Positions 1 to 64,000 of a stretch of 64,000 nt of DNA are shown here, one piece after another; position 1 is the first letter of the stretch; each line of letters opens with the position of its first letter. The stretch covers positions 1 through 64,000 of the forward strand of contig NZ_VIQO01000034.1 of the NCBI RefSeq assembly GCF_007483665.1, in the 5' to 3' direction. The translations under genes were made by a program, and so were the position numbers. The notes beneath the pieces are model-generated. The model saw only the letters and a program-made list of their open reading frames with translations, was not told where the DNA came from and ran no database searches. The stretch is from Catellatospora sichuanensis (GTDB lineage: Bacteria > Actinomycetota > Actinomycetes > Mycobacteriales > Micromonosporaceae).

Positions 1-293
1 CCCACCGACACCAAACCCCCCGGTCGAGATAGGACATCCAGCGTAACGAGCACCACCGACAACAACCGCCATCACCACGCCAGCCCGCACCAAGGCCAGC
101 CAGACACCCACAAACTCAGGCTCGCTTAGCAAGACCGAACGACAGTTCGCACCCTAGCGCGCAGAGTCCAAGCACGACGGTCCCTCGCCCGTGACCTCCG
201 CGCCTTTGGGGTGGCCGCGACCGCCTCCGCAGCAGCAGGCGACGGTCAGCCGCCCGTGATCCGCGGAGCGACCGCTCCGCGGATCACGAATGA
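1..293. other. Left-edge stretch without a convincing gene
   Basis: This segment has mixed base composition and no gene I can support in full. On the minus strand a frame is open from about 132 (TTG) to the window edge. It contains EPEFVGVWLALVRAGVV, which resembles a conserved stretch of AMP-dependent acyl-CoA ligases, but a stop lies just upstream and the following residues no longer fit the family. It may be a decayed ligase fragment or chance. The last part is the terminator hairpin listed separately. Confidence 0.3.
256..287 (-). terminator. Hairpin terminator after the methyltransferase
   Basis: A perfect 14-bp stem (256-269 with 274-287) and a 4-nt loop lie just downstream of the methyltransferase stop on the minus strand. 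There is no long U tract, as is common for actinobacterial terminators. Confidence 0.6.
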
Positions 294-968
294 TCAGTAA
301 AGGCGTCCGGGCCGCGGTGCCGGCTCGGGCCGCCACTCCGACGGGCCGGTTCCGGGCGTACGCGCCAGCCGCAGCCACAGGAACGGCTGCAACTCGCCGC
401 TCGGGGTGTAGTGGTGCTCGCGCTCGACCTGCACCACCTGGAAGCCGGGGAACTGCACGGCCAGGCTCTCCTGGTGGAAACGAGCCACCGGCAGGCCCGA
501 GCACGTCTCGGGGCCGGCCTCGGAGAACACGCCGATGACGACCTGGCCGCCGGGCGCGACGGCGGCGTCGAGCACGCGGCGGTAGCGGTCGCGGTCGGCC
601 GGGTCGGTGAGGAAGTGGAACACCGCGCGGTCGTGCCACACGTCGTAGTGCCGCAGCGGCGCCCACGTGAGCAGGTCGCGGTTCATCCAGTGCGCGGCAC
701 CGGAGCGCGCGCCGACCCGCTGCCGGGCGACCTCGAGCGCGGACGGGGCGATGTCCAGCACGGTCACGTCGGTGTAGCCGCGCTCGAGCAGCGCGTCCAC
801 GAGGGTGGAGGCGCCGGCTCCGACGTCGATGACGGAGCGGCCGGGGCCGGCCGACTCGATGAGCCGCAACGACATGGCGGACTCGGCCTGGTACCAGCTG
901 ACCTGGTGCGAGGCGGTGCGATGGTAGACGGACTGCCAGTGCTCGGCAGGACCGGAGGGGCGTGACAC
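294..968 (-). CDS. Class I SAM-dependent methyltransferase
   Basis: This is a small SAM-dependent methyltransferase of about 224 residues. The Rossmann glycine loop is VIDVGAGASTLVDAL, the acidic residue after strand 2 is in VTVLDIAPSAL, and a later DVWHDRAVFHFLT segment matches the motif-II region of the thioether/tellurite-type methyltransferase group. The substrate cannot be read from the sequence. The frame stays open to 1013, but the GTG at 966-968 (start MSRPSGPAEHW) places the protein start where the family begins, so I use it. It is a single gene transcribed toward the left edge and followed by a hairpin. Confidence 0.8.
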   Translation of the reverse strand: MSRPSGPAEHWQSVYHRTASHQVSWYQAESAMSLRLIESAGPGRSVIDVGAGASTLVDALLERGYTDVTVLDIAPSALEVARQRVGARSGAAHWMNRDLLTWAPLRHYDVWHDRAVFHFLTDPADRDRYRRVLDAAVAPGGQVVIGVFSEAGPETCSGLPVARFHQESLAVQFPGFQVVQVEREHHYTPSGELQPFLWLRLARTPGTGPSEWRPEPAPRPGRLY

Positions 969-1062
969 ACGATCAGATTGCCACCGCCGTGGGATGAGAC
1001 GATCACGGACCACCAGGTGATCATGGACGCCGATGTGTTATGAGCGTGCGGCACCAGGGTCG

Positions 1063-2454
1063 TTACAGCAGACCCGCCAGCGTCGCCACGGCCGCGGCCA
1101 GTTCGTCGGGGGACTGCGCGGCGTAGCCGAGCACCAGGCCGGGCGGGCCCGTGGTGCCGAGGCGCAGGTCGGACAGGGCCAGCGGACCCAGCCCGGCGGC
1201 GCGGGCCCGGGCGACCAGCGTGCGGTCGTCGACGCCGGCCGGGAGCTCGGCCACCAGGTGCAGGCCCGCGGCGATGCCGGAGACGCGGACCTGCGGGAGG
1301 TGCCGTCGCAGTGCCGCGACCAGCGCGTCGCGGCGGGTCCGCTGAGCCCTGCGGGCGCGCCGCAGGTGCCGGTCGTAGCCGCCGCTGCCGAGGAGTTCGG
1401 CGAAGGCGAGCTGCTCCAGGGCCGAACCGCCCATGTCCGCGTCGCACTTGGCCCGGCGCACCGCGGCCAGCCAGGCCGGCGGCGGGACCAGCCAGCCCCG
1501 CCGCAGGCCCGGCGCGAGTGCCTTGCTGGCCGAGCCGACCAGCGCGACCACCTCCGGGGCGAGCCCCTGCAGGCAGCCGACCGGCTCGCGGTCGTAGCGG
1601 AACTCGGCGTCGTAGTCGTCCTCGATGATCAGGCCGCCGGTTCGCCGTGCCCAGGCGATCAGGTCGGCCCGGCGCTCCGGGGCCAGCACGGCGCCGACCG
1701 GGAACTGGTGCGCGGGCGTCACGAACACCGCCTGCACGTCACCCAGCGCGGACACCACCAGCCCTCGGTCGTCGACGGGCACCGGCCGCAGGCGCAGCCC
1801 GTGCGCGAGCAGGTGGTCGCGGATGCCCGCGCTGCCCGGATCCTCGACGCCGACCACGTCCATGCCGCGTGCCGCCAGCACCCGGCCGAGCAGGCTCAGG
1901 GCCTGGGCCGCGCCGGTGGTGACCACGACCGCGTCCGCGCCGACCCGGGCCGCGCGGACCCGGCCGAGGTAGCTCGCGAGCTCGGCGCGCAGCCGTGGCA
2001 CGCCGGCCGGGTCGGTGTAGTCCAGATCGGAGTCCAGGGCCGAGGTCAGCGCCCGCTCGTACGCCCGCCGCCATGCAGCCCGCGGGAACATGCCCAGGTC
2101 CGGCACGCCGGGGCGCAGGGCTGCGACACCGGACGGCGCGGGCGTGGCCGACGGGTGTCCGTGGTCGGTCGCCGCGGCGGCGGCCGGCGCGACGACGGTG
2201 CCGGAGCCGCGGCGGCTCACCAGCCGGCCCTCGGCCACGAGCTGCTCGTAGGCGCTCACCACGAGCCCGCGGGACACGCCGAGGTCGGCCGCGAGGTCCC
2301 GGCTGGACGGCAGCCGGGTGCCGGGCGGGATGCGCTGCTGGGCGATGGCGTCCCGCAGCGCCCCGGTCAGCCGCTCGCCGACACCGGGGCGGGCCCGGTC
2401 CAGGTCGACCAGCGCTTCGCGTACCGCCAATTGGTCCTCGATTCGGTGCGGCAA
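1063..2454 (-). CDS. MocR/PdxR-type regulator (GntR HTH + aminotransferase fold)
   Basis: A transcription factor of about 463 residues. Residues ~20-90 form a GntR winged helix (GTRLPSSRDLAADLGVSRG, then AYEQLVAEGRL). The rest is a fold-type-I aminotransferase domain; the PLP lysine is in VGSASKALAPGLRRGW, and IIEDDYDAEFRYDR is diagnostic of the MocR group. Members sense PLP-linked metabolites and often control a divergent transporter or pyridoxal gene. The divergent neighbour here is an EamA exporter only 43 bp away, so it is the obvious target (inference). The annotated start is a TTG. A second TTG eight codons in is equally possible, so the exact N-terminus is unsettled. Confidence 0.85.
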   Translation of the reverse strand: MPHRIEDQLAVREALVDLDRARPGVGERLTGALRDAIAQQRIPPGTRLPSSRDLAADLGVSRGLVVSAYEQLVAEGRLVSRRGSGTVVAPAAAAATDHGHPSATPAPSGVAALRPGVPDLGMFPRAAWRRAYERALTSALDSDLDYTDPAGVPRLRAELASYLGRVRAARVGADAVVVTTGAAQALSLLGRVLAARGMDVVGVEDPGSAGIRDHLLAHGLRLRPVPVDDRGLVVSALGDVQAVFVTPAHQFPVGAVLAPERRADLIAWARRTGGLIIEDDYDAEFRYDREPVGCLQGLAPEVVALVGSASKALAPGLRRGWLVPPPAWLAAVRRAKCDADMGGSALEQLAFAELLGSGGYDRHLRRARRAQRTRRDALVAALRRHLPQVRVSGIAAGLHLVAELPAGVDDRTLVARARAAGLGPLALSDLRLGTTGPPGLVLGYAAQSPDELAAAVATLAGLL

Positions 2455-2497
2455 GTGGCCCTGTATGGGATACCAATCCGAACCTTAGCGTCAGGAC
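2455..2497. promoter_or_regulatory. Shared divergent control region of mocR and eamA
   Basis: Only 43 bp separate the two divergent starts. The motif TACCAATCCG lies here, and a related AATTGG motif lies inside the regulator's first codons (about 2428). Spaced partial repeats of this kind are typical of MocR binding sites; their role here is inference. Confidence 0.35.
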
Positions 2498-3439
2498 GTG
2501 AACCGTGACAGCCTCGCCGGTGCGGCCCTGTGCACCTTTGGCATGATCATCCTCGGCGGCTCGTTCAGCCTGAGCCGGCTCCTGCTTGACTACCCGATGC
2601 TCACCGGCCAGACCATGCGGTACGCGCTGGCCGCCATCCTGCTGGCCGCGCTGTTGCGGCTGTTCCCACGACTGCGGGGCGTGCCCGTGCGCCCTTGCCG
2701 CCGCGACCTGCTGGTGCTGGCCGGGGTCGCCCTGTTCGGCCTCGCGCTGTTCAACACGCTGCTGCTGACCGCGCTCGAACACGCCGACCCGGCCGTCGTC
2801 GGCACCGTGGTCGGGGCCGCGCCGCTCGGCCTTGCGCTCACCGGGCCGCTGCTGCGCCGCGAGCGCCCCGCCGCCCGACTCGTGGTGGCGGCGCTGATCG
2901 TCGTCGGGGGCACCACGCTGGTCCACGGCACCGGCGTGGCGGACACCGTCGGCACCCTCGCCGCCCTGGGCACGCTCGTCTGCGAGGTGATGTTCTCGCT
3001 GCTCGCCGCGGACGTGCTGCCCCGGCTCGGGGCGGTGCGGGTGTCGGCGTGGAGCTGCGCGCTGGCGGTGCCGATGCTGGTCGTCGCGACTCTGGCCACC
3101 GGCGAGGTGGGCCGGCTGCGCCCGCCGACCGCGACCGAGACGCTGACGCTGCTCTACCTGGCCGTGATGATGACCGTGGTGGCGTTCGTGGCGTGGTTCA
3201 CCGGGATGGGCAAACTCGGCGTCGAACGGGCGGGCATGTTCACCGGCGTCGTGCCCGCGGCCACCCTGGTCGCCGCCTCCCTCCAGGACCACACCCTGCC
3301 CGGCCTCACCCAGGTCCTGGGCGTACTCGTTGTCGCGAACGGACTGGTCCTCGGCGCGACAACGAACAGCACAACCAGTGCGGGCCGGCGCTGGCGCCTA
3401 TCGGGGGTCCACCGGCTCGCCAAACGGCTCGATGGATGA
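2498..3439 (+). CDS. EamA/DMT-family transporter
   Basis: An inner-membrane protein of 313 residues with about ten hydrophobic helices in two EamA halves. The first half begins GMIILGGSFSLSRLLLDYPM and includes PAVVGTVVGAAPLGLALTGP; the second half includes VVAFVAWFTGMGKLGVERAG. Family members export amino acids or small metabolites, but the substrate is unknown. Translation starts at GTG 2498. It is divergent from, and probably controlled by, the MocR-type regulator. The C-terminal tail (TTSAGRRWRLSGVHRLAK) is polar and short. Confidence 0.85.
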   Translation: MNRDSLAGAALCTFGMIILGGSFSLSRLLLDYPMLTGQTMRYALAAILLAALLRLFPRLRGVPVRPCRRDLLVLAGVALFGLALFNTLLLTALEHADPAVVGTVVGAAPLGLALTGPLLRRERPAARLVVAALIVVGGTTLVHGTGVADTVGTLAALGTLVCEVMFSLLAADVLPRLGAVRVSAWSCALAVPMLVVATLATGEVGRLRPPTATETLTLLYLAVMMTVVAFVAWFTGMGKLGVERAGMFTGVVPAATLVAASLQDHTLPGLTQVLGVLVVANGLVLGATTNSTTSAGRRWRLSGVHRLAKRLDG

Positions 3440-3730
3440 ATCCCAACCGTTCCAACCCTGTTGAGTCATCTGGCCGTCAGCGTAGGTGTAGGACCAGCGC
3501 GCATCGTGTCTTGGGGTGGTGGGTCGGGGTTGGGCGGAGATCGTCGCTCGGGGTGGAGCCCGGCGGATGACGGAGCGAGCGCCGGCTCTACGTCTACGAG
3601 GGCCTACAGCTTATTGGCGTGGCAATTACGCAGCGTCGAAATTGGCGACTTGATCATTCATCCACGTTCTCGGCTTGCAGGTCGATGTGGGTTGGTCCAG
3701 TTCACGCTATGTAATGCCTGATTCGTGGTC
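3440..3730. other. Intergenic stretch between eamA and the Rhs locus
   Basis: About 290 bp of clearly lower GC than the left neighbour. I see no gene I can support and no clear hairpin. It marks the left boundary of the accessory island. Confidence 0.4.
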
Positions 3731-3759
3731 TTGACCATTGAAGACGATCTTCCTAGGCT
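3731..3759 (+). promoter_or_regulatory. Predicted sigma-70-type promoter of the Rhs gene
   Basis: TTGACC (3731-3736) and TAGGCT (3754-3759) are separated by 17 bp, a near-consensus housekeeping actinobacterial promoter. Because an ATG at 3738 lies inside this promoter, it cannot be the Rhs start. GTG 3795, preceded by GGGGAG, is preferred. Confidence 0.6.
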
Positions 3760-3794
3760 CCCCCCACCGTGATCTTCGACATGGGGGAGCTGTT

Positions 3795-6700
3795 GTGGTC
3801 GGGTCTGTGCGCCGTCGTTCGCTTGGTCGTCGACTGCCGTCGTTGTTGTCGGTGGTGCTGCTGGCCGGTCTGCTGCCTTTCATGCCGGAGCCGGCGGTGG
3901 CTGCCGGCACGGGTGGTGAGCCGCAGGCGGACCGGTCGGTGGAGGTGTCGGCGGTGAAGGGCGAGCGCGTGCAGCGTACGCAGCCGAAGCCGTGGCGGGC
4001 TGCGCCGGTGTCTTTCCCGCAGGCGGCGTCGGCGGTGGTGGATCTGCCGGTGCAGGCGTCGGGTGGGCGTCGCGGTACTGCCTTGGTGGGTGGACTGCCG
4101 GTGACGGTGTCGTCGGTGGACACGTCGTCGGAGGTGCAGTCGGGTCGGGCGTTGGCGGATGCGGCGGCGGGGCGTGGTGCGCCGGAGAAGGTGCGGGTCG
4201 AGGTTGTTGACCGTGCCGCGGCGGGTAGGGCCGGGGCTGCGGTGGCGTTGAAGCTGTCGCGCGCAGATGGGCTGTCGGGCCAGGCGCGGGTGCGGGTGGA
4301 GATCGGCTACGGCGATTTCCACGATGCGTACGGTGGCGATTGGGCCAAGCGGGTTGGTGTGGTGTTGCTGGCCGATTGCGCGGTGAGCACACCGGACAAG
4401 GACGCGTGCAAGAGCCGGACCCGGTTGGAGTCGGTCAACAACGCCTCCGCGTTGACCGTGTCGGCGGATGTCGACCTGATGGCCGCACCCGCGGCGACGG
4501 ACGCTGATCCGCTGGTGGACCCGTCCCCGGTCGAGGAGGCCCCGGCGACGGTGGGCCTGCCATCGGTGCAGGTGACCGGTGAGGACACGCAGATCGCGCA
4601 CCCGCCCGCCGACCCGGCCGTGCCGGAACCGGCTGCAGACGCGCCGAGTGGCAGCCCTGCGCCGGTGGCTGAGGGCGCCGGTGATGGCAGTGTGATGGTG
4701 GCGCTGGCGGCGGGTGCATCGTCTGAGACGGGCACGTTCGCGGCGACGCAGCTGTCGCAGACCGCGTCGTGGCAGGGCGGTGGCTCGGCCGGCGGCTTCT
4801 CCTGGTCGTATATGGCTCTATGACACCGTCGCCAATGGCCAGCTCACCCATTCGGTTCGTTACATCGGCGGCTACAACCAGCCCGGCACCGCTGCCTACG
4901 TTAACCGCATCGACGCCTACGACGACGCCTACCGGCCACTGACTGCCCGGACGACCATCGCAGCTACGGCCGAGAACGGTGCACTTGCCGGTGACTACAC
5001 CACCACCATGACCTACAAGGACAACGGCGCGCCCGCCACGGTCGCCCTGCCCACGGTCGGGGGTTTGCCCGCAGAGACCATTACCACCACCTACACCACG
5101 CAGGGGCTGCCCACCGCAGTTAAGGGGGTAGACGACTACCTCGCCGACATCACCTACCGATGGGACGGCACCACCGCACAAACTCTGCACGGCCACGCTG
5201 GAAAGCAGTTGCGCCAGACATTTACCCACGACGAAGCCACGGGGCGACTGCTAACCACTCAGATCGACGCCGAGAACCAGACCACGACAGGAGCCTTCGA
5301 CGACAAGTTCACCACGGATTACGGCTATGACGCAGTCGGCAACATTACGGCAATCGCCGGTAAGCTGAGCGGCACCCGAGACCAGGTTGAATGCTTCAAG
5401 TACGACCACCTGCGTCGCTTAACCGAAGCCTGGACCAATTCGACCTGGGACTGCTCGGCCGCCCCGATTGCTGGCGGAGCGGGAGCCGATCCATACTGGC
5501 GCCAGTGGACCTTTGACAGGGTCGGCAACCGCCTGACCCAGACGGACAGGGGAGCTTCCGGCGATACCGCCTGGACGTACACGGTCCCTGGTGCTGATAC
5601 GGCCCGACCGCACTCGCTGACAAGCGTCACTGCAAACGGCCCGCTGGCCACATCGACGCGCAACTTCACCTACGACAGCGCTGGCAACACGCTGACCAGG
5701 CAGACGGTGACTGGTGTGAATCAGACCCTCGCCTGGGATCCCGAAGGACATCTCGCCACCCTCACCGAAGGAACAAACAACAGCAGCTATCTATATGACG
5801 CTGAGGGCAACCGCCTTTTCAGCCGGGCACCTGGCAAGACCACCCTTTACCTCGGCGGCACCGACCTGGAGCTACGGACCGACGGCGGGCCGGTGCTCGG
5901 CACCCGCTACTACACGGTGGGTGGAAAGGCCGTCGCTGTGCGTCGCGCGAGCGGTCTCGCGTGGACCTGCGCCGACCATAACGGTACCCAGCAGGTCCAG
6001 ATCGACTCCGTCACCCTCGAGGCGGCCCACAATCGAACCTTGCCTTACGGTGAGTTCCGAGGGGCGCAGACTGCGTTCGTCGGCGGGAAGGGCTACGTAG
6101 GAGGCCAACGCGACGACACTGGCCTGACCCACCTCGGTGCCCGCGAGTATGATCCGACGCTTGGCCGCTTCATCACCGTGGACCCAGTAATGGACCTGAA
6201 GAATCCCCAGCAATGGAATGCGTATGCCTACAGTAATAGCAACCCTGTGACATACAGCGACCCGAGCGGACTCATAGCGTGTGGCGATGACGCCTGCAAG
6301 TACACGGTGAAGCCATCCCGTGACGGGCAGAGTCTAATCATTGACGACAAGCGGTCGAGTGATTTGAAGAGCCACACGCGCCAGGTCATTAAGCTTCCGA
6401 AGCTTCCGCAGAAGTCGACCCAAGGCGGCACTGACCCGTGCGCCGTGGCACCGGAATCGGAACTCTGCAAGGCGTTGGCCTTGACCGTTACTGAGATCCA
6501 GAAGAATTCAGCTGGACCAGATGTGGGTAATATCGAGTGGCAAATGGGCAACGGATGCGGGTTCATGGCATATTTCTTCGGTATGTGTGGAACGACGGCA
6601 AGTCAGATAAACGCGCTCGATGACTTTATGCATCTAGTGTGCAAAGATTGCAAATGGGATCACAAACCTACAATCCAAGCAATGTGGGGTGGATCGAAAT

Positions 6701-6999
6701 ACGCAGTAGATCCGGTCACTGGCGCCGAAATTTTCTATGACATTTTCTCGAATGTGCACTACGGCTATGTGGGTCGAGAAGCGGCCATTGACTCCGAAAT
6801 GTTGCAGTCGGTAAACCTGCCGATCCCTAAAAATCCGGTTACAGGGCAGTCTGAAAGATCGGACGCGATCTCGACTCAAATTGGCATTGATCTGCAGAGC
6901 CGATATCGTCCCGAGCAGATTACTACACAGATTTTGTACATGAGCATCATGGGCCAGCAAGGCGCGTACCTCCAAGCAAACGAGGGAAAGATCAGGTGA
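3795..6999 (+). pseudogene. Secreted Rhs polymorphic toxin with internal deletion
   Basis: The 5' part (3795 to about 4811) encodes a signal peptide (LLSVVLLAGLLPFMPEPAVA) and the N-terminal region of an actinobacterial Rhs wall protein, ending SAGGFSWSY where the first YD-repeat barrel should begin. It then hits a stop at 4821-4823. From about 4809 a different frame carries the late Rhs core: RIWLYDTVANG, many YD repeats, and the closing GAREYDPTLGRFITVDPV and YSDPSGL motifs near 6130-6270. The barrel between is missing and the join is out of frame, so no full toxin can be made. The tip after about 6290 is much lower in GC and ends in a domain with YDIFSNVHYGYVGREA, which resembles polymorphic toxin type 44. 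CGTAT at 4807-4811 may be the deletion microhomology. Confidence 0.8.
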
Positions 7000-7003
7000 T
7001 GTC

Positions 7004-7600
7004 ATGCCTCCGCGTCGTCTGAGTGCTCCGAAGAAAATGCGTAAACTGTATCTCGGTATGGTGCTAGTCCTCGCCATTATGATTGTGGTCGGCGGGGTTT
7101 TGATATTTCCTCAGAATCCGGGCGTGGACACAAAGGCACTCGTGATGTCGCCCGCTCGCAACACCGTGCTTGCCGCCCAGTCGTGGAAGTTGGAGACCTC
7201 GAACGGTTCAGACTCTGGGGTCACCGAGGTCTGGACGGCCTTGGCCCCTGGAAAGCGCAGGATTACCTATTTTCAAGAGATATATCGTGGCCGGAACGAA
7301 TTAGTTGCCCGTTGGGACTATTTGTCGTCAGTCCGCCGCAACTTTGAACGGAATTATCCTTCAAAGGTTATTGGGGTAAATGGTGAGATCAAGTTCGGGG
7401 CAGATGAAAAAGATACCTTTTGCGTAGATATCGACGACACATTGAGTAAAGGAATAGATTCCTGTGCGATGTGGATCTTCTGGGCTAGGTACGGCCAATT
7501 TCGGATCTACATTTCTGTTAATGGGACACATCTGGGCCGCGAAGATTTTTTGCGTACCGTAGGCGAGGTCGATGCATGGGTTCTCGACGCATTGGAGTAG
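7004..7600 (+). CDS. Membrane-anchored candidate immunity protein
   Basis: A 198-residue protein starting 4 bp after the Rhs stop, with AGGTGA just upstream of its ATG. Residues ~15-36 form one transmembrane helix (LYLGMVLVLAIMIVVGGVLIF). The rest is a soluble domain expected outside the membrane, with two cysteines (DTFCVDID and DSCAMW). Its base composition is as low in GC as the toxin tip. Position, size and composition match an immunity partner of the Rhs toxin, but I recognise no family, so that role is inference. The gene looks intact although the toxin gene is broken, as expected if immunity outlasts the toxin. Confidence 0.6.
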   Translation: MPPRRLSAPKKMRKLYLGMVLVLAIMIVVGGVLIFPQNPGVDTKALVMSPARNTVLAAQSWKLETSNGSDSGVTEVWTALAPGKRRITYFQEIYRGRNELVARWDYLSSVRRNFERNYPSKVIGVNGEIKFGADEKDTFCVDIDDTLSKGIDSCAMWIFWARYGQFRIYISVNGTHLGREDFLRTVGEVDAWVLDALE

Positions 7601-7697
7601 CGATTAGCCTCGGCCCTTCGGTAAGGGCTGTCCGCATCGTGGATCAAGAAAGAGGAAGTGCCCTCTGATCTGGGAAGATCTGACTTGTCTAAGGCGG

Positions 7698-7905
7698 GTC
7701 AACGAACTTAGCGGGGGTTGAGGTGGCCACGGTAGGCGCGCCGTGGCGCAGCGGGTGCGTTGACGGGTTGCGCCAGGATCTCCGGTTACGAGGTCTGGCC
7801 GGTGGTCGCCAGGCGCTCCACCTCGGGCAGACCGGACTCGGCGCAGCGGCGGTAGAAGCGATAGAGCAGAGCGGCGACGTCTTCGCGGTTGTGGCTGGTG
7901 CGCGC
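7698..7905 (-). mobile_element. ISL3-type transposase relic
   Basis: This is a decayed copy of the 3' end of the ISL3 element found at 8804-10268, in the same orientation. Its minus-strand translation NREDVAALLYRFYRRCAESG matches NREDVADLLYWFYRRCAESG of the other copy. Its left edge (from about 7698) resembles the element's terminal repeat. About 85 bp are deleted inside it relative to the other copy. The DUF4240 gene begins just after it. Confidence 0.75.
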
Positions 7906-7910
7906 CCGAG

Positions 7911-8801
7911 TTGAGTGATCGGCATACTGTCGTGGTGGAGATCGACGAGTTCTGGTGGATCGTGGATCGGGCGCGTGACGATGCGGGCGTTGCGACGGGT
8001 CCGTTTGACGAGGCCGCGGTTGCCGAAGCGCTGGTCGCGCGACTGATGACGTTGTCACGCAACGAGATCCTCGACTTCGACGACCTCCTGGGCGAGGTGA
8101 TCGCGCGGCTGGACACGTGGGAGGTGGCCGTCGCGTGTCAGCTCATCACCGGTTACATCTCCGACGACGCCTTCTCGTCATTCAGGGCTGGGCTCGCCGG
8201 CTTGGGGCGCCGGACCGTAGAGCAGATCTTCGCCGACCCCGACTCCCTCGCCGGTCACCCCGTCGTCATCGACATCGCCGAGGGTCGCTGTGAGCGGATG
8301 GCGCTCTTCAGCGAAGACCTGCTCTTCGCAGCATCGTCCGCGTTCGCCGGGATCAGCGGCGGCGACGAGGACGCCTTCTGGGAAGCGCTGGATGCCCGCC
8401 CTCAGTCGGCAGGGTCTGGCGAGGTTCTGCCGCCGGACTGGGAACCCGGTGCCGACGACGCCGAGCGCGCCCCCGAGCGGCTGCCGCGCCTTTGGGCGCT
8501 CCTGCCTCCCGGACGGTGGGCGTCCGAACCACGTCCCGCCAAGGCGGTGCCGCAGGCTGATCCTCACGAAGGATGCCCGCTGTGCGGTGGTGCGTTGCTG
8601 GCGCAGTCGGTCGGCTCGAGTAGCCGTCGCGAGGACGGGACGATCCTCACGCGCGAGTTTCGGGGTTGCCTGGATTGTTCGCAGGTGGTTGAGCGCACCA
8701 AACGTGGCGACGGCTGGGATGCGTGGCGTGAGACAGACCCGGTCGAACTTGATCATCTAGTGAGCGTGCGGATCCTGCTTTCAGCTGGCCTGGGGTCATG
8801 A
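7911..8801 (+). CDS. DUF4240 domain protein
   Basis: A protein of up to 296 residues. The first ~130 residues fit DUF4240: EFWWIVDRARDDAG, then LSRNEILDFDDLLGEVIARLDTW, and a GYISDDAFSSFRAGL segment where the family has a SDDGF-type motif. The C-terminal ~75 residues contain CPLCGG and CLDCSQ, a likely zinc ribbon. The function of DUF4240 is unknown. The TTG at 7911 gives the longest form; GTGs at 7932 and 7935 (MVEIDEFWW) fit the family better. The gene lies between two ISL3 sequences and its stop ends 2 bp before the right-hand IS, so it may have moved with them. It could belong to the toxin-immunity island, but that is inference. Confidence 0.7.
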   Translation: MSDRHTVVVEIDEFWWIVDRARDDAGVATGPFDEAAVAEALVARLMTLSRNEILDFDDLLGEVIARLDTWEVAVACQLITGYISDDAFSSFRAGLAGLGRRTVEQIFADPDSLAGHPVVIDIAEGRCERMALFSEDLLFAASSAFAGISGGDEDAFWEALDARPQSAGSGEVLPPDWEPGADDAERAPERLPRLWALLPPGRWASEPRPAKAVPQADPHEGCPLCGGALLAQSVGSSSRREDGTILTREFRGCLDCSQVVERTKRGDGWDAWRETDPVELDHLVSVRILLSAGLGS

Positions 8802-8803
8802 GA

Positions 8804-8826
8804 GCTCAGCGAAGTTAGCGGAGGTC
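8804..8826 (+). repeat. ISL3 terminal inverted repeat, left
   Basis: This 23-bp end matches the reverse complement of 10246-10268 at 19 of 23 positions. Together they bound an element of about 1,465 bp, the expected ISL3 size. I found no clear 8-bp target duplication outside it. Confidence 0.7.
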
Positions 8827-10135
8827 GAGGTGGCCGCGGCTTCGCCGAGTAGTGGCGCAGCGGGTGCGTAGCCGCTGGTTGACGGGTTGCGGAAGCCGTA
8901 TGCGTCCCTGCCTACGGTCTTGATCACCCGGTTGGTGCCCTCGGAGCCGGCGTCGGTGATCCCAGTGCGGATGAACGCCAGGATCTCCGACCACCAGGTC
9001 TGCACCGTGGTGGCCAGACGCTCCAGCTCGGGCAGGCCGGACTCGGCGCACCGGCGGTAGAACCAGTAGAGCAGGTCGGCGACGTCCTCACGGTTCGGGT
9101 CGGTGCGGGCCAATGCGAGTAGGTCGAGCAGGTCCTCCTTGGCGTTCCACGCCGCCAGGATCGGCACGCCGATCCGCGCCGGTAGGCCCTTGAGCTCGCC
9201 TTCGAGCTCGGCGACCTGGTCACCGGCCATCCGGGCCGCTGAGCGGGTCAGCCGGTTGCGCAGCTCCCACTCGCGACTGCCTTTTGCGGCCGCGCCGACC
9301 GCGGACCTGCACGGTGACCCGGCGGCGGACCCCGGTCACCGTGGCGTTGGCCAGCTGCACCACATGAAAATGATCGACGACGAGTTGGGCGTGGGGCAGT
9401 GCCTGCCGGATCGCGGACTTGAACACCGTGCACATGTCGATGGCCACGAACCGGACCTGCTTGCGCCACGCCTTCGGCCTGGCCAGGAGCCAGTCGGCTA
9501 CGACCTGGGCGGTGCGGCCCTCGACCTGCCCGAGCAGGCCCTGCCCGGCGGACAGGTCCACGAAGCCCACGTGCCAGCGGTCGACGACGGTCCGCCAGGA
9601 CTGTGTGACCTCGTCGAACTCCCACTTCGCCCGACCCCGGCAGACCTCGTCGATGCCCAACACCTACACCGGTTGCGGCTGGTCGGGCAGCACCGCGGCG
9701 GCGTGTGTGGTGAACGCCGCGGCCACCACCGGCCACGACACGTCGTGATCTCGTGCGGACTGCACGATCGTGCGCCCACCGTCGGCGACCGCCGCGCCGG
9801 CGGCCGACCGCAGCCGGGTGGTCAACCTTTTGCGGGCCGGGACGGCGGCCACGGCCTCGGTGAACGAGGCGCGCAGGCAGCCGGGCTCGTCGCAGCGCCA
9901 GCGGCGCTTGTACCAACGCAACCTGGTGGGACGCCCGCCGACCGGCAGGTCGCGCGGCCGGGTCACCCGCCGGCCCTTCGACCGGCGTGCCGGCGTGCCG
10001 CACTCCGGACACCGGACACCGGCGTGCCTGCTCATCAGCGGTGATCAGATCAACGACCGGGCCGAGCGGCCCGTCGGCGACCCCGGTGACAGTCAGGCCG
10101 TCGAGGCCCAGCAGCCGGGTCGTAGCATCTTCCAT
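8815..10135 (-). pseudogene. ISL3-family transposase, decayed
   Basis: Reading leftward from 10135, the pieces add up to one ISL3 transposase: N-terminal zinc-finger region (VRCPECGTPARRSKGRR), linker RPTRLRWYKRRWRC, then the DDE domain (VLGIDEVCRGRAKWEF and VDHFHVVQLANA), and the C-terminus AGSEGTNRVIKTVGRDAYG. The gene is broken at least four times: a frameshift near 10025, an in-frame TAG at 9664-9666, a one-base gain in a 4-A run (9282-9285 on this strand), and a frameshift near 8875. It cannot make active transposase. It is surrounded by terminal repeats and is the intact-length relative of the relic at 7698-7905. Confidence 0.85.
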
Positions 10136-10245
10136 GCCCGCGGCTCTTCACTTGTGATCGACTTGCGTAGACAACAAGATGATCACTGAGAGTCGCGGGC
10201 ACCTTCACCGCAGGGGTCCACTCTGGACACCCAGTCGCGTCAGCT

Positions 10246-10268
10246 GACCCCCGCCAATTTCGTTGAGC
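10246..10268 (-). repeat. ISL3 terminal inverted repeat, right
   Basis: This is the partner of the repeat at 8804-8826 (19 of 23 matches on the opposite strand). Confidence 0.7.
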
Positions 10269-10309
10269 CTCTAAGGCCCAGATCGCCCGTCACAGAAGGC
10301 ACTCACCGG

Positions 10310-11697
10310 ATGCAGGTTACCGCAGCACGTCCGTAGATCGTTGTCAGTGGTGGCGGGCGGGGCGTGGTCGGACAGCCGGTACGCGCCTGTTGGTTGATGT
10401 CGCCGATGCCACCGGGCTGACCAGTGCGTTCAGTGACGCGCTCGCGTTGTTGAGGCGGCGGCAGTCCGGCCATGACCCCGGCCGGGTCGCGGTCGATCTG
10501 GCGGTGATGCTGGCCGGCGGCGGGGAGGCGATCGCCGACCAGGCGGGCCTGTTCGGTGCCGTCGCTTCGGACCCGCCCGCGTGGCGGGTGCTGTCCGGCA
10601 TGGACGCTGCGGCGTTGACGCAACTACGGCAGGCTCGCGCCAGCGCGCGGGAGTTGGCGTGGGCGCAGACGATCGAGACTCGCGGGTGCCTGCCGGGCTC
10701 GACCGCGGCTGGCATGCCGGTGGCGGGGCTGGTCCTCGACGTCGACGCCTCGATCGTGGTCTGCCACTCGGAGAAGCAGTCCGCGACCCGCACGTGGAAG
10801 ATGACCTTCGGGTTCCACCCGCTGTTCTGCTTCCTCGACGGCACCCGCGAGGCCCTGGCCGGCCTGCTGCGCGAAGGCCGGGCCGGGTCGAACACCACAG
10901 CCGACCACGTCACCGTCCTCGACCAGGCCCTGGCGCAGATTCCCGACGCCCACCGGCACGGCACGCAGATCCTGGTACGCAGCGACTCGGCCGGCTGCAC
11001 CCACGGGTTCCTGGCCTATATCCGCGGCCTGCGTGAGCAGGGCATCGACATCCGGTTCTCCGTCGGCGTGGCGATCACCGAACCGGTCCGTGAGGCGATC
11101 CGCGCCGCCACCGGCTGGATCCCCGCGTTGGACGCCGATGGTGAACCGCGCGACGGAGCCGAGATCTGCGAGATCACCGGCCGGTTGCCCGCCGAACTGC
11201 TGGCCGGCTACCCGCAGGGCACCCGGTTCATCGTGCGCCGCGAACGCCCGCACCCCGGCGCGCAACTGTCGCTGTTCGACACCATCGAAGGAATGCGCCA
11301 CCAGGTCATGGCCACCGACACCCCCGTATGCGGCGGGTCGATCCAGTATCTGGAAGCCCGCCACCGCGCCCACGCCCGGGTCGAGGATCGCATCCGCACC
11401 GGCAAGGACACCGGCTTCGGTCGGTTCCCCTCCCGCGTGTTCGCAATCAGCCAGGCCTGGCTGGAACTCGCGCTGACCGGCATCGACTTACTTGCCTGGA
11501 CCCAGCACCTGCTCCTGAACGGCGAGATGGCCGTCGCCGAGCCCAAGAAGCTGCGCTACCGGCTGCTGCACGTCGCCGCCCGGATCACCCGCTCGGCCAG
11601 GCGCACCCGCCTTCGCATCGCCGAGGGCTGGCCCTGGGCCACCGACCTGGTCACCGCCTTCGAGCGCCTCGCCGCACTGCCACAACCGATCACCTGA
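10310..11697 (+). pseudogene. IS1380-family transposase, disrupted at the 5' end
   Basis: The 435 codons from about 10390 match IS1380 transposases throughout: LLVDVADATGLTSAF, LVLDVDASIVVCHSEKQ (catalytic D region), TQILVRSDSAGCTHGF, and the C-terminal HVAARITRSARRTRLRIA. The natural start appears to be ATG 10310 (MQVTAARP), but codon 9 is TAG (10334-10336). The conserved GGGRGVVG stretch and the downstream TRLLVDVAD are in different frames, which implies a one-base loss near 10373. A shorter protein could start at TTG 10390 but would lack about 27 residues. Element ends could not be placed with confidence. Confidence 0.8.
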
Positions 11698-12004
11698 AAC
11701 GCGACCCCGTAGCCCAACGAGCATTCCTGGAAGACCCCGGCCATCGCGCCGGGTCATCGGCGCCGCCCGCGACTTGCAGCATCAACCCTCGAAGATCAAC
11801 CGGCCGGATCTCAACCTCGATCAACAATTAGCGAAAGACCGAGGTTAGCAGGCTCCGACCGTGCGGCAACGTGACGCTATCCGTCACACCACACCAGTCA
11901 ACCTGCCATGACAATCATGGACGCCGCAGCTCACCGGCTGTCGTGATCATGTATTTGGGGTTCATATCGCCCCGGCGACCACAACTGACATTTGATCCCG
12001 GAGG
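11698..12004. other. IS1380 flank, no gene seen
   Basis: About 300 bp between the IS1380-type transposase and the cupredoxin gene. It probably includes the IS right end; the stretch near 11830-11850 (cgaaagaccgagg) is a possible terminus. I see no coding sequence. Confidence 0.35.
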
Positions 12005-12457
12005 TCAGCGGATTTCGAGGGTGCCGCGCATGCCGGAGGTGCCGTGGTAGAGGCAGGGCATGGGGTAGGTGCCGGGCTCGGTGACCTCGACGGTGACGGT
12101 GTCGGTGGCGGAGCCGTTGATGTTGCCGGTGCCTGTCGCGGCGGGGATGCGCAGCGCGATGTCGTGGGGGGTCAGGCCGGTGTTGCGGAACGTCAGCTCG
12201 ATGCGGCCCGGTCGCGCCGTCACCACCTGCGGCGTGAGCCGGAGTTCGTCGTCGACGATGATCTCGATCCGCTGTACGCCGTCGGGGCCCTGGACCGCTG
12301 CCGCAGCGGGCGGGGCGGTGGCGGCCGCGGGCGGTGTAGCTGCCCCCTCGGCGTCGGGTCCGCCCTCCAGACCCCATAGCGCGCACCCGGACAGGGCGAA
12401 GGTGAGGACGAGCGCTGCCGGAAGGACCAGCACGCGTGGGGTGAATCGTGTGCTCAT
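12005..12457 (-). CDS. Cupredoxin-domain lipoprotein
   Basis: A 150-residue exported lipoprotein. The signal peptide ends in the lipobox LSGC, so it should be anchored outside the membrane. After an Ala/Pro-rich linker, the C-terminal ~100 residues form a plastocyanin-like cupredoxin. The type-1 copper ligands are visible as His in LTPHDIAL and Cys, His and Met in MPCLYHGTSGM. Such proteins carry electrons or bind copper. Its start overlaps the stop of the upstream DyP fusion by 4 bp (ATGA), so the two are co-translated and probably work together. Donating electrons to, or taking them from, the heme enzyme is inference. Confidence 0.85.
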   Translation of the reverse strand: MSTRFTPRVLVLPAALVLTFALSGCALWGLEGGPDAEGAATPPAAATAPPAAAAVQGPDGVQRIEIIVDDELRLTPQVVTARPGRIELTFRNTGLTPHDIALRIPAATGTGNINGSATDTVTVEVTEPGTYPMPCLYHGTSGMRGTLEIR

Positions 12458-15051
12458 GCCGGATCGTCTCCGAAAAGGTCCTGGCCGAGGTGGTCGCCGG
12501 GCGCGACGCCGTGCGGCATCGCGAACAGGGCACTGGTCTCGTGCCTGATGAAGCGGTTGAGGGCGTCGGTGGCGGCCAGGCGCTGCTGGACGGGGATGAA
12601 ACCTCGCCGCGGGTCGGCCTGCCAGGCCAGGAAGATCAGCCCGGCCGCATCGCCTTCGCTGTACGAGTAGCCGCGCCGCAGCATCGCCGCGCCGTTGTTG
12701 AACGCGGGCGTGGCCAGGCGGATGTGCGCGTCGGCGGGGATGGCCAGCGCGCCGTCGCCGGTGGTCGTGCCGAAGTTCGCGGGCGTGCGCTCCTCGCCAC
12801 CGCTGAGCGGCGCGCCGGTGTCCTTGCGCCGGCCGATGACCCGCTCCTGAGCCTCCCGCGGCTGGGTGTCCCAGTCGTCGAGCAGCATCCGGATGCGGCG
12901 TACCACCAGCACGGACCCGCCGCGCAACCAGGCCGGGGCGGCCGGATCGGTGACGTAGACCTTCGCGGTGAAGTCCTCGTCGGTGGGCTGCGGGTTGTTC
13001 GTGCCGTCGAGCTGCCCCATCAGGTTGCGGCCGGTGGCGGCGGTGGGTGTGACGCCGGGGCTGTTGTTGAACCCGTCGAGCTGCCAGCGCACCCGGGCCT
13101 GCGGCGCGGCCAGCCGGGTCAGCGCGCGGGCGGCGCGGAACGCGACGAGCGCGTCGTCGGCGTGTACCAGCAGGCACAGGTCGCCGTCGCTGTGCGCGGG
13201 ATCCAGCTGCTCGCCGGGGAACGTGGGCAGCGGCGTGAGTTCGGCGGGCCGGGCGGCGGCCGGCAGGCCCGCCTTGCCGAACAGACTCGGCCCGAATCCG
13301 ACGGTGACCGTGAGCGAGGACGGGCCCGCGCCGGTGACCACGTCGTCGCCGGTGTCGCCCAGCGGCAGGCCCTGGCTGAGCTGCGCGGCGGCCTGGGTCC
13401 AGCGGCGCAGCAGGCCCTGCAGCCCGGCCCGGTCGACGCCGTCGGCCAGGTCGAACGCGACGATCCGCAGCCGGGCCTGCGGGCGGGCCGGGGTGGTGAT
13501 GCCTGCCTGGCGCTCGCCGTGGAACGCGATCCGGGTCGCGCCGACGCCGGAAAGCGGCTCGGCCGGGGTCCCGCCGGTCGGTGCCACAGGCTCGCCGGGT
13601 GTGCCTGCGGCGATGCCGCCCGCCGCGCCGAGGATCGCCCCGACCCCGCCCGCGGCCAGGGTTCCGGCGAAGCCACGGCGGCCCACGGTGGCGGCCCCGG
13701 CCTGCTCCGGCTCCGCTGTGACGTCGAGCGTCGGGGAGGCCGCCGCTCGGGCCGCGCGGGCGCCCAGAACCACCGGAGGTGCACTCTCGTGTTCGCCCGC
13801 GATGCCGCTGTCAATGGATGTGCTGCCCGCTGACACTGGGTCGGCCGCCAAGCCTTCGGCAGCTTCGCCGGTGACGCGAGTTCCGGCCGGGCCCGGCGCG
13901 GTCCCGTCGAGGTGCTCGGCGACCTGCGGGTCGCCGTCGGCGAGGTCGCCCTGTGCGGTCGAGGTCGGGCTGCCGGTCGTCCGATGGGACGCGGGCTTGA
14001 AACGCCGCCACAGCAGCGGGCCCGCCAGCAGCAGGCCCGCGCCGAGCCCGACGACCAGGGCGACGCCTGCGCGGTTCAGGTCGGCGGGCAGCGCCGACGG
14101 GGCCGACGAGCGCCACCACACCGGCGCGTCGTCGAGCGCCATCATCGACGACAGCAGCCCGCCCACGCCCATCGCCACGAACCCGAAGAACGTCGCCCGC
14201 TTGGCGATCAGCACCGCCGCGACCAGGCCGAACGGCCAGATGAGCAGGCCGGTCATGCCGTCGCCGAGGAACGCGCTGATGCGTTCGGGCACGTTGCCCG
14301 CGGTGACCAGCGCGATGCCGGCCGCGTGCAGCACGTCCGCGGCGATCAGCGCGCCCAGCGCGGCGGCGAGCAGCGCGTGCGCGCGGCGGGTGAACACCGC
14401 GGCGACGACGAGCAGCGCGGCGACGGCGACGAGCAGGTACCAGGGGATGGGGGAGGGGCCGGGCGCCCAGTCGAGGGATCCGGTCGCGGACAGGACCGTG
14501 CCGCCGTAGTCGAGGTCGACGTGCCAGTCCGACACCCGGTGCGCGGTCGTCGGGGCGGCGGCGACGGCGGTGGGCAGGGTGCTGAGCATCCAGTGGATGC
14601 GGTGGTCGTGCCAGCGGTGCACGGTGTCGTCGGAGATCTTGCGCCACCGCGGCGCCGCGGTCGGGTCGGCGTCGGCGGGCACGGTCGTGCTCGCGAACCG
14701 GTCGGTGTTGAGGTAGGTGGCGGGCGAGCTGTCGTTGAGCCAGACGCCGTCGGGGCCGATCCGGGCGTACGGCTCGTCGCTGTAGCCGCGTACCACCACC
14801 TCGCGGGCGGTGGTGTTGCGCAGCTCCAGGCGGGAGCCGTTCTCGACCACGGCCAGGCGGACGCCGGACACGGCGGGCGACAGCGCGGACAGCGTGGTGG
14901 TGAAGTTGGTCGCGCCGACCCCGCCGACCTCGTGTGCCCAGGCCGCGCCCGTCGGGAGCAGCGCCGCCGCCAGCCCCGCGGCCACGGCCAGCAGCCAGTG
15001 CAGCGCACGACGCGACGCCTTCACCGAGATGTCCACAATCCTCCCCATCAC
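12454..15051 (-). CDS. Membrane protein fused to a DyP-type peroxidase
   Basis: An 865-residue protein with three parts. (1) A signal peptide cleaved after AWA at about 37-39, giving a mature N-terminal His as in CopC-type proteins, then a ~165-residue exported domain with a His-rich patch (HRWHDHRIHW, ~145-154). (2) About five transmembrane helices between ~203 and 348. (3) After a polar linker, a DyP peroxidase of the EfeB type (~455-865). The heme motif is GQLDGTNNP (Asp ~682), the proximal His is in HIRLATPAFNNGAAM (~776), and MLRRGYSY follows. GRRGFAG at ~457 is a leftover Tat-like motif now internal to the protein. Free-standing DyP/EfeB proteins are about 400 residues. Either order of evolution would place the heme domain on the outer face, tethered. 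The start codon is uncertain by a few residues. Confidence 0.85.
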   Translation of the reverse strand: MMGRIVDISVKASRRALHWLLAVAAGLAAALLPTGAAWAHEVGGVGATNFTTTLSALSPAVSGVRLAVVENGSRLELRNTTAREVVVRGYSDEPYARIGPDGVWLNDSSPATYLNTDRFASTTVPADADPTAAPRWRKISDDTVHRWHDHRIHWMLSTLPTAVAAAPTTAHRVSDWHVDLDYGGTVLSATGSLDWAPGPSPIPWYLLVAVAALLVVAAVFTRRAHALLAAALGALIAADVLHAAGIALVTAGNVPERISAFLGDGMTGLLIWPFGLVAAVLIAKRATFFGFVAMGVGGLLSSMMALDDAPVWWRSSAPSALPADLNRAGVALVVGLGAGLLLAGPLLWRRFKPASHRTTGSPTSTAQGDLADGDPQVAEHLDGTAPGPAGTRVTGEAAEGLAADPVSAGSTSIDSGIAGEHESAPPVVLGARAARAAASPTLDVTAEPEQAGAATVGRRGFAGTLAAGGVGAILGAAGGIAAGTPGEPVAPTGGTPAEPLSGVGATRIAFHGERQAGITTPARPQARLRIVAFDLADGVDRAGLQGLLRRWTQAAAQLSQGLPLGDTGDDVVTGAGPSSLTVTVGFGPSLFGKAGLPAAARPAELTPLPTFPGEQLDPAHSDGDLCLLVHADDALVAFRAARALTRLAAPQARVRWQLDGFNNSPGVTPTAATGRNLMGQLDGTNNPQPTDEDFTAKVYVTDPAAPAWLRGGSVLVVRRIRMLLDDWDTQPREAQERVIGRRKDTGAPLSGGEERTPANFGTTTGDGALAIPADAHIRLATPAFNNGAAMLRRGYSYSEGDAAGLIFLAWQADPRRGFIPVQQRLAATDALNRFIRHETSALFAMPHGVAPGDHLGQDLFGDDPA

Positions 15052-15233
15052 CGCACCGTCGCCGAGCCCGACCGGCGGCGCGCGGGGCGCCGTCCGGCCA
15101 TGGCGGCTCGGTCAGCGTTGGTCGGCGGTCGGTGGCGTCCGGTTCCCGGGTGTGCCGGACCTCTCGGCATCGGCCGCGGGCGATTGCTGGTCGTGGCGGG
15201 CCCGCGACGGGATGCGGCAGGTGAGGCGGCCCG

Positions 15234-16871
15234 TCAGCCGGGGCGGACGGCCAGGGCGGCCAGGGCGGCCAGCAGGCCGCGGAGGGCGGGCCAGGTCCAG
15301 CGGCCCATCAGGCTGATCTGCAGCCAGTTGCGGTCGCGCAGGTAGCCGCTCTGGTACGCGAGCAGGTAACCCGCCTGCTCCAGGCGTGCCCCGACCGCGG
15401 CGGCCGGGAGCGCGGCGGGCAGCGCGATCGTGACGATGCCCGGGGCGGCGTCCGCGCGCGAGGCGACCACGGCCAGCCCGAGGCGGCGCAGCCGGGCGTC
15501 CAGCCACGTCGAGGCGCGGGCCAGGCGCGCGTACCGGTCCGGCCAGTCGGTGACGGCCAGCGCCGTGTCCAGCGCCGCGACCAGGTTCGAGGACTGGGTG
15601 TACGCGATCCCGCCTGCCTCGGCGTAGCAGCCCAGGTCGAGGTAGCGGGGGATCAGGCCGGGCGACGGCCGGGGCAGCTCCTGCAGGAACACCATCGACA
15701 GCCCGGGGTACCCGCCGAGCGCCTTGCCGCTGGTGCCGGTGGCCAGGTACGCCCCCGACAGATCCACCGGCAGCGTGCCGACCGAGCTGATCGCGTCCAC
15801 GCACAGCCGCACCCCGGCGGCGGCGCACAGCCGCGTCAGCCGGGGCAGGTCGATCAGCTGCCCGGTCGAGGTCTCGCAGTGCACCGACCACAGCCAGCCG
15901 CCCGCGGGCAGCCCGGCGACGGCCCGTTCGATCGCGGGCCAGGGCAGCGGCGCGCCCCACGCCCCGGCCAGCACCTCGTGGTCGAGGCCGGTCCGGGTGG
16001 CGTGGTCGGCCAGCCGCTCGCCGAACTCGCCGTACGCCAGCACCAGCCCCGGTCGGTCGAGCAGCCGCAGCTGGGCGGCGACGGCGTCGTTGGCGACGGT
16101 GCCCGAGCCGAGCAGCAGCTGTGCATGGCGGACGTTTACGAACGCGGCCAGGCGGCGGTGCAGCGCGTCCACGACCGCCTGGTGCTCGGGCGAGCGGTGG
16201 TAGGCGGGCGGACGGCCGAACGCGGCGGCGACCTCGGGCGCGACCGACACCGGCCCGGGTAGCAGGTTCTCGGGCTGTCCGACCGTCGTGTCCGGCCCGG
16301 TCCCGGCCCGCCCGCCGCCGGACCGGCCGGTCTCGGACAGGCCGGTCCAGGCCTGGCGGCGGCCGTCCTCGATGGTCAGGTACATCGGTTGGAACTGCGC
16401 CCCCGGCTCCCCGGTGAGCGGGCCGAACGGGACGCAGCCCATGCGCCGGTACATCTCCAGCGCGCGGGTGGTGCCCGACAGCACGGCCAGGTCGCAGCCG
16501 CGGGCCGCGAAGTGCTCGGCGATCATGGCGAGCAGCCGGGGCAGGATCGTGCCCCGGCGGTAGCGCGGGTCGACGGCCAGCAGCCGTACCTCCACCGGCC
16601 TGCGTCCGGCGGGCAGGTGCCGATCCAGCCCGGGGAGCTTGCCGTCCAGCGAGAACGGCCGCGCGGTGCGCCCGCAGACCATCCCGACCACCTCGTCGCC
16701 GTCCAGGCAGACGGCGTACGTGTTCTCCGCGTGGAACCGGTCGACCAGCAGGCCCTGCAGGTTGGTCGCGTGCTGGGGGATCTCCCCGGCGAACGTTCGG
16801 TGGTTGAGCCGGTGGATGCCCTGCTCCTCGGTCGCGGAATCGGCGAACTTGTATGTCAGAGCGTCCGGCAT
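15234..16871 (-). CDS. GNAT acetyltransferase-class V aminotransferase fusion
   Basis: A 545-residue two-domain protein. Residues ~1-170 form a GNAT domain (VEVRLLAVDPRYRRGTILP matches the acetyl-CoA-binding strand and loop; ALEMYRRMGCVPFG follows). Residues ~200-545 form a fold-type-I class V aminotransferase beginning LLPGPVSVAPEV; CVDAISSVGTLPVD holds the PLP-binding Asp (~359) and TGTSGKALGGYPG the Schiff-base Lys (~383). The second half resembles alanine-glyoxylate and aminoethylphosphonate transaminases. The substrate is unknown. The ATG at 16869-16871 (MPDALTYKF) is preferred over upstream starts, which would run through the palindrome at 16920-16955. It appears monocistronic. Confidence 0.8.
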   Translation of the reverse strand: MPDALTYKFADSATEEQGIHRLNHRTFAGEIPQHATNLQGLLVDRFHAENTYAVCLDGDEVVGMVCGRTARPFSLDGKLPGLDRHLPAGRRPVEVRLLAVDPRYRRGTILPRLLAMIAEHFAARGCDLAVLSGTTRALEMYRRMGCVPFGPLTGEPGAQFQPMYLTIEDGRRQAWTGLSETGRSGGGRAGTGPDTTVGQPENLLPGPVSVAPEVAAAFGRPPAYHRSPEHQAVVDALHRRLAAFVNVRHAQLLLGSGTVANDAVAAQLRLLDRPGLVLAYGEFGERLADHATRTGLDHEVLAGAWGAPLPWPAIERAVAGLPAGGWLWSVHCETSTGQLIDLPRLTRLCAAAGVRLCVDAISSVGTLPVDLSGAYLATGTSGKALGGYPGLSMVFLQELPRPSPGLIPRYLDLGCYAEAGGIAYTQSSNLVAALDTALAVTDWPDRYARLARASTWLDARLRRLGLAVVASRADAAPGIVTIALPAALPAAAVGARLEQAGYLLAYQSGYLRDRNWLQISLMGRWTWPALRGLLAALAALAVRPG

Positions 16872-16919
16872 CCGGGCAGGATACAGCCCGCGGCCGCCGA
16901 GGTGTCTGCGTTGCGCCAT

Positions 16920-16955
16920 GCTCGTTTCGGGACGCTTGAGCGTCCCGAAACGAGC
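16920..16955. repeat. Dispersed palindromic repeat, copy 1
   Basis: A perfect 16-bp stem with a ttga loop sits in the upstream region of the aminotransferase gene. The core GTTTCGGGACGC is shared with the palindrome at 49111-49150, so this looks like a member of a dispersed family. Confidence 0.7.
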
Positions 16956-17029
16956 GTCCGCCGACACAGACGTCCCGCCCGGCCGACGATGGTGCCTGCG
17001 GTCTCCGGGCTGCCCGTATCATCGCGACG

Positions 17030-18550
17030 GTGACCGACACCGCAACACCGACCCGCCTCCCGGACCGGCTCGCCATGGTTCTGGTCTTCTTCGCCAGCGG
17101 AGTCGTACTGGTGCTGGAGACCGTGTCACTGCGCCTGGTCGCGCCCTACCTCGGGCTGAGCCTGCAGGTGACCAGCGCCGTCATCGGCGTGTCACTCGGC
17201 GCGATCGCCTACGGCGCGTGGCTGGGCGGCTGGCATGCCGACCGCCGTGACCCGCGGCGCGTGCTGGCCCCGCTGCTCGGCCTGTCGGCGCTGGCCGTGG
17301 CGGGCACCCTGCCGGTGGTCCGCTGGCTCGGCGAGGCGCTGCGCGGCACCTCGGTCGGCGTGGTGCTCGCGCTGACCGCGGTGACCGTGTTCGTGCCGAT
17401 CATGCTGCTGTCCGCGGTGCCGCCCATGGTGGTCAAGCTCCAGCTCGGCAGCCTGGCGCAGACCGGGCAGGTGGTCGGGCGGCTGTCCAGTGTGGGCACG
17501 CTCGGTGCGGTGACGGCCACCCTGGTCACGGGATTCGTCCTGGTCGCGGCGCTGCCCACCAGCGTGATCATGATCGGGGCGGCGGTGCTGCTCGCGCTGG
17601 CCGGGCTCGCGCTGGGGGCATACCTGCACCGCACCCGCGATCGCTCGGGCAAGGCGTCCACCACGCACATCCGGGTGGCCGCGGCGGCGCTGCTGGCCGT
17701 CGGCACCGGCCTGTCGGTGCTCGCGCCCGACCCGTGTGACGTCGAGACGGCGTATCACTGCGCACAGGTCACCGCGGACCCGCTGCGGCCGGGCGGCCGG
17801 GTGCTGTACCTCAACTCCGCCGAGCACTCCTACGTGGACCTGACCGACCCGACCCGGCTGGAGTACGCGTACACCCAATGGATCGGCGTGGTCGCCGACC
17901 TCACCGCGCCGACCGGTGCCGCGATCGACGCGGTGCACCTCGGCGGCGGCGGCTTCACGGTGCCCCGCTATCTCGCCGCGACCCGGCCCGGCAGCCGCAG
18001 CACGGTGTTCGAGATCGACGGCGGGCTGGTCGACCTGGCCGAGCGCACGCTCGGCCTGCGCCCCGGTCCCGACCTGCGGGTCGTGGTCGGTGACGCCCGG
18101 ATGCTGCTCGGCGACCTGCCCGACGATTCCGCCGACCTGGTCGTGGGCGACGCGTTCGGTGATCTGTCAGTGCCGTGGCACCTCACCACCCGCGAGATGA
18201 TGGCGCAGGTCCGCCGGGTGACCGGCGGGGACGGCGTGTACGTGCAGAACGTCATCGACGGCCCGCCGACCCGCTTCGTCCGCGCCGAGATGGCCACGGT
18301 CGCGGCGGTCTTCCCGCACGTGGCGCTGATCGCGCCGCGCAGCGCGCTCGACGGCCGCGAGGGGGCCAACTTCCTCGTCGTCGCGTCGGCCCGTCCGCTG
18401 CCCCTGCAGGCGATCGCCGTCCGGCTGGCGATGCTGCAGGAGCCCGTTCCGATGATCTCCGGCGCCGAGCTCGCCGCGTTCACCGGTGACGCGGCCGTGC
18501 TCACCGACGACTACGCGCCGGTCGACCAGATGATGGTCCGCCTGTCCTGA
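17030..18550 (+). CDS. Membrane-fused spermidine-synthase-like protein
   Basis: A 506-residue protein. The first ~235 residues hold about seven transmembrane helices (VLVFFASGVVLVLETVSLRL begins the first). The C-terminal half is a spermidine-synthase-like Rossmann domain: AVHLGGGGFTVPRYLA is the nucleotide-binding loop, STVFEIDGGLVDLAER carries the acidic residue, and VVVGDARMLLGDLPDDSADLVVGDAFG holds the active-site aspartates. This architecture is known in actinobacteria and annotated as fused MFS/spermidine synthase, but true polyamine synthesis is unproven. It starts at GTG 17030 and converges on the CDF gene. Confidence 0.85.
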   Translation: MTDTATPTRLPDRLAMVLVFFASGVVLVLETVSLRLVAPYLGLSLQVTSAVIGVSLGAIAYGAWLGGWHADRRDPRRVLAPLLGLSALAVAGTLPVVRWLGEALRGTSVGVVLALTAVTVFVPIMLLSAVPPMVVKLQLGSLAQTGQVVGRLSSVGTLGAVTATLVTGFVLVAALPTSVIMIGAAVLLALAGLALGAYLHRTRDRSGKASTTHIRVAAAALLAVGTGLSVLAPDPCDVETAYHCAQVTADPLRPGGRVLYLNSAEHSYVDLTDPTRLEYAYTQWIGVVADLTAPTGAAIDAVHLGGGGFTVPRYLAATRPGSRSTVFEIDGGLVDLAERTLGLRPGPDLRVVVGDARMLLGDLPDDSADLVVGDAFGDLSVPWHLTTREMMAQVRRVTGGDGVYVQNVIDGPPTRFVRAEMATVAAVFPHVALIAPRSALDGREGANFLVVASARPLPLQAIAVRLAMLQEPVPMISGAELAAFTGDAAVLTDDYAPVDQMMVRLS

Positions 18551-18578
18551 CGGCGGGCAGACGGCGCGACGCCGCGGC

Positions 18579-19505
18579 TCAGGCGTGAGTCTCGTGCTCG
18601 TGGCCGAGATGGCCGGGCGGCTCGAGCTGGAACGTGGAGTGCTCCACGTCGAAGTGCCCGCTGATGCACAGCTGGAGCGCGTCGAGCAGCTGCGGCGCGT
18701 GTCCGTCCTGGAAGCACCCGGCCTCGACCACGACGTGTGCGGTCAGCACCGGCAGGCCCGAGGTGACCGTGTAGACGTGCAGGTCGTGTACGCCGACCAC
18801 GTGGTCCAGGCCGGTGATGTGGGCGCGGATCTCGTTCACGTCGATGCCGGCCGGCACGGCCTGCAGCAGCACGTCGGCGGCCGCGCGCAGCAGTTTCAGC
18901 GCCCGCGGCAGGATGATCAGCCCGATGAGGATGGACACGATCGCGTCGGCCTGGGTGTAACCGGTCCACGCGATGATCGCAGCCGCGACCAGGACTCCCA
19001 CCGACGTCGCGGTGTCCGTGGCGACCTCCAGGAACGCGCCGCGCATGTTGAGGCTCGCGTCGCGGACCCGGTACAGGATCGCGATGCCGATGGCGTTGCC
19101 GACCAGGCCGAGCGCGGCGAACAGGGCCATCCCGCCGGGGTGCACCTCGGCGGGCACGAACAGCCGGCGTACGCCCTCGATGAGCACGTAGACGCCCATG
19201 CCCGCGAGGACCAGGCCGTTGACCGCGGCGGCGAGCACCTCCGCGCGGGCCCAGCCCCAGGTGCGCCGCTCGGTCGGCGGCCGGGCCGCCAGCACGGCCG
19301 CGCCCAGCGCCAGCGCGACCCCGCCCGCGTCGGCCAGCACGTGGCCCGCGTCGGCCAGCAGCGCGAGGCTGCCGGTGACCACCGCGCCGACGACCTCGAT
19401 CACGAAGATGACGAGGGAGATGGCCAGCACCGCGACGAGCGCCCGGCGGTGCCGGCCGGTCGCGGTGACCGCGTGGCTGTGCCCGTGGCCGTCTCCCGAG
19501 CCCAT
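18579..19505 (-). CDS. Cation diffusion facilitator (Zn/Co/Cd efflux)
   Basis: A 308-residue CDF transporter with six membrane helices, starting with a His-rich tail (GHGHSH). The metal-site motif of helix 2 is LLADAGHVLADAGGVALAL (His-x3-Asp), with the matching helix-5 site in VATDTATSVGVLVAAA. A cytoplasmic C-terminal domain follows with HVVGVHDLHVYTVTSGLPVL, typical of CzcD/ZitB exporters. It would export divalent metals using the proton gradient. It starts 10 bp downstream of the DUF4419 gene on the same strand, so the two may share a transcript. Metal specificity cannot be read. Confidence 0.9.
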   Translation of the reverse strand: MGSGDGHGHSHAVTATGRHRRALVAVLAISLVIFVIEVVGAVVTGSLALLADAGHVLADAGGVALALGAAVLAARPPTERRTWGWARAEVLAAAVNGLVLAGMGVYVLIEGVRRLFVPAEVHPGGMALFAALGLVGNAIGIAILYRVRDASLNMRGAFLEVATDTATSVGVLVAAAIIAWTGYTQADAIVSILIGLIILPRALKLLRAAADVLLQAVPAGIDVNEIRAHITGLDHVVGVHDLHVYTVTSGLPVLTAHVVVEAGCFQDGHAPQLLDALQLCISGHFDVEHSTFQLEPPGHLGHEHETHA

Positions 19506-19515
19506 GGCTCACACG

Positions 19516-21042
19516 CTAGTCGCCGCCGCGGGAGAACCCGCTGAGCCGGCCGACTTCCAGGTGGGATATGTCGCCACCGGAGTCCATCGCGGCCTCCAGC
19601 AGCATCGCCAGCGAGCTGCCGTACACCGGTACGTCGGCGGCGGCGTCGAGCACGCGGCCCGGGTCGCGGGGGTGCGGCTCGCCTGCCGGCTCGATGCGGC
19701 AGACCGCCCAGTGCATGGTGAAGTCCTGGATGACCGCCAGGAGGGCGCGCCCGTCGGCCAGCTCGCCGACCTTGACCATCTGCCCGGCGGCCTGATCCCA
19801 CACCTGGACGTGCTCGGCAAGCGGCAGGAACCGCAGGGCGCCGCCGCACAGCGAGGCCGAACCCACCCGGCTGTACAGCGCGACCAGCTCCTCGCTGGCG
19901 TCGTCGAAGCTGAGCGGCACCGGCGGAGTCGTCTCGTGGTCGCGGACGACGCGGTCGAGCACGTCGTCGATCTGGATGGTCGCGGGCGCGAGGTGCCACC
20001 CGGCGACCGGGCGCAGCGCGCCGTCGTCGTCCTGGGCGATGCCGACGAGTCCCGCGCGCAGGGCTACCGCGCGGTTCTCGCCGGTGGTTTGGTCGTTGAT
20101 GTTGACCACCGTCGTTGCGAGCGTGGCCGGCACGGAGCTGCTCCGGATGCCGGGTCCGTCGTAGAACATGGCGCCGGGTTCGCGGACCGGGTGCCCGCCG
20201 GGTTCGTCGATCGGCAGGTCCAGCATGGGATTCGGGTAGTCGACCTGGCCCGAGCCGGCCAGGTATGGGTAGAACCGGGTGGCCCAGCCGGTGATCACGT
20301 CCCCGCCGTACGAGTCGACCGGGTTGTAGACGCGCTGCCAGAACGCCGTGTCGACGTCGCCGGACGCGGCGCGCACGAACTGGTCGAGGATCGGCCGGAG
20401 CGAGCGGCACCAGGTCTCCAGGCCGAGCTCGGCGATCGTTTCGACTCGGTCCCGGATCCGCCGCCAGTCCTCTGTGGTGCCGGTCAGCGTGATCGACGGG
20501 ATGCCGCAGACGCAGATCAGCCAGTACGCGAAGTACGGCGAGTAGGCGTCGAGCATGATGATCCGGCCGACCACCCGTTCCACGTCGGTGCTGGTGGAGA
20601 AGTCGCACTCGAACAGGTCCGCGCCGGTGACCTCGGTGCCGAGCTGCTTGGACAGCTGGTCGACGATGTCGCGCCACGACTGCGCGTCGGTCGGCGGCGC
20701 GCCGTCGTGGAACACGGTGAGCCTCCGCTTGCCGGTGTGGCCGACGAGCCGCGGCCGCAGCTCCTCGGCATGCAGCCGGACGTGCTGGGCGACGCCCTGC
20801 GCGATGGTGATCCACACCGCGTCGGGGGACAGCATCAGCGGCCGGTGGTCCATGAACGCCCGCCCGATCGCGCCGAGCAGCGGATGCACGCCATCGGGTG
20901 TCAGGATCCCGTTGTCAGCGGCCAGCACCGGCAGGGCCGGGTCGCCGCCGACCGCCAGCGCCTCGGGGGTCAGCTCGCCGAGCGGCACCGTCGGCAGCGG
21001 CTCGGCGGCGGGCGTGACGTCGTCGACCGGAAAGGTGACCAT
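19516..21042 (-). CDS. DUF4419 domain protein
   Basis: A 508-residue protein of unknown function. The N-terminal ~350 residues match DUF4419: LMLSPDAVWITIAQGVAQHV, ECDFSTSTDVERVVGRIIML, CGIPSITLTGTTEDWRRI, and ILDQFVRAASGDVDTAFWQR. No catalytic residues are established for this family. There is no signal peptide or membrane segment, so it is probably cytoplasmic. The C-terminal ~150 residues are less conserved. It lies downstream of the sugar ABC operon on the same strand with a 51-bp gap, and directly upstream of the CDF gene. Nothing ties it functionally to either. Confidence 0.8.
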   Translation of the reverse strand: MVTFPVDDVTPAAEPLPTVPLGELTPEALAVGGDPALPVLAADNGILTPDGVHPLLGAIGRAFMDHRPLMLSPDAVWITIAQGVAQHVRLHAEELRPRLVGHTGKRRLTVFHDGAPPTDAQSWRDIVDQLSKQLGTEVTGADLFECDFSTSTDVERVVGRIIMLDAYSPYFAYWLICVCGIPSITLTGTTEDWRRIRDRVETIAELGLETWCRSLRPILDQFVRAASGDVDTAFWQRVYNPVDSYGGDVITGWATRFYPYLAGSGQVDYPNPMLDLPIDEPGGHPVREPGAMFYDGPGIRSSSVPATLATTVVNINDQTTGENRAVALRAGLVGIAQDDDGALRPVAGWHLAPATIQIDDVLDRVVRDHETTPPVPLSFDDASEELVALYSRVGSASLCGGALRFLPLAEHVQVWDQAAGQMVKVGELADGRALLAVIQDFTMHWAVCRIEPAGEPHPRDPGRVLDAAADVPVYGSSLAMLLEAAMDSGGDISHLEVGRLSGFSRGGD

Positions 21043-21093
21043 ATCGGGTGACTGTAGCGGCGGGTCGACGTCCCAGGTCTCCCTGGACCACTG

Positions 21094-21960
21094 TCACTCC
21101 TTGCTGCCGCCCTCGGCTGCCCCGCGGACGAAGTAGCGCTGGAAGACGACGAAGATGATCGCGACCGGGATGGTGGCCAGCAGGGCCGCGCCGAGCTTCA
21201 GCGGATACTGGGTGCCCGCCCCGAGCGAGCCGCTGACCAGGTTCGCGATGCCGCGGGGCAGGGTGAACAGCTGCGGGCTCTGCACCGCGACCACCGTGTG
21301 CGGGAACTCGTTCCAGGACGCCTGGAACGACAGGATGGTCAGGGTGATCAGGGCGGGCCGGGCCATCGGCAGGATGATCGACCAGTAGGTCCGGAACACG
21401 CCCGCGCCGTCCATGCGCGCCGCCTCCTCCAGGCTGGGCGGCACGGACAGGAAGAACTGCCGCATGATGAACACCCCCGCGGCGTCGACCAGCAGCGGCA
21501 ACACGAGCGCGGTGTACGTGTTGTAGATGCCGAGCTGGTTGAGCACCAGGAACTTCGGGATGAGCAGCACCACGCCCGGCACCGCCATCACCGCCACGAT
21601 CATTACGGTGACCGCGCCCCGGCCCCGGAAGCTCAGCCGGGCCAGGGCGTATCCGGCCAGCGAGTCCAGGAACACCCGTCCGACCGTGATGAGCAGGGTC
21701 ACGAGGATCGAGTTGCCGATCCACAGCGGGAACGCGGTGCTGTCGAAGATCTTCGTGAACGCTGCGGTGGTGAACGGATCGGGCACCGGTGACAGGGGAT
21801 GCGCGGCGGCGTCGGCCTCGGTCTTGAAGGAGTTGGCGGTCTGGATCACGAACGGGTACAGGAACACCAGCGCGAAGAAGACGAGCACGGCGTAGCCGAG
21901 GAAGGTGCCCACGAGCGTGCGCAACCCGCCGCGGCGCGCGGGCCGGCCGGGCGCGGTCAC
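21094..21960 (-). CDS. Sugar ABC transporter permease (MalG-type)
   Basis: An inner-membrane permease of 288 residues with six helices. The ATPase-contact EAA loop is EEAARMDGAGVFRTYWSIILP. The start is GTG 21958-21960 (MTAPGRPARRGG), which overlaps the stop of the upstream permease (GTGA). It forms the second half of the carbohydrate translocation channel with its neighbour. As usual in actinobacteria, no ATPase is encoded in the operon, so a shared MsiK-like ATPase elsewhere is expected. Confidence 0.9.
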   Translation of the reverse strand: MTAPGRPARRGGLRTLVGTFLGYAVLVFFALVFLYPFVIQTANSFKTEADAAAHPLSPVPDPFTTAAFTKIFDSTAFPLWIGNSILVTLLITVGRVFLDSLAGYALARLSFRGRGAVTVMIVAVMAVPGVVLLIPKFLVLNQLGIYNTYTALVLPLLVDAAGVFIMRQFFLSVPPSLEEAARMDGAGVFRTYWSIILPMARPALITLTILSFQASWNEFPHTVVAVQSPQLFTLPRGIANLVSGSLGAGTQYPLKLGAALLATIPVAIIFVVFQRYFVRGAAEGGSKE

Positions 21961-23048
21961 GAGGTGCTCCCGCGGCGCGGCCACCATCGGCGGCGTGGCC
22001 GGACCTCGTCGCGGTCCCGCATGATCCAGCGTTGGAGCAGCGTCATCACCACGATGATCAGGAACAGGACGAAGGAGATCGCCGCGCCGACGCCGTACTC
22101 GAAGTCGGTGAACGCGGTGCGGTAGGACAGGTAGGCGGGGGTGAGCGTGGTGTTGGCGGGCTTGCCCTGGCTCATCACGTAGACCTGGTCGAAGACCTGC
22201 CACGTGCCGATCAGGCCCAGGGTGACGACCAGGAACAGGGCCGGTTTGAGCATCGGCAGGGTGACGTGGCGCAGCCGCTGCCAGGCGTTCGCGCCGTCGA
22301 TCAGGCTCGCCTCCTCGACCTGCACCGGCACGTCCTGCAGCGCCGCGAGGAAGATCAGCATGAAGGTGCCGCTGGTGGTCCAGACGACCAGCATGATGAT
22401 CGTGGACATGGCGACGCTGGGCCCGGCCAGCCACTCCCACCAGGACAGTCCGAACGGGCCGCCGCCGGTCAGCGCGGCCGGCGGGTCGGCGACGTCGACC
22501 AGGCCGAGCCCGCCGAGCGCGAGGTGCAGCAGCCCGCGCGGGTCGGCGAACCAGGCCGGGCCGCTGATGCCGATCATGGCGAGCAGTGCGTTGACCGCCC
22601 CGGAGTTGGCGAACAGGAACAGGAACACCACGCTGATCGCCACCGAGCTGGTGACCGACGGGAAGTAGAACGCGGTGCGGAAGAACGACGTGCCCTTCAG
22701 GAAGCGCTGGTTGACGACCAGGGCCAGGGCCAGCGCCAGCAGGGTCTGTGCGGGCACCGCGACGGCGACGTAGTACAGGTTGTTGCGGATGCTGATCATG
22801 AAGTTTTCGCGGGTCAGCCCGTCGGCCAGGAACAGGTCGGCGTAGTTCTGCGCGCCGACGAACGGCACCCCGGGGGCGAACGGGCTGCCCTGCCCGTTCC
22901 AGCCGCTGACGCTGACCCACAGCGCCATGCCGATCGGCAGCACCAGGAACAGGCCCAGGATCAGCACCGCGGGTGCGACGAACAGCCATCCCGCGGTGGC
23001 CTCGTTGCCGCGGATGCCGCCGCGGCGGCGCGCGGCCGGTTCAGCCAC
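21957..23048 (-). CDS. Sugar ABC transporter permease (MalF-type)
   Basis: An inner-membrane permease of 363 residues, first of the pair. The first helix is GWLFVAPAVLILGLFLVLPI, and the EAA loop is VEEASLIDGANAWQRLRHVTLP. The segment ~175-215 is an insertion (LGLVDVADPPAALTGGGPFG), longer than in typical MalF-type permeases of actinobacteria. It starts inside the last codons of the solute-binding protein gene (8-bp overlap) and is coupled to the next permease by GTGA. Confidence 0.9.
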   Translation of the reverse strand: MAEPAARRRGGIRGNEATAGWLFVAPAVLILGLFLVLPIGMALWVSVSGWNGQGSPFAPGVPFVGAQNYADLFLADGLTRENFMISIRNNLYYVAVAVPAQTLLALALALVVNQRFLKGTSFFRTAFYFPSVTSSVAISVVFLFLFANSGAVNALLAMIGISGPAWFADPRGLLHLALGGLGLVDVADPPAALTGGGPFGLSWWEWLAGPSVAMSTIIMLVVWTTSGTFMLIFLAALQDVPVQVEEASLIDGANAWQRLRHVTLPMLKPALFLVVTLGLIGTWQVFDQVYVMSQGKPANTTLTPAYLSYRTAFTDFEYGVGAAISFVLFLIIVVMTLLQRWIMRDRDEVRPRRRWWPRRGSTS

Positions 23049-24261
23049 GCAGCGCCGCCGTCATGTTGCGCTGCAGCCGCCGGAGGATCGCCTGCGGATC
23101 GGCGACGGCAAGGCGCTGCAGTTGGGTGTCGAAGTCGGACAGGACGTTGCCCATCTTCGGGGCGTTGACCGGGCCCTGGGCGTGGTCCGCGCTGTCCAGG
23201 AACGCGCGGTCGGCTGGGAAGGCCTGCAGGTAGCGGTCGCGGGCGGTGGTCACCGAGGGCATCACGCCGTACGCGGAGGCGAAGGCGAGCTGCTGGTCGA
23301 CGGCCGTCATCGCCTCGACGAACGCGACGGCCTGGGCCCGGTACGGGGTCCGGGCGGAGATGCCCCAGCAGGTCGTGAACGACAGCGTGCCCTCGCCCGC
23401 GGGCCCGGCCGGCAGCTCGTGCACGGTGTACCGGACGCCGGGATAGTCCCCGGCCAGCGCACCCTTGATCCAGTTGCCTTCGATCGTCATCGCGGCCAGG
23501 CCCCGGCCGAACGCCTCCCCGGCCCAGCCCGTGTCGAGTGCGCTCGGATAGCGGGCGAGCCTGGCACGCAGCAGCTGCTGCACGTACTGCAACGCGGTGA
23601 GGTTCTCGGGGCTGTCGGCGGTGGCCCTGGCGCCGTCGGGGCTGATCAGCCAGCCGCCGGCCTGCACCAGGAACGCGCCGATCCGTTCCACGGTGTCGCC
23701 GACCACCAGCGGCGTGATGCCTTTGGCCGCGATGCGCTCGGCGACCGCCGTCAGCTGGGTCCAGTCGCGGGGCACGTCGGCGGCCGTGAGCCCCGCCCGT
23801 GCCCAGAGCTCCTCGTTGACCTGCAGCGCCAGGGTGGCGAAGTCCTTCGGCGCGCAGTAGAACCGGCCCTGGTAGGTGAACGCCTGCCGCAGCGTGCCGT
23901 AGAACTCGCCCGCCGCGGGCAGCGCTTCGGCGTACGGTTCGAGCGCGCCGACGCTGGCGAAGTCGGCGAAGCGCGCCGCGTCGACGTAGAACACGTCGGG
24001 CGGCGACGAGCCCGCGAACGCCTGCCCGAGCTGCTGGTCCAGGTCCTGGGCGGGGATCACCGTCACCGAGTTGCCGCTGGCCGCCGACCAGGCCGCGGCG
24101 GCGTCGGTGACGGCCTTGGTCTCGGCGGCCCCGGAGGAGCCGATGAGGACCTGCAGCGCCGCGGGGCCGGTGCGCTGGGGGACCGGGCCGGGCTCGGCGC
24201 CGCACGCGGCCGACACGAGCAGGCACGCTGCGGCGAAGGCACGCAGCCCCACTCGTCCCAT
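23041..24261 (-). CDS. Sugar ABC transporter solute-binding lipoprotein
   Basis: A 406-residue lipoprotein with signal peptide and lipobox VSAAC, followed by a family-1 extracellular binding protein fold (VLIGSSGAAETKAVTDAAAAW at the N-terminal lobe, then AIEGNWIKGALAGDYPG-like segments: the sequence reads AAMTIEGNWIKGAL). It captures a carbohydrate outside the cell and feeds the two permeases encoded downstream. The ligand is not predictable. It is the first gene of the operon; the ATG is preceded by a GGAT-type ribosome-binding region, and the leader (24262-24305) contains an acttaag motif that might be part of a promoter or operator. Confidence 0.9.
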   Translation of the reverse strand: MGRVGLRAFAAACLLVSAACGAEPGPVPQRTGPAALQVLIGSSGAAETKAVTDAAAAWSAASGNSVTVIPAQDLDQQLGQAFAGSSPPDVFYVDAARFADFASVGALEPYAEALPAAGEFYGTLRQAFTYQGRFYCAPKDFATLALQVNEELWARAGLTAADVPRDWTQLTAVAERIAAKGITPLVVGDTVERIGAFLVQAGGWLISPDGARATADSPENLTALQYVQQLLRARLARYPSALDTGWAGEAFGRGLAAMTIEGNWIKGALAGDYPGVRYTVHELPAGPAGEGTLSFTTCWGISARTPYRAQAVAFVEAMTAVDQQLAFASAYGVMPSVTTARDRYLQAFPADRAFLDSADHAQGPVNAPKMGNVLSDFDTQLQRLAVADPQAILRRLQRNMTAALRG

Positions 24262-24416
24262 GACACCATCCTTTTGCCCGTTTGCGCCGGACTTAAGGTT
24301 AGTGTGTGATCATGGTTGCTCGGGTTCACCGGCGACCGGCGTGTGCCGTGCCGCCAGACCCATGTGTGCGGCACCGCACTGAACTGCGGATATGTCAGGT
24401 CTACCGCCGATCCGGG

Positions 24417-25124
24417 TCAGGCTCGCGCGCCTGCGGACACCGGAACCGGTTCCGGGCGTGGCACGGTGGCGAACACGTTCGCCCGGAACCACGACGGCAC
24501 GGCACGGCGCAGGTCCTGCGGTCCCTCGATCTCCATGTCGCCGCGGCGCAGCCCGTCGGCCCAGGACAGCTCGCCGAGCCAGACCCGGGTCAGGCCGCGC
24601 AGGCTCGCGGTCACGGTCACCGACACGTCGTGGCCCGGATCGAAGTCGCAGACGTCGACGTCCTCCGGAGTGATCACCAGCCACCAGTCGCGCAGCGGGC
24701 GCGCCACGTCGTGGAAGGCGAACTGCAGCACCGTGCGCCCGCTCGGCACCACGGCACGATCGACGTGGCGGTGCATGTCCCACAGCAGCAGCTTCGGGTC
24801 CAGGTCCTGGTCGCCGAGCTCGCCGATCCAGCGCACGCCCCACGCCCCCAGCGCCATGACGATCGGCTCCAGCTCCCGCCCGGCCGGGGTCAGCGTGTAC
24901 TGCACCTCGGTGTCGGTCGGCCGCCGCTCGACCACCCCGGCGGCCGCCAGCTGCTGCAGTCGCTTGGACAGCAGGGTCGGCGACATGCGGGGCAGGCCGC
25001 GGCGCAGCTCGTTGAAGTGTCGGCTACCCGCCACCAGCTCCCGGACGACGAGCATCGTCCAGCGCTCGTCGAGCAGCTCCATGGCCTTGGCCACCGGGCA
25101 GAACTGGCGGTAAGAGGCTCCCAT
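24417..25124 (-). CDS. HxlR-type winged-helix regulator
   Basis: A 235-residue regulator. The first ~100 residues form an HxlR winged helix, with the N-terminal Cys in YRQFCPVAKAMELLDERWTM, then HFNELRRGLPRMSPTLLSKRLQQL and the wing VERRPTDTEVQYTLTPAG. The C-terminal ~110 residues are an extra domain (SCP2-like in similar proteins) of unknown ligand. HxlR proteins often sense electrophiles or redox state through that Cys. It is divergent from a methyltransferase gene with a palindrome between the two, so autoregulation and control of the methyltransferase are likely (inference). Confidence 0.85.
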   Translation of the reverse strand: MGASYRQFCPVAKAMELLDERWTMLVVRELVAGSRHFNELRRGLPRMSPTLLSKRLQQLAAAGVVERRPTDTEVQYTLTPAGRELEPIVMALGAWGVRWIGELGDQDLDPKLLLWDMHRHVDRAVVPSGRTVLQFAFHDVARPLRDWWLVITPEDVDVCDFDPGHDVSVTVTASLRGLTRVWLGELSWADGLRRGDMEIEGPQDLRRAVPSWFRANVFATVPRPEPVPVSAGARA

Positions 25125-25156
25125 ACCCGGAACCGTAGAGCTTGGACACCGGGCCG

Positions 25157-25171
25157 GTACAGATCCTGTAC
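25157..25171. promoter_or_regulatory. Palindromic operator candidate for the HxlR regulator
   Basis: GTACAG-atc-CTGTAC is a perfect 6-bp inverted repeat with a 3-bp centre. It is located 33 bp from the regulator start and 62 bp from the methyltransferase start, in the middle of the divergent promoter region. Confidence 0.55.
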
Positions 25172-25232
25172 TGGTCGGACATCGGTCACCTTCCTAGCGT
25201 GAAGGCACCACTACACGAACAGGAGCAACACC

Positions 25233-26057
25233 ATGACGGCACCGACCGACGCGGACAGCGCGCTCAAGTCCAAGCACCGCGCGATGTGGGCGCTGGGGGA
25301 CTACCCGGCGGTGGCCGCCGAGGTCATCCCCGAGCTGGGCGCCGTACTGGCCGAGGCGAGCGGCGCGGCACCCGGGCGGCGCGTGCTCGACGTCGCGGCC
25401 GGGTCCGGTAACGCGGCGATCCCCGCAGCGCTGGCCGGGGCCGACGTCGTCGCCAGCGACCTGACGCCGGAGCTGTTCGACGTCGGCCGCAAGGTCGCCG
25501 AGCAGCGCGGCGCGAAGCTGAGCTGGGAGCAGGCCGACGCGGAGGCGCTGCCGTTCGCCGCGGGCGCGTTCGACGTCGTCATGTCCTGCGTCGGCGTCAT
25601 GTTCGCCCCGCATCACCAGCCCGCCGCCGACGAACTGGTTCGGGTGTGCCGTCCCGGCGGCACCATCGCACTGATCAACTGGACCCCGCAGGGCTTCATC
25701 GGCCAGATGTTCGCCGTCATGAAGCCGTACGCCGCGCCCCCGCCGCCCGGGGCGTCGCCGCCCCCGCTGTGGGGCACCGAGGAGCACGTCACCACGCTGT
25801 TCGGCGACCGGGTCACCGGCGTCACCGCGACGCGCCGCACGGTCCGCGTGGACCGCTTCGCCACGGCCGAGGCGTTCCGGGACTACTTCAAGGCCAACTA
25901 CGGGCCCACCATCGCCACCTACCGCAACATCGCCGACCAGCCGGAGCGGGTCGCGGCGCTGGACGACGAGCTCGCCGCGCTGGGCCGCCGCCACGACCTC
26001 GGCGGCGGCGCGATGGACTGGGAGTATCTGCTGTACACCGCGCACCGGACGGCCTGA
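25233..26057 (+). CDS. Class I SAM-dependent methyltransferase
   Basis: A 274-residue UbiE-like methyltransferase. Motif I is VLDVAAGSGNAAIPAAL, the strand-2 acidic residue is in VVASDLTPELFDVG, the motif after strand 3 is WEQADAEALPFAAGAFDVV, and the post-motif VRVCRPGGTIALINW follows. The acceptor is unknown; small-molecule O- or C-methylation is typical. A GGAGCAAC ribosome-binding stretch precedes ATG 25233. It is divergent from and probably regulated by the HxlR protein through the palindrome at 25157-25171. Confidence 0.85.
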   Translation: MTAPTDADSALKSKHRAMWALGDYPAVAAEVIPELGAVLAEASGAAPGRRVLDVAAGSGNAAIPAALAGADVVASDLTPELFDVGRKVAEQRGAKLSWEQADAEALPFAAGAFDVVMSCVGVMFAPHHQPAADELVRVCRPGGTIALINWTPQGFIGQMFAVMKPYAAPPPPGASPPPLWGTEEHVTTLFGDRVTGVTATRRTVRVDRFATAEAFRDYFKANYGPTIATYRNIADQPERVAALDDELAALGRRHDLGGGAMDWEYLLYTAHRTA

Positions 26058-26172
26058 CGCACACGGCATGGCGCGCCCGGCCGGGCGCGCCATGTTCGTG
26101 GACTAGCCTGGAACGATCGCCGATACGCCGCGCCGGAGCAGGACGGCAGCGGCCGACGAAGGCGGAGACGGC

Positions 26173-26247
26173 ATGAGCGAGCTGGGCGAGCGAACCAGCG
26201 GGCACGGAACTCCTGCGCGCGACGAGCGCAGCGAGGAGCACGCATGA
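26173..26247 (+). CDS. 24-residue upstream ORF coupled to the next gene
   Basis: A short ATG ORF begins MSELGERTSGHG and ends EERSEEHA-like (the sequence reads ARDERSEEHA). Its stop overlaps the ATG of the spermidine-synthase-like gene by 4 bp. The DNA is rich in gcgagcg/gcgcagcg runs, so it may be a repeat-derived leader. It is likely a translational coupler, not a functional protein. Confidence 0.4.
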   Translation: MSELGERTSGHGTPARDERSEEHA

Positions 26248-26960
26248 GCGCACGGCTGCAGGAACTCGGCTGGCGGCAGACGCCGATGGGCGTGATCAGC
26301 CTGCGCCGCCGGTGGGATCCGATGTTCCGGACCGATGTCTACGAGGTCAAACTCGACGACGACTTCCTCATGTCGAGCCTGTTCACCGTCGCCGAGGAGG
26401 CCGTTGCCGACCTGGCCCTGGCGGAGCTGGACGGCACCGGCTTCGACGTGGCCGTCGGCGGGCTCGGCCTCGGTTACACGGCACTCACCGTGCTCGCCGA
26501 CGAGCGGGTGAACTCGCTGCTGGTGATCGACGCGCTGTCCGACGTCATCGCCTGGCACGAGCAGGGCCTGATCCCGGCGGGCACGACCCTGACCGCAGAC
26601 CCGCGCTGCCGCCTGGCCGAAGGCGACTTCTTCGCCCGCTGCGCGTCCCCGGACGGGCTCGACCCGCACCGGCCCGGCCGGCGTTTCCATGCGATCGTCG
26701 TCGACATCGACCACTCGCCGAGTCACCTGCTGCACCCGAGCCACGCCGGCTTCTACGAGCCGGCGGGCCTGCGCCGGCTGGCCGAGCACCTGCACCCCGG
26801 CGGCGTCTTCACGCTGTGGTCCAACGACCCGCCGGAGGAGCAGTTCACCGCGCGCCTGTCCGGGGTGTTCCGCGACGTGCGGGCCGAGGTGGTCAGCTTC
26901 CCCAACCCGCTGCAGGACCGCGAGTCCACCAACACGGTCTACGTGGCCAGGCGGCGCTGA
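26244..26960 (+). CDS. Spermidine-synthase-like protein
   Basis: A 238-residue Rossmann-fold protein of the spermidine synthase/methyltransferase superfamily. The nucleotide-binding loop is VAVGGLGLGYTALTVLAD, the ribose-binding acidic residue is in LLVIDALSDVIAWHEQ, and FHAIVVDIDHSPSHLLHP stands where polyamine synthases carry active-site aspartates. Known aminopropyltransferase residues are only partly kept, so enzyme activity is uncertain. It is soluble, unlike the membrane-fused relative at 17030-18550. Its start is coupled to the 24-codon upstream ORF. It precedes the glycine riboswitch operon but is not part of it. Confidence 0.75.
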   Translation: MSARLQELGWRQTPMGVISLRRRWDPMFRTDVYEVKLDDDFLMSSLFTVAEEAVADLALAELDGTGFDVAVGGLGLGYTALTVLADERVNSLLVIDALSDVIAWHEQGLIPAGTTLTADPRCRLAEGDFFARCASPDGLDPHRPGRRFHAIVVDIDHSPSHLLHPSHAGFYEPAGLRRLAEHLHPGGVFTLWSNDPPEEQFTARLSGVFRDVRAEVVSFPNPLQDRESTNTVYVARRR

Positions 26961-27039
26961 GCCCGCGGCGGGCGGCGGTTGACGGCGTCCGGGGCGGCGC
27001 TTACGGTACGGCGGACAACTGCATACCTCGCCGACAGAA

Positions 27040-27222
27040 CCACGGCGGGAGAGGCCCGGCGCGACCGGGCCGCCGAAGGAGCAACTCTCCCCGGAATCTC
27101 TCAGGCCCACGTACCGCCGTGGCGAGGCGAACTCTGGAAAGTCAGGACGAAGCCGTCCTGCGCCCAAGGTGCAAGCCGCCAGCGCGGTGAAGCTCTCAGG
27201 CTCCGATGACAGAGGGGGAGGC
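27040..27222 (+). promoter_or_regulatory. Tandem glycine riboswitch
   Basis: Two glycine aptamers are visible. The first (~27040-27118) contains GGGAGAGGCC, CCGAAGGAGCAA and AATCTCTCAGGC. The second (~27120-27222) contains AACTCTGGAAAG, GCCCAAGGTGCAAGCC and GAAGCTCTCAGG followed by GACAGAGGGGG. Both end in the conserved CTCTCAGG core. The element precedes the glycine-cleavage genes. A hairpin at about 27231-27256 may be the expression platform. High glycine would be expected to turn the operon on. Confidence 0.92.
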
Positions 27223-27271
27223 CATCCACCACCGGTGCCGCCTGTGCGGCACCCGGACCAGGGAGCCTCCC

Positions 27272-27442
27272 GTGAGCGCCGTCGCGTCGTCGACCGCTGC
27301 CCACCCCTGTCCCGAACGGGACACGGCCGGGCACGACCAACCTTCCCCCGGACCAACCCCGCTGCACGACGTGCACCGCGGGCTCGGCGCCGTCCTCAAC
27401 CGGTTTCGCCCGCCGGGCCATGCGGCTGGAGGCCGGGCATGA
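27272..27442 (+). pseudogene. gcvT: gcvT stub (5' remnant of the T-protein gene)
   Basis: A 56-codon frame starts at GTG 27272 with GGGAG six bases upstream, and its stop overlaps the gcvH ATG (ATGA). Residues ~28-41 read TPLHDVHRGLGAVL, which matches the start of GcvT proteins (TPLHDxHxxLGA). The remaining ~350 residues of an aminomethyltransferase are missing; after that segment the sequence is unlike GcvT. The position between the glycine riboswitch and gcvH is where gcvT belongs, so an internal deletion is the simplest reading. The spliced remnant keeps translational coupling to gcvH. Confidence 0.6.
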
Positions 27443-27822
27443 GCACCGTCCCCGAGAACCTGCGCTACACCCGGGACCATGAGTGGCTGTCCGACGAGGA
27501 CGTGCCCGCCGTCGGCATCACCGCGTTCGCCGGCGAGGCGCTCGGCGACATCGTCTACCTGGAGCTGCCTCCGGTCGGCACGTCCGTCACGGCGGGGGAG
27601 CCGTGCGGCGAGGTCGAGTCGACGAAGTCGGTCAGCGAGCTGTACGCCCCGGCCGACGGTGAGATCGTCGCGGTGAACCCGGCCGCCGCCGCCGACCCGT
27701 CCCTGCTCAACTCCGACCCGTACGGGCAGGGCTGGCTGTTCCGGCTGCGGCTGACCGGCGCCACGGAGCTGCTCGGCGCGGCGGAGTACGCCGCGCTCAT
27801 CGGGGCGGAGGGACACCGGTGA
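27439..27822 (+). CDS. gcvH: Glycine cleavage system H protein
   Basis: A 127-residue H protein, the lipoyl carrier that shuttles the aminomethyl group from P to T and is then reoxidised by L. The lipoyl site is [15 protein letters not shown] with Lys63. N-terminal [12 protein letters not shown] and the C-terminal [14 protein letters not shown] motif are canonical, and the length is typical. It is preceded by the gcvT stub and overlaps glyA by 4 bp (GTGA). It is controlled by the tandem glycine riboswitch. P protein is not encoded in this window. Confidence 0.95.
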
Positions 27823-29090
27823 CGACGCTGGACTCCCCGCTGGCCGAGTTCGACCCCGAGGTGCACGCGGCGCTGCGCGCCGAGCTGGGCCGCCAGCGCG
27901 ACACCCTGGAGATGATCGCGAGCGAGAACTTCGCGCCGCTGGCCGTGCTGCAGGCGCAGGGTTCCGTGCTGACCAACAAGTACGCCGAGGGTTACCCGGG
28001 GCGGCGCTACTACGGCGGCTGCGAGCACGTCGACGTGGTGGAGCGGCTGGCGATCGAGCGGGTGAAGGCGCTGTTCGGCGCGGCGTACGCCAACGTGCAG
28101 CCGCATTCGGGTGCGCAGGCCAACGCGGCGGCCATGATGGCGCTGATCCAGCCCGGCGACACGATCCTCGGCCTGGACCTGGCGCACGGCGGCCACCTGA
28201 CCCACGGCATGCGGATCAACTTCTCCGGGCGGCTGTACCGGGCGATCGCCTATCACGTGTCGGCTGAGGACGGCCGGGTCGACCTCGCCGAGGTGGAGCG
28301 GCTCGCCCTCGAACACCGGCCCGCACTGATCATCGCGGGCTGGTCGGCGTACCCGAGGCAGCTCGACTTCGCCGCCTTCCGCAAGATCGCGGACCTGGTG
28401 GGCGCACGGCTCATGGTGGACATGGCGCACTTCGCCGGCCTGGTCGCGGCGGGCCTGCACCCGAACCCGGTGCCGTACGCCGACGTGGTCACCACGACGA
28501 CGCACAAGACCCTGGGCGGCCCGCGTGGGGGAGTGGTGCTCACCGACCACTCCGACGTCGCCCGGAAGGTGAACAGCGCGGTGTTCCCCGGCCAGCAGGG
28601 CGGCCCGCTGGAGCACGTCATCGCCGCGAAGGCGGTCGGCTTCAAGATGGCCGCGGGACCGGAGTTCGCGCAGCGCCAGCGGCGTACGCTCGACGGCGCG
28701 CGCCTGCTGGCGCAGCGGCTGTCCGCACCCGACGTCGCCGCGGCCGGGGTGTCCGTGCTGACCGGCGGCACCGACGTGCACCTGGTCCTGGTGGACCTGC
28801 GGTCGTCCGAGCTGGACGGGCGGCAGGCCGAGGACCGGCTGCACGGTGTCGGCATCACCGTGAACCGCAACGCCGTGCCGGGCGACCCCCGCCCACCGAT
28901 GATCACCTCCGGGCTGCGTATCGGCACCGCCGCGCTGGCCGCCCGCGGGTTCGCCGAGGCCGACTTCGCCGAGGTCGCCGACCTCGTCGCGCAGGCGCTG
29001 CTGCCGACGTTCGACGACGACGCCGCGGCCGCCCTGCGGGCCAGGGTCGCCGCGCTCACCGCCGCGCACCCGCTGTATCCGGCGCTGTGA
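27819..29090 (+). CDS. glyA: Serine hydroxymethyltransferase
   Basis: A 423-residue PLP enzyme interconverting serine and glycine with tetrahydrofolate. The N-terminal [28 protein letters not shown]-type block is canonical ([10 protein letters not shown], then [17 protein letters not shown]), and the PLP lysine is Lys230 in [14 protein letters not shown]. The length is normal. Translation starts at GTG 27819 inside gcvH. Under the glycine riboswitch it turns excess glycine into serine using methylene-THF. It may be an operon-specific second copy; whether another glyA exists is not visible here. A strong hairpin follows the stop. Confidence 0.95.
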
Positions 29091-29096
29091 CCAACC

Positions 29097-29146
29097 GCGC
29101 CATGTCCCGACGCCGCCACCATCCGGGCGACGTCGGGACATGGCGC
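29097..29146 (+). terminator. Terminator after glyA
   Basis: A perfect 16-bp inverted repeat (29097-29112 with 29131-29146) and an 18-nt loop, starting 6 bp after the glyA stop. Confidence 0.65.
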
Positions 29147-29171
29147 CCATGTGTTCAAGATGATCTATGTA

Positions 29172-29214
29172 GAAGTCTTTCGTTACTTCATTGATGTTGG
29201 TTGAATAGTTTCAC
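29172..29214 (+). promoter_or_regulatory. Shared M23 upstream motif, copy 1
   Basis: An AT-rich block ending in GGTTGAATAGTTTCAC lies upstream of the M23 peptidase gene at 29248. A closely similar block, with the same order of tctttc and GGTTG-ATAGTTTCAC, precedes the other M23 gene (55978-56020). It may be a promoter with an operator. Confidence 0.5.
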
Positions 29215-29247
29215 TCTCATTCCTCGACACCCCCTGACGGAGAGATA

Positions 29248-30219
29248 GTGAGACTTCCCCTCGCCCTGCGCGCTGCTGTCGCCGGGCTCGCCACCGCCAC
29301 CCTCGTCGTGCTCGGCCCCGCCGGGCCGGCGTCCGCGGCGACGACCATCGTGGACAACGCCACCGCCGGCGGGTTCACCGCCAGCGCCAACTGGGGCACC
29401 TCGGCCTGGTCCGCGCAGCGCTACGGCGCCGACTACCGCTTCGCCAGCCCGGACACCACCGCCAGCGACGCTGCCTGGTTCACCGCCACGGTCGCGGCGG
29501 CCGGCCCGCACACGGTCGAAGTCTGGTATCCCGCCGACGCCGGCTACAACAACGCCACCCCGTTCGTCGTCGCCGCCAGCGGCGGCAACCAGACGGTCGT
29601 GGTGAACCAGCGCGCCAACGGCGGCCGCTGGGTCAGCCTTGGCACGTTCAACCTGGCCGCGGGCACGCGCAGCGTGGTCGGGGTGAGCCGGTGGACCAAC
29701 GGCACCGGCTACGTCGTCGCCGACGCGATCCGGCTGACGTCGACCACCGGCGCTCCGGCGTTCGCCCTGCCGCTGGCCAAGAGCGCGCTGCCGCGCAGCG
29801 AGTACGACGATCCGCACCACGACTACCCGGCCATCGACCTGCCGGTAGGCACGGGCACCCCGGCCTACGCCGTGCGCGGCGGCACGGTCGTGATCATCGA
29901 CGACAGTTCGTGCGGCCGCGGCGTCAACCTGACGGGAGCCGACGGCAACGTCTACACGTACTGCCACTTCTCGTCGTGGTCGGTGGCCAACGGTGCCACC
30001 GTCGTGGCCGGACAGCAGGTCGGCCTCACCGGTAACACGGGCAACTCGACCGGGCCCCACCTGCACTTCGGCATCCGCACCGGCAGCACCCGCCGGTGCC
30101 CGCAGAACTTCCTGCTGGCGCTCTACGACGGGGTCACCCCGCCCGCCGCGACCAGCCTGCCGACCACCGGCTGCTTCTACACCAGCCTGACCTCGGCCAC
30201 CGTCCAGCCGCTCGGCTGA
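29248..30219 (+). CDS. Secreted M23 peptidase with golvesin-like domain
   Basis: A 323-residue secreted protein. The signal peptide is cleaved near GPASA (~30). Residues ~33-165 form a golvesin/Xly-type beta-sandwich with WFTATVAAAGPHTVEVWYPA and VVADAIRLTS, likely a wall- or glycan-binding module. Residues ~170-300 form an M23/LytM endopeptidase: zinc site HHDYPAIDLP (the His is further from the Asp than in the usual HxxxD) and GPHLHFGI. It should cleave peptidoglycan cross-links outside the cell. The start is GTG 29248 with GGAGAG upstream. It is a single gene with its own promoter motif and a shared terminator. Confidence 0.85.
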   Translation: MRLPLALRAAVAGLATATLVVLGPAGPASAATTIVDNATAGGFTASANWGTSAWSAQRYGADYRFASPDTTASDAAWFTATVAAAGPHTVEVWYPADAGYNNATPFVVAASGGNQTVVVNQRANGGRWVSLGTFNLAAGTRSVVGVSRWTNGTGYVVADAIRLTSTTGAPAFALPLAKSALPRSEYDDPHHDYPAIDLPVGTGTPAYAVRGGTVVIIDDSSCGRGVNLTGADGNVYTYCHFSSWSVANGATVVAGQQVGLTGNTGNSTGPHLHFGIRTGSTRRCPQNFLLALYDGVTPPAATSLPTTGCFYTSLTSATVQPLG

Positions 30220-30226
30220 CCGCCCG

Positions 30227-30262
30227 GCCGGTGGAGCGCCCGCCCGCGGGCGCGCCACCGGC
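30227..30262. terminator. Bidirectional terminator
   Basis: A near-perfect hairpin lies between the convergent M23 and transporter genes, with outer arms GCCGGTGG (30227-30234) and CCACCGGC (30255-30262) and an inner GCGCCCG/CGGGCGC stem. Confidence 0.65.
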
Positions 30263-30268
30263 ACCGGG

Positions 30269-31555
30269 TCAGAAGAAGCGCAGATAGAGGTACGGCACGC
30301 AGATCGCCACGGTGATCACGGTGACGATCAGGCCGTACTTGGTGAACTGCCAGAAGGAGATCGGCTTGCCGGCGCGTTCGGCGATGCCGAGCACGACCAC
30401 GTTGGCGGACGCGCCGATCGCGGTGGCGTTGCCGCCGAGATCGGCGCCGAGGGCCAGGGCCCACCACAGCACGTTGCCCTGCGGCGTGCCGTCTGCCTCG
30501 ACCAGGTCGGCGACGATCGGGCTCATCGTGGCGACGTACGGGATGTTGTCCACGATCGCCGACAGCACCGCCGACGCCCACAGCAGCAGCATGGTCGCGC
30601 CCCACAGCCTGCCCTCGACCGCCTCGACGGCCGCCGCCGAGACGGCGGCGATCACTCCGGTGTTGACCAGCGCGCCGACCATGATGAACAACCCCGCGAA
30701 GAAGATCAGGGTGTGCCACTCGACGTCCCTGGCGATCTCGTCCGGGTCGAGGCGGGAGGCGGCCAGCAGCAGCAGGCCGCCGACGATCGCGACCACCGCG
30801 GGCTCCAGGTGCAGGACCGAGTGCAGCACGAACGCGGCCAGCACCACGGCGAGGAAGACCAGGCTGATCGCCAGCAGGCGCGGGTTGCGGATCGCGTCGC
30901 GCTCCCGCATCGCCATCACTGAGGCGATCTTGGCATTGTCGCTGCGGAACGCGTCGCGGAACAGCCAGCGGCACAGCCCGAGGAACACCACCAGCAGGAT
31001 CACCACGATCGGGGCCAGCACGTTCAGGAAGTCGTTGAAGGTCAGGCCGGACCGGCTCGCGATGATGATGTTGGGCGGGTCGCCGATCAGGGTGGCGGTG
31101 CCGCCGATGTTGGACGCCATCACCTCGGCGATCAGGAACGGCGCGGCAGGCAGGCCGAGCCGGTCGCACACGAACAGCGTCACCGGCGCCACCAGCAGCA
31201 CGGTGGTCACGTTGTCCAGCCCGGCGGAGGCGACCGCGGTGAGGACCACGAGCAGGACCATCACCGGGTACGGACGGCCGCGGGCGCGTTTGACGGCCCA
31301 GATCGCCACGAACTCGAACAGCCCGGTGCGCCGCAGCACCGCCACGATCAGCATCATGCCGATGAGCAGCATGATCACGTTCCAGTCGATGCCGGATTCC
31401 TCGGAGAAGAACGCGTGCTCGGCATCGGTAGCGCCGATCAGGAGCATCACCACCGCGCCGCCCAGCGCCGCCGCGACCCGGTGCACCCACTCCGTCGCGA
31501 TGAACACGTAGGCGATCGCGAACACCGCCAGCGCGAGCCAGGCCTGCCCGCTCAC
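30269..31555 (-). CDS. ArsB/NhaD-family ion transporter
   Basis: A membrane protein of 428 residues with about eleven helices. It carries the ion-transporter signatures ASAGLDNVTTVLLVAPV and SNIGGTATLIGDPPNIIIAS in the first half and the mirrored SAIVDNIPYVATMSPIV and ALGADLGGNATAIGASAN in the second, with ESGIDWNVIMLLIGMMLIV before them. This matches SLC13/ArsB/NhaD-type secondary transporters. The substrate (Na+, arsenite or an anion) is not decidable. The GTG start overlaps the stop of the CBS-domain gene (GTGA). Confidence 0.85.
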   Translation of the reverse strand: MSGQAWLALAVFAIAYVFIATEWVHRVAAALGGAVVMLLIGATDAEHAFFSEESGIDWNVIMLLIGMMLIVAVLRRTGLFEFVAIWAVKRARGRPYPVMVLLVVLTAVASAGLDNVTTVLLVAPVTLFVCDRLGLPAAPFLIAEVMASNIGGTATLIGDPPNIIIASRSGLTFNDFLNVLAPIVVILLVVFLGLCRWLFRDAFRSDNAKIASVMAMRERDAIRNPRLLAISLVFLAVVLAAFVLHSVLHLEPAVVAIVGGLLLLAASRLDPDEIARDVEWHTLIFFAGLFIMVGALVNTGVIAAVSAAAVEAVEGRLWGATMLLLWASAVLSAIVDNIPYVATMSPIVADLVEADGTPQGNVLWWALALGADLGGNATAIGASANVVVLGIAERAGKPISFWQFTKYGLIVTVITVAICVPYLYLRFF

Positions 31556-31995
31556 GCCGGCACCACGCGGTCCAGCAGGCCGTGCAGCGTCACCGCACCG
31601 AGCAGCCTGCCGCGGTCGACCACGGCGACCAGCGGGCTGCGGGTGCGCGCCATCAGCGCGGCGATCTCCAGTGCCGTCGCGTCCGGCGCCACCACGGGCA
31701 GCTCGTGCGGCTGCGGTGGCAGCAGCTCGCGCACCGTGCGGCCGCCCAGCTCGCGGACGAACACGTCGGCGGCGGCCTCGTCCACCAGGTGGGTCAGGTT
31801 CGGGTCGTCCTGGAAGTACGAGGGCACCGCCAGGCGCAGCACCTGGGTGCCCGGCAGCACCGCGAACGGTGCGCCCGCGTCGTCGACCACGATCAGGCCG
31901 GGCAGGTCGGCGTCGGCCAGGATGCGGGTGGTGTCCAGCGCGGGGGTGGACAGCGTGACCGTGGGATAGGACACCACGAGATCGGATGCGCGCAT
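31552..31995 (-). CDS. Tandem CBS-domain protein
   Basis: A 147-residue soluble protein with two CBS motifs: VSYPTVTLSTPALDTTRILADADLPGLIV (segments STPALDTTRIL and LPGLIVVDDAG) and VVAPDATALEIAALMARTRSPLVAVVDRG (segments ATALEIAALM and SPLVAVVDRGRLLGAV). CBS pairs bind adenine nucleotides and gate channels, transporters and enzymes. It is the upstream partner of, and translationally coupled to, the ArsB/NhaD-type transporter, so it probably regulates that transporter by energy charge (inference). The start is ATG 31993-31995. Confidence 0.85.
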   Translation of the reverse strand: MRASDLVVSYPTVTLSTPALDTTRILADADLPGLIVVDDAGAPFAVLPGTQVLRLAVPSYFQDDPNLTHLVDEAAADVFVRELGGRTVRELLPPQPHELPVVAPDATALEIAALMARTRSPLVAVVDRGRLLGAVTLHGLLDRVVPA

Positions 31996-32234
31996 GGCCG
32001 GGGCTCCTGTTCTGGCGGTCGACGAATGTCGATGCCGACCAGACTTCCCGGCGCTCCTCGGGCCAGCGTAGCCGATCTTCGGGACGCGGTCCACGGAACG
32101 AAGCCGAGCGCCGTACCGGCCCGGTTGCGCCTGGCCGGGCGGCGGCGAACGCTCCGTCAGGCCGATGGCACCCCGAGCGGGCCGGGTCTATAGTCGACAG
32201 CTGTCCATTCGCGACGGTCAGTGGAGGTTCGGAC

Positions 32235-33221
32235 ATGGTGATCATGGCGCCGCCCGTGACGGGCCCCGATCTGCCGCCGCGCCGCCCCCGGCGCGCCGCG
32301 GCCCTGTTCTCGCACCTCGGCTGGGAAGCGGTCCTGTTCGTGCTGGTCGCCATCGCGGCACTGGTCGTCGGCGCGCAGAGCGACGGCGACGCCTTCGGCC
32401 GCGGACTGTGGATGTCGCTGGCCACGGTCGGCCTGCTCGCCAGCGGCTTCGCCCTCTCGCTGCGCACCGGTAACCCGAACCTCGCCGTCGGGGCGCTGTC
32501 GGCGCTGGCCGGGGTCGTCTACGCCAAGCTCGTCGAGGCCGACTGGCCGGGTGTGCTCGCCGGGCTCACCGCGGTAGCGATCGTCGCGCTGTTCTGCCTC
32601 GTCCTCGGTGTGGTCACCGGGCTCACCTCGGCTCCCGCCTGGGCTGTGTCGCTCGGCGGCCTCGCCGTGGCGCAGGGTGTCGCGCTGGGCCTGGCCGACT
32701 CCCGCGGTGTCATCCTGCGCGACGGCCCGGACTCCGCATGGGCGGCGTGGGCCTGGGCGGGCGTGTTCGTGCTCGGCTCCATCTCCGGCGGAATCGCCTT
32801 CCTCATCAAGCGCGGGCGGCGCGCGGTCACCGTGCCCCGGGTCGACGGCGAGGTTCCGCGATTCGAGGTGAAACGGCTGCTCGGCGCGGTGGCCGGGTTC
32901 GCCGGGTCCGGCATGCTGGCCGCGGTCAGCGGCATCGCGCTGGTGGGCCACCTCGGCGGCGCCTTCCCCGGCACCGGCGACCGGATGCTGCTCGCGGTGG
33001 CCGCAGTGCTGCTCGGCGGCGTGAGCGTCTTCACCTACCGCGGCGGCGTGGCGGGCACGGTGCTGGCCACCGCGCTGCTCGTGCTGACCGACTTCGCGCT
33101 GCGCCTGGCCGACGCGCCGAGCTGGCTGGCCTTCACCCTGCCCGCAGGCGTGGCGATCCTGCTCGGGGTCGCCGTCGGCTGGGTGCTGGACAAGATCGCC
33201 GGTCCTGAGCTGCCCCGCTAG
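32235..33221 (+). CDS. RbsC-like multi-helix membrane protein
   Basis: A 328-residue protein with about nine membrane helices. The pattern resembles ribose-type ABC permeases (FALSLRTGNPNLAVGALSALAGVVYA, seen as LSLRTGNPNLAVGALSAL, and GLTSAPAWAVSLGGLAVAQG). The central loop (~180-205) carries a basic stretch IKRGRRAVTVPRVDGEVP. No ATPase or binding protein is nearby, so it is either an orphan permease or a relative with another role. The ATG at 32235 has GGAGG seven bases upstream, so the longer upstream frame is rejected. It is divergent from the CBS gene. Confidence 0.65.
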   Translation: MVIMAPPVTGPDLPPRRPRRAAALFSHLGWEAVLFVLVAIAALVVGAQSDGDAFGRGLWMSLATVGLLASGFALSLRTGNPNLAVGALSALAGVVYAKLVEADWPGVLAGLTAVAIVALFCLVLGVVTGLTSAPAWAVSLGGLAVAQGVALGLADSRGVILRDGPDSAWAAWAWAGVFVLGSISGGIAFLIKRGRRAVTVPRVDGEVPRFEVKRLLGAVAGFAGSGMLAAVSGIALVGHLGGAFPGTGDRMLLAVAAVLLGGVSVFTYRGGVAGTVLATALLVLTDFALRLADAPSWLAFTLPAGVAILLGVAVGWVLDKIAGPELPR

Positions 33222-33254
33222 GGGCCCACGCGACCGCAGGTCCTGTGCCACTAT

Positions 33255-33848
33255 GTGTCCGTGACCGAGGCGGGCGGGGTTCCGGCACGGTTCGGCGACC
33301 TGTGGGCCGCCGACCGGGCGCGGCAGAACGCGGCGTTCGACGCTTTCATGGACGAGACCGGGCAGCCGGTCCCATGGGCGCACGAGGTCTGGGGCGAAGT
33401 GGTCGCTCAGCTCGGCCATGCCGACAACCACAACCGTGCCGTCGCGGCACAGCTGCTGTGCAACCTCGCCGCGGGCGACCCGTCGGAGCGCATCGTCGAC
33501 GACCTGCCCGCGCTGATCGAGGTCACCCGCGACCCGCGGTTCGTCACCGCGCGGCACTGCCTGCTGTCACTGTGGCGCATCGGGCTGGCCGGGCCGGTCG
33601 AGCGGGCCGCGGTCGTCGCGGCGCTGGAGGGCCGCTACCGCGACTGTGCGGCCGAGAAGAACGCGACGCTGATCCGCAACGACATCGTCGCGAGCCTGCG
33701 CCGACTGTGCGACGCCACCGGCGACGCCGGGATCGAGTCCACGGCGCGCCGGCTCATCGACCTGGAGACGGACCCGAAGTACCGGCGCAAGTACCTCGGG
33801 CACTGGAAGCCGGACAGGGCGGGGGCCGCCCGGGCCGCGCAGAGCTGA
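33255..33848 (+). CDS. HEAT-like helical repeat protein
   Basis: A 197-residue soluble protein of unknown function that looks fully alpha-helical. Repeated helix pairs such as AHEVWGEVVAQLGHADNHNRAVAAQLLCNLA and DLPALIEVTRDPRFVTARHCLLSLWRIG (shorter cores: NRAVAAQLLCNLA and RFVTARHCLLSLW) resemble HEAT repeats. It may act as a protein-binding scaffold. Two GTG starts (33255 and 33261) are possible. It follows the RbsC-like gene by 33 bp and may be co-transcribed. Confidence 0.6.
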   Translation: MSVTEAGGVPARFGDLWAADRARQNAAFDAFMDETGQPVPWAHEVWGEVVAQLGHADNHNRAVAAQLLCNLAAGDPSERIVDDLPALIEVTRDPRFVTARHCLLSLWRIGLAGPVERAAVVAALEGRYRDCAAEKNATLIRNDIVASLRRLCDATGDAGIESTARRLIDLETDPKYRRKYLGHWKPDRAGAARAAQS

Positions 33849-33887
33849 CGCCCGCGCTCCCGGGCCGCGACCGCCGCCCGCGCTACA

Positions 33888-34166
33888 TCAGGCACATTCG
33901 ACGCACACGTCCTTGCCTGCCGCCGCCCGCTGGTTGCGGTGGCGGACCAGGAAGCACTTCGTGCAGCGGAACTCGTCCGCCTGCTGGGCCACGACCGGCA
34001 CGGTCAGCTCTTCGTCGAGCTGTTCGCCGCCGGGCAGGTCGTAGGACTCGCTCTCCTCGACGTCCACCGCCGAAGCGTTGGGCGCATCCCGTCGGGCCCG
34101 CAGTTCCTCGAGGCTGTCTTCCTCGACGGCGGGCGTGCGGGGCGTGTCGTAGTCGGTGATTGCCAT
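33888..34166 (-). CDS. DUF4193 zinc-ribbon protein
   Basis: A 92-residue acidic protein restricted to actinobacteria. The N-terminal MAITDYDTPR and the C-terminal paired cysteines (CTKCFLVRHRNQ followed by CVEC) define DUF4193. The four cysteines should bind zinc. Acidic residues dominate the middle (VDVEESESYDLPGGEQLDEE). A role as a small transcription-associated protein is often guessed but not shown. It starts at ATG 34164-34166 and is a single gene. Confidence 0.9.
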   Translation of the reverse strand: MAITDYDTPRTPAVEEDSLEELRARRDAPNASAVDVEESESYDLPGGEQLDEELTVPVVAQQADEFRCTKCFLVRHRNQRAAAGKDVCVECA

Positions 34167-34324
34167 GGTCTTCTCCCCCCTCGTGACGCACCGTTGGAAC
34201 ACCGTCACTGTGTTGCCTATTCCAGTCCCGCCGATGTTGTTCCGCATCACATCTCGGCAGCGGCGGGGTGTTGCAGGTTCAACGCCGGGGCCGTCGTTTC
34301 GGTTCGCGGCTGCGAGGGTCTTTC

Positions 34325-34789
34325 TTACGGCCCTCGCCGGCCCTTTCGACGGCTACGAGATCCCCTGGTGGTGGAGGTGCGCGACCACCCGCAGCGCCCC
34401 GTCGCCGCGGTGCAGCAGGTGGCGGAGACGAGCTTGATCCCGCTCCCGCCGGTGCGCGCGGCCCACCACCACGTGCGGGCGAGAGTGTAGCCCCCGCCGG
34501 GGTGCTCGATCGTGAACCTGTCGAAGATCGGCGCGCCGACACGCGTCCGCGTGCCCGTCTCGACCGGGCGGCGCGGCGTCGGGAGGGTTTCACGGATCAC
34601 CGGTCCGGTCTGGCGGAATTGTTGCCGACCAGCAAATCCTGGGGCAGCGGCCGGGTCGGCCGGACCTGCCCCGAGCGTACTCGGCGCATGACCGGGCGAG
34701 GGCCGGTGATCTCGGCCACGGTGACCCCGACGGTGAACATGCGGCGAGGTTAGCCGGTCCAAGCGGACATCATTCTGTGAAACGCTCAT
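34325..34789 (-). other. Doubtful open frame
   Basis: The 730 bp between DUF4193 and the GH43 gene contain no clear gene. This open minus-strand frame includes a plausible stretch (TRVGAPIFDRFTIEHPGGGY, then TWWWAARTGGSGIKLVSATC), but its ends are Arg/Pro-rich and codon quality is poor. A 46-codon ATG frame overlaps its 5' part. It could be a decayed gene or a small unrecognised protein. Confidence 0.2.
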
Positions 34790-34895
34790 TCACTCCAGTA
34801 CCGGGCAGGCCGCGTCCGGTCACGGCACGGCCGAACGGCATCCGGATGCTGCCGCCCGCCGCCACCGTGGCGCTGGTGGCGGCGGGCGGCGACGG

Positions 34896-36662
34896 TCACG
34901 GGGCCGGCTCTCCCGAGGGCGCCGTCAGGGTGACACCGGTCGCGACCGGCACGCCGAGGTTAGGGGTGCCGTCGGCGTTCCAGGTGATCTTCTGTACCCG
35001 GGTGGACCGGTTCATGTCGCAGCCGCCGCTGGTCGAGCTGTTCGCGTGGTACACGATCCAGTCCTCGGTCCCGTCGGGCGACTTGAAGAAGCCGTTGTGG
35101 CCCGGCCCGTACACGCTGTTGGCGTTGGAGCGCTGGAAGACCGGGTTGGGCGACTTCGTCCACGACGACGACAGCAGCGGGTCGCCGCTGCCGTTGTAGG
35201 TGAGCATGCCCAGCTTGTAGTCCGGGGTGGAGCAGTGGCTGGCCGAGTAGATGATGAAGGTCCTGCCGTTGCGCTGCAGGACCTCACCGCCCTCGGCGAC
35301 CGCCCCGCCGACCGTCTCCCAGCTCAGCGTCGGCGTGGTCAGGATGCGACGGGTGCCGCTGGCGGTCCACGGGTTGCTCAGCGGCCGGATGAAGAGCGGC
35401 TGGGAGCCGTTGTAGAACGTGCCCAGCAGGTACAGCTGGCCGTTGAGCTGCAGGATGCCCGGGTCCAGCTCCCAGGTGTTGTTGGCCGTCGGGTCGAGCA
35501 GGCTCGCCTTGAAGCTGTACGGGCCCATCGGGTCGGTCCCCGCGCTCTCCAGCACGTGGATGCGCTGGGTGCCCAGGTTGTAGGGCTCCTGCCCGGCGGT
35601 GTAGTAGAAGTACCACCGCAGCCCGTTGGGGCCGTTGAGCAGGTGGAACTCGGGCGCCCACATGGTGCCCGCGCCGTTGGGGTTGGTCAGGTTGAACAGC
35701 ACCTGGTCGGTGGCGGTGGCCAGGCCGCGCATGGTGGTCGCCCGGCGCATGGTGATGGTGCGGTTCCAGGTCGTCGTGGCCAGGTAGTAGTAGCCGTTGT
35801 AGTACTGCAGCCACGGGTCCGGGCCCTGCGCCTTGATCGGGTTGGTGAACGTGTTCGTGCTGCCGCCCGAGGTGACCGTCCAGCTGAACGTCGTGCTGCC
35901 GCTGACGCCGCCGCTGGTCGCGGTGGCGGTGACGGTGTACGACGCCACGGTGGTCGGGGTGCCGCTGATGACGCCGGTCGAGCCGTTGATGCTCAGCCCG
36001 GCGGGCAGGCCGCTCGCCGTCCAGGTGTAGCCGCCGGAGCCGCCCGACGCCTGCAGCGCCAGCGAGGTGGCGGTGTTGACGGCGGTGGAGCGGCTGCCGG
36101 GGTTGGTGACCGTGACGCCGGTGCTGTCGGTGACGTACGACGGCAGGCGCCACACCCGGCTCGTCGCGGTGCTGCACGGCAGCTGCACGAGTCCGGTGTT
36201 GGCCGCGTTCGACCCGCCACTGGGGACGATGCACTTGCCGGAGCCGACCGACACGACGTTGAAGGTCTTGTCGGTGCCGCCGACCGTCACCGGGGTCAGC
36301 CGCCACCGCTGGTTGGGGTTGGTGTGGCAGGGCCACTGGATGATGGTGGCGTTGTCGGCGGTGGAGGCGCCGTTGACGTCGACGCACTTGCCTGACGTCG
36401 ACGTCGCGATGGTGTAGGTGTCCGTGGTGCCCGACACCGGCGTGAAGGTGAACCGCTGGTACGTGGCGGAGTTGCAGGCCTGCTGGGTGAGCTGCACCAG
36501 GTTGGCGGTGTTGCCGCCGGGCAGGGCCGCGCAGTTGCCGCCGTTCTGATTGACGGCCGTGGTGCTGAACGTGACGATCGCGGCGGCGGGCTGCGGGACG
36601 AACAGCGTCGCGGCCACGATGGCGGGCACGGTGAGCAGGGACAGTAGTCGGGAGCGTGTCAT
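34896..36662 (-). CDS. Secreted GH43-family glycosidase with ricin-type and Ig-like domains
   Basis: A 588-residue secreted enzyme. The signal peptide ends near PQPAAA. Residues ~28-155 form a ricin-type beta-trefoil (repeated QxW: NPNQRWRLTPV and ATSRVWRLP), ~165-245 form a putative Ig domain (GLPAGLSINGSTGVISGTP), and ~250-588 a five-bladed GH43 domain. The base is Asp in KAQGPDPWLQ and the WAPEFHLLNG motif carries a conserved Glu. GH43 enzymes act on arabinan and xylan side chains; the precise substrate is not decidable. The ATG at 36660-36662 (MTRSRLLSLL) is used because it begins the signal peptide; an upstream start would add 15 charged residues. Confidence 0.85.
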   Translation of the reverse strand: MTRSRLLSLLTVPAIVAATLFVPQPAAAIVTFSTTAVNQNGGNCAALPGGNTANLVQLTQQACNSATYQRFTFTPVSGTTDTYTIATSTSGKCVDVNGASTADNATIIQWPCHTNPNQRWRLTPVTVGGTDKTFNVVSVGSGKCIVPSGGSNAANTGLVQLPCSTATSRVWRLPSYVTDSTGVTVTNPGSRSTAVNTATSLALQASGGSGGYTWTASGLPAGLSINGSTGVISGTPTTVASYTVTATATSGGVSGSTTFSWTVTSGGSTNTFTNPIKAQGPDPWLQYYNGYYYLATTTWNRTITMRRATTMRGLATATDQVLFNLTNPNGAGTMWAPEFHLLNGPNGLRWYFYYTAGQEPYNLGTQRIHVLESAGTDPMGPYSFKASLLDPTANNTWELDPGILQLNGQLYLLGTFYNGSQPLFIRPLSNPWTASGTRRILTTPTLSWETVGGAVAEGGEVLQRNGRTFIIYSASHCSTPDYKLGMLTYNGSGDPLLSSSWTKSPNPVFQRSNANSVYGPGHNGFFKSPDGTEDWIVYHANSSTSGGCDMNRSTRVQKITWNADGTPNLGVPVATGVTLTAPSGEPAP

Positions 36663-36933
36663 GTTCGCGTCCTCCGGGTAAGGGCGGTCTCGGCGAGACG
36701 CCGCCATGGGCCGCCGCGGTGCACGCCGTCTCCCGGCCGGCGGGACGCGCCGTAGGGGAGCCGTGCCTACCCGGTCACCGCGGGGGCTGGTCGGTGCCTC
36801 ACCTGTTCAGGGCTGTCGGTGGTGGCGGACGCCCGCCACCGCGGGTGCTGAGGTCGGGGTCCGCGCTCCTCTCGCCGGGTGGCGGCCCACAGGCCGGGGA
36901 TGCCGGTGCATCGACAGGTGCCACGATGACGGA

Positions 36934-37049
36934 CGAAAACCTTTTCGGCAACGGCGCGCGCGTGTCCCACCGCCACGGTGCCGCAACGACAGCGCCGTCG
37001 GCGGTGGAGGGTCCACTCCCGACGGCGCGCGCTGCGAAAAGGTTTCGCG
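36934..37049. repeat. Long imperfect inverted repeat
   Basis: Arms of about 25 bp (36934-36962 and 37025-37049) share CGAAA(A)CCTTTTCG and a GCGCGCG run, with a GC-rich centre that has its own pairing. It lies directly after the P450 stop and upstream of the GH43 gene. It may be a terminator for the P450 or a mobile-repeat trace. The rest of 36663-37052 shows nothing else. Confidence 0.4.
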
Positions 37050-37052
37050 GGG

Positions 37053-38246
37053 TCAGGCCGCCGCGGTCCGGATGCGCAGTGACTCGTACGTCGGCACCAG
37101 GACCCGCCGGGCGGGCGTCCGGGACACCACCTGCCACGGCCGCCCGTCGGCGATGAGCGTCTCCAGCAGGCGGGTCAGCTGCACCCTGGCCACCGCCGCG
37201 CCCAGGCAGAGATGCCGTCCCGCGCCGAACCACAACTGGCGGGTCTCGGGCACGTACTCACGGGTGACATCGAACGGCCCGGCCTTGTTGTCGGCCACGT
37301 AGGTCAGCATCATCACCCGGCCGTCCCGGTGCAGACGCCGCCCGGCGATCTCGGTGTCCCGGGCGATGTGCCGTCCGATCACCGGCGCGGGCGTGGTGAC
37401 CCGCAGCCCCTCCCGCACCGCGTTGGCGGTCAGCGCCGGGTCGGCCAGCAGCCGGTGCTGCTGCCCCGTGTCGTGCAGCAGCGCCACGGTGCGGGTCAGC
37501 GAGGACGCACCGGTCTCGGTGCCCGCGATCACCAGCAGCGTGGTCAGCCCCTTCGCCAGGTCGAGCCCGAGATCCAGGCCGCGGCAGCGGCCAAGGATGG
37601 TGTCCGGGCCGCCGGTGCGGTACGCCCGCTCGACGCCGCCGGTGATCGCGTCGACCAGCCCGCGCGCCTTGGCGAGCACCTCGGACGCGAGCGCCGTGGA
37701 CACCTGCGTGCCCAGCGCCAGCGCGGCCAGCCGCTCCGCGGACGCGAACAGCGCCAGCGCCGCGTCGTCATCGGAAACGGCCACCCCGAGCAGATCGGCG
37801 ACGGTGTATGCCGACGTCGTGCGGACCACCGCGGCCAGGTCCACCTCCTCACCGGCCGCCAGGCGGGCGCGCAGCAAGGCGTGATGCGGGCCCTGCACCC
37901 GGTCGACCAGCGACCGGGCGCTGTCCTCGGTGAACATGTCCCGGGCCAGCGAGCGCAGCTCGGTATGGCGCGCCCCGGCGAAGAACGACGCGAACTCGGC
38001 CCCGAACAGCTGACCCCACAGGTCACCCACCCCGCCTTCGCCGACCATGCTGAACGCCGGGTCGTTGAGGATGCGCCGGGCCAGCACCGAATCGGTGACG
38101 ACCCAGCCGAGCCGGGGGAGCCGCGCGATCGGTCCGAGCAACCGGCCGACCGTCAGCAATGTCCACAGTGCCGGGTTGCCCGCCCGGAGCAGCCGTGCCT
38201 CGTGCCTGCGGGCCTGTGCGTGTTCGGACACCAGACCGTGATGCAT
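37053..38246 (-). CDS. Cytochrome P450 (divergent member of the Ole-like cluster)
   Basis: A 397-residue soluble P450. The heme loop is LWFGAGRHLCLGAAVAR (FGxGxHxCxG), the I-helix oxygen-activation motif is LLVIAGTETGASS, and the K-helix ExxR is VREGLRVTTP. N-terminal residues GWVVTDSVLARRILNDPAF fit a bacterial class I P450 that needs a separate ferredoxin, not encoded nearby. It is about as similar in layout to the second P450 at 41713 as two clustered paralogues would be. ATG 38244-38246 has GGAGG five bases upstream. It is divergent from the KAS III operon and probably belongs to the same pathway, now separated from it by a TnpB element. Confidence 0.85.
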   Translation of the reverse strand: MHHGLVSEHAQARRHEARLLRAGNPALWTLLTVGRLLGPIARLPRLGWVVTDSVLARRILNDPAFSMVGEGGVGDLWGQLFGAEFASFFAGARHTELRSLARDMFTEDSARSLVDRVQGPHHALLRARLAAGEEVDLAAVVRTTSAYTVADLLGVAVSDDDAALALFASAERLAALALGTQVSTALASEVLAKARGLVDAITGGVERAYRTGGPDTILGRCRGLDLGLDLAKGLTTLLVIAGTETGASSLTRTVALLHDTGQQHRLLADPALTANAVREGLRVTTPAPVIGRHIARDTEIAGRRLHRDGRVMMLTYVADNKAGPFDVTREYVPETRQLWFGAGRHLCLGAAVARVQLTRLLETLIADGRPWQVVSRTPARRVLVPTYESLRIRTAAA

Positions 38247-38363
38247 TTCGCCCTCCGACTGCCGTGCACAGATGGTATGCCATGCCGGACCGCCGCCGGG
38301 CGGCCCAGCCGTGCAGCAACTTTCGACTAGTGGGGATATTCCTATCTGGACGCGTGTGTAGGG

Positions 38364-38546
38364 TTGGCCATTGTGCGCAGTGTTGGTCGGATCGGGGAGT
38401 TCGTGGACCGCATCGGCTGGTTGGCGAATACTGTCCGCGGTTGGGGGGCCGGTAGCCAGATCGCTTCTGACTGCGCTGCGTCGGGGCGGCAGTGTCTGGT
38501 CTACTGCGACGCATACGCGACGTGGCGGCAGGCGGCCGCGGCGTGA
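38364..38546 (+). CDS. Small ORF translationally coupled to tnpB
   Basis: A 60-residue frame (TTG 38364, or GTG 38373) whose stop overlaps the GTG start of tnpB by 4 bp. It contains VGRIGEFVDRIGWLANTVRG and GRQCLVYCDAYATWRQAAA. I do not recognise it; it is not a TnpA serine or tyrosine recombinase. It may be an accessory peptide of this IS lineage or only a coupling leader. Confidence 0.45.
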   Translation: MAIVRSVGRIGEFVDRIGWLANTVRGWGAGSQIASDCAASGRQCLVYCDAYATWRQAAAA

Positions 38547-39949
38547 AGGCTACGCGGATCGCGCACTCGCACCGACTTAACCCGGGCAAGTACCGTGCCC
38601 TGGCGGAGCAGGCCCGCCGGTTGGGTCGGGTGCGTTGTCTGGTGTGGCAGCGCCACGGGTCGGTGGGCGGTGCGGGCCTTTCCGGCCGGCTGGTCCGTGA
38701 CCGGTGGCTGGCCGAGGGCACCCACCGCGGGTTCGGGGTGCTGGCCAATGCGTGGAAGGAGACGGTCCGCGACGCGATGGCCGACATCGCCGCGAACCGG
38801 GCCGCCGCGAAGGTGAAGGTTCGCCGCGCGATCGGCCGGCACACCAGTGATCCGGCCGAACGGCGCCGGCTGTTCACGGCGCTGAAGGCCGAATTGTGGG
38901 CCGCTGATGCGTACCTGGCCCGGCAGATGCGCCGCCACTGGCGACGCGGCCGCAACCGCACCCACGACCAGATCGTGGTGCGCGCCGACCAGCACAACAC
39001 CCGGGCCGACGCCCGCGGTCGACTGTGGCTGGCCGTCCCCGGCCTGCAGCAGCGGGCGATGGTGAAGATCCCGCTGCGCACCACTTTCGCGCCGACCGGC
39101 ACGCTGCGGCTGATCCTGCGCGAGGACCGGGTCGAGATTCATTACCAGATCGACGCGGCCACGATGAACACCAGCCGGCGCCCGTGCGGATCGGCCACCA
39201 TCGGCGTGGACAAGGGCTACACCGAGGTGCTCACCGACGCCGACGGTGAACATCACGGCACGGGCCTAGGCACACTGCTCACTACCGAGTCCGACAGGCG
39301 TAAGGACAAAGGCCGCCGCCGGGCCAGGTTGCGTTCGATCGCCAACCACGCCGCAGCGCGCGGCGAGAAGGCCAAGGCCGACCGCATTCTCAGGAACAAC
39401 CTGGGCACGGTCAAGAAGAACCGCCGCGACAAGGCCTGGCGGGCTAGGGTGCGCACCGAGACGTTCGCCGCCGTGCACCGGGTGGTCGACAAGGCCGCCA
39501 CCGTCGTGGCCGAGGACCTCACTAAGACCTTCGCCGTGCGCAAACCGCTCGGCAGGAACGTGAACAGACGCTTGGCGGCGTGGACCAAAGGGGTCACCGC
39601 CGAGGCACTGAAAAGCGTGTCGGAGCGCAGAGGTTCTGCGCTCGTTTCCGTCAACGCCGCCTACACCTCACAAGCATGTCACCGTTGCAGCGGCCTGGGC
39701 CGCCGCAACGGGGACCGGCTTCACTGCACCTGGTGCAGGGTCGTGTGGCAGGCAGACGTGAACGCCGCGATCAACATCCAGGCAAGAGCCGGCGACTCCG
39801 ACATCGCCCTGCACACCCCTCACCACCGGGTAAAGCAGATCTTGCTGGAACGGGCCGATCGCCACCGGACCAGACTGCCGGTCCAGGACTCCAGCTACCA
39901 TCCGGCGGCGGAGAGCGAAACATCCGACCTGCTCAGCTATGAGCAATAA
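38543..39949 (+). CDS. tnpB: TnpB-type RNA-guided nuclease (IS200/IS605-IS607 group)
   Basis: A 468-residue TnpB. The split RuvC triad looks intact: Asp in ATIGVDKGYTEVL, Glu in VVAEDLTKTFAV, and Asp in VVWQADVNAAINI. The zinc ribbon is CHRCSGLGRRNGDRLHCTWC. TnpB proteins are RNA-guided DNA endonucleases that use an omega RNA from the element's right end. No tnpA is present, so the element is non-autonomous. The stop is only 16 bp before the KAS III start, so the right end and any omega RNA must overlap the tnpB 3' end or the KAS III gene. It starts at GTG 38543, coupled to the small ORF upstream. Confidence 0.85.
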   Translation: MKATRIAHSHRLNPGKYRALAEQARRLGRVRCLVWQRHGSVGGAGLSGRLVRDRWLAEGTHRGFGVLANAWKETVRDAMADIAANRAAAKVKVRRAIGRHTSDPAERRRLFTALKAELWAADAYLARQMRRHWRRGRNRTHDQIVVRADQHNTRADARGRLWLAVPGLQQRAMVKIPLRTTFAPTGTLRLILREDRVEIHYQIDAATMNTSRRPCGSATIGVDKGYTEVLTDADGEHHGTGLGTLLTTESDRRKDKGRRRARLRSIANHAAARGEKAKADRILRNNLGTVKKNRRDKAWRARVRTETFAAVHRVVDKAATVVAEDLTKTFAVRKPLGRNVNRRLAAWTKGVTAEALKSVSERRGSALVSVNAAYTSQACHRCSGLGRRNGDRLHCTWCRVVWQADVNAAINIQARAGDSDIALHTPHHRVKQILLERADRHRTRLPVQDSSYHPAAESETSDLLSYEQ

Positions 39950-39965
39950 ATCGGAAGCAGGTGGG

Positions 39966-40967
39966 ATGAGAGCCAGGATCGTCGGGGTGGAGGCGCACCT
40001 GCCCCCCGTGCGCGTCAGCAGCGCACAGGTGGAACGCCGGATCGCCGAGCACAGCCAGGGGTTCGTCCCGCATCCCACGATCGTGGCGCGCCTGACCGGC
40101 ATCCGGCACCGGCACTACGCCGCCGACGACGTGCAGGCCTCCGACCTGGCGGTGACCGCTGCGGAGAAGCTGCTGGCCGGGCACGGCCTGGCCGCGACCG
40201 ACGTCGACCTGATCATCTTCGGGTCGGCCTCGCAGGACCTGATCGAGCCCGCCACCGCGCACATCGTGGCCGCCAAACTCGGCGCGAACTGCGCGGTGTT
40301 CGACGTGAAGAACGCCTGCAACAGCTTCCTCAACGCGGTACAGCTGGCCGAGGCGCTGATCGTCACCGGCCAGCACCGGCGCGTGCTGGTCTGCTCCGGC
40401 GAGGTGCCGTCCCGGGCGATCCGCTGGCAGGTGCGCGACCGCGCCCAGTTCATCGACGCGTTCGCCGGCTACACCCTGTCCGACGGCGGCGCCGCGATGC
40501 TGCTGGAGCCCGCCTCGTCCGGCGGCGTGTTCCACCGGCGTTTCGCCGCCGACTCCACCGCCTGGGACGTGGGCACACTGCCCGCGGGCGGGACCATGCA
40601 CCCGCGCGATCCGGACGCGACGTTCTTCAGCGGCGACGGGCGGCGGCTGCGCGACGTGTTCGTGCGCAACGGCGCCCGGCTGTTCCTGGAGGCGCTCGGC
40701 GACACCGGGCTGAGCTGGGACGACTTCGCCGTCGTGTGCGTGCACCAGGTCGCGCTGCCCTACCTGGAGCAGCTGCGGGCCGGGCTGGACATCCCGGCGG
40801 ACCGGCTCGTGGTCACCCTGCCCGAGCACGGCAACCTGGCCAGCGTCACGTTGCCGCTGCAGCTGGCCACCGCCATCCAGGACGGCCGCTGCGGGCCCGG
40901 CGACCGGGTCGCCCTGATCGGCCTGGCCGGCGGGGTCAGCCTCGGCGTGATGTTCGTGGAGCTGTGA
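39966..40967 (+). CDS. KAS III-like condensing enzyme (OleA-type)
   Basis: A 333-residue thiolase-fold enzyme. The nucleophile is Cys118 in DVKNACNSFLNAV, His260 lies in VCVHQVALPYLEQL, and Asn290 in LPEHGNLASVTLPL, completing the Cys-His-Asn triad. The N-terminal MRARIVGVEAHLPPVRV is typical. The gene set downstream suggests non-decarboxylative joining of two acyl-CoA/ACP chains, as in OleA, but classical KAS III priming cannot be excluded. ATG 39966 is preferred over ATG 39939, which overlaps tnpB and adds nine non-conserved residues. It leads a five-gene operon with 1-4-bp overlaps. Confidence 0.85.
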   Translation: MRARIVGVEAHLPPVRVSSAQVERRIAEHSQGFVPHPTIVARLTGIRHRHYAADDVQASDLAVTAAEKLLAGHGLAATDVDLIIFGSASQDLIEPATAHIVAAKLGANCAVFDVKNACNSFLNAVQLAEALIVTGQHRRVLVCSGEVPSRAIRWQVRDRAQFIDAFAGYTLSDGGAAMLLEPASSGGVFHRRFAADSTAWDVGTLPAGGTMHPRDPDATFFSGDGRRLRDVFVRNGARLFLEALGDTGLSWDDFAVVCVHQVALPYLEQLRAGLDIPADRLVVTLPEHGNLASVTLPLQLATAIQDGRCGPGDRVALIGLAGGVSLGVMFVEL

Positions 40968-41716
40968 TGGGTCACCGGCTCTGGGTCGTCATCCCGGCAT
41001 ACGACGAGCAGCGGTCCATCGGCGCGACGCTGCATCGGCTGACCGAGCAGAGCGACGGAGCGTTCACGGTGGTCGTGGTCGACAACGGCAGCACCGACGC
41101 GACCGCCTCGATCGCCGCCGGGTTCGCGGACCGGCTGGACCTGTACGTGATCAGTGAGCCGGTGAAGGGCACCGGAGCGGCGGCGGACACCGGCATGCGA
41201 TACGCCATCGCGAACGGCGCGACGCTGCTGGCCCGCACCGACGCCGACTGCCTGCCCGCGCCCGGCTGGATCGCCGCGGTGCGCCGCGGCTTCGACGACG
41301 GGCTGCGTTTGCTCAGCGGCCCGCTGCGCCCTCGCGCCGACGAGTTTCCGCTGCGCTGGTGGGAACGACGGTTGCTGCCCGCGGTGGTGTCGCTGGCGGC
41401 GACGTTCGGCCGGTTCCGGCCCGGCAACCGCGACGCGGCGTATGTCGGCCCGTACGTGATGATGCCCGGCTGCAACCTGGCCATCACCGCCGAGCTCTAC
41501 GAGGCGGCGGGCGGCTTCCCGCGCACCCGCATCGAGGACGTCCACGAGGACCGGGCGCTGGTCAACCGGGTGCGCAGGCTCACCAGCGACTACGGCCTGC
41601 GCCGCGACGTGCTGGTGCACGGCTCGGTCCGGCGGCTGCGCGCGTACGGCCTCGTCGGCACCCTGGCCTGGTATGCCGACCACCGCTACACCCCGGACCG
41701 GGTGGACATCCGGTGA
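40967..41716 (+). CDS. Family 2 glycosyltransferase
   Basis: A 249-residue GT-A glycosyltransferase. The start is LWVVIPAYDEQRSIGATL, the UDP-binding strand is VVVVDNGSTDATASI, and the metal-binding DxD is LLARTDADCLPAPGW. The acceptor-side motif is ARTRIEDVHEDRALVNRVRR-like (RTRIEDVHEDRALVNR). There is no membrane segment. It would add a sugar to a lipid or hydroxylated product. TGATG overlap with the KAS III gene and GTGA overlap with the P450 show one operon. Confidence 0.85.
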   Translation: MGHRLWVVIPAYDEQRSIGATLHRLTEQSDGAFTVVVVDNGSTDATASIAAGFADRLDLYVISEPVKGTGAAADTGMRYAIANGATLLARTDADCLPAPGWIAAVRRGFDDGLRLLSGPLRPRADEFPLRWWERRLLPAVVSLAATFGRFRPGNRDAAYVGPYVMMPGCNLAITAELYEAAGGFPRTRIEDVHEDRALVNRVRRLTSDYGLRRDVLVHGSVRRLRAYGLVGTLAWYADHRYTPDRVDIR

Positions 41717-42864
41717 AGCCGGGCACCTGGGAGCGCCGGCTCTACCGGCGTGCGCACCCGTTCGCGTACCCGCTGCTGCGGCTGCTGGCCCGGCGCGGAC
41801 CGGTGGTGCGGGTGCCGGGCCTGGGCGTCGTCGTCAACGACGCGGGACTGGCCCGCGGGGTGCTGCTGGACGGCGAGACGTTCCGCAAGGACGGACCGGG
41901 CTCGTCCGGTGACCTGTGGACCCCGATCCTCGGCCCGTCGGTGCTGCTCAACATGGAGGGTCCCGCGCACCGGGCGCTGCGCGGCAGGCTCGCGGAGCTG
42001 TTCACCCCGGGCTACGCCGACCGGCTGTGCGCCGAGGTGCTGGCCGGGCCGCTGGCGGCGCTGGCCGACCGGCTCGGCCGCGGCGAGCCGGTGGACCTGG
42101 TCGACACCATGCGGGTGATGGCGGGCGCGGTGATCTGCGCGGTGGTCGGGCTGGAGTCGCGTTCGGAGGACGACCACCGGTCGATGTTCCATCGGGGCGA
42201 GCAGATCGTGTCGATGGTGACGCTGCGCACCCGCACGCTGGCCCCGGCGCAGGCCCGGCGCGCCCGCGAAGTCCTCGCCCCGGTCGGCGAGGTCGCCGCG
42301 CGCGCCTACCGGGCCGGGGACGAGACCACCGTGATGGGCCGGATGCGGGCGCTGGGCATCTCCGAGGCCGAGGCGCGCGGCGCGGCGGGCGCGTTCTTCC
42401 TCACCGGCACCGAGACCGTGGCGACCCTGGTGCCGCGCCTGATCGCGCTGCTGCACGACGCCGGGCAGCTGGACCGGGTCGCGGCCGATCCGGCGCTGCT
42501 GGACCCCGCCGTCGACGAGGCGATGCGGGTGAGCACGCCGACCCCGGTGATGCTGCGCAGCGTGCACGCCGAGACGGCGATCGGTGCGGTGGCGGTCCGG
42601 CCGGGGGACCGGGTGCTGCTGGCGACGCACAACTGCTGCCAGGCGTACGGGCCGTTCGACCTGGACCGGCCGCACCCGCCGGAACTGCGGCGGCTGTGGT
42701 TCGGCGCCGGTCCGCACTTCTGCATCGGGTATCCCCTCGCGATGGCCGAGATCCGCGTGGTGGCCCGTACCGTGCTGGCCGCCGCACCGCTGCGGATCCT
42801 GCGCCGGAGCGCGGCCCGTGGCGTGCTGATCCCGACCTACCGGGAACTGGTGATCAGCCGATGA
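41713..42864 (+). CDS. Cytochrome P450 (operon member)
   Basis: A 383-residue soluble P450. The heme-binding loop is RLWFGAGPHFCIGYPLA, the I-helix motif is AFFLTGTETVATLV (Thr kept), and the ExxR is VDEAMRVSTPTP. It begins MKPGTWERRLYRRAHP, so it has no membrane anchor. It probably hydroxylates or desaturates the acyl product of the operon. It is coupled on both sides by GTGA/ATGA overlaps. The divergent P450 at 37053 is its likely partner in the pathway. Confidence 0.88.
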   Translation: MKPGTWERRLYRRAHPFAYPLLRLLARRGPVVRVPGLGVVVNDAGLARGVLLDGETFRKDGPGSSGDLWTPILGPSVLLNMEGPAHRALRGRLAELFTPGYADRLCAEVLAGPLAALADRLGRGEPVDLVDTMRVMAGAVICAVVGLESRSEDDHRSMFHRGEQIVSMVTLRTRTLAPAQARRAREVLAPVGEVAARAYRAGDETTVMGRMRALGISEAEARGAAGAFFLTGTETVATLVPRLIALLHDAGQLDRVAADPALLDPAVDEAMRVSTPTPVMLRSVHAETAIGAVAVRPGDRVLLATHNCCQAYGPFDLDRPHPPELRRLWFGAGPHFCIGYPLAMAEIRVVARTVLAAAPLRILRRSAARGVLIPTYRELVISR

Positions 42865-44399
42865 GCCTGGTGGAGAAGGTGCTCGCGCAGGCGTCCCGGA
42901 CCCCGTCGGCGGTGGCGCTGGTCGCGGGCGACGGCGCGGAGCTGAGCTACGGCGAGCTGCGCCGGCGGGTGCTGTCGGTGCGCCACGGGCTGCGTGAGAA
43001 CGGGCTGCGGCCCGGGGACGGGGTGCTCTTCTCGGTGCGCCCGTCGCCCGAGTCGCTGGTGCTGGCCATCGCCGTGGTCGCGGCCGGTGGCTGCGTGATC
43101 TTCGCCGACCCGGGCGCAGGGCCGGAGATGTTCACCGCCCGCATGCGGCTGGCCCGGCCGCGCTGGTCGGCCGCCGAGTCGCTGCTGTACGCGGCGAGCC
43201 GGCTGCGCCCAGTGCGCGCGTACGCCCGCCGCCGGGGCCTGCTGCTGCCGAACCTGTCCACGCTGGACGTGGCCCACCACGTCTACACCGGACGCTGGCT
43301 GCCCGGCGTGCCGTCCGGCGCACTGGCGCTGAACCGGCTGCTCACGACACTGCCGGCCGAGCCGGACTCGTTCACTGACCCGGACGCCGCCGCCGCGGTC
43401 ATCTTCACCTCCGGCACCACCGCGCGGCCCCGCGCCGTGGTGCACACCGGGGAGTCGCTGTCCGCCGCGCTCGGGCTGCTGCGCGAGCGGGTGCCGCTCG
43501 GCCCCGGCGACGTCGTGCACACCGACCAGCTCATGCTCGGCCTGCCCACGCTCGCCTCCGGAGCGCGCTGGTCCCTGCCGCCGCTGACCGGCTCCGCGGC
43601 CCTGTTCCTGGCCCAGCTGCGACAGCGGCAGGCCACCCACACGTACTGCGTGCCGGTCCGGCTGGCCGAGATCCTCGACGCCGCCGACGGCCCGCTGCCG
43701 CCCAGCCTGCGGCACATCCTGCTCGGTTCCGCGCCCGCACCCGCCGGGGTGCTGCGCCGGGCCGTCGCGGCGGCACCGCAGGCGGAGGTGCTGTCCGTGT
43801 ACGCGATGACCGAGATGCTGCCCGTCGCGCTCGCCACCGCGGCCGACAAGATCGCCCATGCCGAGAGCGGCGATACCGGCGACCTGCTCGGCGCGCCGCT
43901 GACCGGGGTCCGGGTCAGCCTCGCCGACGACGGCGAGCTGCTGCTGGCCGGGCCGAACCGCAGCCCCGGCTACCTCGGCGAGCCGCCGGCACCCTGGCTG
44001 CCGACCGGGGACCTGGCCCGGCTCGACGCGTCGGGCCGCCTGGTGCTGCTCGGCCGGAAGAAGGACATGCTCATCCGCGGCTCGTTCAACCTCTATCCCG
44101 GACTCTACGAACCCGCGATCACCGCGCTGCCGGGCGTCGCCGAGGCCGCGTACGTCGGGGTGCCCGATCCGGACCACGGCGACGAGCGGGTGGTGCTGGC
44201 CGTCGTCGCCGCCGATGCGGCCGAGTCCGCCGCGCTGCCCGCCCGGCTGCGGCGTGAGCTGCCTGGGATCGTCGACCACGACGCGCTGCCCGACGACGTC
44301 CTCGTGCTGCCGCGCCTGCCCCGTTCCGGCCGCGGACAGAAGGTCGACCGGGAGGCGCTGCGCGATCTGGTGACCCCGCCCGGCCCGGTGCCCCGGTGA
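42861..44399 (+). CDS. AMP-dependent ligase (OleC-like)
   Basis: A 512-residue adenylate-forming enzyme. The P-loop is VIFTSGTTARPRAVVHTG, the A5-like motif is YAMTEMLPVALAT, the hinge region is TGDLARLDASGRLVLLGRKK, and the catalytic Lys of the C-terminal lobe is in SGRGQKVDREAL. The GGCVIFADPGAGPEMFTARM segment resembles the matching part of OleC beta-lactone synthetases. OleC closes 2-alkyl-3-hydroxy acids to beta-lactones. A plain fatty acyl-CoA/AMP ligase is the alternative, given the GRKKDMLIRGSFNLYP loop. Its position between P450 and epimerase favours a role on the KAS III product. Confidence 0.8.
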   Translation: MSLVEKVLAQASRTPSAVALVAGDGAELSYGELRRRVLSVRHGLRENGLRPGDGVLFSVRPSPESLVLAIAVVAAGGCVIFADPGAGPEMFTARMRLARPRWSAAESLLYAASRLRPVRAYARRRGLLLPNLSTLDVAHHVYTGRWLPGVPSGALALNRLLTTLPAEPDSFTDPDAAAAVIFTSGTTARPRAVVHTGESLSAALGLLRERVPLGPGDVVHTDQLMLGLPTLASGARWSLPPLTGSAALFLAQLRQRQATHTYCVPVRLAEILDAADGPLPPSLRHILLGSAPAPAGVLRRAVAAAPQAEVLSVYAMTEMLPVALATAADKIAHAESGDTGDLLGAPLTGVRVSLADDGELLLAGPNRSPGYLGEPPAPWLPTGDLARLDASGRLVLLGRKKDMLIRGSFNLYPGLYEPAITALPGVAEAAYVGVPDPDHGDERVVLAVVAADAAESAALPARLRRELPGIVDHDALPDDVLVLPRLPRSGRGQKVDREALRDLVTPPGPVPR

Positions 44400-45334
44400 G
44401 GATCGCGGTGACCGGCGCGTCCGGCTTCGTCGGCGGCGCCGTGTGCCGTGCGCTGACCCGCGCGGGGCACGACCTCGTCGGCTTCGGCCGCCGCGCGGAG
44501 CCCCCGCCCGGTCACGTCGGTGCGGCCGCGTACCGGCGGTGGGACCTCGCCGACGGCCCGCTGGCCGACCCGCCCGAGGTGGACGCCGTGGTGCACTGCG
44601 CGGGCACCGTCACCGACTGGGGACCGCGCAGGGAGTTCTTCGCCGTCAACGTCGACGGGACCCGGCACGCGCTGGCCACCTGGCCGTTGGCGCGGTTCGT
44701 GCACGTCAGCACCGCGAGCGTGTACGACCCCCGGCAGCCGACGGTCATGGCGGCCGAGGACCGCGCCCCGGTGGGCCGTTACCTCAACGCCTACGGCGAG
44801 TCCAAGGCGGCGGCTGAGCGCTTCGTGCTCGACGTGGCGGCGGACCGTCCTGCGATCGTGCTGCGCCCGCACGCCGTCTACGGCCCCGGTGACACCACGC
44901 TGCTGCCCCGGGTGCTGGCCGCGGTGCGCGGCCGCCGTCTGCCGGCGGTGGGCGACGGGCGGCAGCTGATCAGCCTCACCTCGGTCGGCAACCTGGTGCA
45001 GGCGTGCACGCTCGCGGCCTGCGGGCCGGTGGAGCGGGGCGTCTTCAACATCACCGACGCGGCACCGGTGGTGCTCGACGACGCGCTGCGCGCCATCCTG
45101 GCGGCCCGTGGCATCACCGCCCGGCCGGTGTACCTGCCCCTGGCGGCGGTGTGGCCGCTCGCGACCGCTGTCGAAGGGCTGTACCGGCTGGCCCGCTCCC
45201 CGCGACCACCCCGGCTGACCCGTTATGCGATCAGCCATCTGGCCGTCGAGCGGACGCTGGACATCACCGCCGCCCGGGAGGCGCTCGGCTACCACCCCGA
45301 CCCGACGTCGTTCGCCGGGGCGGCGGGCTGGTAG
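44396..45334 (+). CDS. NAD-dependent epimerase/3-beta-HSD-type reductase (OleD-like)
   Basis: A 312-residue short-chain dehydrogenase of the extended type. The NAD(P) loop is IAVTGASGFVGGAVCRAL, the catalytic Tyr-Lys pair is NAYGESKAAAERFVL, and VLRPHAVYGPGDTTLLPRVL follows. The C-terminal TRYAISHLAVERTLD and AREALGYHP fit 3-beta-HSD/OleD proteins. OleD reduces the 2-alkyl-3-keto acid made by OleA, so this gene plus the KAS III and ligase gives the core Ole logic. It starts at GTG 44396 overlapping the ligase stop and ends the operon; a convergent gene follows. Confidence 0.82.
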   Translation: MRIAVTGASGFVGGAVCRALTRAGHDLVGFGRRAEPPPGHVGAAAYRRWDLADGPLADPPEVDAVVHCAGTVTDWGPRREFFAVNVDGTRHALATWPLARFVHVSTASVYDPRQPTVMAAEDRAPVGRYLNAYGESKAAAERFVLDVAADRPAIVLRPHAVYGPGDTTLLPRVLAAVRGRRLPAVGDGRQLISLTSVGNLVQACTLAACGPVERGVFNITDAAPVVLDDALRAILAARGITARPVYLPLAAVWPLATAVEGLYRLARSPRPPRLTRYAISHLAVERTLDITAAREALGYHPDPTSFAGAAGW

Positions 45335-45359
45335 CCGGATTCGCGGGTCGCAGGGCGGG

Positions 45360-46274
45360 TCAGGCCACCCAGCCGCCGAACGGCAGGTGGCCGCCGCGCC
45401 AGGCGGTGGTGGTGCCGATCCAGGACTCCAGAGTCATCAGGTCGGGGTGCAGGTCGAACAGGGCGTCGGGTTTGGGCACCGCGGGGCGGGAGTCGATCCA
45501 CGCGAACATCCGGGCCAGTTCGGGGTCGAAGGCGCGCAGGTTCTCCGCGGGCAGCCGGGCGAACCGGCCGGGCAGACCCGCGGCGCGGCCGAACGCGGCT
45601 GCGATCTCGGGCCCGGTGCGCACGTCCCCGGCGATCTCCAAGGTGACGCCGACCAGACGGTCGGGGCGCTCGAAGGCGACCGCGGCGAACTCGCCGACGT
45701 CGTGTGCCGCGATCATGGGTAGCGGCGTCAGCGGGTGCAGCGCGAGTGGCATGATCACCTCGCCCTGCGCGATCGCGGGGCGGGTCAGCGTTGCGAAGTT
45801 CTCCATGAACGACACCGGGCGCAGCACCGTCGCGGGCACGCCCAAGGCACGGATGCGGGTCTCGATCGCGGCCTTGCTGTCGTAGTAGGAGATGTCGGTG
45901 CCGCTGTCGGCCCCGAAGACCGAGCTGTAGACCAGGTGCCCGATCCCGGTCCGGACCGCCTGCTCGGCGACCGAGAAGCCGCGCCGCCGCTCCGCGGCCA
46001 CGCCTTCGGGGGTGACCAGCGGCCCGTTCAACGTGGGCAGCGCGAGGAACACCCCGTGTGCGCCGCTCATGGCCGCGGCCAGCGACCCGGGGTCGTCGAG
46101 GTCCCCGGTCACGAGCCAGGCCCCGGCCGCTTCCAGCCGCCGTGCGGCGGCCGTGCCGGGGTCGCGTACGAAGGCCCGCACGTTCCAGCCGCGCACCAGC
46201 AGTGCCCGCACCGCCGCGCGGCCCTGCTGCCCGGTCGCCCCGATCACCAGTACGGCCCTGAAGTCCGTGGTCAT
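45360..46274 (-). CDS. NmrA-family NAD(P)-binding protein
   Basis: A 304-residue atypical short-chain dehydrogenase. The nucleotide loop is VLVIGATGQQGRAAVRALL and the second strand VRAFVRDPGTAAARRLE; LVYSSVFGADSGTDISYYDSK follows with YYDSK in the active-site position. NmrA/HSCARG-type proteins often sense redox state through NADPH, and some act on quinones. No substrate can be assigned. It converges on the Ole-like operon and starts at ATG 46272-46274. It is a single gene. Confidence 0.8.
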   Translation of the reverse strand: MTTDFRAVLVIGATGQQGRAAVRALLVRGWNVRAFVRDPGTAAARRLEAAGAWLVTGDLDDPGSLAAAMSGAHGVFLALPTLNGPLVTPEGVAAERRRGFSVAEQAVRTGIGHLVYSSVFGADSGTDISYYDSKAAIETRIRALGVPATVLRPVSFMENFATLTRPAIAQGEVIMPLALHPLTPLPMIAAHDVGEFAAVAFERPDRLVGVTLEIAGDVRTGPEIAAAFGRAAGLPGRFARLPAENLRAFDPELARMFAWIDSRPAVPKPDALFDLHPDLMTLESWIGTTTAWRGGHLPFGGWVA

Positions 46275-46470
46275 GTCGCCCCCCTGTGGTCCGGTTCGAG
46301 AGCGCGGTCCGGGCGCCCCACTAGCTTTGACGCCCAGCTCCCCGCGAAGGTGGGGGCGCGGAGCGGGGAACTGCGGCGGAGACGGCGAATGGCACATCCG
46401 AGGCCTTCGGCGCGCCCGGCCGCCGCAGACCGGGGGCATAACGTCGCCGCACCCGGGTATCGGGGCCGGC

Positions 46471-46707
46471 ATGACGGAGACTGTGCAGACCCGCGGAGAC
46501 GGCCACGACGAGATCCTCGCCATCGACACCAACGGCGACGGGCAGCCCGACCTGTGGGCGATCGACACCGACGGCGACGGCAAGGCCGACCTGTTCCAGT
46601 CGGACACCGACGGCGACGGCCAGGTCGACGTCACCATGGTCGACCTCACCCAGGACGGCGAGATGGACATCATCGTCGACGGCGACGGCGGCCACCCGGT
46701 GGAGTGA
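46471..46707 (+). CDS. Small protein of tandem Ca2+-binding loops
   Basis: A 78-residue acidic protein made almost wholly of 13-residue repeats with DxNGDGxxD-type loops: DTNGDGQPDLWAI, DTDGDGKADLFQS, DTDGDGQVDVTMV, then weaker DLTQDGEMDII and DGDGGHP. This spacing matches EF-hand/thrombospondin-type-3 calcium loops. There is no signal peptide, so it would act in the cytoplasm. Function unknown; calcium buffering or sensing is inference. It is an isolated gene upstream of the ketopantoate-reductase-like gene by 16 bp, perhaps co-transcribed. Confidence 0.7.
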   Translation: MTETVQTRGDGHDEILAIDTNGDGQPDLWAIDTDGDGKADLFQSDTDGDGQVDVTMVDLTQDGEMDIIVDGDGGHPVE

Positions 46708-46723
46708 CCGGTAGGTTGGCCGG

Positions 46724-47692
46724 ATGCGTTTCATCGTCTACGGAGCCGGCGCGGTCGGCGGCGTGCTCGGCGCGTACCTGCACCTGTCCGGCCAGTCCGT
46801 GGTCCTGGTCGCGCGCGGCGCGCACCTGGCCGCGATCCGCGAGCACGGGCTGACCCTGCAGGACGGCGCCGGTTCCCGCACCATGGCCGTGCCGGCCGTC
46901 GCCGCGCCGGCCGAGATCGAGTGGCGCGACGGCGACGTCGTGCTACTCGCGGTCAAGGGCCAGGACACCGAGCTCGCACTGCGTGGCCTCGCTGCGTGCG
47001 CGCCGGCCGCCACGGCCGTCGTCTGCCTGCAGAACGGCGTCGACAACGAGCGCCAGGCCCTGCGCGCCTTCGAGCACGTGTACGGCGTCTGCGTCATGTC
47101 GCCCACCACGCACCTGACCCCCGGCGTGGTCCGCGCCGACTGCCATCCGGTGCCGGGTCTGCTCGACATCGGCCGCTTCCCGTCCGGCGTGGACGGCAGC
47201 GCGGAAGCTGTCGCCGCCGCGTTCCGCAAGGCCGGGTACCGGAGCGAGCCGCGCCCCGACATCATGCGCTGGAAGTACGGCAAGCTGCTGCGCAACGTCG
47301 GCAACGCGGTCGACGCCGTGTGCGGGCGGGCCGAGGGCGCCCGGGAGATCGTCGGGCGGATCCGTGCCGAGGCGGCGGCGGTGCTCGACGCGGCCGGGAT
47401 CGCGTACACCCCGGAGGACGAGGACGACGAGCGCCGGGCCGACATCCTGAAGGCCGCGGTCGCCGACTCGCGCGGCGGCGGCTCGTCGTGGCAGAGCCTG
47501 GCCCGGGGCACCGGCCACATCGAGGCCGATCACCTCAGTGGCGAGATCGTGCTGCTGGCCCGGCTGCACGGGCTGGCCGCGCCGTTCAACGAGAACGCGC
47601 GCCGCTGGGCCAACCGGTTCGCCCGCGAGGGCCGCGCCCCGGCGTCCCTGGCCCCGGCGGAGTGGCTGGCCACGCTGCCCGCGGACGCCTGA
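46724..47692 (+). CDS. Ketopantoate-reductase-family protein (ApbA/PanE)
   Basis: A 322-residue NADPH-dependent reductase. The N-terminal loop is IVYGAGAVGGVLGAYLHL, the family VVCLQNGVDNE motif is present, the catalytic Lys is in MRWKYGKLLRNVGNAVDAV, and the C-terminal helix bundle contains SWQSLARGTGHIEADHLSGEIV (read in parts: SSWQSLARGTGHIEADH and LNGEIV-like LSGEIV). It may reduce 2-dehydropantoate for pantothenate synthesis, but many genomes carry paralogues acting on other 2-keto acids. It has its own short 5' gap and is followed by the F420 pair. Confidence 0.85.
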   Translation: MRFIVYGAGAVGGVLGAYLHLSGQSVVLVARGAHLAAIREHGLTLQDGAGSRTMAVPAVAAPAEIEWRDGDVVLLAVKGQDTELALRGLAACAPAATAVVCLQNGVDNERQALRAFEHVYGVCVMSPTTHLTPGVVRADCHPVPGLLDIGRFPSGVDGSAEAVAAAFRKAGYRSEPRPDIMRWKYGKLLRNVGNAVDAVCGRAEGAREIVGRIRAEAAAVLDAAGIAYTPEDEDDERRADILKAAVADSRGGGSSWQSLARGTGHIEADHLSGEIVLLARLHGLAAPFNENARRWANRFAREGRAPASLAPAEWLATLPADA

Positions 47693-47785
47693 GCACGCCA
47701 CCCGCGCGACCTGCCGTCGATATACCTGATTACTCCCGGTATCAGTGCATATGCTGACTGGCGGCTGCACGGACGGGGGCACGGT

Positions 47786-48616
47786 ATGGAGTTCGGTGTC
47801 GGTTACTTCCCGACCCACGACGGCATGAGTCCGGGCGAGGTGGCCCGGCTGGTCGAGGACCGCGGTCAGAACGCGCTGTTCTTCGCCGAGCACAGCCACA
47901 TCCCCGCCAGCCGGGAGAGCCCCTACCCGTTCGGCGAGATGCCGCCCAAGTACTGGCACTGCTACGACCTGTTCGTCGCGCTGACGGCGGCCGCCGCGGC
48001 GACCTCGCGGCTGCGCGTCGGCAGCGGCATCTGCCTGGTCATCCAGCGCGACCCGATCCATACCGCGAAGGCCGTGGCCAGCGTCGACCACCTGTCCGGC
48101 GGCCGCTTCGAGTTCGGGGTGGGCGCGGGCTGGAACCGCGAGGAGATGCGCAACCACGGCACCGACCCGAAGAAGCGCATGGCGATCCTGGCCGAGCGCG
48201 TCGAGGCGATGAAGGAGATCTGGTCCCGGCACGAGGCCAGCTACTCCGGTGAGCACGTGAACTTCGACCGGATCTGGTCGTATCCGAAACCCGCGCAGTG
48301 GCCGCACCCGCCGATCCTGGTCGGCGGCACGGGCCCGACCGTGCTCGACCGGGTGCTGGCCTTCGCCGACGGCTGGATGCCGAACTGGGGCGAGGACGCC
48401 GCCGTGCTGGACCGCATCGCCCAGCTCCGCGACCGGGCCGAGCGTCCGGTCCAGGTGCAGCTGATGTCCGTGCCGGCCGACCCGGCCGTGCTGGAGCGCC
48501 TGGCCGAGGCGGGGGTGCACCGGGCCATGCACTGGCTGCCGTCCGGTCCCGAGGCGGTCGTCCAGCGGGCGCTGGAGCAGTGGGAGCACGCGATCGGCAC
48601 GTACACCAGGGGATGA
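47786..48616 (+). CDS. LLM-class F420-dependent oxidoreductase
   Basis: A 276-residue TIM-barrel enzyme of the luciferase-like family. It starts MEFGVGYFPTHDGMSPGEVA, includes RLRVGSGICLVIQRDPIHTAK and LSGGRFEFGVGAGWNREEM, and ends with WPHPPILVGGTGPTVLDRVL, all characteristic of the F420-using subgroup. It would transfer hydride between F420H2 and an unknown organic substrate. ATG 47786 is strong, and the stop overlaps the next F420 gene by 4 bp (ATGA). Confidence 0.9.
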   Translation: MEFGVGYFPTHDGMSPGEVARLVEDRGQNALFFAEHSHIPASRESPYPFGEMPPKYWHCYDLFVALTAAAAATSRLRVGSGICLVIQRDPIHTAKAVASVDHLSGGRFEFGVGAGWNREEMRNHGTDPKKRMAILAERVEAMKEIWSRHEASYSGEHVNFDRIWSYPKPAQWPHPPILVGGTGPTVLDRVLAFADGWMPNWGEDAAVLDRIAQLRDRAERPVQVQLMSVPADPAVLERLAEAGVHRAMHWLPSGPEAVVQRALEQWEHAIGTYTRG

Positions 48617-49026
48617 CCACGGCCCGGGAGCGGTTCGTGTCGGCCCGGGTCGCCCGGCTCGCGACGGTCGGCCCGTCCGGCGCGCCGCACCTGGTGCCGG
48701 TGGTGTTCGCGCTGGCCGGGGATACCGTCTACAGCGCGGTGGACCGCAAGCCCAAACGCACCCTCGCCCTGCGCCGGCTGGCCAACGTCGCCGCCGACCC
48801 GCGCGTGTGCCTGCTCGCCGACCACTACGACGACGACTGGTCGGCGCTGTGGTGGGTGCGCGCCGACGGGACCGCCCGTGTGCTGACCGCCGACGACCCG
48901 GAGGGTGTCATGGCGCTCGCGCTGCTGGCCGAGCGCTACCCGCAGTACACGGCGCAGCCGCCGCCGGGTCCGGTGCTGGCCGTCGACGTGGCGCACTGGA
49001 CCGAGTGGACCGCGGCCGCCCGCTGA
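48613..49026 (+). CDS. PPOX-class F420-dependent oxidoreductase (TIGR03668 type)
   Basis: A 137-residue split-barrel flavin/deazaflavin-binding protein. The motifs RVARLATVGPSGAPHLVPVVF and VDRKPKRTLALRRLANV match the TIGR03668 group, and VCLLADHYDDDWSALWWVRADG completes the barrel. It probably binds F420. It is coupled to the LLM enzyme, so the two may act on one pathway or form a reductase pair (inference). Confidence 0.88.
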   Translation: MTTARERFVSARVARLATVGPSGAPHLVPVVFALAGDTVYSAVDRKPKRTLALRRLANVAADPRVCLLADHYDDDWSALWWVRADGTARVLTADDPEGVMALALLAERYPQYTAQPPPGPVLAVDVAHWTEWTAAAR

Positions 49027-49110
49027 GTCCACTGCGGCTGCACCGCCCTGATGGTTCAGTGCGTCCCCGGGCTGTCGAACGCCATGGCGCGAGTATTCGC
49101 CTCCGGCGGG

Positions 49111-49150
49111 TGTCGCGTTTCGGGACGCTTTGGCGTCCCGAACCGCGACA
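49111..49150. repeat. Dispersed palindromic repeat, copy 2
   Basis: An 18-bp stem with one mismatch and a tttg loop. The core GTTTCGGGACGC matches the palindrome at 16920-16955. It lies 85 bp after the F420 gene and could act as its terminator. Confidence 0.65.
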
Positions 49151-49283
49151 GGCCGGAGCGCATACCGGACGCTCGACCAGTAGCGCCGTTCGGATCCGCG
49201 GCGGGCGAGGTTCGCGCGACGATGGTCGAGGTGAGTGCTCTGGCCCCGGCGTCGCGCCGGTGGCCTCGCGGAAGGGGAGCGTC

Positions 49284-49607
49284 ATGCCGCAGGACCCGGA
49301 CGAGAAACGCAGCCGCCGGCGTAAGCATGTGACCTCCGGGGTTCGCGAGCATGACCGCAGGGTCGGCGAGGCGGAGGCGAAGGCGAGCCGGGTGCCCGGC
49401 ACCGAGGAGATCCTGGCGATGGAGGCCAAGCGGGCGCGCGCCCGGGCGAAGAAGGAGATCAACTCCGGCCGGATGCTGTCCATGCCGCCCGCGCCCGCGG
49501 CCGGCACGCTCAGCCGCGACGAGCTCTACGAGGAGGCGCGGCGGCGCAACATCAAGGGCCGGTCGTCGATGACCAAGGCGCAGCTGGAGAACGCGCTGCG
49601 CCGGTGA
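49284..49607 (+). CDS. Small basic protein with Rho-N-like domain
   Basis: A 107-residue, highly charged protein. The first ~70 residues are Lys/Arg/Glu-rich and helical (GVREHDRRVGEAEAKASRV). The last ~30 (LSRDELYEEARRRNIKGRSS, then MTKAQLENALRR) match a Rho-N/SAP-like nucleic-acid-binding motif. It probably binds DNA or RNA; a specific role is unknown. ATG 49284 has GGGGAG at a good distance. Confidence 0.75.
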   Translation: MPQDPDEKRSRRRKHVTSGVREHDRRVGEAEAKASRVPGTEEILAMEAKRARARAKKEINSGRMLSMPPAPAAGTLSRDELYEEARRRNIKGRSSMTKAQLENALRR

Positions 49608-49677
49608 CACACCACCAGCCCTTGGCTGACCTGGGCAAACGCTCGAACGACGACGTACGCTGCGGTAGGCGCGACAC

Positions 49678-49696
49678 GTATACACACGATGTATAC
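49678..49696. promoter_or_regulatory. PadR operator candidate
   Basis: Two GTATAC hexamers (49678-49683 and 49691-49696) are separated by 7 bp, 22 bp upstream of the padR start. This is the expected layout of a PadR autoregulatory operator, overlapping the likely core promoter of the padR-ABC operon. Confidence 0.55.
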
Positions 49697-49717
49697 CTGT
49701 GGTGTACAGTCCTCGGC

Positions 49718-50242
49718 ATGTCGATCGGTCACTCATTCCTCGGCCTGCTGGAAGGCCGGCCCCGACACGGGTACGACCTCAAGCGCGCCTACGACGAGCG
49801 CTTCTCACCCGGCCGCCCCCTGCACCACGGCCAGGTCTACGCCACACTGTCCCGCCTGCTCAAGAACGGACTGGTCGTCGTCGACGGCCTCGAACCGGGG
49901 GAGGGCCCCGAGCGAAAGCGCTACGCGGTCACCGACGCGGGCATCACCGACGTGCAGTCCTGGCTCAGCCAGCCCGAGAAGCCCGAGCCCTACCTGCAGA
50001 GCGTGCTCTACACCAAGGTCGTCCTCGCGTTGATGACCGGCCGTCCCGCCGACGAGATCCTCGACGTGCAGCGGACCGAGCACCTGCGCCTGATGCGCGA
50101 GGTGACCCGCCGCAAGACCGGCGGCGACCTCGCCGAGCAGCTGATCTGCGACCACGCCCTGTTCCACCTCGAAGCCGACCTGCGCTGGCTCGAACTGACC
50201 GCGGCCCGGCTCAACGAGCTGGCCGCCCGCGTCCGCCCGTGA
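49718..50242 (+). CDS. PadR-family repressor
   Basis: A 174-residue winged-helix regulator. The N-terminal domain reads MSIGHSFLGLLEGRPRHGYDL (first 20 residues as given) with HHGQVYATLSRLLKNGLVVV and the wing ERKRYAVTDAGITDVQSWLS. The C-terminal helices (Vir_C-like) drive dimerisation. PadR proteins repress adjacent multidrug or lantibiotic-type ABC genes and are released by the drug. The ABC exporter starts 32 bp downstream. GTATAC repeats sit in its own promoter. Confidence 0.9.
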   Translation: MSIGHSFLGLLEGRPRHGYDLKRAYDERFSPGRPLHHGQVYATLSRLLKNGLVVVDGLEPGEGPERKRYAVTDAGITDVQSWLSQPEKPEPYLQSVLYTKVVLALMTGRPADEILDVQRTEHLRLMREVTRRKTGGDLAEQLICDHALFHLEADLRWLELTAARLNELAARVRP

Positions 50243-50274
50243 CCGGGCACCACCCCCGCAAGGAGAACCACTCC

Positions 50275-50955
50275 ATGACCGAGCCCCTGCTGGTCGGCAC
50301 CGACCTGTTCAAGATGTACGGCACCACCCCCGCCCTGCGCGGCTCCTCCCTCACCGTCCGGGCCGGGGAGATCGTCGCCGTGATGGGCTCCTCCGGCTCC
50401 GGCAAGTCGACGCTGCTGCACTGCCTCGCCGGGATCGTGCGCCCCGACGACGGCACCGTCGTGTACGCCGGCCGCCAGATCTCCGCGATGTCCGACGTCG
50501 AGCGCAGCGCCCTGCGCCGCCGCGACTTCGGGTTCGTCTTCCAGTTCGGCCAGCTCGTGCCGGAGCTGACCTGCGTCGAGAACGTCGCGCTGCCGCTGCG
50601 GTTGGACGGGGTGCGGCGCAAAGAGGCCGAGCGCCGCTCCCGCGAGTGGCTCGACCGGCTGGAGGTCGGCGACGTGGCGGGCAAGCTGCCCGGCCAGATC
50701 TCCGGCGGCCAGGGCCAGCGCATTGCCGTGGCCCGCGCCCTGGTCACCGAACCCAAGGTGGTCTTCGCCGACGAGCCGACCGGCGCCCTGGACTCCCTCA
50801 ACGGCGAGAAGGTCATGCAGCTGCTCGGTCAGGCCGCCCGCGACACCGGCGCGGCCGTGGTGCTGGTGACGCACGAGCCCCGCGTCGCCGCGTACGCCGA
50901 CCGGGAGGTCGTGGTCCGCGACGGCGCCTCGCTGGATCTGGAGCGTGTCGCGTGA
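50275..50955 (+). CDS. ABC transporter ATP-binding protein (MacB/LolD type)
   Basis: A 226-residue ATPase. Walker A is GSSGSGKSTLLHCL, Q-loop FVFQFGQLVPELT, signature SGGQGQRIAVARAL (SGGQ kept), Walker B VVFADEPTGALDS and the switch His in VLVTHEPRVA. It powers the FtsX-type permease encoded next, with which it overlaps by 4 bp. AAGGAG lies upstream of ATG 50275. It is controlled by the upstream PadR repressor (inference). Confidence 0.93.
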   Translation: MTEPLLVGTDLFKMYGTTPALRGSSLTVRAGEIVAVMGSSGSGKSTLLHCLAGIVRPDDGTVVYAGRQISAMSDVERSALRRRDFGFVFQFGQLVPELTCVENVALPLRLDGVRRKEAERRSREWLDRLEVGDVAGKLPGQISGGQGQRIAVARALVTEPKVVFADEPTGALDSLNGEKVMQLLGQAARDTGAAVVLVTHEPRVAAYADREVVVRDGASLDLERVA

Positions 50956-53261
50956 GCCCGTCCTGGCTGCGGGAGCTGCTGCTCGGGGCACGTATGGCGC
51001 TGGCCGGCGGCCGCTCCGGGCTGGCCCGCGCCACGCTGACCGCCGTCGGCGTCGGCCTCGGCGTGGCGATGCTGCTCGCCGCCGTCAGCATCCCGCACAT
51101 GATGCAGGCGCGCAGCGACCGCGGCGCGGCCCGCGCCGACCAGAACTACGGCACCCAGGTGGCGCGCACCGACCGGAGCACCCTGGTCGGAGTCGCCGAC
51201 ATGCAGTACCGCGACACCTCGTTCCGCGGTCGGCTCGTGCAGGCTGAGGGCTCCCAGCCGGTGCTCCCGCCAGGCCTGAGCGCGCTTCCGCGACCGGGCG
51301 AGATGGCCGTGTCCCCGGCGCTCGCCCGGCTGCTGGTGAGCCCGGAAGGAGCGCTGCTGCGCGAGCGGCTGCACTATCCGACAACCGCCCTCATCGCCGA
51401 CGAAGGCCTGCAAGGCCCCGGCGAACTGGCCTTCTACCTGGGCACGGACACGCTCACCGCGGACACCTCCGGCGTGAGCCGGCGCAACGCCTTCGGCGAC
51501 GAGAACACCTCCGAGGGCCTGGACCCGGTGCTGCTGCTCCTGGTCGTGATCATCTTCGTGGTGCTGCTGCTGCCGGTCGCCATGTTCGTCGCATCGGCGA
51601 TCCGCTTCGGCGGCGACAGCCGTGACCGGCGGCTGGCCGGAGTGCGCCTGGTCGGGGCCGACACCGGCATGGCCCGGCGCATCGCCGCCGGCGAGGCCAT
51701 GCTCAGCGCGCTGCTCGGCATCGCCGCCGGGGCGGTGATGTTCCTGGCGGGGCGCTCGTTCGTGGGCTCGGTCGAGCTGATGGGCATCAGCGTCTACCCG
51801 TCCGACGTCCAGCCCGACCCGGTGCTGGCAGCGCTGATCGTGCTGGCCGTGCCCGCGGCCGCGGTCGTGGTCACCATGCTGTCGCTGCGCCGCGTCTTGA
51901 TCGAACCCCTGGGCGTGGTACGCCGCGGCGCAGACACCCCGCGGCGGCTCTGGTGGCGCCTGCTCATGCCCGCGCTCGGCGTGCTCCTGCTGCTGCCGCT
52001 GGTCGGCAGCGTCAGCAAGGAGAGCGAAGGGTTCAGCGAGTGGCAGGTCATCGGCGGGGTGTGCCTCATCCTGCTCGGTGTCGCCACCCTGCTGCCCTGG
52101 CTGGTGCAGTCGGTCGTCCGGCGGATCCATGGCGGACCCGTGGCCTGGCAGCTCGCCGTCCGGCGGCTCCAGCTCGACGGCAGCATGTCGGCGCGCGCCG
52201 TGACCGGGGTCGCCGTCGCGGTCGCCGGGGCGATCGGCCTGCAGATGATGTTCGCCGCGGTCGAGGCCAACTACCAGCGCTTCAGCGGCCAGGACTCGAC
52301 TCGCGCACAGATCTCCATCGCCGCCCGGATGCCGCACGGCTGGTCGGACGCGGCCGGGTTCGCCGCCCGGCTCGCGGCGACGCCCGGCGTCACCTCGGTG
52401 ACGCCCCGCAGCGTGCTGAGCCTGAACCTGCCCGCCTCGCCAAGCGGCGAGCAGGCGTCTGCGCCGCTGACCATCGGCGAATGCGCCGTGCTGCGCCGGC
52501 TCGCCGAGCTGGGGGACTGCGCCGACGGTGACGTGTTCCTGGTGGACAACCCGGACGTGCCGGTTCCCGCACCCGGCGCGACGGTCACGCTGAACGAGGA
52601 AGGCGAAGGCGCCACCTGGACGATCCCGTCCGGTGCACGCACCGTGCGGCCCCTGTCCGACCCGCTGAACGGGGACACCGTGGGCCTGCTGGCGACGCCC
52701 GCTGCGCTGCCCGTGGCGATCCGCGACCGGCCGGACCTGCAGCTGCAGGCACTGGTCACCGTCGACGCGGCCGCCACCGACACGGTCGACCGGGTGACCA
52801 ACACCCGCTGGGAGCTCGACCCGCTCGGCACGACCTGGGAACTGAACCCGACGGTCGTCGACAACAAGTTCGCCCAGATCCGGCGCGGCCTGTTCGCCGG
52901 GGCCGCGGCGACCCTGCTGCTGATCGGCGCGAGCCTGCTCGTGGTCGTGCTGGAGCAGCTGCGCGACCGCCGCAGGCTGCTGGCCGTCCTGGTCGCGTTC
53001 GGCACCCGGCGCCGGACCATGAGCTGGGCGATCCTGTGGCAGACCGCGGTGCCGGTGGTGCTCGGCCTGGTGCTGGCCTGCGCCGCGGGGGTGGGCCTCG
53101 GCGCGGTGCTGCTGCGCATCATCGGGGCACCGGTGGCGATCGACTGGGCCGGCATCGGCGTGGTGTCCGCGCTGGCCGGAGGCGTCATCCTGCTGGTCAC
53201 AGGGTTGAGCCTGCCGGTGCTGTGGCGGCTCATGCGGGCCGAGGGCCTGCGCACCGAGTGA
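50952..53261 (+). CDS. FtsX/MacB-type ABC permease
   Basis: A 769-residue membrane protein with about ten helices in two FtsX-like modules. It has a first helix RATLTAVGVGLGVAMLLAAV, a long extracellular domain, then LLLVVIIFVVLLLPVAMFVA, and a second set near 480-500 and 640-760 (AAATLLLIGASLLVVVLEQL). Mechanotransmission transporters of this type export peptides or drugs or extract lipids, coupled to the ATPase gene. The start is GTG 50952. A hairpin follows directly after the stop. Confidence 0.9.
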   Translation: MSPSWLRELLLGARMALAGGRSGLARATLTAVGVGLGVAMLLAAVSIPHMMQARSDRGAARADQNYGTQVARTDRSTLVGVADMQYRDTSFRGRLVQAEGSQPVLPPGLSALPRPGEMAVSPALARLLVSPEGALLRERLHYPTTALIADEGLQGPGELAFYLGTDTLTADTSGVSRRNAFGDENTSEGLDPVLLLLVVIIFVVLLLPVAMFVASAIRFGGDSRDRRLAGVRLVGADTGMARRIAAGEAMLSALLGIAAGAVMFLAGRSFVGSVELMGISVYPSDVQPDPVLAALIVLAVPAAAVVVTMLSLRRVLIEPLGVVRRGADTPRRLWWRLLMPALGVLLLLPLVGSVSKESEGFSEWQVIGGVCLILLGVATLLPWLVQSVVRRIHGGPVAWQLAVRRLQLDGSMSARAVTGVAVAVAGAIGLQMMFAAVEANYQRFSGQDSTRAQISIAARMPHGWSDAAGFAARLAATPGVTSVTPRSVLSLNLPASPSGEQASAPLTIGECAVLRRLAELGDCADGDVFLVDNPDVPVPAPGATVTLNEEGEGATWTIPSGARTVRPLSDPLNGDTVGLLATPAALPVAIRDRPDLQLQALVTVDAAATDTVDRVTNTRWELDPLGTTWELNPTVVDNKFAQIRRGLFAGAAATLLLIGASLLVVVLEQLRDRRRLLAVLVAFGTRRRTMSWAILWQTAVPVVLGLVLACAAGVGLGAVLLRIIGAPVAIDWAGIGVVSALAGGVILLVTGLSLPVLWRLMRAEGLRTE

Positions 53262-53268
53262 TCGGATC

Positions 53269-53306
53269 GGGCTGTTCCGCGCCGGATCACCGGAGCGGAA
53301 CAGCCC
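53269..53306 (+). terminator. Terminator after the ABC operon
   Basis: GGGCTGTTCCG (53269-53279) pairs with CGGAACAGCCC (53296-53306) 8 bp after the permease stop, followed by cttct. It also faces the convergent gene at 53325. Confidence 0.65.
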
Positions 53307-53324
53307 CTTCTCGGAAGCGTGCGA

Positions 53325-53945
53325 TCAGCTGGGGGACGGGCCGCCGTCGAGCCCGAAGGCCGCGAGCGGAGTCACCCGGGTGCGTCCTTCGTGGTCCGGC
53401 TCGGTCGGAGAGGACGAGAGTGCGTTCGCGTCCACGCCGTTGTAGACGTGCAGGCCGCTGTCCCCGGTGGCGATCCACAAGCCGCTGGTGACCCAGCCTG
53501 CGATGTCCAGCATCGGCGGGCCAGGGGTGAACCAATCGCCGCCTTCGCTCAGGAAGTAGGGGCTTTCGGTCACCGCGAAGCCGGTCACCGTGCGGCCGAC
53601 CACCGCGGCGACCGCATCAGGCGCCGAGGGCCGCCACTGGTGCGGCCGCCCGCCGACCTTCGGTGCCACCGCCAGGTCGAGGGTGTTCCAGGTGATCGAC
53701 AGGGCATCCCACTTGGCCCACTCCAGCTCCAGCTGGATTTCGCCCTCGAACACCAGCACCAGCGGGATGTCCTCGAACCACCGGTCCCTGACCGGGTCCC
53801 AGCCGGTCCAGCCCGCCGTCACCCGCCGGCCGATCAGGTCGAGCAGCCGCGACCGCTGGCGATCCAGCTGCACCGGCGCCGCAACGTAGTCGGAGCGCCA
53901 ACCGGACATCGCCTCGTCCCACGGCAGGGACCCCCCGTCACGCAT
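53325..53945 (-). CDS. Hypothetical protein
   Basis: A 206-residue protein that I do not recognise. It is soluble, beta-rich by eye and Trp-rich (MSGWRSDYVAAPVQLDRQRS and AGWTGWDPVRDRWFEDIPLVLV), with no signal peptide. The even spread of aromatic residues and normal codon use support a real gene. It resembles in style the small actinobacterial proteins found near toxin-immunity sets, but nothing here proves that. The start may be ATG 53943-53945 or the ATG 12 codons later. It precedes no partner gene on its strand. Confidence 0.6.
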   Translation of the reverse strand: MRDGGSLPWDEAMSGWRSDYVAAPVQLDRQRSRLLDLIGRRVTAGWTGWDPVRDRWFEDIPLVLVFEGEIQLELEWAKWDALSITWNTLDLAVAPKVGGRPHQWRPSAPDAVAAVVGRTVTGFAVTESPYFLSEGGDWFTPGPPMLDIAGWVTSGLWIATGDSGLHVYNGVDANALSSSPTEPDHEGRTRVTPLAAFGLDGGPSPS

Positions 53946-53962
53946 GCGGGGATCGTACGGTG

Positions 53963-54679
53963 TCAGTGGCGGGTGACCGTCAGGCTGGACACCCCGGCCA
54001 CGGCGTCGATGTCATAACGGTCGGCGGCGGAGTCCCATCCGGCCGGAGCGAAGACCGTGCCACCGGCGATGCCGGACCTGCGTGAGTCGTCGACCGTGAC
54101 GTTCGCCGCGCCGCCCCCGGCCGTGACCCGCACCGGCACGCCGTCCGGCGCCCGTACCGTGAAATCGCTCGCCCCGCCCGCCATCCGCACCGTCACCGGA
54201 CCTTCCGGACGGGGCAGGATCGCCTCGATGCGGTTCGAGCCTGCGGTGAAGTCCAGCCCGGCCACCCGGCCGCCGCCCAGGTCCACCAGCGTCTCCGTCG
54301 CGCCGCCGGAGAAGCGCAGATCCCAGCGCACCCGCTGGTCGAGCAGGATCTCCACGGCCCCGGCCCCGTTCTCTCCGGTGCCGCGCAGGTGCAGCTGATG
54401 GCGCCCGCCGGACTCGACGACGTCGGGCGCGATGCCCGAGTGGTCCGGGGTGCTGATCCGATAGAGGTCGCCGCCGAGGTCGGCGGCGTGCACGGTGACC
54501 GTGGTCGCACCGCTGACGACGGTAAGCGCGGCGCCGTCGCGGTCACCCCGCGCGGCGGAGACCACGTGCGCCCGAACGAGCCCGTCGCGACCGCGCTCGG
54601 GGTCGTCGTCGTGCCAGGGGGCGCAGCCGGTCGCCAGCAGGGTCAGGGTCAGTCCGGCCAGGACGGTGGGTGTTCTCAT
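53963..54679 (-). CDS. Lipoprotein with toast-rack-like beta domain
   Basis: A 238-residue lipoprotein (lipobox LLATGC, then APWHDDD). The mature part contains repeating short strands and DLGGGRVAGLDFTAGSNRIE, VRMAGGASDFTVRAPDGVPV and AGGGAANVTVDD. This resembles the toast-rack/DUF2154-like domains of cell-wall stress proteins, without a match I can prove. The start is ATG 54677-54679, which begins the signal peptide. It is located downstream of no operon and divergent from the dehydratase-like gene. Confidence 0.65.
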   Translation of the reverse strand: MRTPTVLAGLTLTLLATGCAPWHDDDPERGRDGLVRAHVVSAARGDRDGAALTVVSGATTVTVHAADLGGDLYRISTPDHSGIAPDVVESGGRHQLHLRGTGENGAGAVEILLDQRVRWDLRFSGGATETLVDLGGGRVAGLDFTAGSNRIEAILPRPEGPVTVRMAGGASDFTVRAPDGVPVRVTAGGGAANVTVDDSRRSGIAGGTVFAPAGWDSAADRYDIDAVAGVSSLTVTRH

Positions 54680-54779
54680 GATCGGCCGATACCCGGCTGC
54701 GCATGCGGCTACACGGCGACATGGCCGGGGTTTGCCTGCCGTGCGCCGCGAGCGCCGCGGGCGATGGCAGCATGAAGGC

Positions 54780-55841
54780 ATGACGCACCTGCCCACCCCT
54801 TACGTGTCTGTCGATGTCGACGTGCTGGACCGCAACATCGCCCGGATGGCGGCGTTCACCCGCGAGCGCGATCTCGCGCTGCGCCCGCACGCCAAGACGC
54901 ACAAGTGCCTGGAGATAGCGCGACGGCAGCTCGCGGCGGGGGCGACCGGGCTCACCGTGGCGACGGTCGCCGAGGCCGAGGTGTTCGCCGCGGCCGGCTG
55001 CGAGGACCTGTTCATCGCGTACCCGCTGTGGGTCGACCTGGCGCGCGGCGCGCGGCTGCGCGATGTCGCCGCACGAGCCGCCGTCCGTGTCGGCGTGGAC
55101 TCCGCCGAGAGCGCCCAGGCGCTGGCCCGGCACGCCGGGCGCGACATCGAGGTGATGGTCGAGGTCGACAGCGGTCACCGCCGCAGCGGCGTGCGCCCCG
55201 CCGACGCCGCCGCGGTCGCGCTCGCCGCGGACAAGGCAGGCCTGCGGGTACGCGGCGTGTTCACGTTCCCGGGCCACGGCTACGGCCCGGCGCTGGCCGA
55301 GGGCGTCGCCGCCCAGGAGGCGGTCGCGCTGGTCGACGCCGCGGACGCGATGCGGGCGGCCGGATTCGACGCCGACGTGGTCAGCGGCGGGTCGACGCCC
55401 ACGGCGGCGTGGAGCCACGTCACGGCGCTCAACGAGATCCGCCCGGGGGTGTACGCCTTCAACGACGCCCAGCAGGTCGAACTCGGCGTGTGCGACCTCG
55501 CGGACGTGGCGCTCGCCGTGGTGGCGACGGTGGTCAGCCGGTCCGCCGACCACGTGATCCTCGACGCGGGCGGCAAGGTGCTCGGCGCGGACCGCTCCGC
55601 CTGGGCGACCGGGCACGGGCGGCTGCCCGACCTGCCCGACGCGCGCATCACCGCGCTGTCCGAACACCACGCGACGGTGACCGTGCCGCCGGGCGCGGAG
55701 CTGCCCGAACGCGGCACGACCCTGCGCGTGGTGCCGAACCACGTGTGCGCCACGGTCAACCTCGCCGACGAGCTGATCGTCGTCTCCGGTGGCGCGGTCG
55801 TCGACCGGTGGGCGGTCGCCGCACGGGGGGCCAACACGTAA
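54780..55841 (+). CDS. D-threonine aldolase/D-serine dehydratase-like enzyme
   Basis: A 353-residue fold-type-III PLP enzyme. The PLP Lys is in LRPHAKTHKCLEIAR, and the C-terminal metal site VPNHVCATVNL gives the His and Cys zinc ligands of the D-serine dehydratase group. VVSGGSTPTAAW binds the PLP phosphate. It could degrade D-serine or D-threonine, useful in a cell remodelling peptidoglycan, but the substrate is not fixed. ATG 54780 begins the family's N-terminus. A strong terminator follows at 55925. Confidence 0.85.
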   Translation: MTHLPTPYVSVDVDVLDRNIARMAAFTRERDLALRPHAKTHKCLEIARRQLAAGATGLTVATVAEAEVFAAAGCEDLFIAYPLWVDLARGARLRDVAARAAVRVGVDSAESAQALARHAGRDIEVMVEVDSGHRRSGVRPADAAAVALAADKAGLRVRGVFTFPGHGYGPALAEGVAAQEAVALVDAADAMRAAGFDADVVSGGSTPTAAWSHVTALNEIRPGVYAFNDAQQVELGVCDLADVALAVVATVVSRSADHVILDAGGKVLGADRSAWATGHGRLPDLPDARITALSEHHATVTVPPGAELPERGTTLRVVPNHVCATVNLADELIVVSGGAVVDRWAVAARGANT

Positions 55842-55924
55842 CCCCTGTTCGAGGTCCCCGGCCGGCAGGTCACCTGCCTGGCCGGGGGTGACCGGTCCGC
55901 TCCGGCCGGGTGGTGCGGCCGTGC

Positions 55925-55962
55925 GGGGCCGGACGAGCGTTCTGCTCGTCCGGCCCCTTTTT
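55925..55962 (+). terminator. Rho-independent terminator
   Basis: A perfect 14-bp stem (55925-55938 with 55944-55957), 5-nt loop and a TTTTT tail: a textbook intrinsic terminator after the D-amino-acid enzyme gene. Confidence 0.85.
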
Positions 55963-55977
55963 GCGCCGGGCGCTGAA

Positions 55978-56020
55978 GAAATTCTTTCTTGAAATCGATT
56001 ACATGGGTTGATAGTTTCAC
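55978..56020 (+). promoter_or_regulatory. Shared M23 upstream motif, copy 2
   Basis: An AT-rich block ending GGGTTGATAGTTTCAC, aligning with 29172-29214 over about 43 bp with most positions equal. It lies about 115 bp upstream of the second M23 gene. GAAATCGATTAC inside it could be part of an operator. Confidence 0.5.
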
Positions 56021-56135
56021 CGTGTTCGATCGACGTTGGTGGATCACGTGCGTGCCATGGCGGACGCCGTGGCCCTGATCGTCCGCCACCTGGCGGCGAC
56101 GCGTCGCACCACTCCACACCCCTGAGGACGTGATC

Positions 56136-57650
56136 GTGCACCCCCCATCGGCACGTTTGCTGGCCCGCGCCCTGGTCGGGCTGATCGCCCTGGCCTCGGT
56201 CGCCGTCGCCCCTGCCGCGGCCTGGGCCGCGCCCAACTTCAAGGCACCGTTCCCCTGCGGGCAGCGCTGGACCTACAGCCACCACAGCGCCGAGGTCCGC
56301 CAGGCTCTCGACTTCGTACGCGCCGACGGCGGCGTCACCGGCGGCACCCCCGTCGTGGCGTCCGCGGCCGGTACGGCGTACCGGTTCTCGCAGCCCAGCG
56401 GGGCCGGCAACTACATCGCGATCGAGCACGGCGGCGGCTGGAAGACCTACTACTTCCACCTCACCTCCTACTCCGTGCCCGACGGCGCGTACGTGCAGCA
56501 GGGCCAGCAGATCGGGATCACCGGCAGCACCGGCAACTCCTCCGGCCCGCACATCCACTACGAGCAGCTGCTCAACGGCGTCGGCCAGGTCATCGCCATC
56601 AACGGGGTGTCGCTGGCCCCGTACCCCGGCTCCTACAACCAGCGCTACCTGACCAGCGACAACTGCGGCAGCACGCCGCCGGGTCCGAAGCTGTACGGCG
56701 GCTCGCCGACGGACTTCAGCGGCGACGGCAAGGACGACATCGTGGCGTTCACCCATGGCTCGCTGGCCGACGTGTACGTGTCGACCTCGACCGGTGCGGC
56801 GTTCGCGGGCACGTCGGTGAAGTGGAACGACTTCTTCGGCCTGTCCGGCGAGACGACGCTGACCGGTGACTTCAACGGCGACGGCAGGGACGACGTGGTC
56901 GCGTTCACCCACGGCACCGCCGGCACCGCGGCCGGCGACGTCTACGTGGCCCTGTCCACCGGCACCGGCTTCCTCGGCGGCGCGAAGTGGCACGACTGGT
57001 TCGCGCCCGGCGGCGAGATACCGGTGGTGGGCGACTTCAACGGTGATGGCAAGGACGACATCGCCACCTTCACCCACGACGCCGCCGGTGACGTGTACGT
57101 GGCGCTGTCGAACGGTTCGTCGTTCGGCGCGGGGGTCAAGTGGCACGAGTTCTTCGCCCCGGCGGGGGAGTTCCCGGCGGCCGGTGACGTGAACGGTGAC
57201 GGCAAGGACGACATCATCACGTTCACGCAGGGCCCGGCATCGGCGTCCGACGTGATCGTGGGCCTGTCCAACGGCACCTCGTTCGGGCCGGGACTGAAGT
57301 GGCACGACCTGTTCGCGGTCGGGTCCGAGCAGCCGCGCGTCGGTGACGTCGACGGCGACGGCAAGGACGACATCGTCACGTTCACCTGCAACGCCGACGC
57401 GGACGTCTACGCCGCCGTCTCCAACGGCTCCGCTTTCGTCGGCACGACGGTGAAGTGGAACGACTTCTTCTGCACCGCCGGGGAGTTCCCGTACCTCGGT
57501 GATTTCGACGGTGACGGCAGGGACGACATCATCGTGTTCACCAAGGGCTCGCTCAACGACGTGTACGTGGGCCTGTCCACCGGCACCGGTTTCCTGGGCG
57601 GGGCGAAGTGGCACGACTTCTTCGGCCTGACCGGCGAGACCACGCTCTAG
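56136..57650 (+). CDS. Secreted M23 peptidase with six FG-GAP repeats
   Basis: A secreted protein of about 504 residues. The signal peptide ends near AAAWA. Residues ~35-180 form an M23 domain: HHSAEVRQALDFV holds the Asp ligand and an upstream His offset from the usual HxxxD, and SGPHIHYEQL the HxH. Residues ~185-504 are six ~52-residue FG-GAP/VCBS repeats, each with a GDxNGDGxDD-type calcium loop followed by DVYVALS and KWHDFF. The repeats may bind wall glycan. GTG 56136 has GAGGA at seven bases; GTG 56130 is too close to it. It converges on the GH172 gene, which carries the same repeat type. Confidence 0.85.
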   Translation: MHPPSARLLARALVGLIALASVAVAPAAAWAAPNFKAPFPCGQRWTYSHHSAEVRQALDFVRADGGVTGGTPVVASAAGTAYRFSQPSGAGNYIAIEHGGGWKTYYFHLTSYSVPDGAYVQQGQQIGITGSTGNSSGPHIHYEQLLNGVGQVIAINGVSLAPYPGSYNQRYLTSDNCGSTPPGPKLYGGSPTDFSGDGKDDIVAFTHGSLADVYVSTSTGAAFAGTSVKWNDFFGLSGETTLTGDFNGDGRDDVVAFTHGTAGTAAGDVYVALSTGTGFLGGAKWHDWFAPGGEIPVVGDFNGDGKDDIATFTHDAAGDVYVALSNGSSFGAGVKWHEFFAPAGEFPAAGDVNGDGKDDIITFTQGPASASDVIVGLSNGTSFGPGLKWHDLFAVGSEQPRVGDVDGDGKDDIVTFTCNADADVYAAVSNGSAFVGTTVKWNDFFCTAGEFPYLGDFDGDGRDDIIVFTKGSLNDVYVGLSTGTGFLGGAKWHDFFGLTGETTL

Positions 57651-57663
57651 CCACCTGCGACGA

Positions 57664-57694
57664 CGAGGGCGCCCCACCGCAGGGGGCGCCCTCG
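57664..57694. terminator. Bidirectional terminator between FG-GAP genes
   Basis: CGAGGGCGCCCC (57664-57675) pairs perfectly with 57683-57694, 14 bp after the M23 stop and 8 bp from the GH172 stop on the other strand. Confidence 0.7.
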
Positions 57695-57701
57695 TTCCTG
57701 T

Positions 57702-60700
57702 TCAGGACAGGACTGGCCCCGGCCGGGGCAGGTCCGCGCCGGTGGCGAAGTTGTCGTGCCACTTCCAGCCGTTCTGGACGAACCTGCCACCGTCCGACAG
57801 CGACACGTACACGTCGGCCGCGCTGCCGCCCGTGTACGTCACCACGTCGGCCCGGCCGTCGCCGTCGAAGTCGCCCACGCCGGGCGTCTCCGCGCCGATC
57901 GCGAAGTTGTCGTGCCACTTCCAGCCCGTCTGCACGAACCGCCCGCCGTCGGACCGCGACACGTACACGTCCGCCGTGCTCCCACGGCTGAAGGCGACCA
58001 CGTCGTCGCGCCCGTCGCCGTCGACGTCGGCCAGTGCAGGCAGGTCGGTGCCTGCGGCCAGCTGGTCGTGCCACTTCCAGGCGTTCTGGACGAACCGGGT
58101 GCCGTCCGACAGCGCCACGAACACGTCGGCCGCGCTGCCGCCGGTGAACGTGACGATGTCGTCACGGCCGTCGCCGTCGACGTCGCCCAGTGCCGGGGTC
58201 TCGGTGCCGAACGCGAAGGTGTCGTGCCACTTGATCCCCGGCCCGAACCCGGTGCCGGTGGACAGGGCCACGTACACGTCGCCGGTCCCGCCCCGGGTGA
58301 ACGTGACGATGTCGGCGCGTCCGTCGCCGTCGACGTCACCGACGGCCGGGACCTCCGTGCCGACGGCGAAGAAGTCGTGCCACTTCACGCCCGGACCGAA
58401 CGACGAGCCGCCGGACAGCGCGACGTACACGTCGGCGGCGTCGCCGCGGGTGAAGGTGATGACGTCGGCGCGGCCGTCGCCGTTCACGTCGCCGGTCAGC
58501 GGCACCTCACTGTTGATCGCGAAGAAGTCGTGCCACTTCGTGTTCGCGCCGAACGCCGAACCGCTCGACACCGCGGCGTACACGTCGGCGGTGTCGGCGC
58601 GGGTGAACCGGAGGGCGTCGTCGCGGCCGTCGCCGTCGACGTCGCCGGCGCCGCGGACCCGGGTCGTCGCCGACACCACGCCCGACGCGGGTCCGGCGTT
58701 GCCCGCCGCGTCCACCGCGACCACGCGGTAGTGCCAGGTCTGCCGCGCGGGCAGCGGCCCGTGCCGGAAGCCGGTGGCGGAGACCGTGCCGACCAGGTTG
58801 CCGGGCACGATCGGCACATCGGAGGTGCGGGCGGCGTACACCCGGTAGCCGGCCACGCCGACGTCGTCGGTCGCGGCGGTCCAGCTCAGGCTGAGCGCGT
58901 GGGTGCGCCCGCCACCGAGCCCGAGCCCGGTGACCTGCCCCGGCGCGACCGTGTCGGCGAACGGGGTGACCAGGCTGAGCGCGTCGTAGCGGGCCGCCGT
59001 CCAGCTCGGGGACCCGGCGACCGGGGTCAGCGTGACGTTGATCGTCGACTTGCCCGCGGTGAACGCGGCGGGCAGCGTGAACTCGTCGGCCAGCCAGCGG
59101 TGGGTGCTGTTGCCCAGTGGCTGCAGCCAGGTCCCGGCGGACACCCCGTCGACCGTCACCGCCGCCTGCTGGCCGGGGGACTGCTGGTCGGCGCTGCGGC
59201 GCAGGCGTACCCCATGGTTGCCCGCGGCGACCGCGAGCCGGAAGCCGACCTGCCCACCGCCTGCCCGGACCTGCCCGGTCACCGTGCTCGGGTCGTCGCC
59301 CTCGAAGGCCGAGGTCAGCGGATACTGCGTGGCCCCGCTGTCCGACCAGGCGTGCGCGGCCCGGCTGGCCGCGTCGCCCGCGACCACCGTGTCGGTACGC
59401 CGGGCGGCGGCGGTGGGCTGGGTGTACAGGTATGCCGTGGAGCCGTAGTCGGCGGGCATGTCGTTGCCGGGCCCGTGCTCGATGCCGAACCGCAGCGCCG
59501 TGGTGTACGCCACCGCGTCGCCGATCAGCAGCCGGTACGCGCCGTCGCACTCGTCGGCGCAGCCGCCGGAGCGGAACTGGTGCGCCGGATTGCCGGTGAA
59601 CACGCCGCTGTACTCGCCGCGGTTGAAGTACCAGCCGGACTCGTAGAAGTCCTCGGTGCCGGTGCCGTGCCACCACGGGCTCGGCGACCCGTCGACGTGG
59701 ATCCGCTCGTCGCCCTCCAGGTAGTTACGGGTGTTGCCGCCGGTGATGTGCCCGCGCATGGTCTGCGTGACGCCGACGAGGCGGCCCCGGCCGGACTGGT
59801 CGGCGAGCGTCCAATCCTGGCCCATGACGACCTCGCCGCGCGCGGACCGGGCGGTGAAGTAGCCCGCGTCGCCGGTGGCCGCGAGCAGGTCGGTCCACCA
59901 CGCGCCCGGCGCGGAGGTCACCTCGACACCTACGCCGTTCACGGCCTGCCCGGTGGAGTTGACCAGCTCGACATTCGCGGTGCTGCGTAGCGGCATCGGC
60001 CACCAGGAGCTGTACCAGCCGCCCGGCGCGGCGTCCATGGCGAACATGAGCGCTCGCACCTGACGCTCGGCCAGGCCCGAGCCGAAGAACTCGCCGATCG
60101 GGGAGTCCACGGTGCGCCGCCCGTCGAAGGTGATCCGCAGCCGCAGTCCGGCCAGCACCGCCGGGGTGGCCGAGGCGTCGGGCATCCGCAGCCGCAGCGC
60201 GGTGATCAGCCGGGGCCCGGTCAGGTTCGCCGCGGCGACCTGCCCGCCCGCGGGAACCGACACGGTGGCGCTGGTGGTGGCCGACCCGGCCTGGGCCGGT
60301 TTCGGATCGCGCGTGCCCGCGGCGCGCAGCATCGTGATGACGTCATCGGCCTTGTCCGCGGCGCTGAACGTGGTGATGCCGTCGGCGTCGGCGAACTTAC
60401 GGTAGGACACGTGGTGGAAGAGCGGATTGTGCTGGGTCGTGATCCGCATCGAGGTCCGGTACGGCATCGGCACCTTCACGGTCACCCCGCCCGAGGTCTG
60501 GTCGGCATTGGTGACGAGGGGGTAGCTGAACGGTGCGCCGAGGTTGCCGTCGACCAGGTTCTGCAACCCGGTGTCGACGACGGTCACCCCGTCGAGTTCG
60601 ATGCGGATCCAGCCCGTCGCGGTGACGTTGCCCTCGTCGCGGGTGAACCAGATCGACTGGACCTCGCCGGGCCCGCGGTCCTCGGCGATGACGCAGCCGC

Positions 60701-60977
60701 CGGACTGGCGCAGGCAGGAGTATGCCCCGCTGAAGCCGTCGTCGTTGGACCCGTCCCGGCCGAAGCTGGAGAACTGGGCGGTGCGCGTACCGGCGGCCAG
60801 GTGCGGCAGCAGGTCGAGCCGCCGGTAGAGGTCCCACCCCACAGGACCCTTGTCCGCGACGGCCGCCAGACCTGTCGTGATGGCGCGGGGACTGGCCGGC
60901 GCGGCTCCGGCGGTGCTGGTCAGGACGAGCGCGACGGCCGCCGCCACGATGAGGGCACGCAGGTGAGGTGGGCGCAT
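57702..60977 (-). CDS. Secreted GH172 (DUF2961) enzyme with FN3 and six FG-GAP repeats
   Basis: A 1,091-residue secreted protein. The signal peptide ends near STAGAAPA. Residues ~45-400 carry the DUF2961/GH172 fold: [33 protein letters not shown]-like (read [19 protein letters not shown]), [15 protein letters not shown], and the catalytic-region [21 protein letters not shown] beta-sandwich (~560-690) and an FN3 domain (~695-780, [13 protein letters not shown]) follow, then six FG-GAP repeats (~785-1091). GH172 enzymes act on fructofuranosides or D-arabinan. D-arabinan would make sense in an actinobacterium that attacks mycolata walls, but this is inference. It converges on the M23 gene. Confidence 0.88.
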
Positions 60978-60991
60978 GGCGGGAACGTATA

Positions 60992-61023
60992 TTCGACACC
61001 CGTGAATGTCAATAAGTGTCGAA
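60992..61023. promoter_or_regulatory. Inverted repeat upstream of the GH172 gene
   Basis: TTCGACAC (60992-60999) and GTGTCGAA (61016-61023) form an inverted repeat with a 16-bp spacer, 15 bp upstream of the GH172 start. It is suitable for a dimeric sugar-sensing repressor. Confidence 0.5.
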
Positions 61024-61049
61024 CTATGTAGAGAAGACTGAGAAAACCT

Positions 61050-61880
61050 TCACGCACCCGATTTCGCCGCGGTCCGCATCTGCCAGACCCGGGTGGCCAC
61101 GGCGATCACGGCGAGCCAGGTGAGGCCGAGCGCCCAGCCGCCGAGCACGTCGCTCGGGTAGTGCACGCCGAGATAGACACGCGACAGACCGACCAGGACG
61201 GTGCCCGCCGCCGCGGCGACCCACACCGTCGCCCACACCGTGCGATTGCTCGTCAGCATGCACACCAGCCAGGCCAGCAGCGCGAAGCCGACCAGCGAGC
61301 TGGCGCTGTGCCCGGACGGGAACGAGTACCCGGCCGCGGTGACCACCTGGTCGGGCGGGTTGGGCCGGTCCCGGCCGATGATCTCCTTGATGGCGTACAC
61401 GATCAGCTGCAGCAGGCCGAGCGTAAGCACTGCCAGGACCAGCGGATACCACGAGCGCCTGCGCCACCCGACAACCGCCACGGCGACCACGGCCGCGAGC
61501 ACGAGCGCGACCGCGCTGCCCAGGTCGGTGATCGCGATCTGGAGCCGGGTGAGGCCCGCAGTGCGGTGCCCGGCCAGCCACTCGACGGCCGGCCGGTCGA
61601 TGACGGTCAGGTCGTCTTCGTCGACCACCGCGTCGAGCACCTCCACGAACACCGACGCCAGCGTGAACACCAGCGCGGCCCCGATGGCCAGTAGCACGAT
61701 CTCGGCCGCGACCCGGGTGGTCAGCCAGGAGAACGCGGCCCGCCCGTGCCGGTCCGATGCGCGCGTCCAGCGTCGCCCGGCGAGGTACCCGGCCGCCGGA
61801 CGCACCGCACACACGACCGCGTACGCGGCCACCACGAGCACCGTCGCCACGGCCAGTCCGAGCAGCACGCTTCCGGTCAT
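61050..61880 (-). CDS. PAP2-family membrane phosphatase
   Basis: A 276-residue membrane protein with about six helices. The phosphatase motifs are KEIIGRDRPNPP, FPSGHSASS and SRVYLGVHYPSDVLGG, the standard three-part PAP2 active site. It should dephosphorylate undecaprenyl pyrophosphate or phosphatidate at the outer face. The ATG at 61878-61880 (MTGSVLLGL) is used since GGAGAGGAG lies just upstream of it; the ORF stays open nine codons further. It precedes the GH172 gene on the same strand, but the inverted repeat between them suggests separate control. Confidence 0.88.
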   Translation of the reverse strand: MTGSVLLGLAVATVLVVAAYAVVCAVRPAAGYLAGRRWTRASDRHGRAAFSWLTTRVAAEIVLLAIGAALVFTLASVFVEVLDAVVDEDDLTVIDRPAVEWLAGHRTAGLTRLQIAITDLGSAVALVLAAVVAVAVVGWRRRSWYPLVLAVLTLGLLQLIVYAIKEIIGRDRPNPPDQVVTAAGYSFPSGHSASSLVGFALLAWLVCMLTSNRTVWATVWVAAAAGTVLVGLSRVYLGVHYPSDVLGGWALGLTWLAVIAVATRVWQMRTAAKSGA

Positions 61881-62115
61881 ACCCCACTCCTCTCCGCCGG
61901 AAGCCATTCGATCAGAACCGGCTGGACGAAGTCTGGCAACGGGCCGCGCGGCGATCGCACACCGGCGTCACTCGTGATCCACTCCGGCCGCCCGACCGGC
62001 GGCGGCCTGTAGGGACTGTGTACCGCCGGTGTAGCGGGCGTGCCTAGCCTCGCCCGCAGACATCGCGTCAGGCGAGCCCCGGGTCCTGGGCTCGCCGCAC
62101 AGTGGGGAGGGCCGG

Positions 62116-62949
62116 ATGGTCACCAGGAGACGTCTGACGGGTGCCGCGCTCGCGTGTGCGCTGGCCGGTCCGGTCGCGGGGTGGGCGGGACAGGCGTCGG
62201 CCGCGCTGCCCGCGGTCGACATGGAGGCCGTCGTCAAGGCCGCGCAGATCGACCCGCGCCGGGCCGACTCGGCGATCACGCCCGGCAGCCGCGACAGCGT
62301 GCTGCTCGTGGAGAGTGCGCTGCAGGCCAAGGGGCTGCTTGCGGCGTCGTACGTCGACGGGCACTTCGGCACGAAGACCATCGACGCGTACGCGGCCTGG
62401 CAGCGGTCCCTGGGCTACACCGGGCTCGACGCCACCGGCCTGCCCGGCCCGACCTCGCTAGCGAAACTCGGCGAGCAGCGCTTCACCGTGGTGCGCCCGC
62501 TGTCGCCCGGGGCCGAGGTCACCTTCCGGGGCGTGCCGATGAACGCGCGTACCAAGGCGATGCTGCTCGAAGCCGAACGGCTGCTCGGCAGGCAGTTCGC
62601 CGTCACGCAGGGTTCGTACAGCCCCGGCGAGGATCCGACGTCCGCGGGCACCCACGACGGCGGCGGCGCACTCGACCTCGCCGTGGACGGACTGACCTCC
62701 ACCCAGCGCACGTCCGCCGTCCGCCGGCTGCGCCAGGTGGGCTTCGCCGCCTGGCTGCGCACCCCGTCCCAGGGGAACTGGCCGTATCACGTCCACGCGA
62801 TCGCGCTCGCCGACACCGACCTGTCCACCCCGGCGCGCAACCAGGCCGGCGACTACTACCTCGGCCTCAACGGGCTGGCCAACCGTGGCCCCGACGACGG
62901 CCCCGTGGTCGACCCGAAGGTCACCTGGGAGCAGTACCAGCGGGCGTGA
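62116..62949 (+). CDS. Secreted peptidoglycan-binding/VanY-like protein
   Basis: A 277-residue exported protein. It has a twin-arginine-like signal (MVTRRRLTGAALACALAG) cleaved near ASA. A peptidoglycan-binding domain 1 (~58-110: LLVESALQAKG, HFGTKTIDAYAAWQRSLG) is followed by an M15/VanY-like domain (~135-277) with GTHDGGGALDLAV and WPYHVHAIAL as zinc-ligand motifs. It probably trims peptide stems or binds wall peptidoglycan. ATG 62116 has GGAGG five bases upstream. Its 3' end overlaps the convergent DUF4142 gene by 29 bp. Confidence 0.82.
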   Translation: MVTRRRLTGAALACALAGPVAGWAGQASAALPAVDMEAVVKAAQIDPRRADSAITPGSRDSVLLVESALQAKGLLAASYVDGHFGTKTIDAYAAWQRSLGYTGLDATGLPGPTSLAKLGEQRFTVVRPLSPGAEVTFRGVPMNARTKAMLLEAERLLGRQFAVTQGSYSPGEDPTSAGTHDGGGALDLAVDGLTSTQRTSAVRRLRQVGFAAWLRTPSQGNWPYHVHAIALADTDLSTPARNQAGDYYLGLNGLANRGPDDGPVVDPKVTWEQYQRA

Positions 62950-63493
62950 CCGGGATCTGCACGTTCAGCTGAGCCGCCGCGGCCATGAGCTGCTCGTGGT
63001 GCTTGGCGATGACCGGCAGCGCGTCCTTGGCGAGCTGCACGACCGCCGGGTCCTGACCATTGGCGATCTCGGCCTGCGTCGCCGCCATCGCCGCCTCATG
63101 CGCCTTGAGCTGCGCCGGCACCCACGCCTGGTCGAACGGCGCACGGCTCAGTTGGTACATCTGCTGTATCACGGCCTGCTGCTCGGTGTTGGGTGCGTTG
63201 GGCAGCGCGACTCCCTGCTGCTGCGCCACGGACATCAGCGCGTCGTCGAGCTTCTGGTGATCGTCCTTGAACTCCGCGCCGAGCCGCACGACGACCGGCG
63301 AGGCGCCCTGATGGGTCGCCGCGAGATTGCTGGTCGTGATCTCCGCGAGGTTCGCCTGGTGCGCGGCGGCCAGGTATGCGTTGTCCTGTGGTGCTCGCGT
63401 GGCAGTAGGCGCTGCGGCGACCGGCCCTGCCGCGGTGGACAGCACGACGGCCAGGGCCGCGGCCAGCACATTGATGTTTCGCACGAAGCTCAT
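62921..63493 (-). CDS. DUF4142 exported protein
   Basis: A 190-residue exported protein with signal peptide (NINVLAAALAVVLSTAAG) and a helical DUF4142 domain (AYLAAAHQANLAEITTSNLA, VRLGAEFKDDHQKLDDALM, VIQQMYQLSRAPFDQAWVPA). This ferritin-like four-helix domain is common in the periplasm and cell wall; its function is unknown, with metal binding suggested by the conserved Glu/His pattern. The start is ATG 63491-63493. It is convergent with the VanY-like gene. Confidence 0.85.
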   Translation of the reverse strand: MSFVRNINVLAAALAVVLSTAAGPVAAAPTATRAPQDNAYLAAAHQANLAEITTSNLAATHQGASPVVVRLGAEFKDDHQKLDDALMSVAQQQGVALPNAPNTEQQAVIQQMYQLSRAPFDQAWVPAQLKAHEAAMAATQAEIANGQDPAVVQLAKDALPVIAKHHEQLMAAAAQLNVQIPVTPAGTAPR

Positions 63494-63727
63494 GGCCGTA
63501 CCCCCGTCGGCCGGGCACCGCGGTGGAAGCGGTGCTGCGCTTGACGGCCGTCCGACGGCGGGCGTATTCCGGCCGTGGTCCGGCCCCGTTTCGCCTGCCT
63601 TCTCCTCACCCGGCGAGTGGCGCCGCCGCCCGCATCCACGGGCGGCAGGCCTTTGTCGAGTTCCCCGCTTCGGCTCGGCCCAAAACCATGTTCCCAGGTT
63701 TTTCCTGCTCGTAGGCGTGATATCGAC

Positions 63728-63760
63728 GTGGCGGCCCCGGTTTGCGCCCGGAGCCGCCAC
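63728..63760 (-). terminator. Hairpin terminator after the edge methyltransferase
   Basis: GTGGCGGC (63728-63735) pairs with GCCGCCAC (63753-63760), with further CCGG pairing inside, just downstream of the minus-strand stop at 63769. The rest of 63494-63768 shows no gene. Confidence 0.55.
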
Positions 63761-63768
63761 GCTCGCCG

Positions 63769-64000
63769 TCAGCGCCGCTTCAGGGCGAAGACACCCCAGC
63801 CCAGGTACGGCCGCTGGTAGCGGACGTAGTCCAGCGGAGCCCGGTCGAGCTCCGCCCGGAACTCGCCGGCCAGCTCGTCGTCGGGGTTGGCGTCGAGCCA
63901 CTGCCGCACGGTGAACCACTGGGCGGCGACGTACCGGTCCCAGCTGTCCCCGTCGGCCAGCACCATCTCGACCAGGTCCCAGCCGAGGTCGCGGAACTGC
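63769..64000 (-). CDS. C-terminal part of a SAM-dependent methyltransferase (truncated by window)
   Basis: The frame is open to the right edge and gives about 77 C-terminal residues. DSWDRYVAAQWFTVRQWLDA and RYQRPYLGWGVFALKRR match the end of class I SAM methyltransferases common in Micromonosporaceae. The SAM-binding motifs lie outside the window, so the assignment rests on the tail alone. Confidence 0.65.
   Translation of the reverse strand, partial: QFRDLGWDLVEMVLADGDSWDRYVAAQWFTVRQWLDANPDDELAGEFRAELDRAPLDYVRYQRPYLGWGVFALKRR

What the first reader, a model, noticed from the sequence alone, without database searches (positions are those of the whole stretch)
37053..45334. Possible undescribed Ole-type lipid pathway with two P450s and a glycosyltransferase
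KAS III, AMP ligase and epimerase match the OleA/OleC/OleD logic of head-to-head acyl condensation and beta-lactone formation, without an OleB decarboxylase. A GT2 and two P450s would add oxidation and glycosylation, predicting an oxidised, glycosylated long-chain beta-lactone or related lipid. Four junctions overlap by 1-4 bp, so the genes act together.
Basis: partly seen in the sequence, partly recalled or inferred. Interest (0 to 1): 0.7.

Follow-up and report, generated by a model that had tools for sequence, protein, structure and literature searches.

The report
Sugar-bearing lipid pathway, ligase unlike OleC
This is a common soil-actinomycete gene cluster, of a kind already noted once in print, that probably joins two fatty acids head to head and then adds oxygen and a sugar; its carboxyl-activating enzyme is not the expected ring-forming one, so the published product guess needs a bench test.

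Summary
In the window (Catellatospora, Micromonosporaceae) KAS III, GT2, P450, AMP ligase and SDR form one operon with junction overlaps of 1, 4, 4 and 4 bp; a second P450 is divergent. A TnpB gene, not mentioned in the finding, is inserted between that P450 and the operon; it is absent from all fetched congener loci.

The KAS is OleA-type by motif (Glu-Pro, Asn-Ala-Cys, His, Asn), unlike FabH controls. The SDR is OleD-like. The ligase is not OleC-like: the curated beta-lactone-synthetase model gives it 80 bits, against 519 and 524 for an OleC and a nocardiolactone-type ligase, and it forms its own clade.

The idea is not new. Smith et al. 2020 (PMC7064751) described an Actinoplanes region with OleA, GT, OleC, P450 and OleD and predicted a hydroxylated, glycosylated beta-lactone. 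The window is a two-P450 subtype.

New here: wide distribution (of 80 fetched loci, 77 keep GT2 and 77 the ligase); the same GT2-ligase pair behind a two-subunit condensing enzyme in another genus; one natural GT2-ligase fusion. Head-to-head condensation and reduction are likely; beta-lactone closure is open (about 0.4). A glycosylated ester or dilactone lipid is the boldest alternative.

The parts
37053..38246 (-). P450A, cytochrome P450 (397 aa), divergent accessory gene
   Evidence: Pfam p450; relative at >=44% identity near the KAS in 43 of 80 loci; at the 3' end in L110 and L121; co-directional, 14-21 bp before the KAS, in L242, L243, L245
39966..40967 (+). OleA-type KAS III (333 aa): Glu94-Pro95, Cys118, His260, Asn290
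40967..41716 (+). GT2 glycosyltransferase (249 aa), GT-A fold with DxD (Arg-Thr-Asp-Ala-Asp), no close solved relative
   Evidence: Pfam Glycos_transf_2; R.DAD in 97 of 97 called family members; AlphaFold model and Foldseek
41713..42864 (+). P450B, cytochrome P450 (383 aa)
   Evidence: Pfam p450; P450B in 77 of 80 loci; heme motif in 140 of 141 called P450A/B proteins
42861..44399 (+). AMP-forming ligase (512 aa), a clade of its own, not OleC
   Evidence: Pfam AMP-binding and AMP-binding_C; C-terminal Lys motif (GR..K.D) in 97 of 97 called members; trees and profiles
44396..45334 (+). OleD-like SDR (312 aa), GxxGxxG and YxxxK
   Evidence: best NCBIfam hit OleD NF042422, 151.5 bits, under the 580 cut-off; motifs and tree
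38492..39949 (+). TnpB-family gene inserted between P450A and the KAS; not part of the pathway
   Evidence: NF040570 guided_TnpB 100.3 bits, cut-off 100; no TnpB match in 14 fetched congener loci from 8 genomes; the intergenic region is about 80 bp in L054, L055, L056, L058

Best explanation
A lipid-tailoring operon. (1) The KAS, probably a homodimer with Glu94 of one subunit acting in the other's active site as in OleA, condenses two acyl-CoAs head to head without decarboxylation to a 2-alkyl-3-oxo acid. (2) The SDR reduces this to a 2-alkyl-3-hydroxy acid. (3) The ligase adenylates the carboxyl group; closure to a beta-lactone is the single likeliest fate. (4) P450A and P450B oxidise the chains. 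(5) GT2 adds a sugar to a hydroxyl, not necessarily one made by a P450. Shown here: gene identities, catalytic motifs, linkage, phylogeny. Inferred: every reaction, their order, and the product. The confidence given is for this scheme whatever the fate in step 3; the fates share as beta-lactone 0.4, ester or dilactone glycolipid 0.25, CoA supply 0.25, and no head-to-head reaction at all 0.1.
For: KAS: the published OleA pattern EPxx[AS]x(14,18)DxxNACL (PMC7158056) without its last Leu is met by 98 of 99 called cluster KAS (91 of 92 distinct ones), 12 of 12 fetched members of the OleA family model, 12 of 12 proteins of an NltA-type clade (contexts read for 10 of these 12), and by 0 of 6 FabH-like proteins of another genus and 0 of 2 own-genome paralogues. 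Catalytic Cys, His, Asn and Glu-Pro are invariant in a 14-row alignment. SDR: OleD is its best model (151.5 bits, next non-OleD 71.9) and no other own-genome place matches that model at 1e-25. Condensing enzymes exchange: in 3 of 10 loci fetched from another genus the KAS is of NltA type but GT2 (64-65%) and ligase (48%) are of the window's kind. Linkage. P450A belongs: co-directional six-gene run in L242, L243, L245. Precedent: A. atraurantiacus OleA, from a region with the same functions, was active on p-nitrophenyl hexanoate (PMC7064751).
Against: The generic FabH model scores the KAS slightly above the OleA model (179.4 v 171.5 bits; both under their cut-offs); the best solved relatives by sequence are FabH-type (4dfe 2.7e-40, OleA 3row 7.3e-27). 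In the unrooted tree the KAS clade shares a side with FabH rather than with OleA+NltA type (97/91): compatible with one Glu-Pro group if rooted on FabH, but long branches meet, so sisterhood with OleA is not shown. The little A. atraurantiacus OleA that could be purified did not react with the acyl-CoAs tried. The ligase is not OleC. Some relatives lack parts: L051 no SDR, L050 no GT2, L104 no GT2/SDR/P450, L132 no SDR/P450, L133 no GT2/ligase, L060 only KAS and P450A.
Confidence: 0.6

Rival explanations
1. Glycosylated ester lipid. GT2 glycosylates the 3-hydroxyl of the 2-alkyl-3-hydroxy acid, and the ligase activates the carboxyl for ester formation with a sugar hydroxyl, giving a glycolipid ester or a dimeric dilactone of the kind of glucolypsin. 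No beta-lactone forms because its hydroxyl is taken.
For: Ligase outside the OleC/NltC clade and 80 v 519 and 524 bits on the beta-lactone-synthetase model. GT2 and ligase are one 784-aa protein in Thermomonospora echinospora L132 and stay together when the condensing enzyme is of another type. GT2 occurs with no P450 match in the fetched stretch in L132, L198, L199, so its acceptor need not be a P450-made hydroxyl. The nearest folds of the ligase include amide bond synthetases, which, as I recall, pass acyl-AMP on without CoA. Known chemistry: glucolypsin of Nocardia vaccinii has 2-methyl-3-hydroxy acyl chains, two glucoses, and carboxyl-to-C6' esters (PMC4365757).
Against: The ligase is kept without GT2 in L050 and L104, which makes little sense if the sugar is the acyl acceptor. 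No genome of a glucolypsin producer was identified here. CoA ligases (FadD13, MatB) rank as high in Foldseek.
Confidence: 0.25
2. Plain acyl-CoA supply. The ligase is an ordinary fatty acyl-CoA ligase that feeds the KAS, and the product is a glycosylated, oxidised beta-hydroxy acid or ketone.
For: Best NCBIfam model is a generic long-chain acyl-CoA ligase (150 bits, under its cut-off); identity to own-genome generic ligases is 27-32% (67-120 bits), to OleC 25-31% (39-106 bits).
Against: The ligase goes with this cluster: a cluster KAS stands beside it in 20 of 20 loci fetched out of 31 ligase hits in one genus, and it is once fused to GT2, unlike a housekeeping supply enzyme. In most of the top solved-structure matches only the part from about residue 160 on aligns, so its N-terminal part is unusual.
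Confidence: 0.25
3. The KAS is a FabH-like enzyme doing malonyl-ACP extension, and the cluster makes an ordinary glycosylated fatty acid.
For: FabH model 179.4 bits v OleA model 171.5; PDB ranking; tree side shared with FabH.
Against: Glu-Pro and NAC in all 23 sampled cluster KAS proteins, absent from the FabH-like controls; no ACP gene in the cluster; an NltAB-type pair in its place in L198, L199, L202.
Confidence: 0.1

Closest known systems
Actinoplanes atraurantiacus OleA/GT/OleC/P450/OleD region (Smith et al. 2020, PMC7064751; abstract, sections 11 and 12 and passages seen)
   Same: Same five functions, no oleB, same predicted product (hydroxylated, glycosylated beta-lactone); same family, Micromonosporaceae.
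   Different: The paper lists the genes in the order OleA, GT, OleC, P450, OleD; if that is the gene order it fits my type II loci (KAS-GT2-ligase-P450C-SDR). The window is type I: P450 before the ligase, a P450B only 30-38% identical to type II P450s, and a second, divergent P450. The paper takes the ligase as OleC; the profiles here do not for this family. The A. atraurantiacus sequence was not fetched, so no direct alignment was made.
Nocardiolactone/lipstatin-type clusters (two KAS subunits, ligase, SDR)
   Same: OleA-type condensation logic, no OleB.
   Different: They use a KAS pair (LstAB, PMC12141560; my nltABCD-like loci L200, L201, L203-L207) and an OleC-like ligase (524 bits on NF045786 for L205, the one scored). 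The window has one KAS and a non-OleC ligase. That these seven loci are nocardiolactone clusters is judged by gene content.
Olefin oleABCD clusters
   Same: OleA motif (all but its last residue) and OleD-like SDR.
   Different: No OleB or OleBC fusion; KAS 26-32% and ligase 25-31% identical; GT2 and P450s added.
Glucolypsin-type glycolipid dilactones (chemistry only, PMC4365757, passages seen)
   Same: Needs a 2-alkyl-3-hydroxy acid, a glucosyltransferase and carboxyl activation.
   Different: No gene cluster compared; the link is an inference.

Membership tests
OleA thiolase | Glu-Pro at the position of X. campestris Glu117 | tested here: met
   E94-P95, 23 of 23 sampled cluster KAS; the family profile aligns it to EP of 3row, while solved FabH 4ryb and 4dfe have Phe-Pro there
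OleA thiolase | Full published pattern EPxx[AS]x(14,18)DxxNACL | tested here: not met
   0 of 99 for the full pattern; 98 of 99 without the final Leu (Asn in all 98); L091 fails at [AS]; 12 of 12 OleA-family controls meet the full pattern
OleA thiolase | Placement with OleA and apart from FabH | tested here: inconclusive
   Own clade 99/97; FabH, OleA, NltA type and ours are four groups, ours on the FabH side of a 97/91 branch in the unrooted tree; long branches
OleA thiolase | Non-decarboxylative head-to-head condensation | not testable with these tools
   needs an enzyme assay
OleC beta-lactone synthetase | High score on curated models NF045786 and NF006754 (PRK09274) | tested here: not met
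   80.3 and 139.6 bits v 518.7 and 551.3 for L159 OleC and 524.3 and 610.1 for L205 NltC type. Both controls pass the NF006754 cut-off of 478; none of the three passes the NF045786 cut-off of 900
OleC beta-lactone synthetase | Inside the OleC+NltC clade | tested here: not met
   OleC+NltC 100/99, ours+hybrids 100/100, own-genome ligases 100/99: three separate groups; the root is unknown
OleC beta-lactone synthetase | Beta-lactone formation | not testable with these tools
   needs an enzyme assay
OleD reductase | SDR motifs and OleD as best model | tested here: met
   GxxGxxG, YxxxK; NF042422 best, 151.5 bits, under its cut-off 580; L162 OleD 247.9, L159 OleD 410.7 and L205 NltD type 206.6 are under it too
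A. atraurantiacus-type region (OleA, GT, ligase, P450, OleD) | KAS, GT2, ligase, P450, SDR together, no OleB | tested here: met
   OleB query empty in own genome (no positive control)
Nocardiolactone/lipstatin type | Two KAS subunits (LstAB/NltAB) | tested here: not met
   one KAS gene in the window operon
Glucolypsin-type glycolipid dilactone | 2-alkyl-3-glycosyloxy acid esterified to sugar C6 | not testable with these tools
   chemistry only

The most novel reading that the evidence does not exclude
The ligase, a clade of its own that is coupled to (once fused with) GT2, is not a beta-lactone synthetase: the cluster makes 2-alkyl-3-glycosyloxy fatty-acid esters or dilactones of the glucolypsin kind, so a widespread actinomycete cluster family now read as 'glycosylated beta-lactone' is really a glycolipid pathway that uses interchangeable head-to-head condensing enzymes.
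Probability: 0.2. Interest if true: 0.7.

Novelty: new variant of a known kind. Interest (0 to 1): 0.47.

Why it matters
The only printed reading of this gene set that my ten paper searches found (a glycosylated beta-lactone) rests on calling the ligase OleC, and that call fails here for the window's family. The clusters are common: 108 of 300 genomes sampled from the family hold a KAS match at E<=1e-30 (102 with a best match of 42% identity or more, my count from the table), 31 of 295 of a genus that is probably Streptomyces hold the ligase (probably a lower bound because few candidates per genome were scored), and Actinomadura and Streptosporangium relatives carry it. A single enzyme assay would settle the product class of a large, uncharacterised lipid pathway.

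Tried and rejected
FabH reading of the KAS: set low because the FabH-like controls lack Glu-Pro and NAC. Ligase as OleC: rejected on profile and clade. 'A P450 makes the hydroxyl that GT2 uses' as a rule: not general, since no P450 match lies in the fetched stretches of L132, L198 and L199, which have GT2. 'Long open frames mean GT2-ligase fusions': rejected, GT2 and ligase lie in different frames or as separate genes in the 20 fetched loci (L247 and L248 share a frame and were not examined further); the only fusion I checked and found is L132. L047 as an SDR-less cluster: dropped, it holds a run of N. A block conserved in 31-35 loci of Actinomadura and its neighbours (thiolase, metallo-beta-lactamase-fold protein, more P450s): not seen in the Catellatospora loci, so not counted. 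First nocardiolactone search (KAS alignment) gave six loci without ligase or SDR nearby; the second, with the OleA family model, found them. Literature: 10 searches, all seen as listings. PMC7064751: abstract and outline, sections 11 and 12, passages. PMC12141560, PMC4365757, PMC7158056, PMC10262491: passages only. Robinson et al. 2020 on nocardiolactone biosynthesis did not appear in the listings; what I know of it is recalled. Structure models and Foldseek confirm folds but do not decide between lactone, ester and CoA chemistry. Low-GC region at 4.7-8.8 kb checked briefly, unrelated.

Limits of the counts. Gene-called counts (99 KAS, 97 ligases, 97 GT2) come from 101 stretches (window, 20 family loci, 80 scan loci), seven of which are the same places fetched twice; distinct KAS are 92, and two stretches had no KAS called. 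The 20 family loci were chosen by me (the best ten type I and ten others), as were the 20 Streptomyces-like loci (20 of 31), so their type proportions are not frequencies. The 12 OleA controls are members of the PRK09258 model; an OleBC fusion beside them is likely from the ligase ORF length (800 aa or more) in 9 of 12 and was confirmed by Pfam in L162 alone. Rows left out of trees: own_L003 (very long branch) and four near-copies (the tree has them); three repeated own-genome rows and OleA locus L157 (no ligase on its contig). Trees use samples: 23 of the 99 called KAS, 19 of the 97 called ligases.
Full report
What is there. The window is from a Catellatospora genome (Micromonosporaceae): its KAS is 92-97% identical to that of five named Catellatospora records and 83% to a sixth. 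Five + strand genes run KAS III (39966-40967), GT2 (40967-41716), P450B (41713-42864), AMP ligase (42861-44399), SDR (44396-45334) with overlaps of 1, 4, 4 and 4 bp. P450A (37053-38246) is divergent. Pfam confirms each. Between P450A and the KAS lies a TnpB gene (38492-39949; NF040570, 100.3 bits at a cut-off of 100). No TnpB match exists in 14 fetched congener loci, which come from 8 genomes. In four of these read base by base (L054, L055, L056, L058) the intergenic region is about 80 bp; the window sequence matches L054 up to about 38313 and again from about 39959, so about 1.64 kb was inserted just before the KAS start. Expression in this strain may be altered; that was not tested.

How well the set is conserved. 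In 300 genomes sampled from the family, 108 have a KAS match at E<=1e-30; of the 11 listed genomes of the same genus (own included) 9 have it. A scan of named genomes found 450 relatives and kept the best 80: mostly Actinomadura, with Streptosporangium, Planobispora, Planomonospora, Actinocorallia and single records of Pseudonocardia, Actinocrispum, Nonomuraea and others. Of these 80 loci, 77 have GT2, 77 the ligase, 77 P450B, 75 the SDR, 43 P450A (L076 and L112 lose genes at contig ends). Two layouts exist. Type I (the window): KAS-GT2-P450B-ligase-SDR, often with P450A. Type II: KAS-GT2-ligase-P450C-SDR, seen in 10 of 20 chosen family loci and 15 of 20 fetched loci of a genus that is probably Streptomyces, and on plasmid pKVP2 of Streptomyces viridifaciens (CP090842). 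In that genus 31 of 295 genomes hold the ligase; in a phylum-wide sample 3 of 396, own included; both may be lower bounds. In L242, L243 and L245 P450A is co-directional, 14-21 bp before the KAS, so it belongs to the pathway.

KAS. A published OleA pattern is EPxx[AS]x(14,18)DxxNACL (PMC7158056). Without its last Leu it is met by 98 of 99 called cluster KAS (91 of 92 distinct), 12 of 12 OleA-family controls, 12 of 12 of an NltA-type clade, and by none of 6 FabH-like proteins from another genus or 2 own-genome paralogues; the last residue is Asn in all 98, so the full pattern is met by 0 of 99. The Glu-Pro, Cys, His and Asn columns are clean in the 55-row alignment, and the family profile aligns the Glu-Pro to that of X. 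campestris OleA (3row), where two solved FabH proteins have Phe-Pro. Against: the generic FabH model scores a little higher than the OleA model, solved FabH proteins rank above OleA by sequence, and the tree shows an own clade on the FabH side of an unrooted branch (97/91), with long branches, so its sister is not settled.

Ligase. Its adenylation motifs are kept, including the C-terminal Lys motif in 97 of 97 called members. But it is not OleC. The olefin beta-lactone synthetase model NF045786 gives 80.3 bits to the window ligase, 84.8 to the L132 fusion, and does not list the L199 or L044 ligases at 1e-20, against 518.7 for an OleC (L159) and 524.3 for a nocardiolactone-type ligase (L205). 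In the tree OleC (11) and NltC type (7) form one clade (100/99); the cluster ligases (19) and three hybrids another (100/100); seven own-genome ligases a third (100/99); the root is unknown. Identity to OleC is 25-31%, to own-genome generic ligases 27-32%. The fold is an ordinary ANL fold, with amide bond synthetases and FadD13 among the nearest.

SDR, GT2, P450s. OleD is the SDR's best model, 151.5 bits against 71.9 for the next non-OleD model, though under the curated cut-off, as are the L162 and L159 OleD and the L205 protein, which score higher (206.6-410.7); ours, OleD and NltD type are three groups. GT2 has a GT-A fold and a DxD motif but no close solved relative. P450A and P450B keep heme and ExxR motifs (each 140 of 141).

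Module exchange. A genus of the same order, probably Nocardia (unnamed), gave ten fetched loci: seven are nocardiolactone-like by content (KAS, KAS', OleC-like ligase, SDR), and three (L198, L199, L202) carry the NltA-type KAS pair followed by a GT2 64-65% and a ligase 48% identical to the window's. The KAS tree puts those three KAS with the NltA type and the ligase tree puts their ligases with ours. So GT2 and ligase travel together and go with two kinds of condensing enzyme. In Thermomonospora echinospora (L132) GT2 and ligase are one 784-aa protein. These facts argue that a head-to-head product feeds GT2 and ligase, and that the ligase works with the glycosylation step. Against a strict tie, L050 and L104 keep the ligase without GT2.

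What it most likely does. Head-to-head condensation, reduction, carboxyl activation, oxidation, glycosylation. Whether activation ends in a beta-lactone is not decided; I put that at 0.4, ester or dilactone glycolipid 0.25, CoA supply 0.25, and an ordinary FabH reaction 0.1.

Known or new. Smith et al. 2020 (PMC7064751; outline and abstract, sections 11 and 12 and passages seen) describe the A. atraurantiacus region with OleA, GT, OleC, P450 and OleD, note the lack of oleB, and predict hydroxylation, glycosylation and beta-lactone closure. That OleA was active on p-nitrophenyl hexanoate, but the little purified enzyme did not react with acyl-CoAs. In the listings of my ten literature searches I saw no other paper on this cluster; the library holds open-licence papers only. 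The window adds a two-P450 subtype, and the comparison adds the non-OleC ligase, the module exchange, the fusion and the wide spread.

Noticed in passing
window 38314-39958: TnpB-family gene inserted in the short divergent region between P450A and the KAS; no TnpB match in 14 congener loci from 8 genomes. No separate transposase gene was called between P450A and the KAS.
   Followed up: partly
L198, L199, L202: Hybrid clusters in another genus: NltAB-type KAS pair followed by the window-type GT2 and ligase; L202 also has a P450A-like gene (46%) upstream, and L199 a classical short-chain dehydrogenase before the KAS.
   Followed up: yes
L132:9007-11361: Natural GT2-ligase fusion protein in Thermomonospora echinospora.
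   Followed up: yes
P450C genes of L044-L053: Nine of the ten printed type II P450C proteins read Asn-Thr-Thr (L047 Thr-Thr-Thr) where an acid-Thr pair is usual in the I helix (expectation recalled); my motif count found the usual form in 1 of 10. L047 is interrupted by N.
   Followed up: no
L083:3-6602 and similar loci: A conserved upstream block with a thiolase, a metallo-beta-lactamase-fold protein and further P450s in 31-35 loci of Actinomadura and its neighbours, not in the Catellatospora loci.
   Followed up: no
window 4714-8801: Stretch with lower GC (0.55 at 6-8 kb) holding a 761-aa ORF whose C-terminus matches a bacterial toxin domain (Ntox44) and a DUF4240 ORF nearby: looks like a polymorphic-toxin type locus.
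   Followed up: no
window 34896-36662: GH43 glycosidase with ricin-type lectin domains next to P450A, in 8 of 101 gene-called stretches, all from the window's genus and three of them duplicates; probably not part of the pathway.
   Followed up: no
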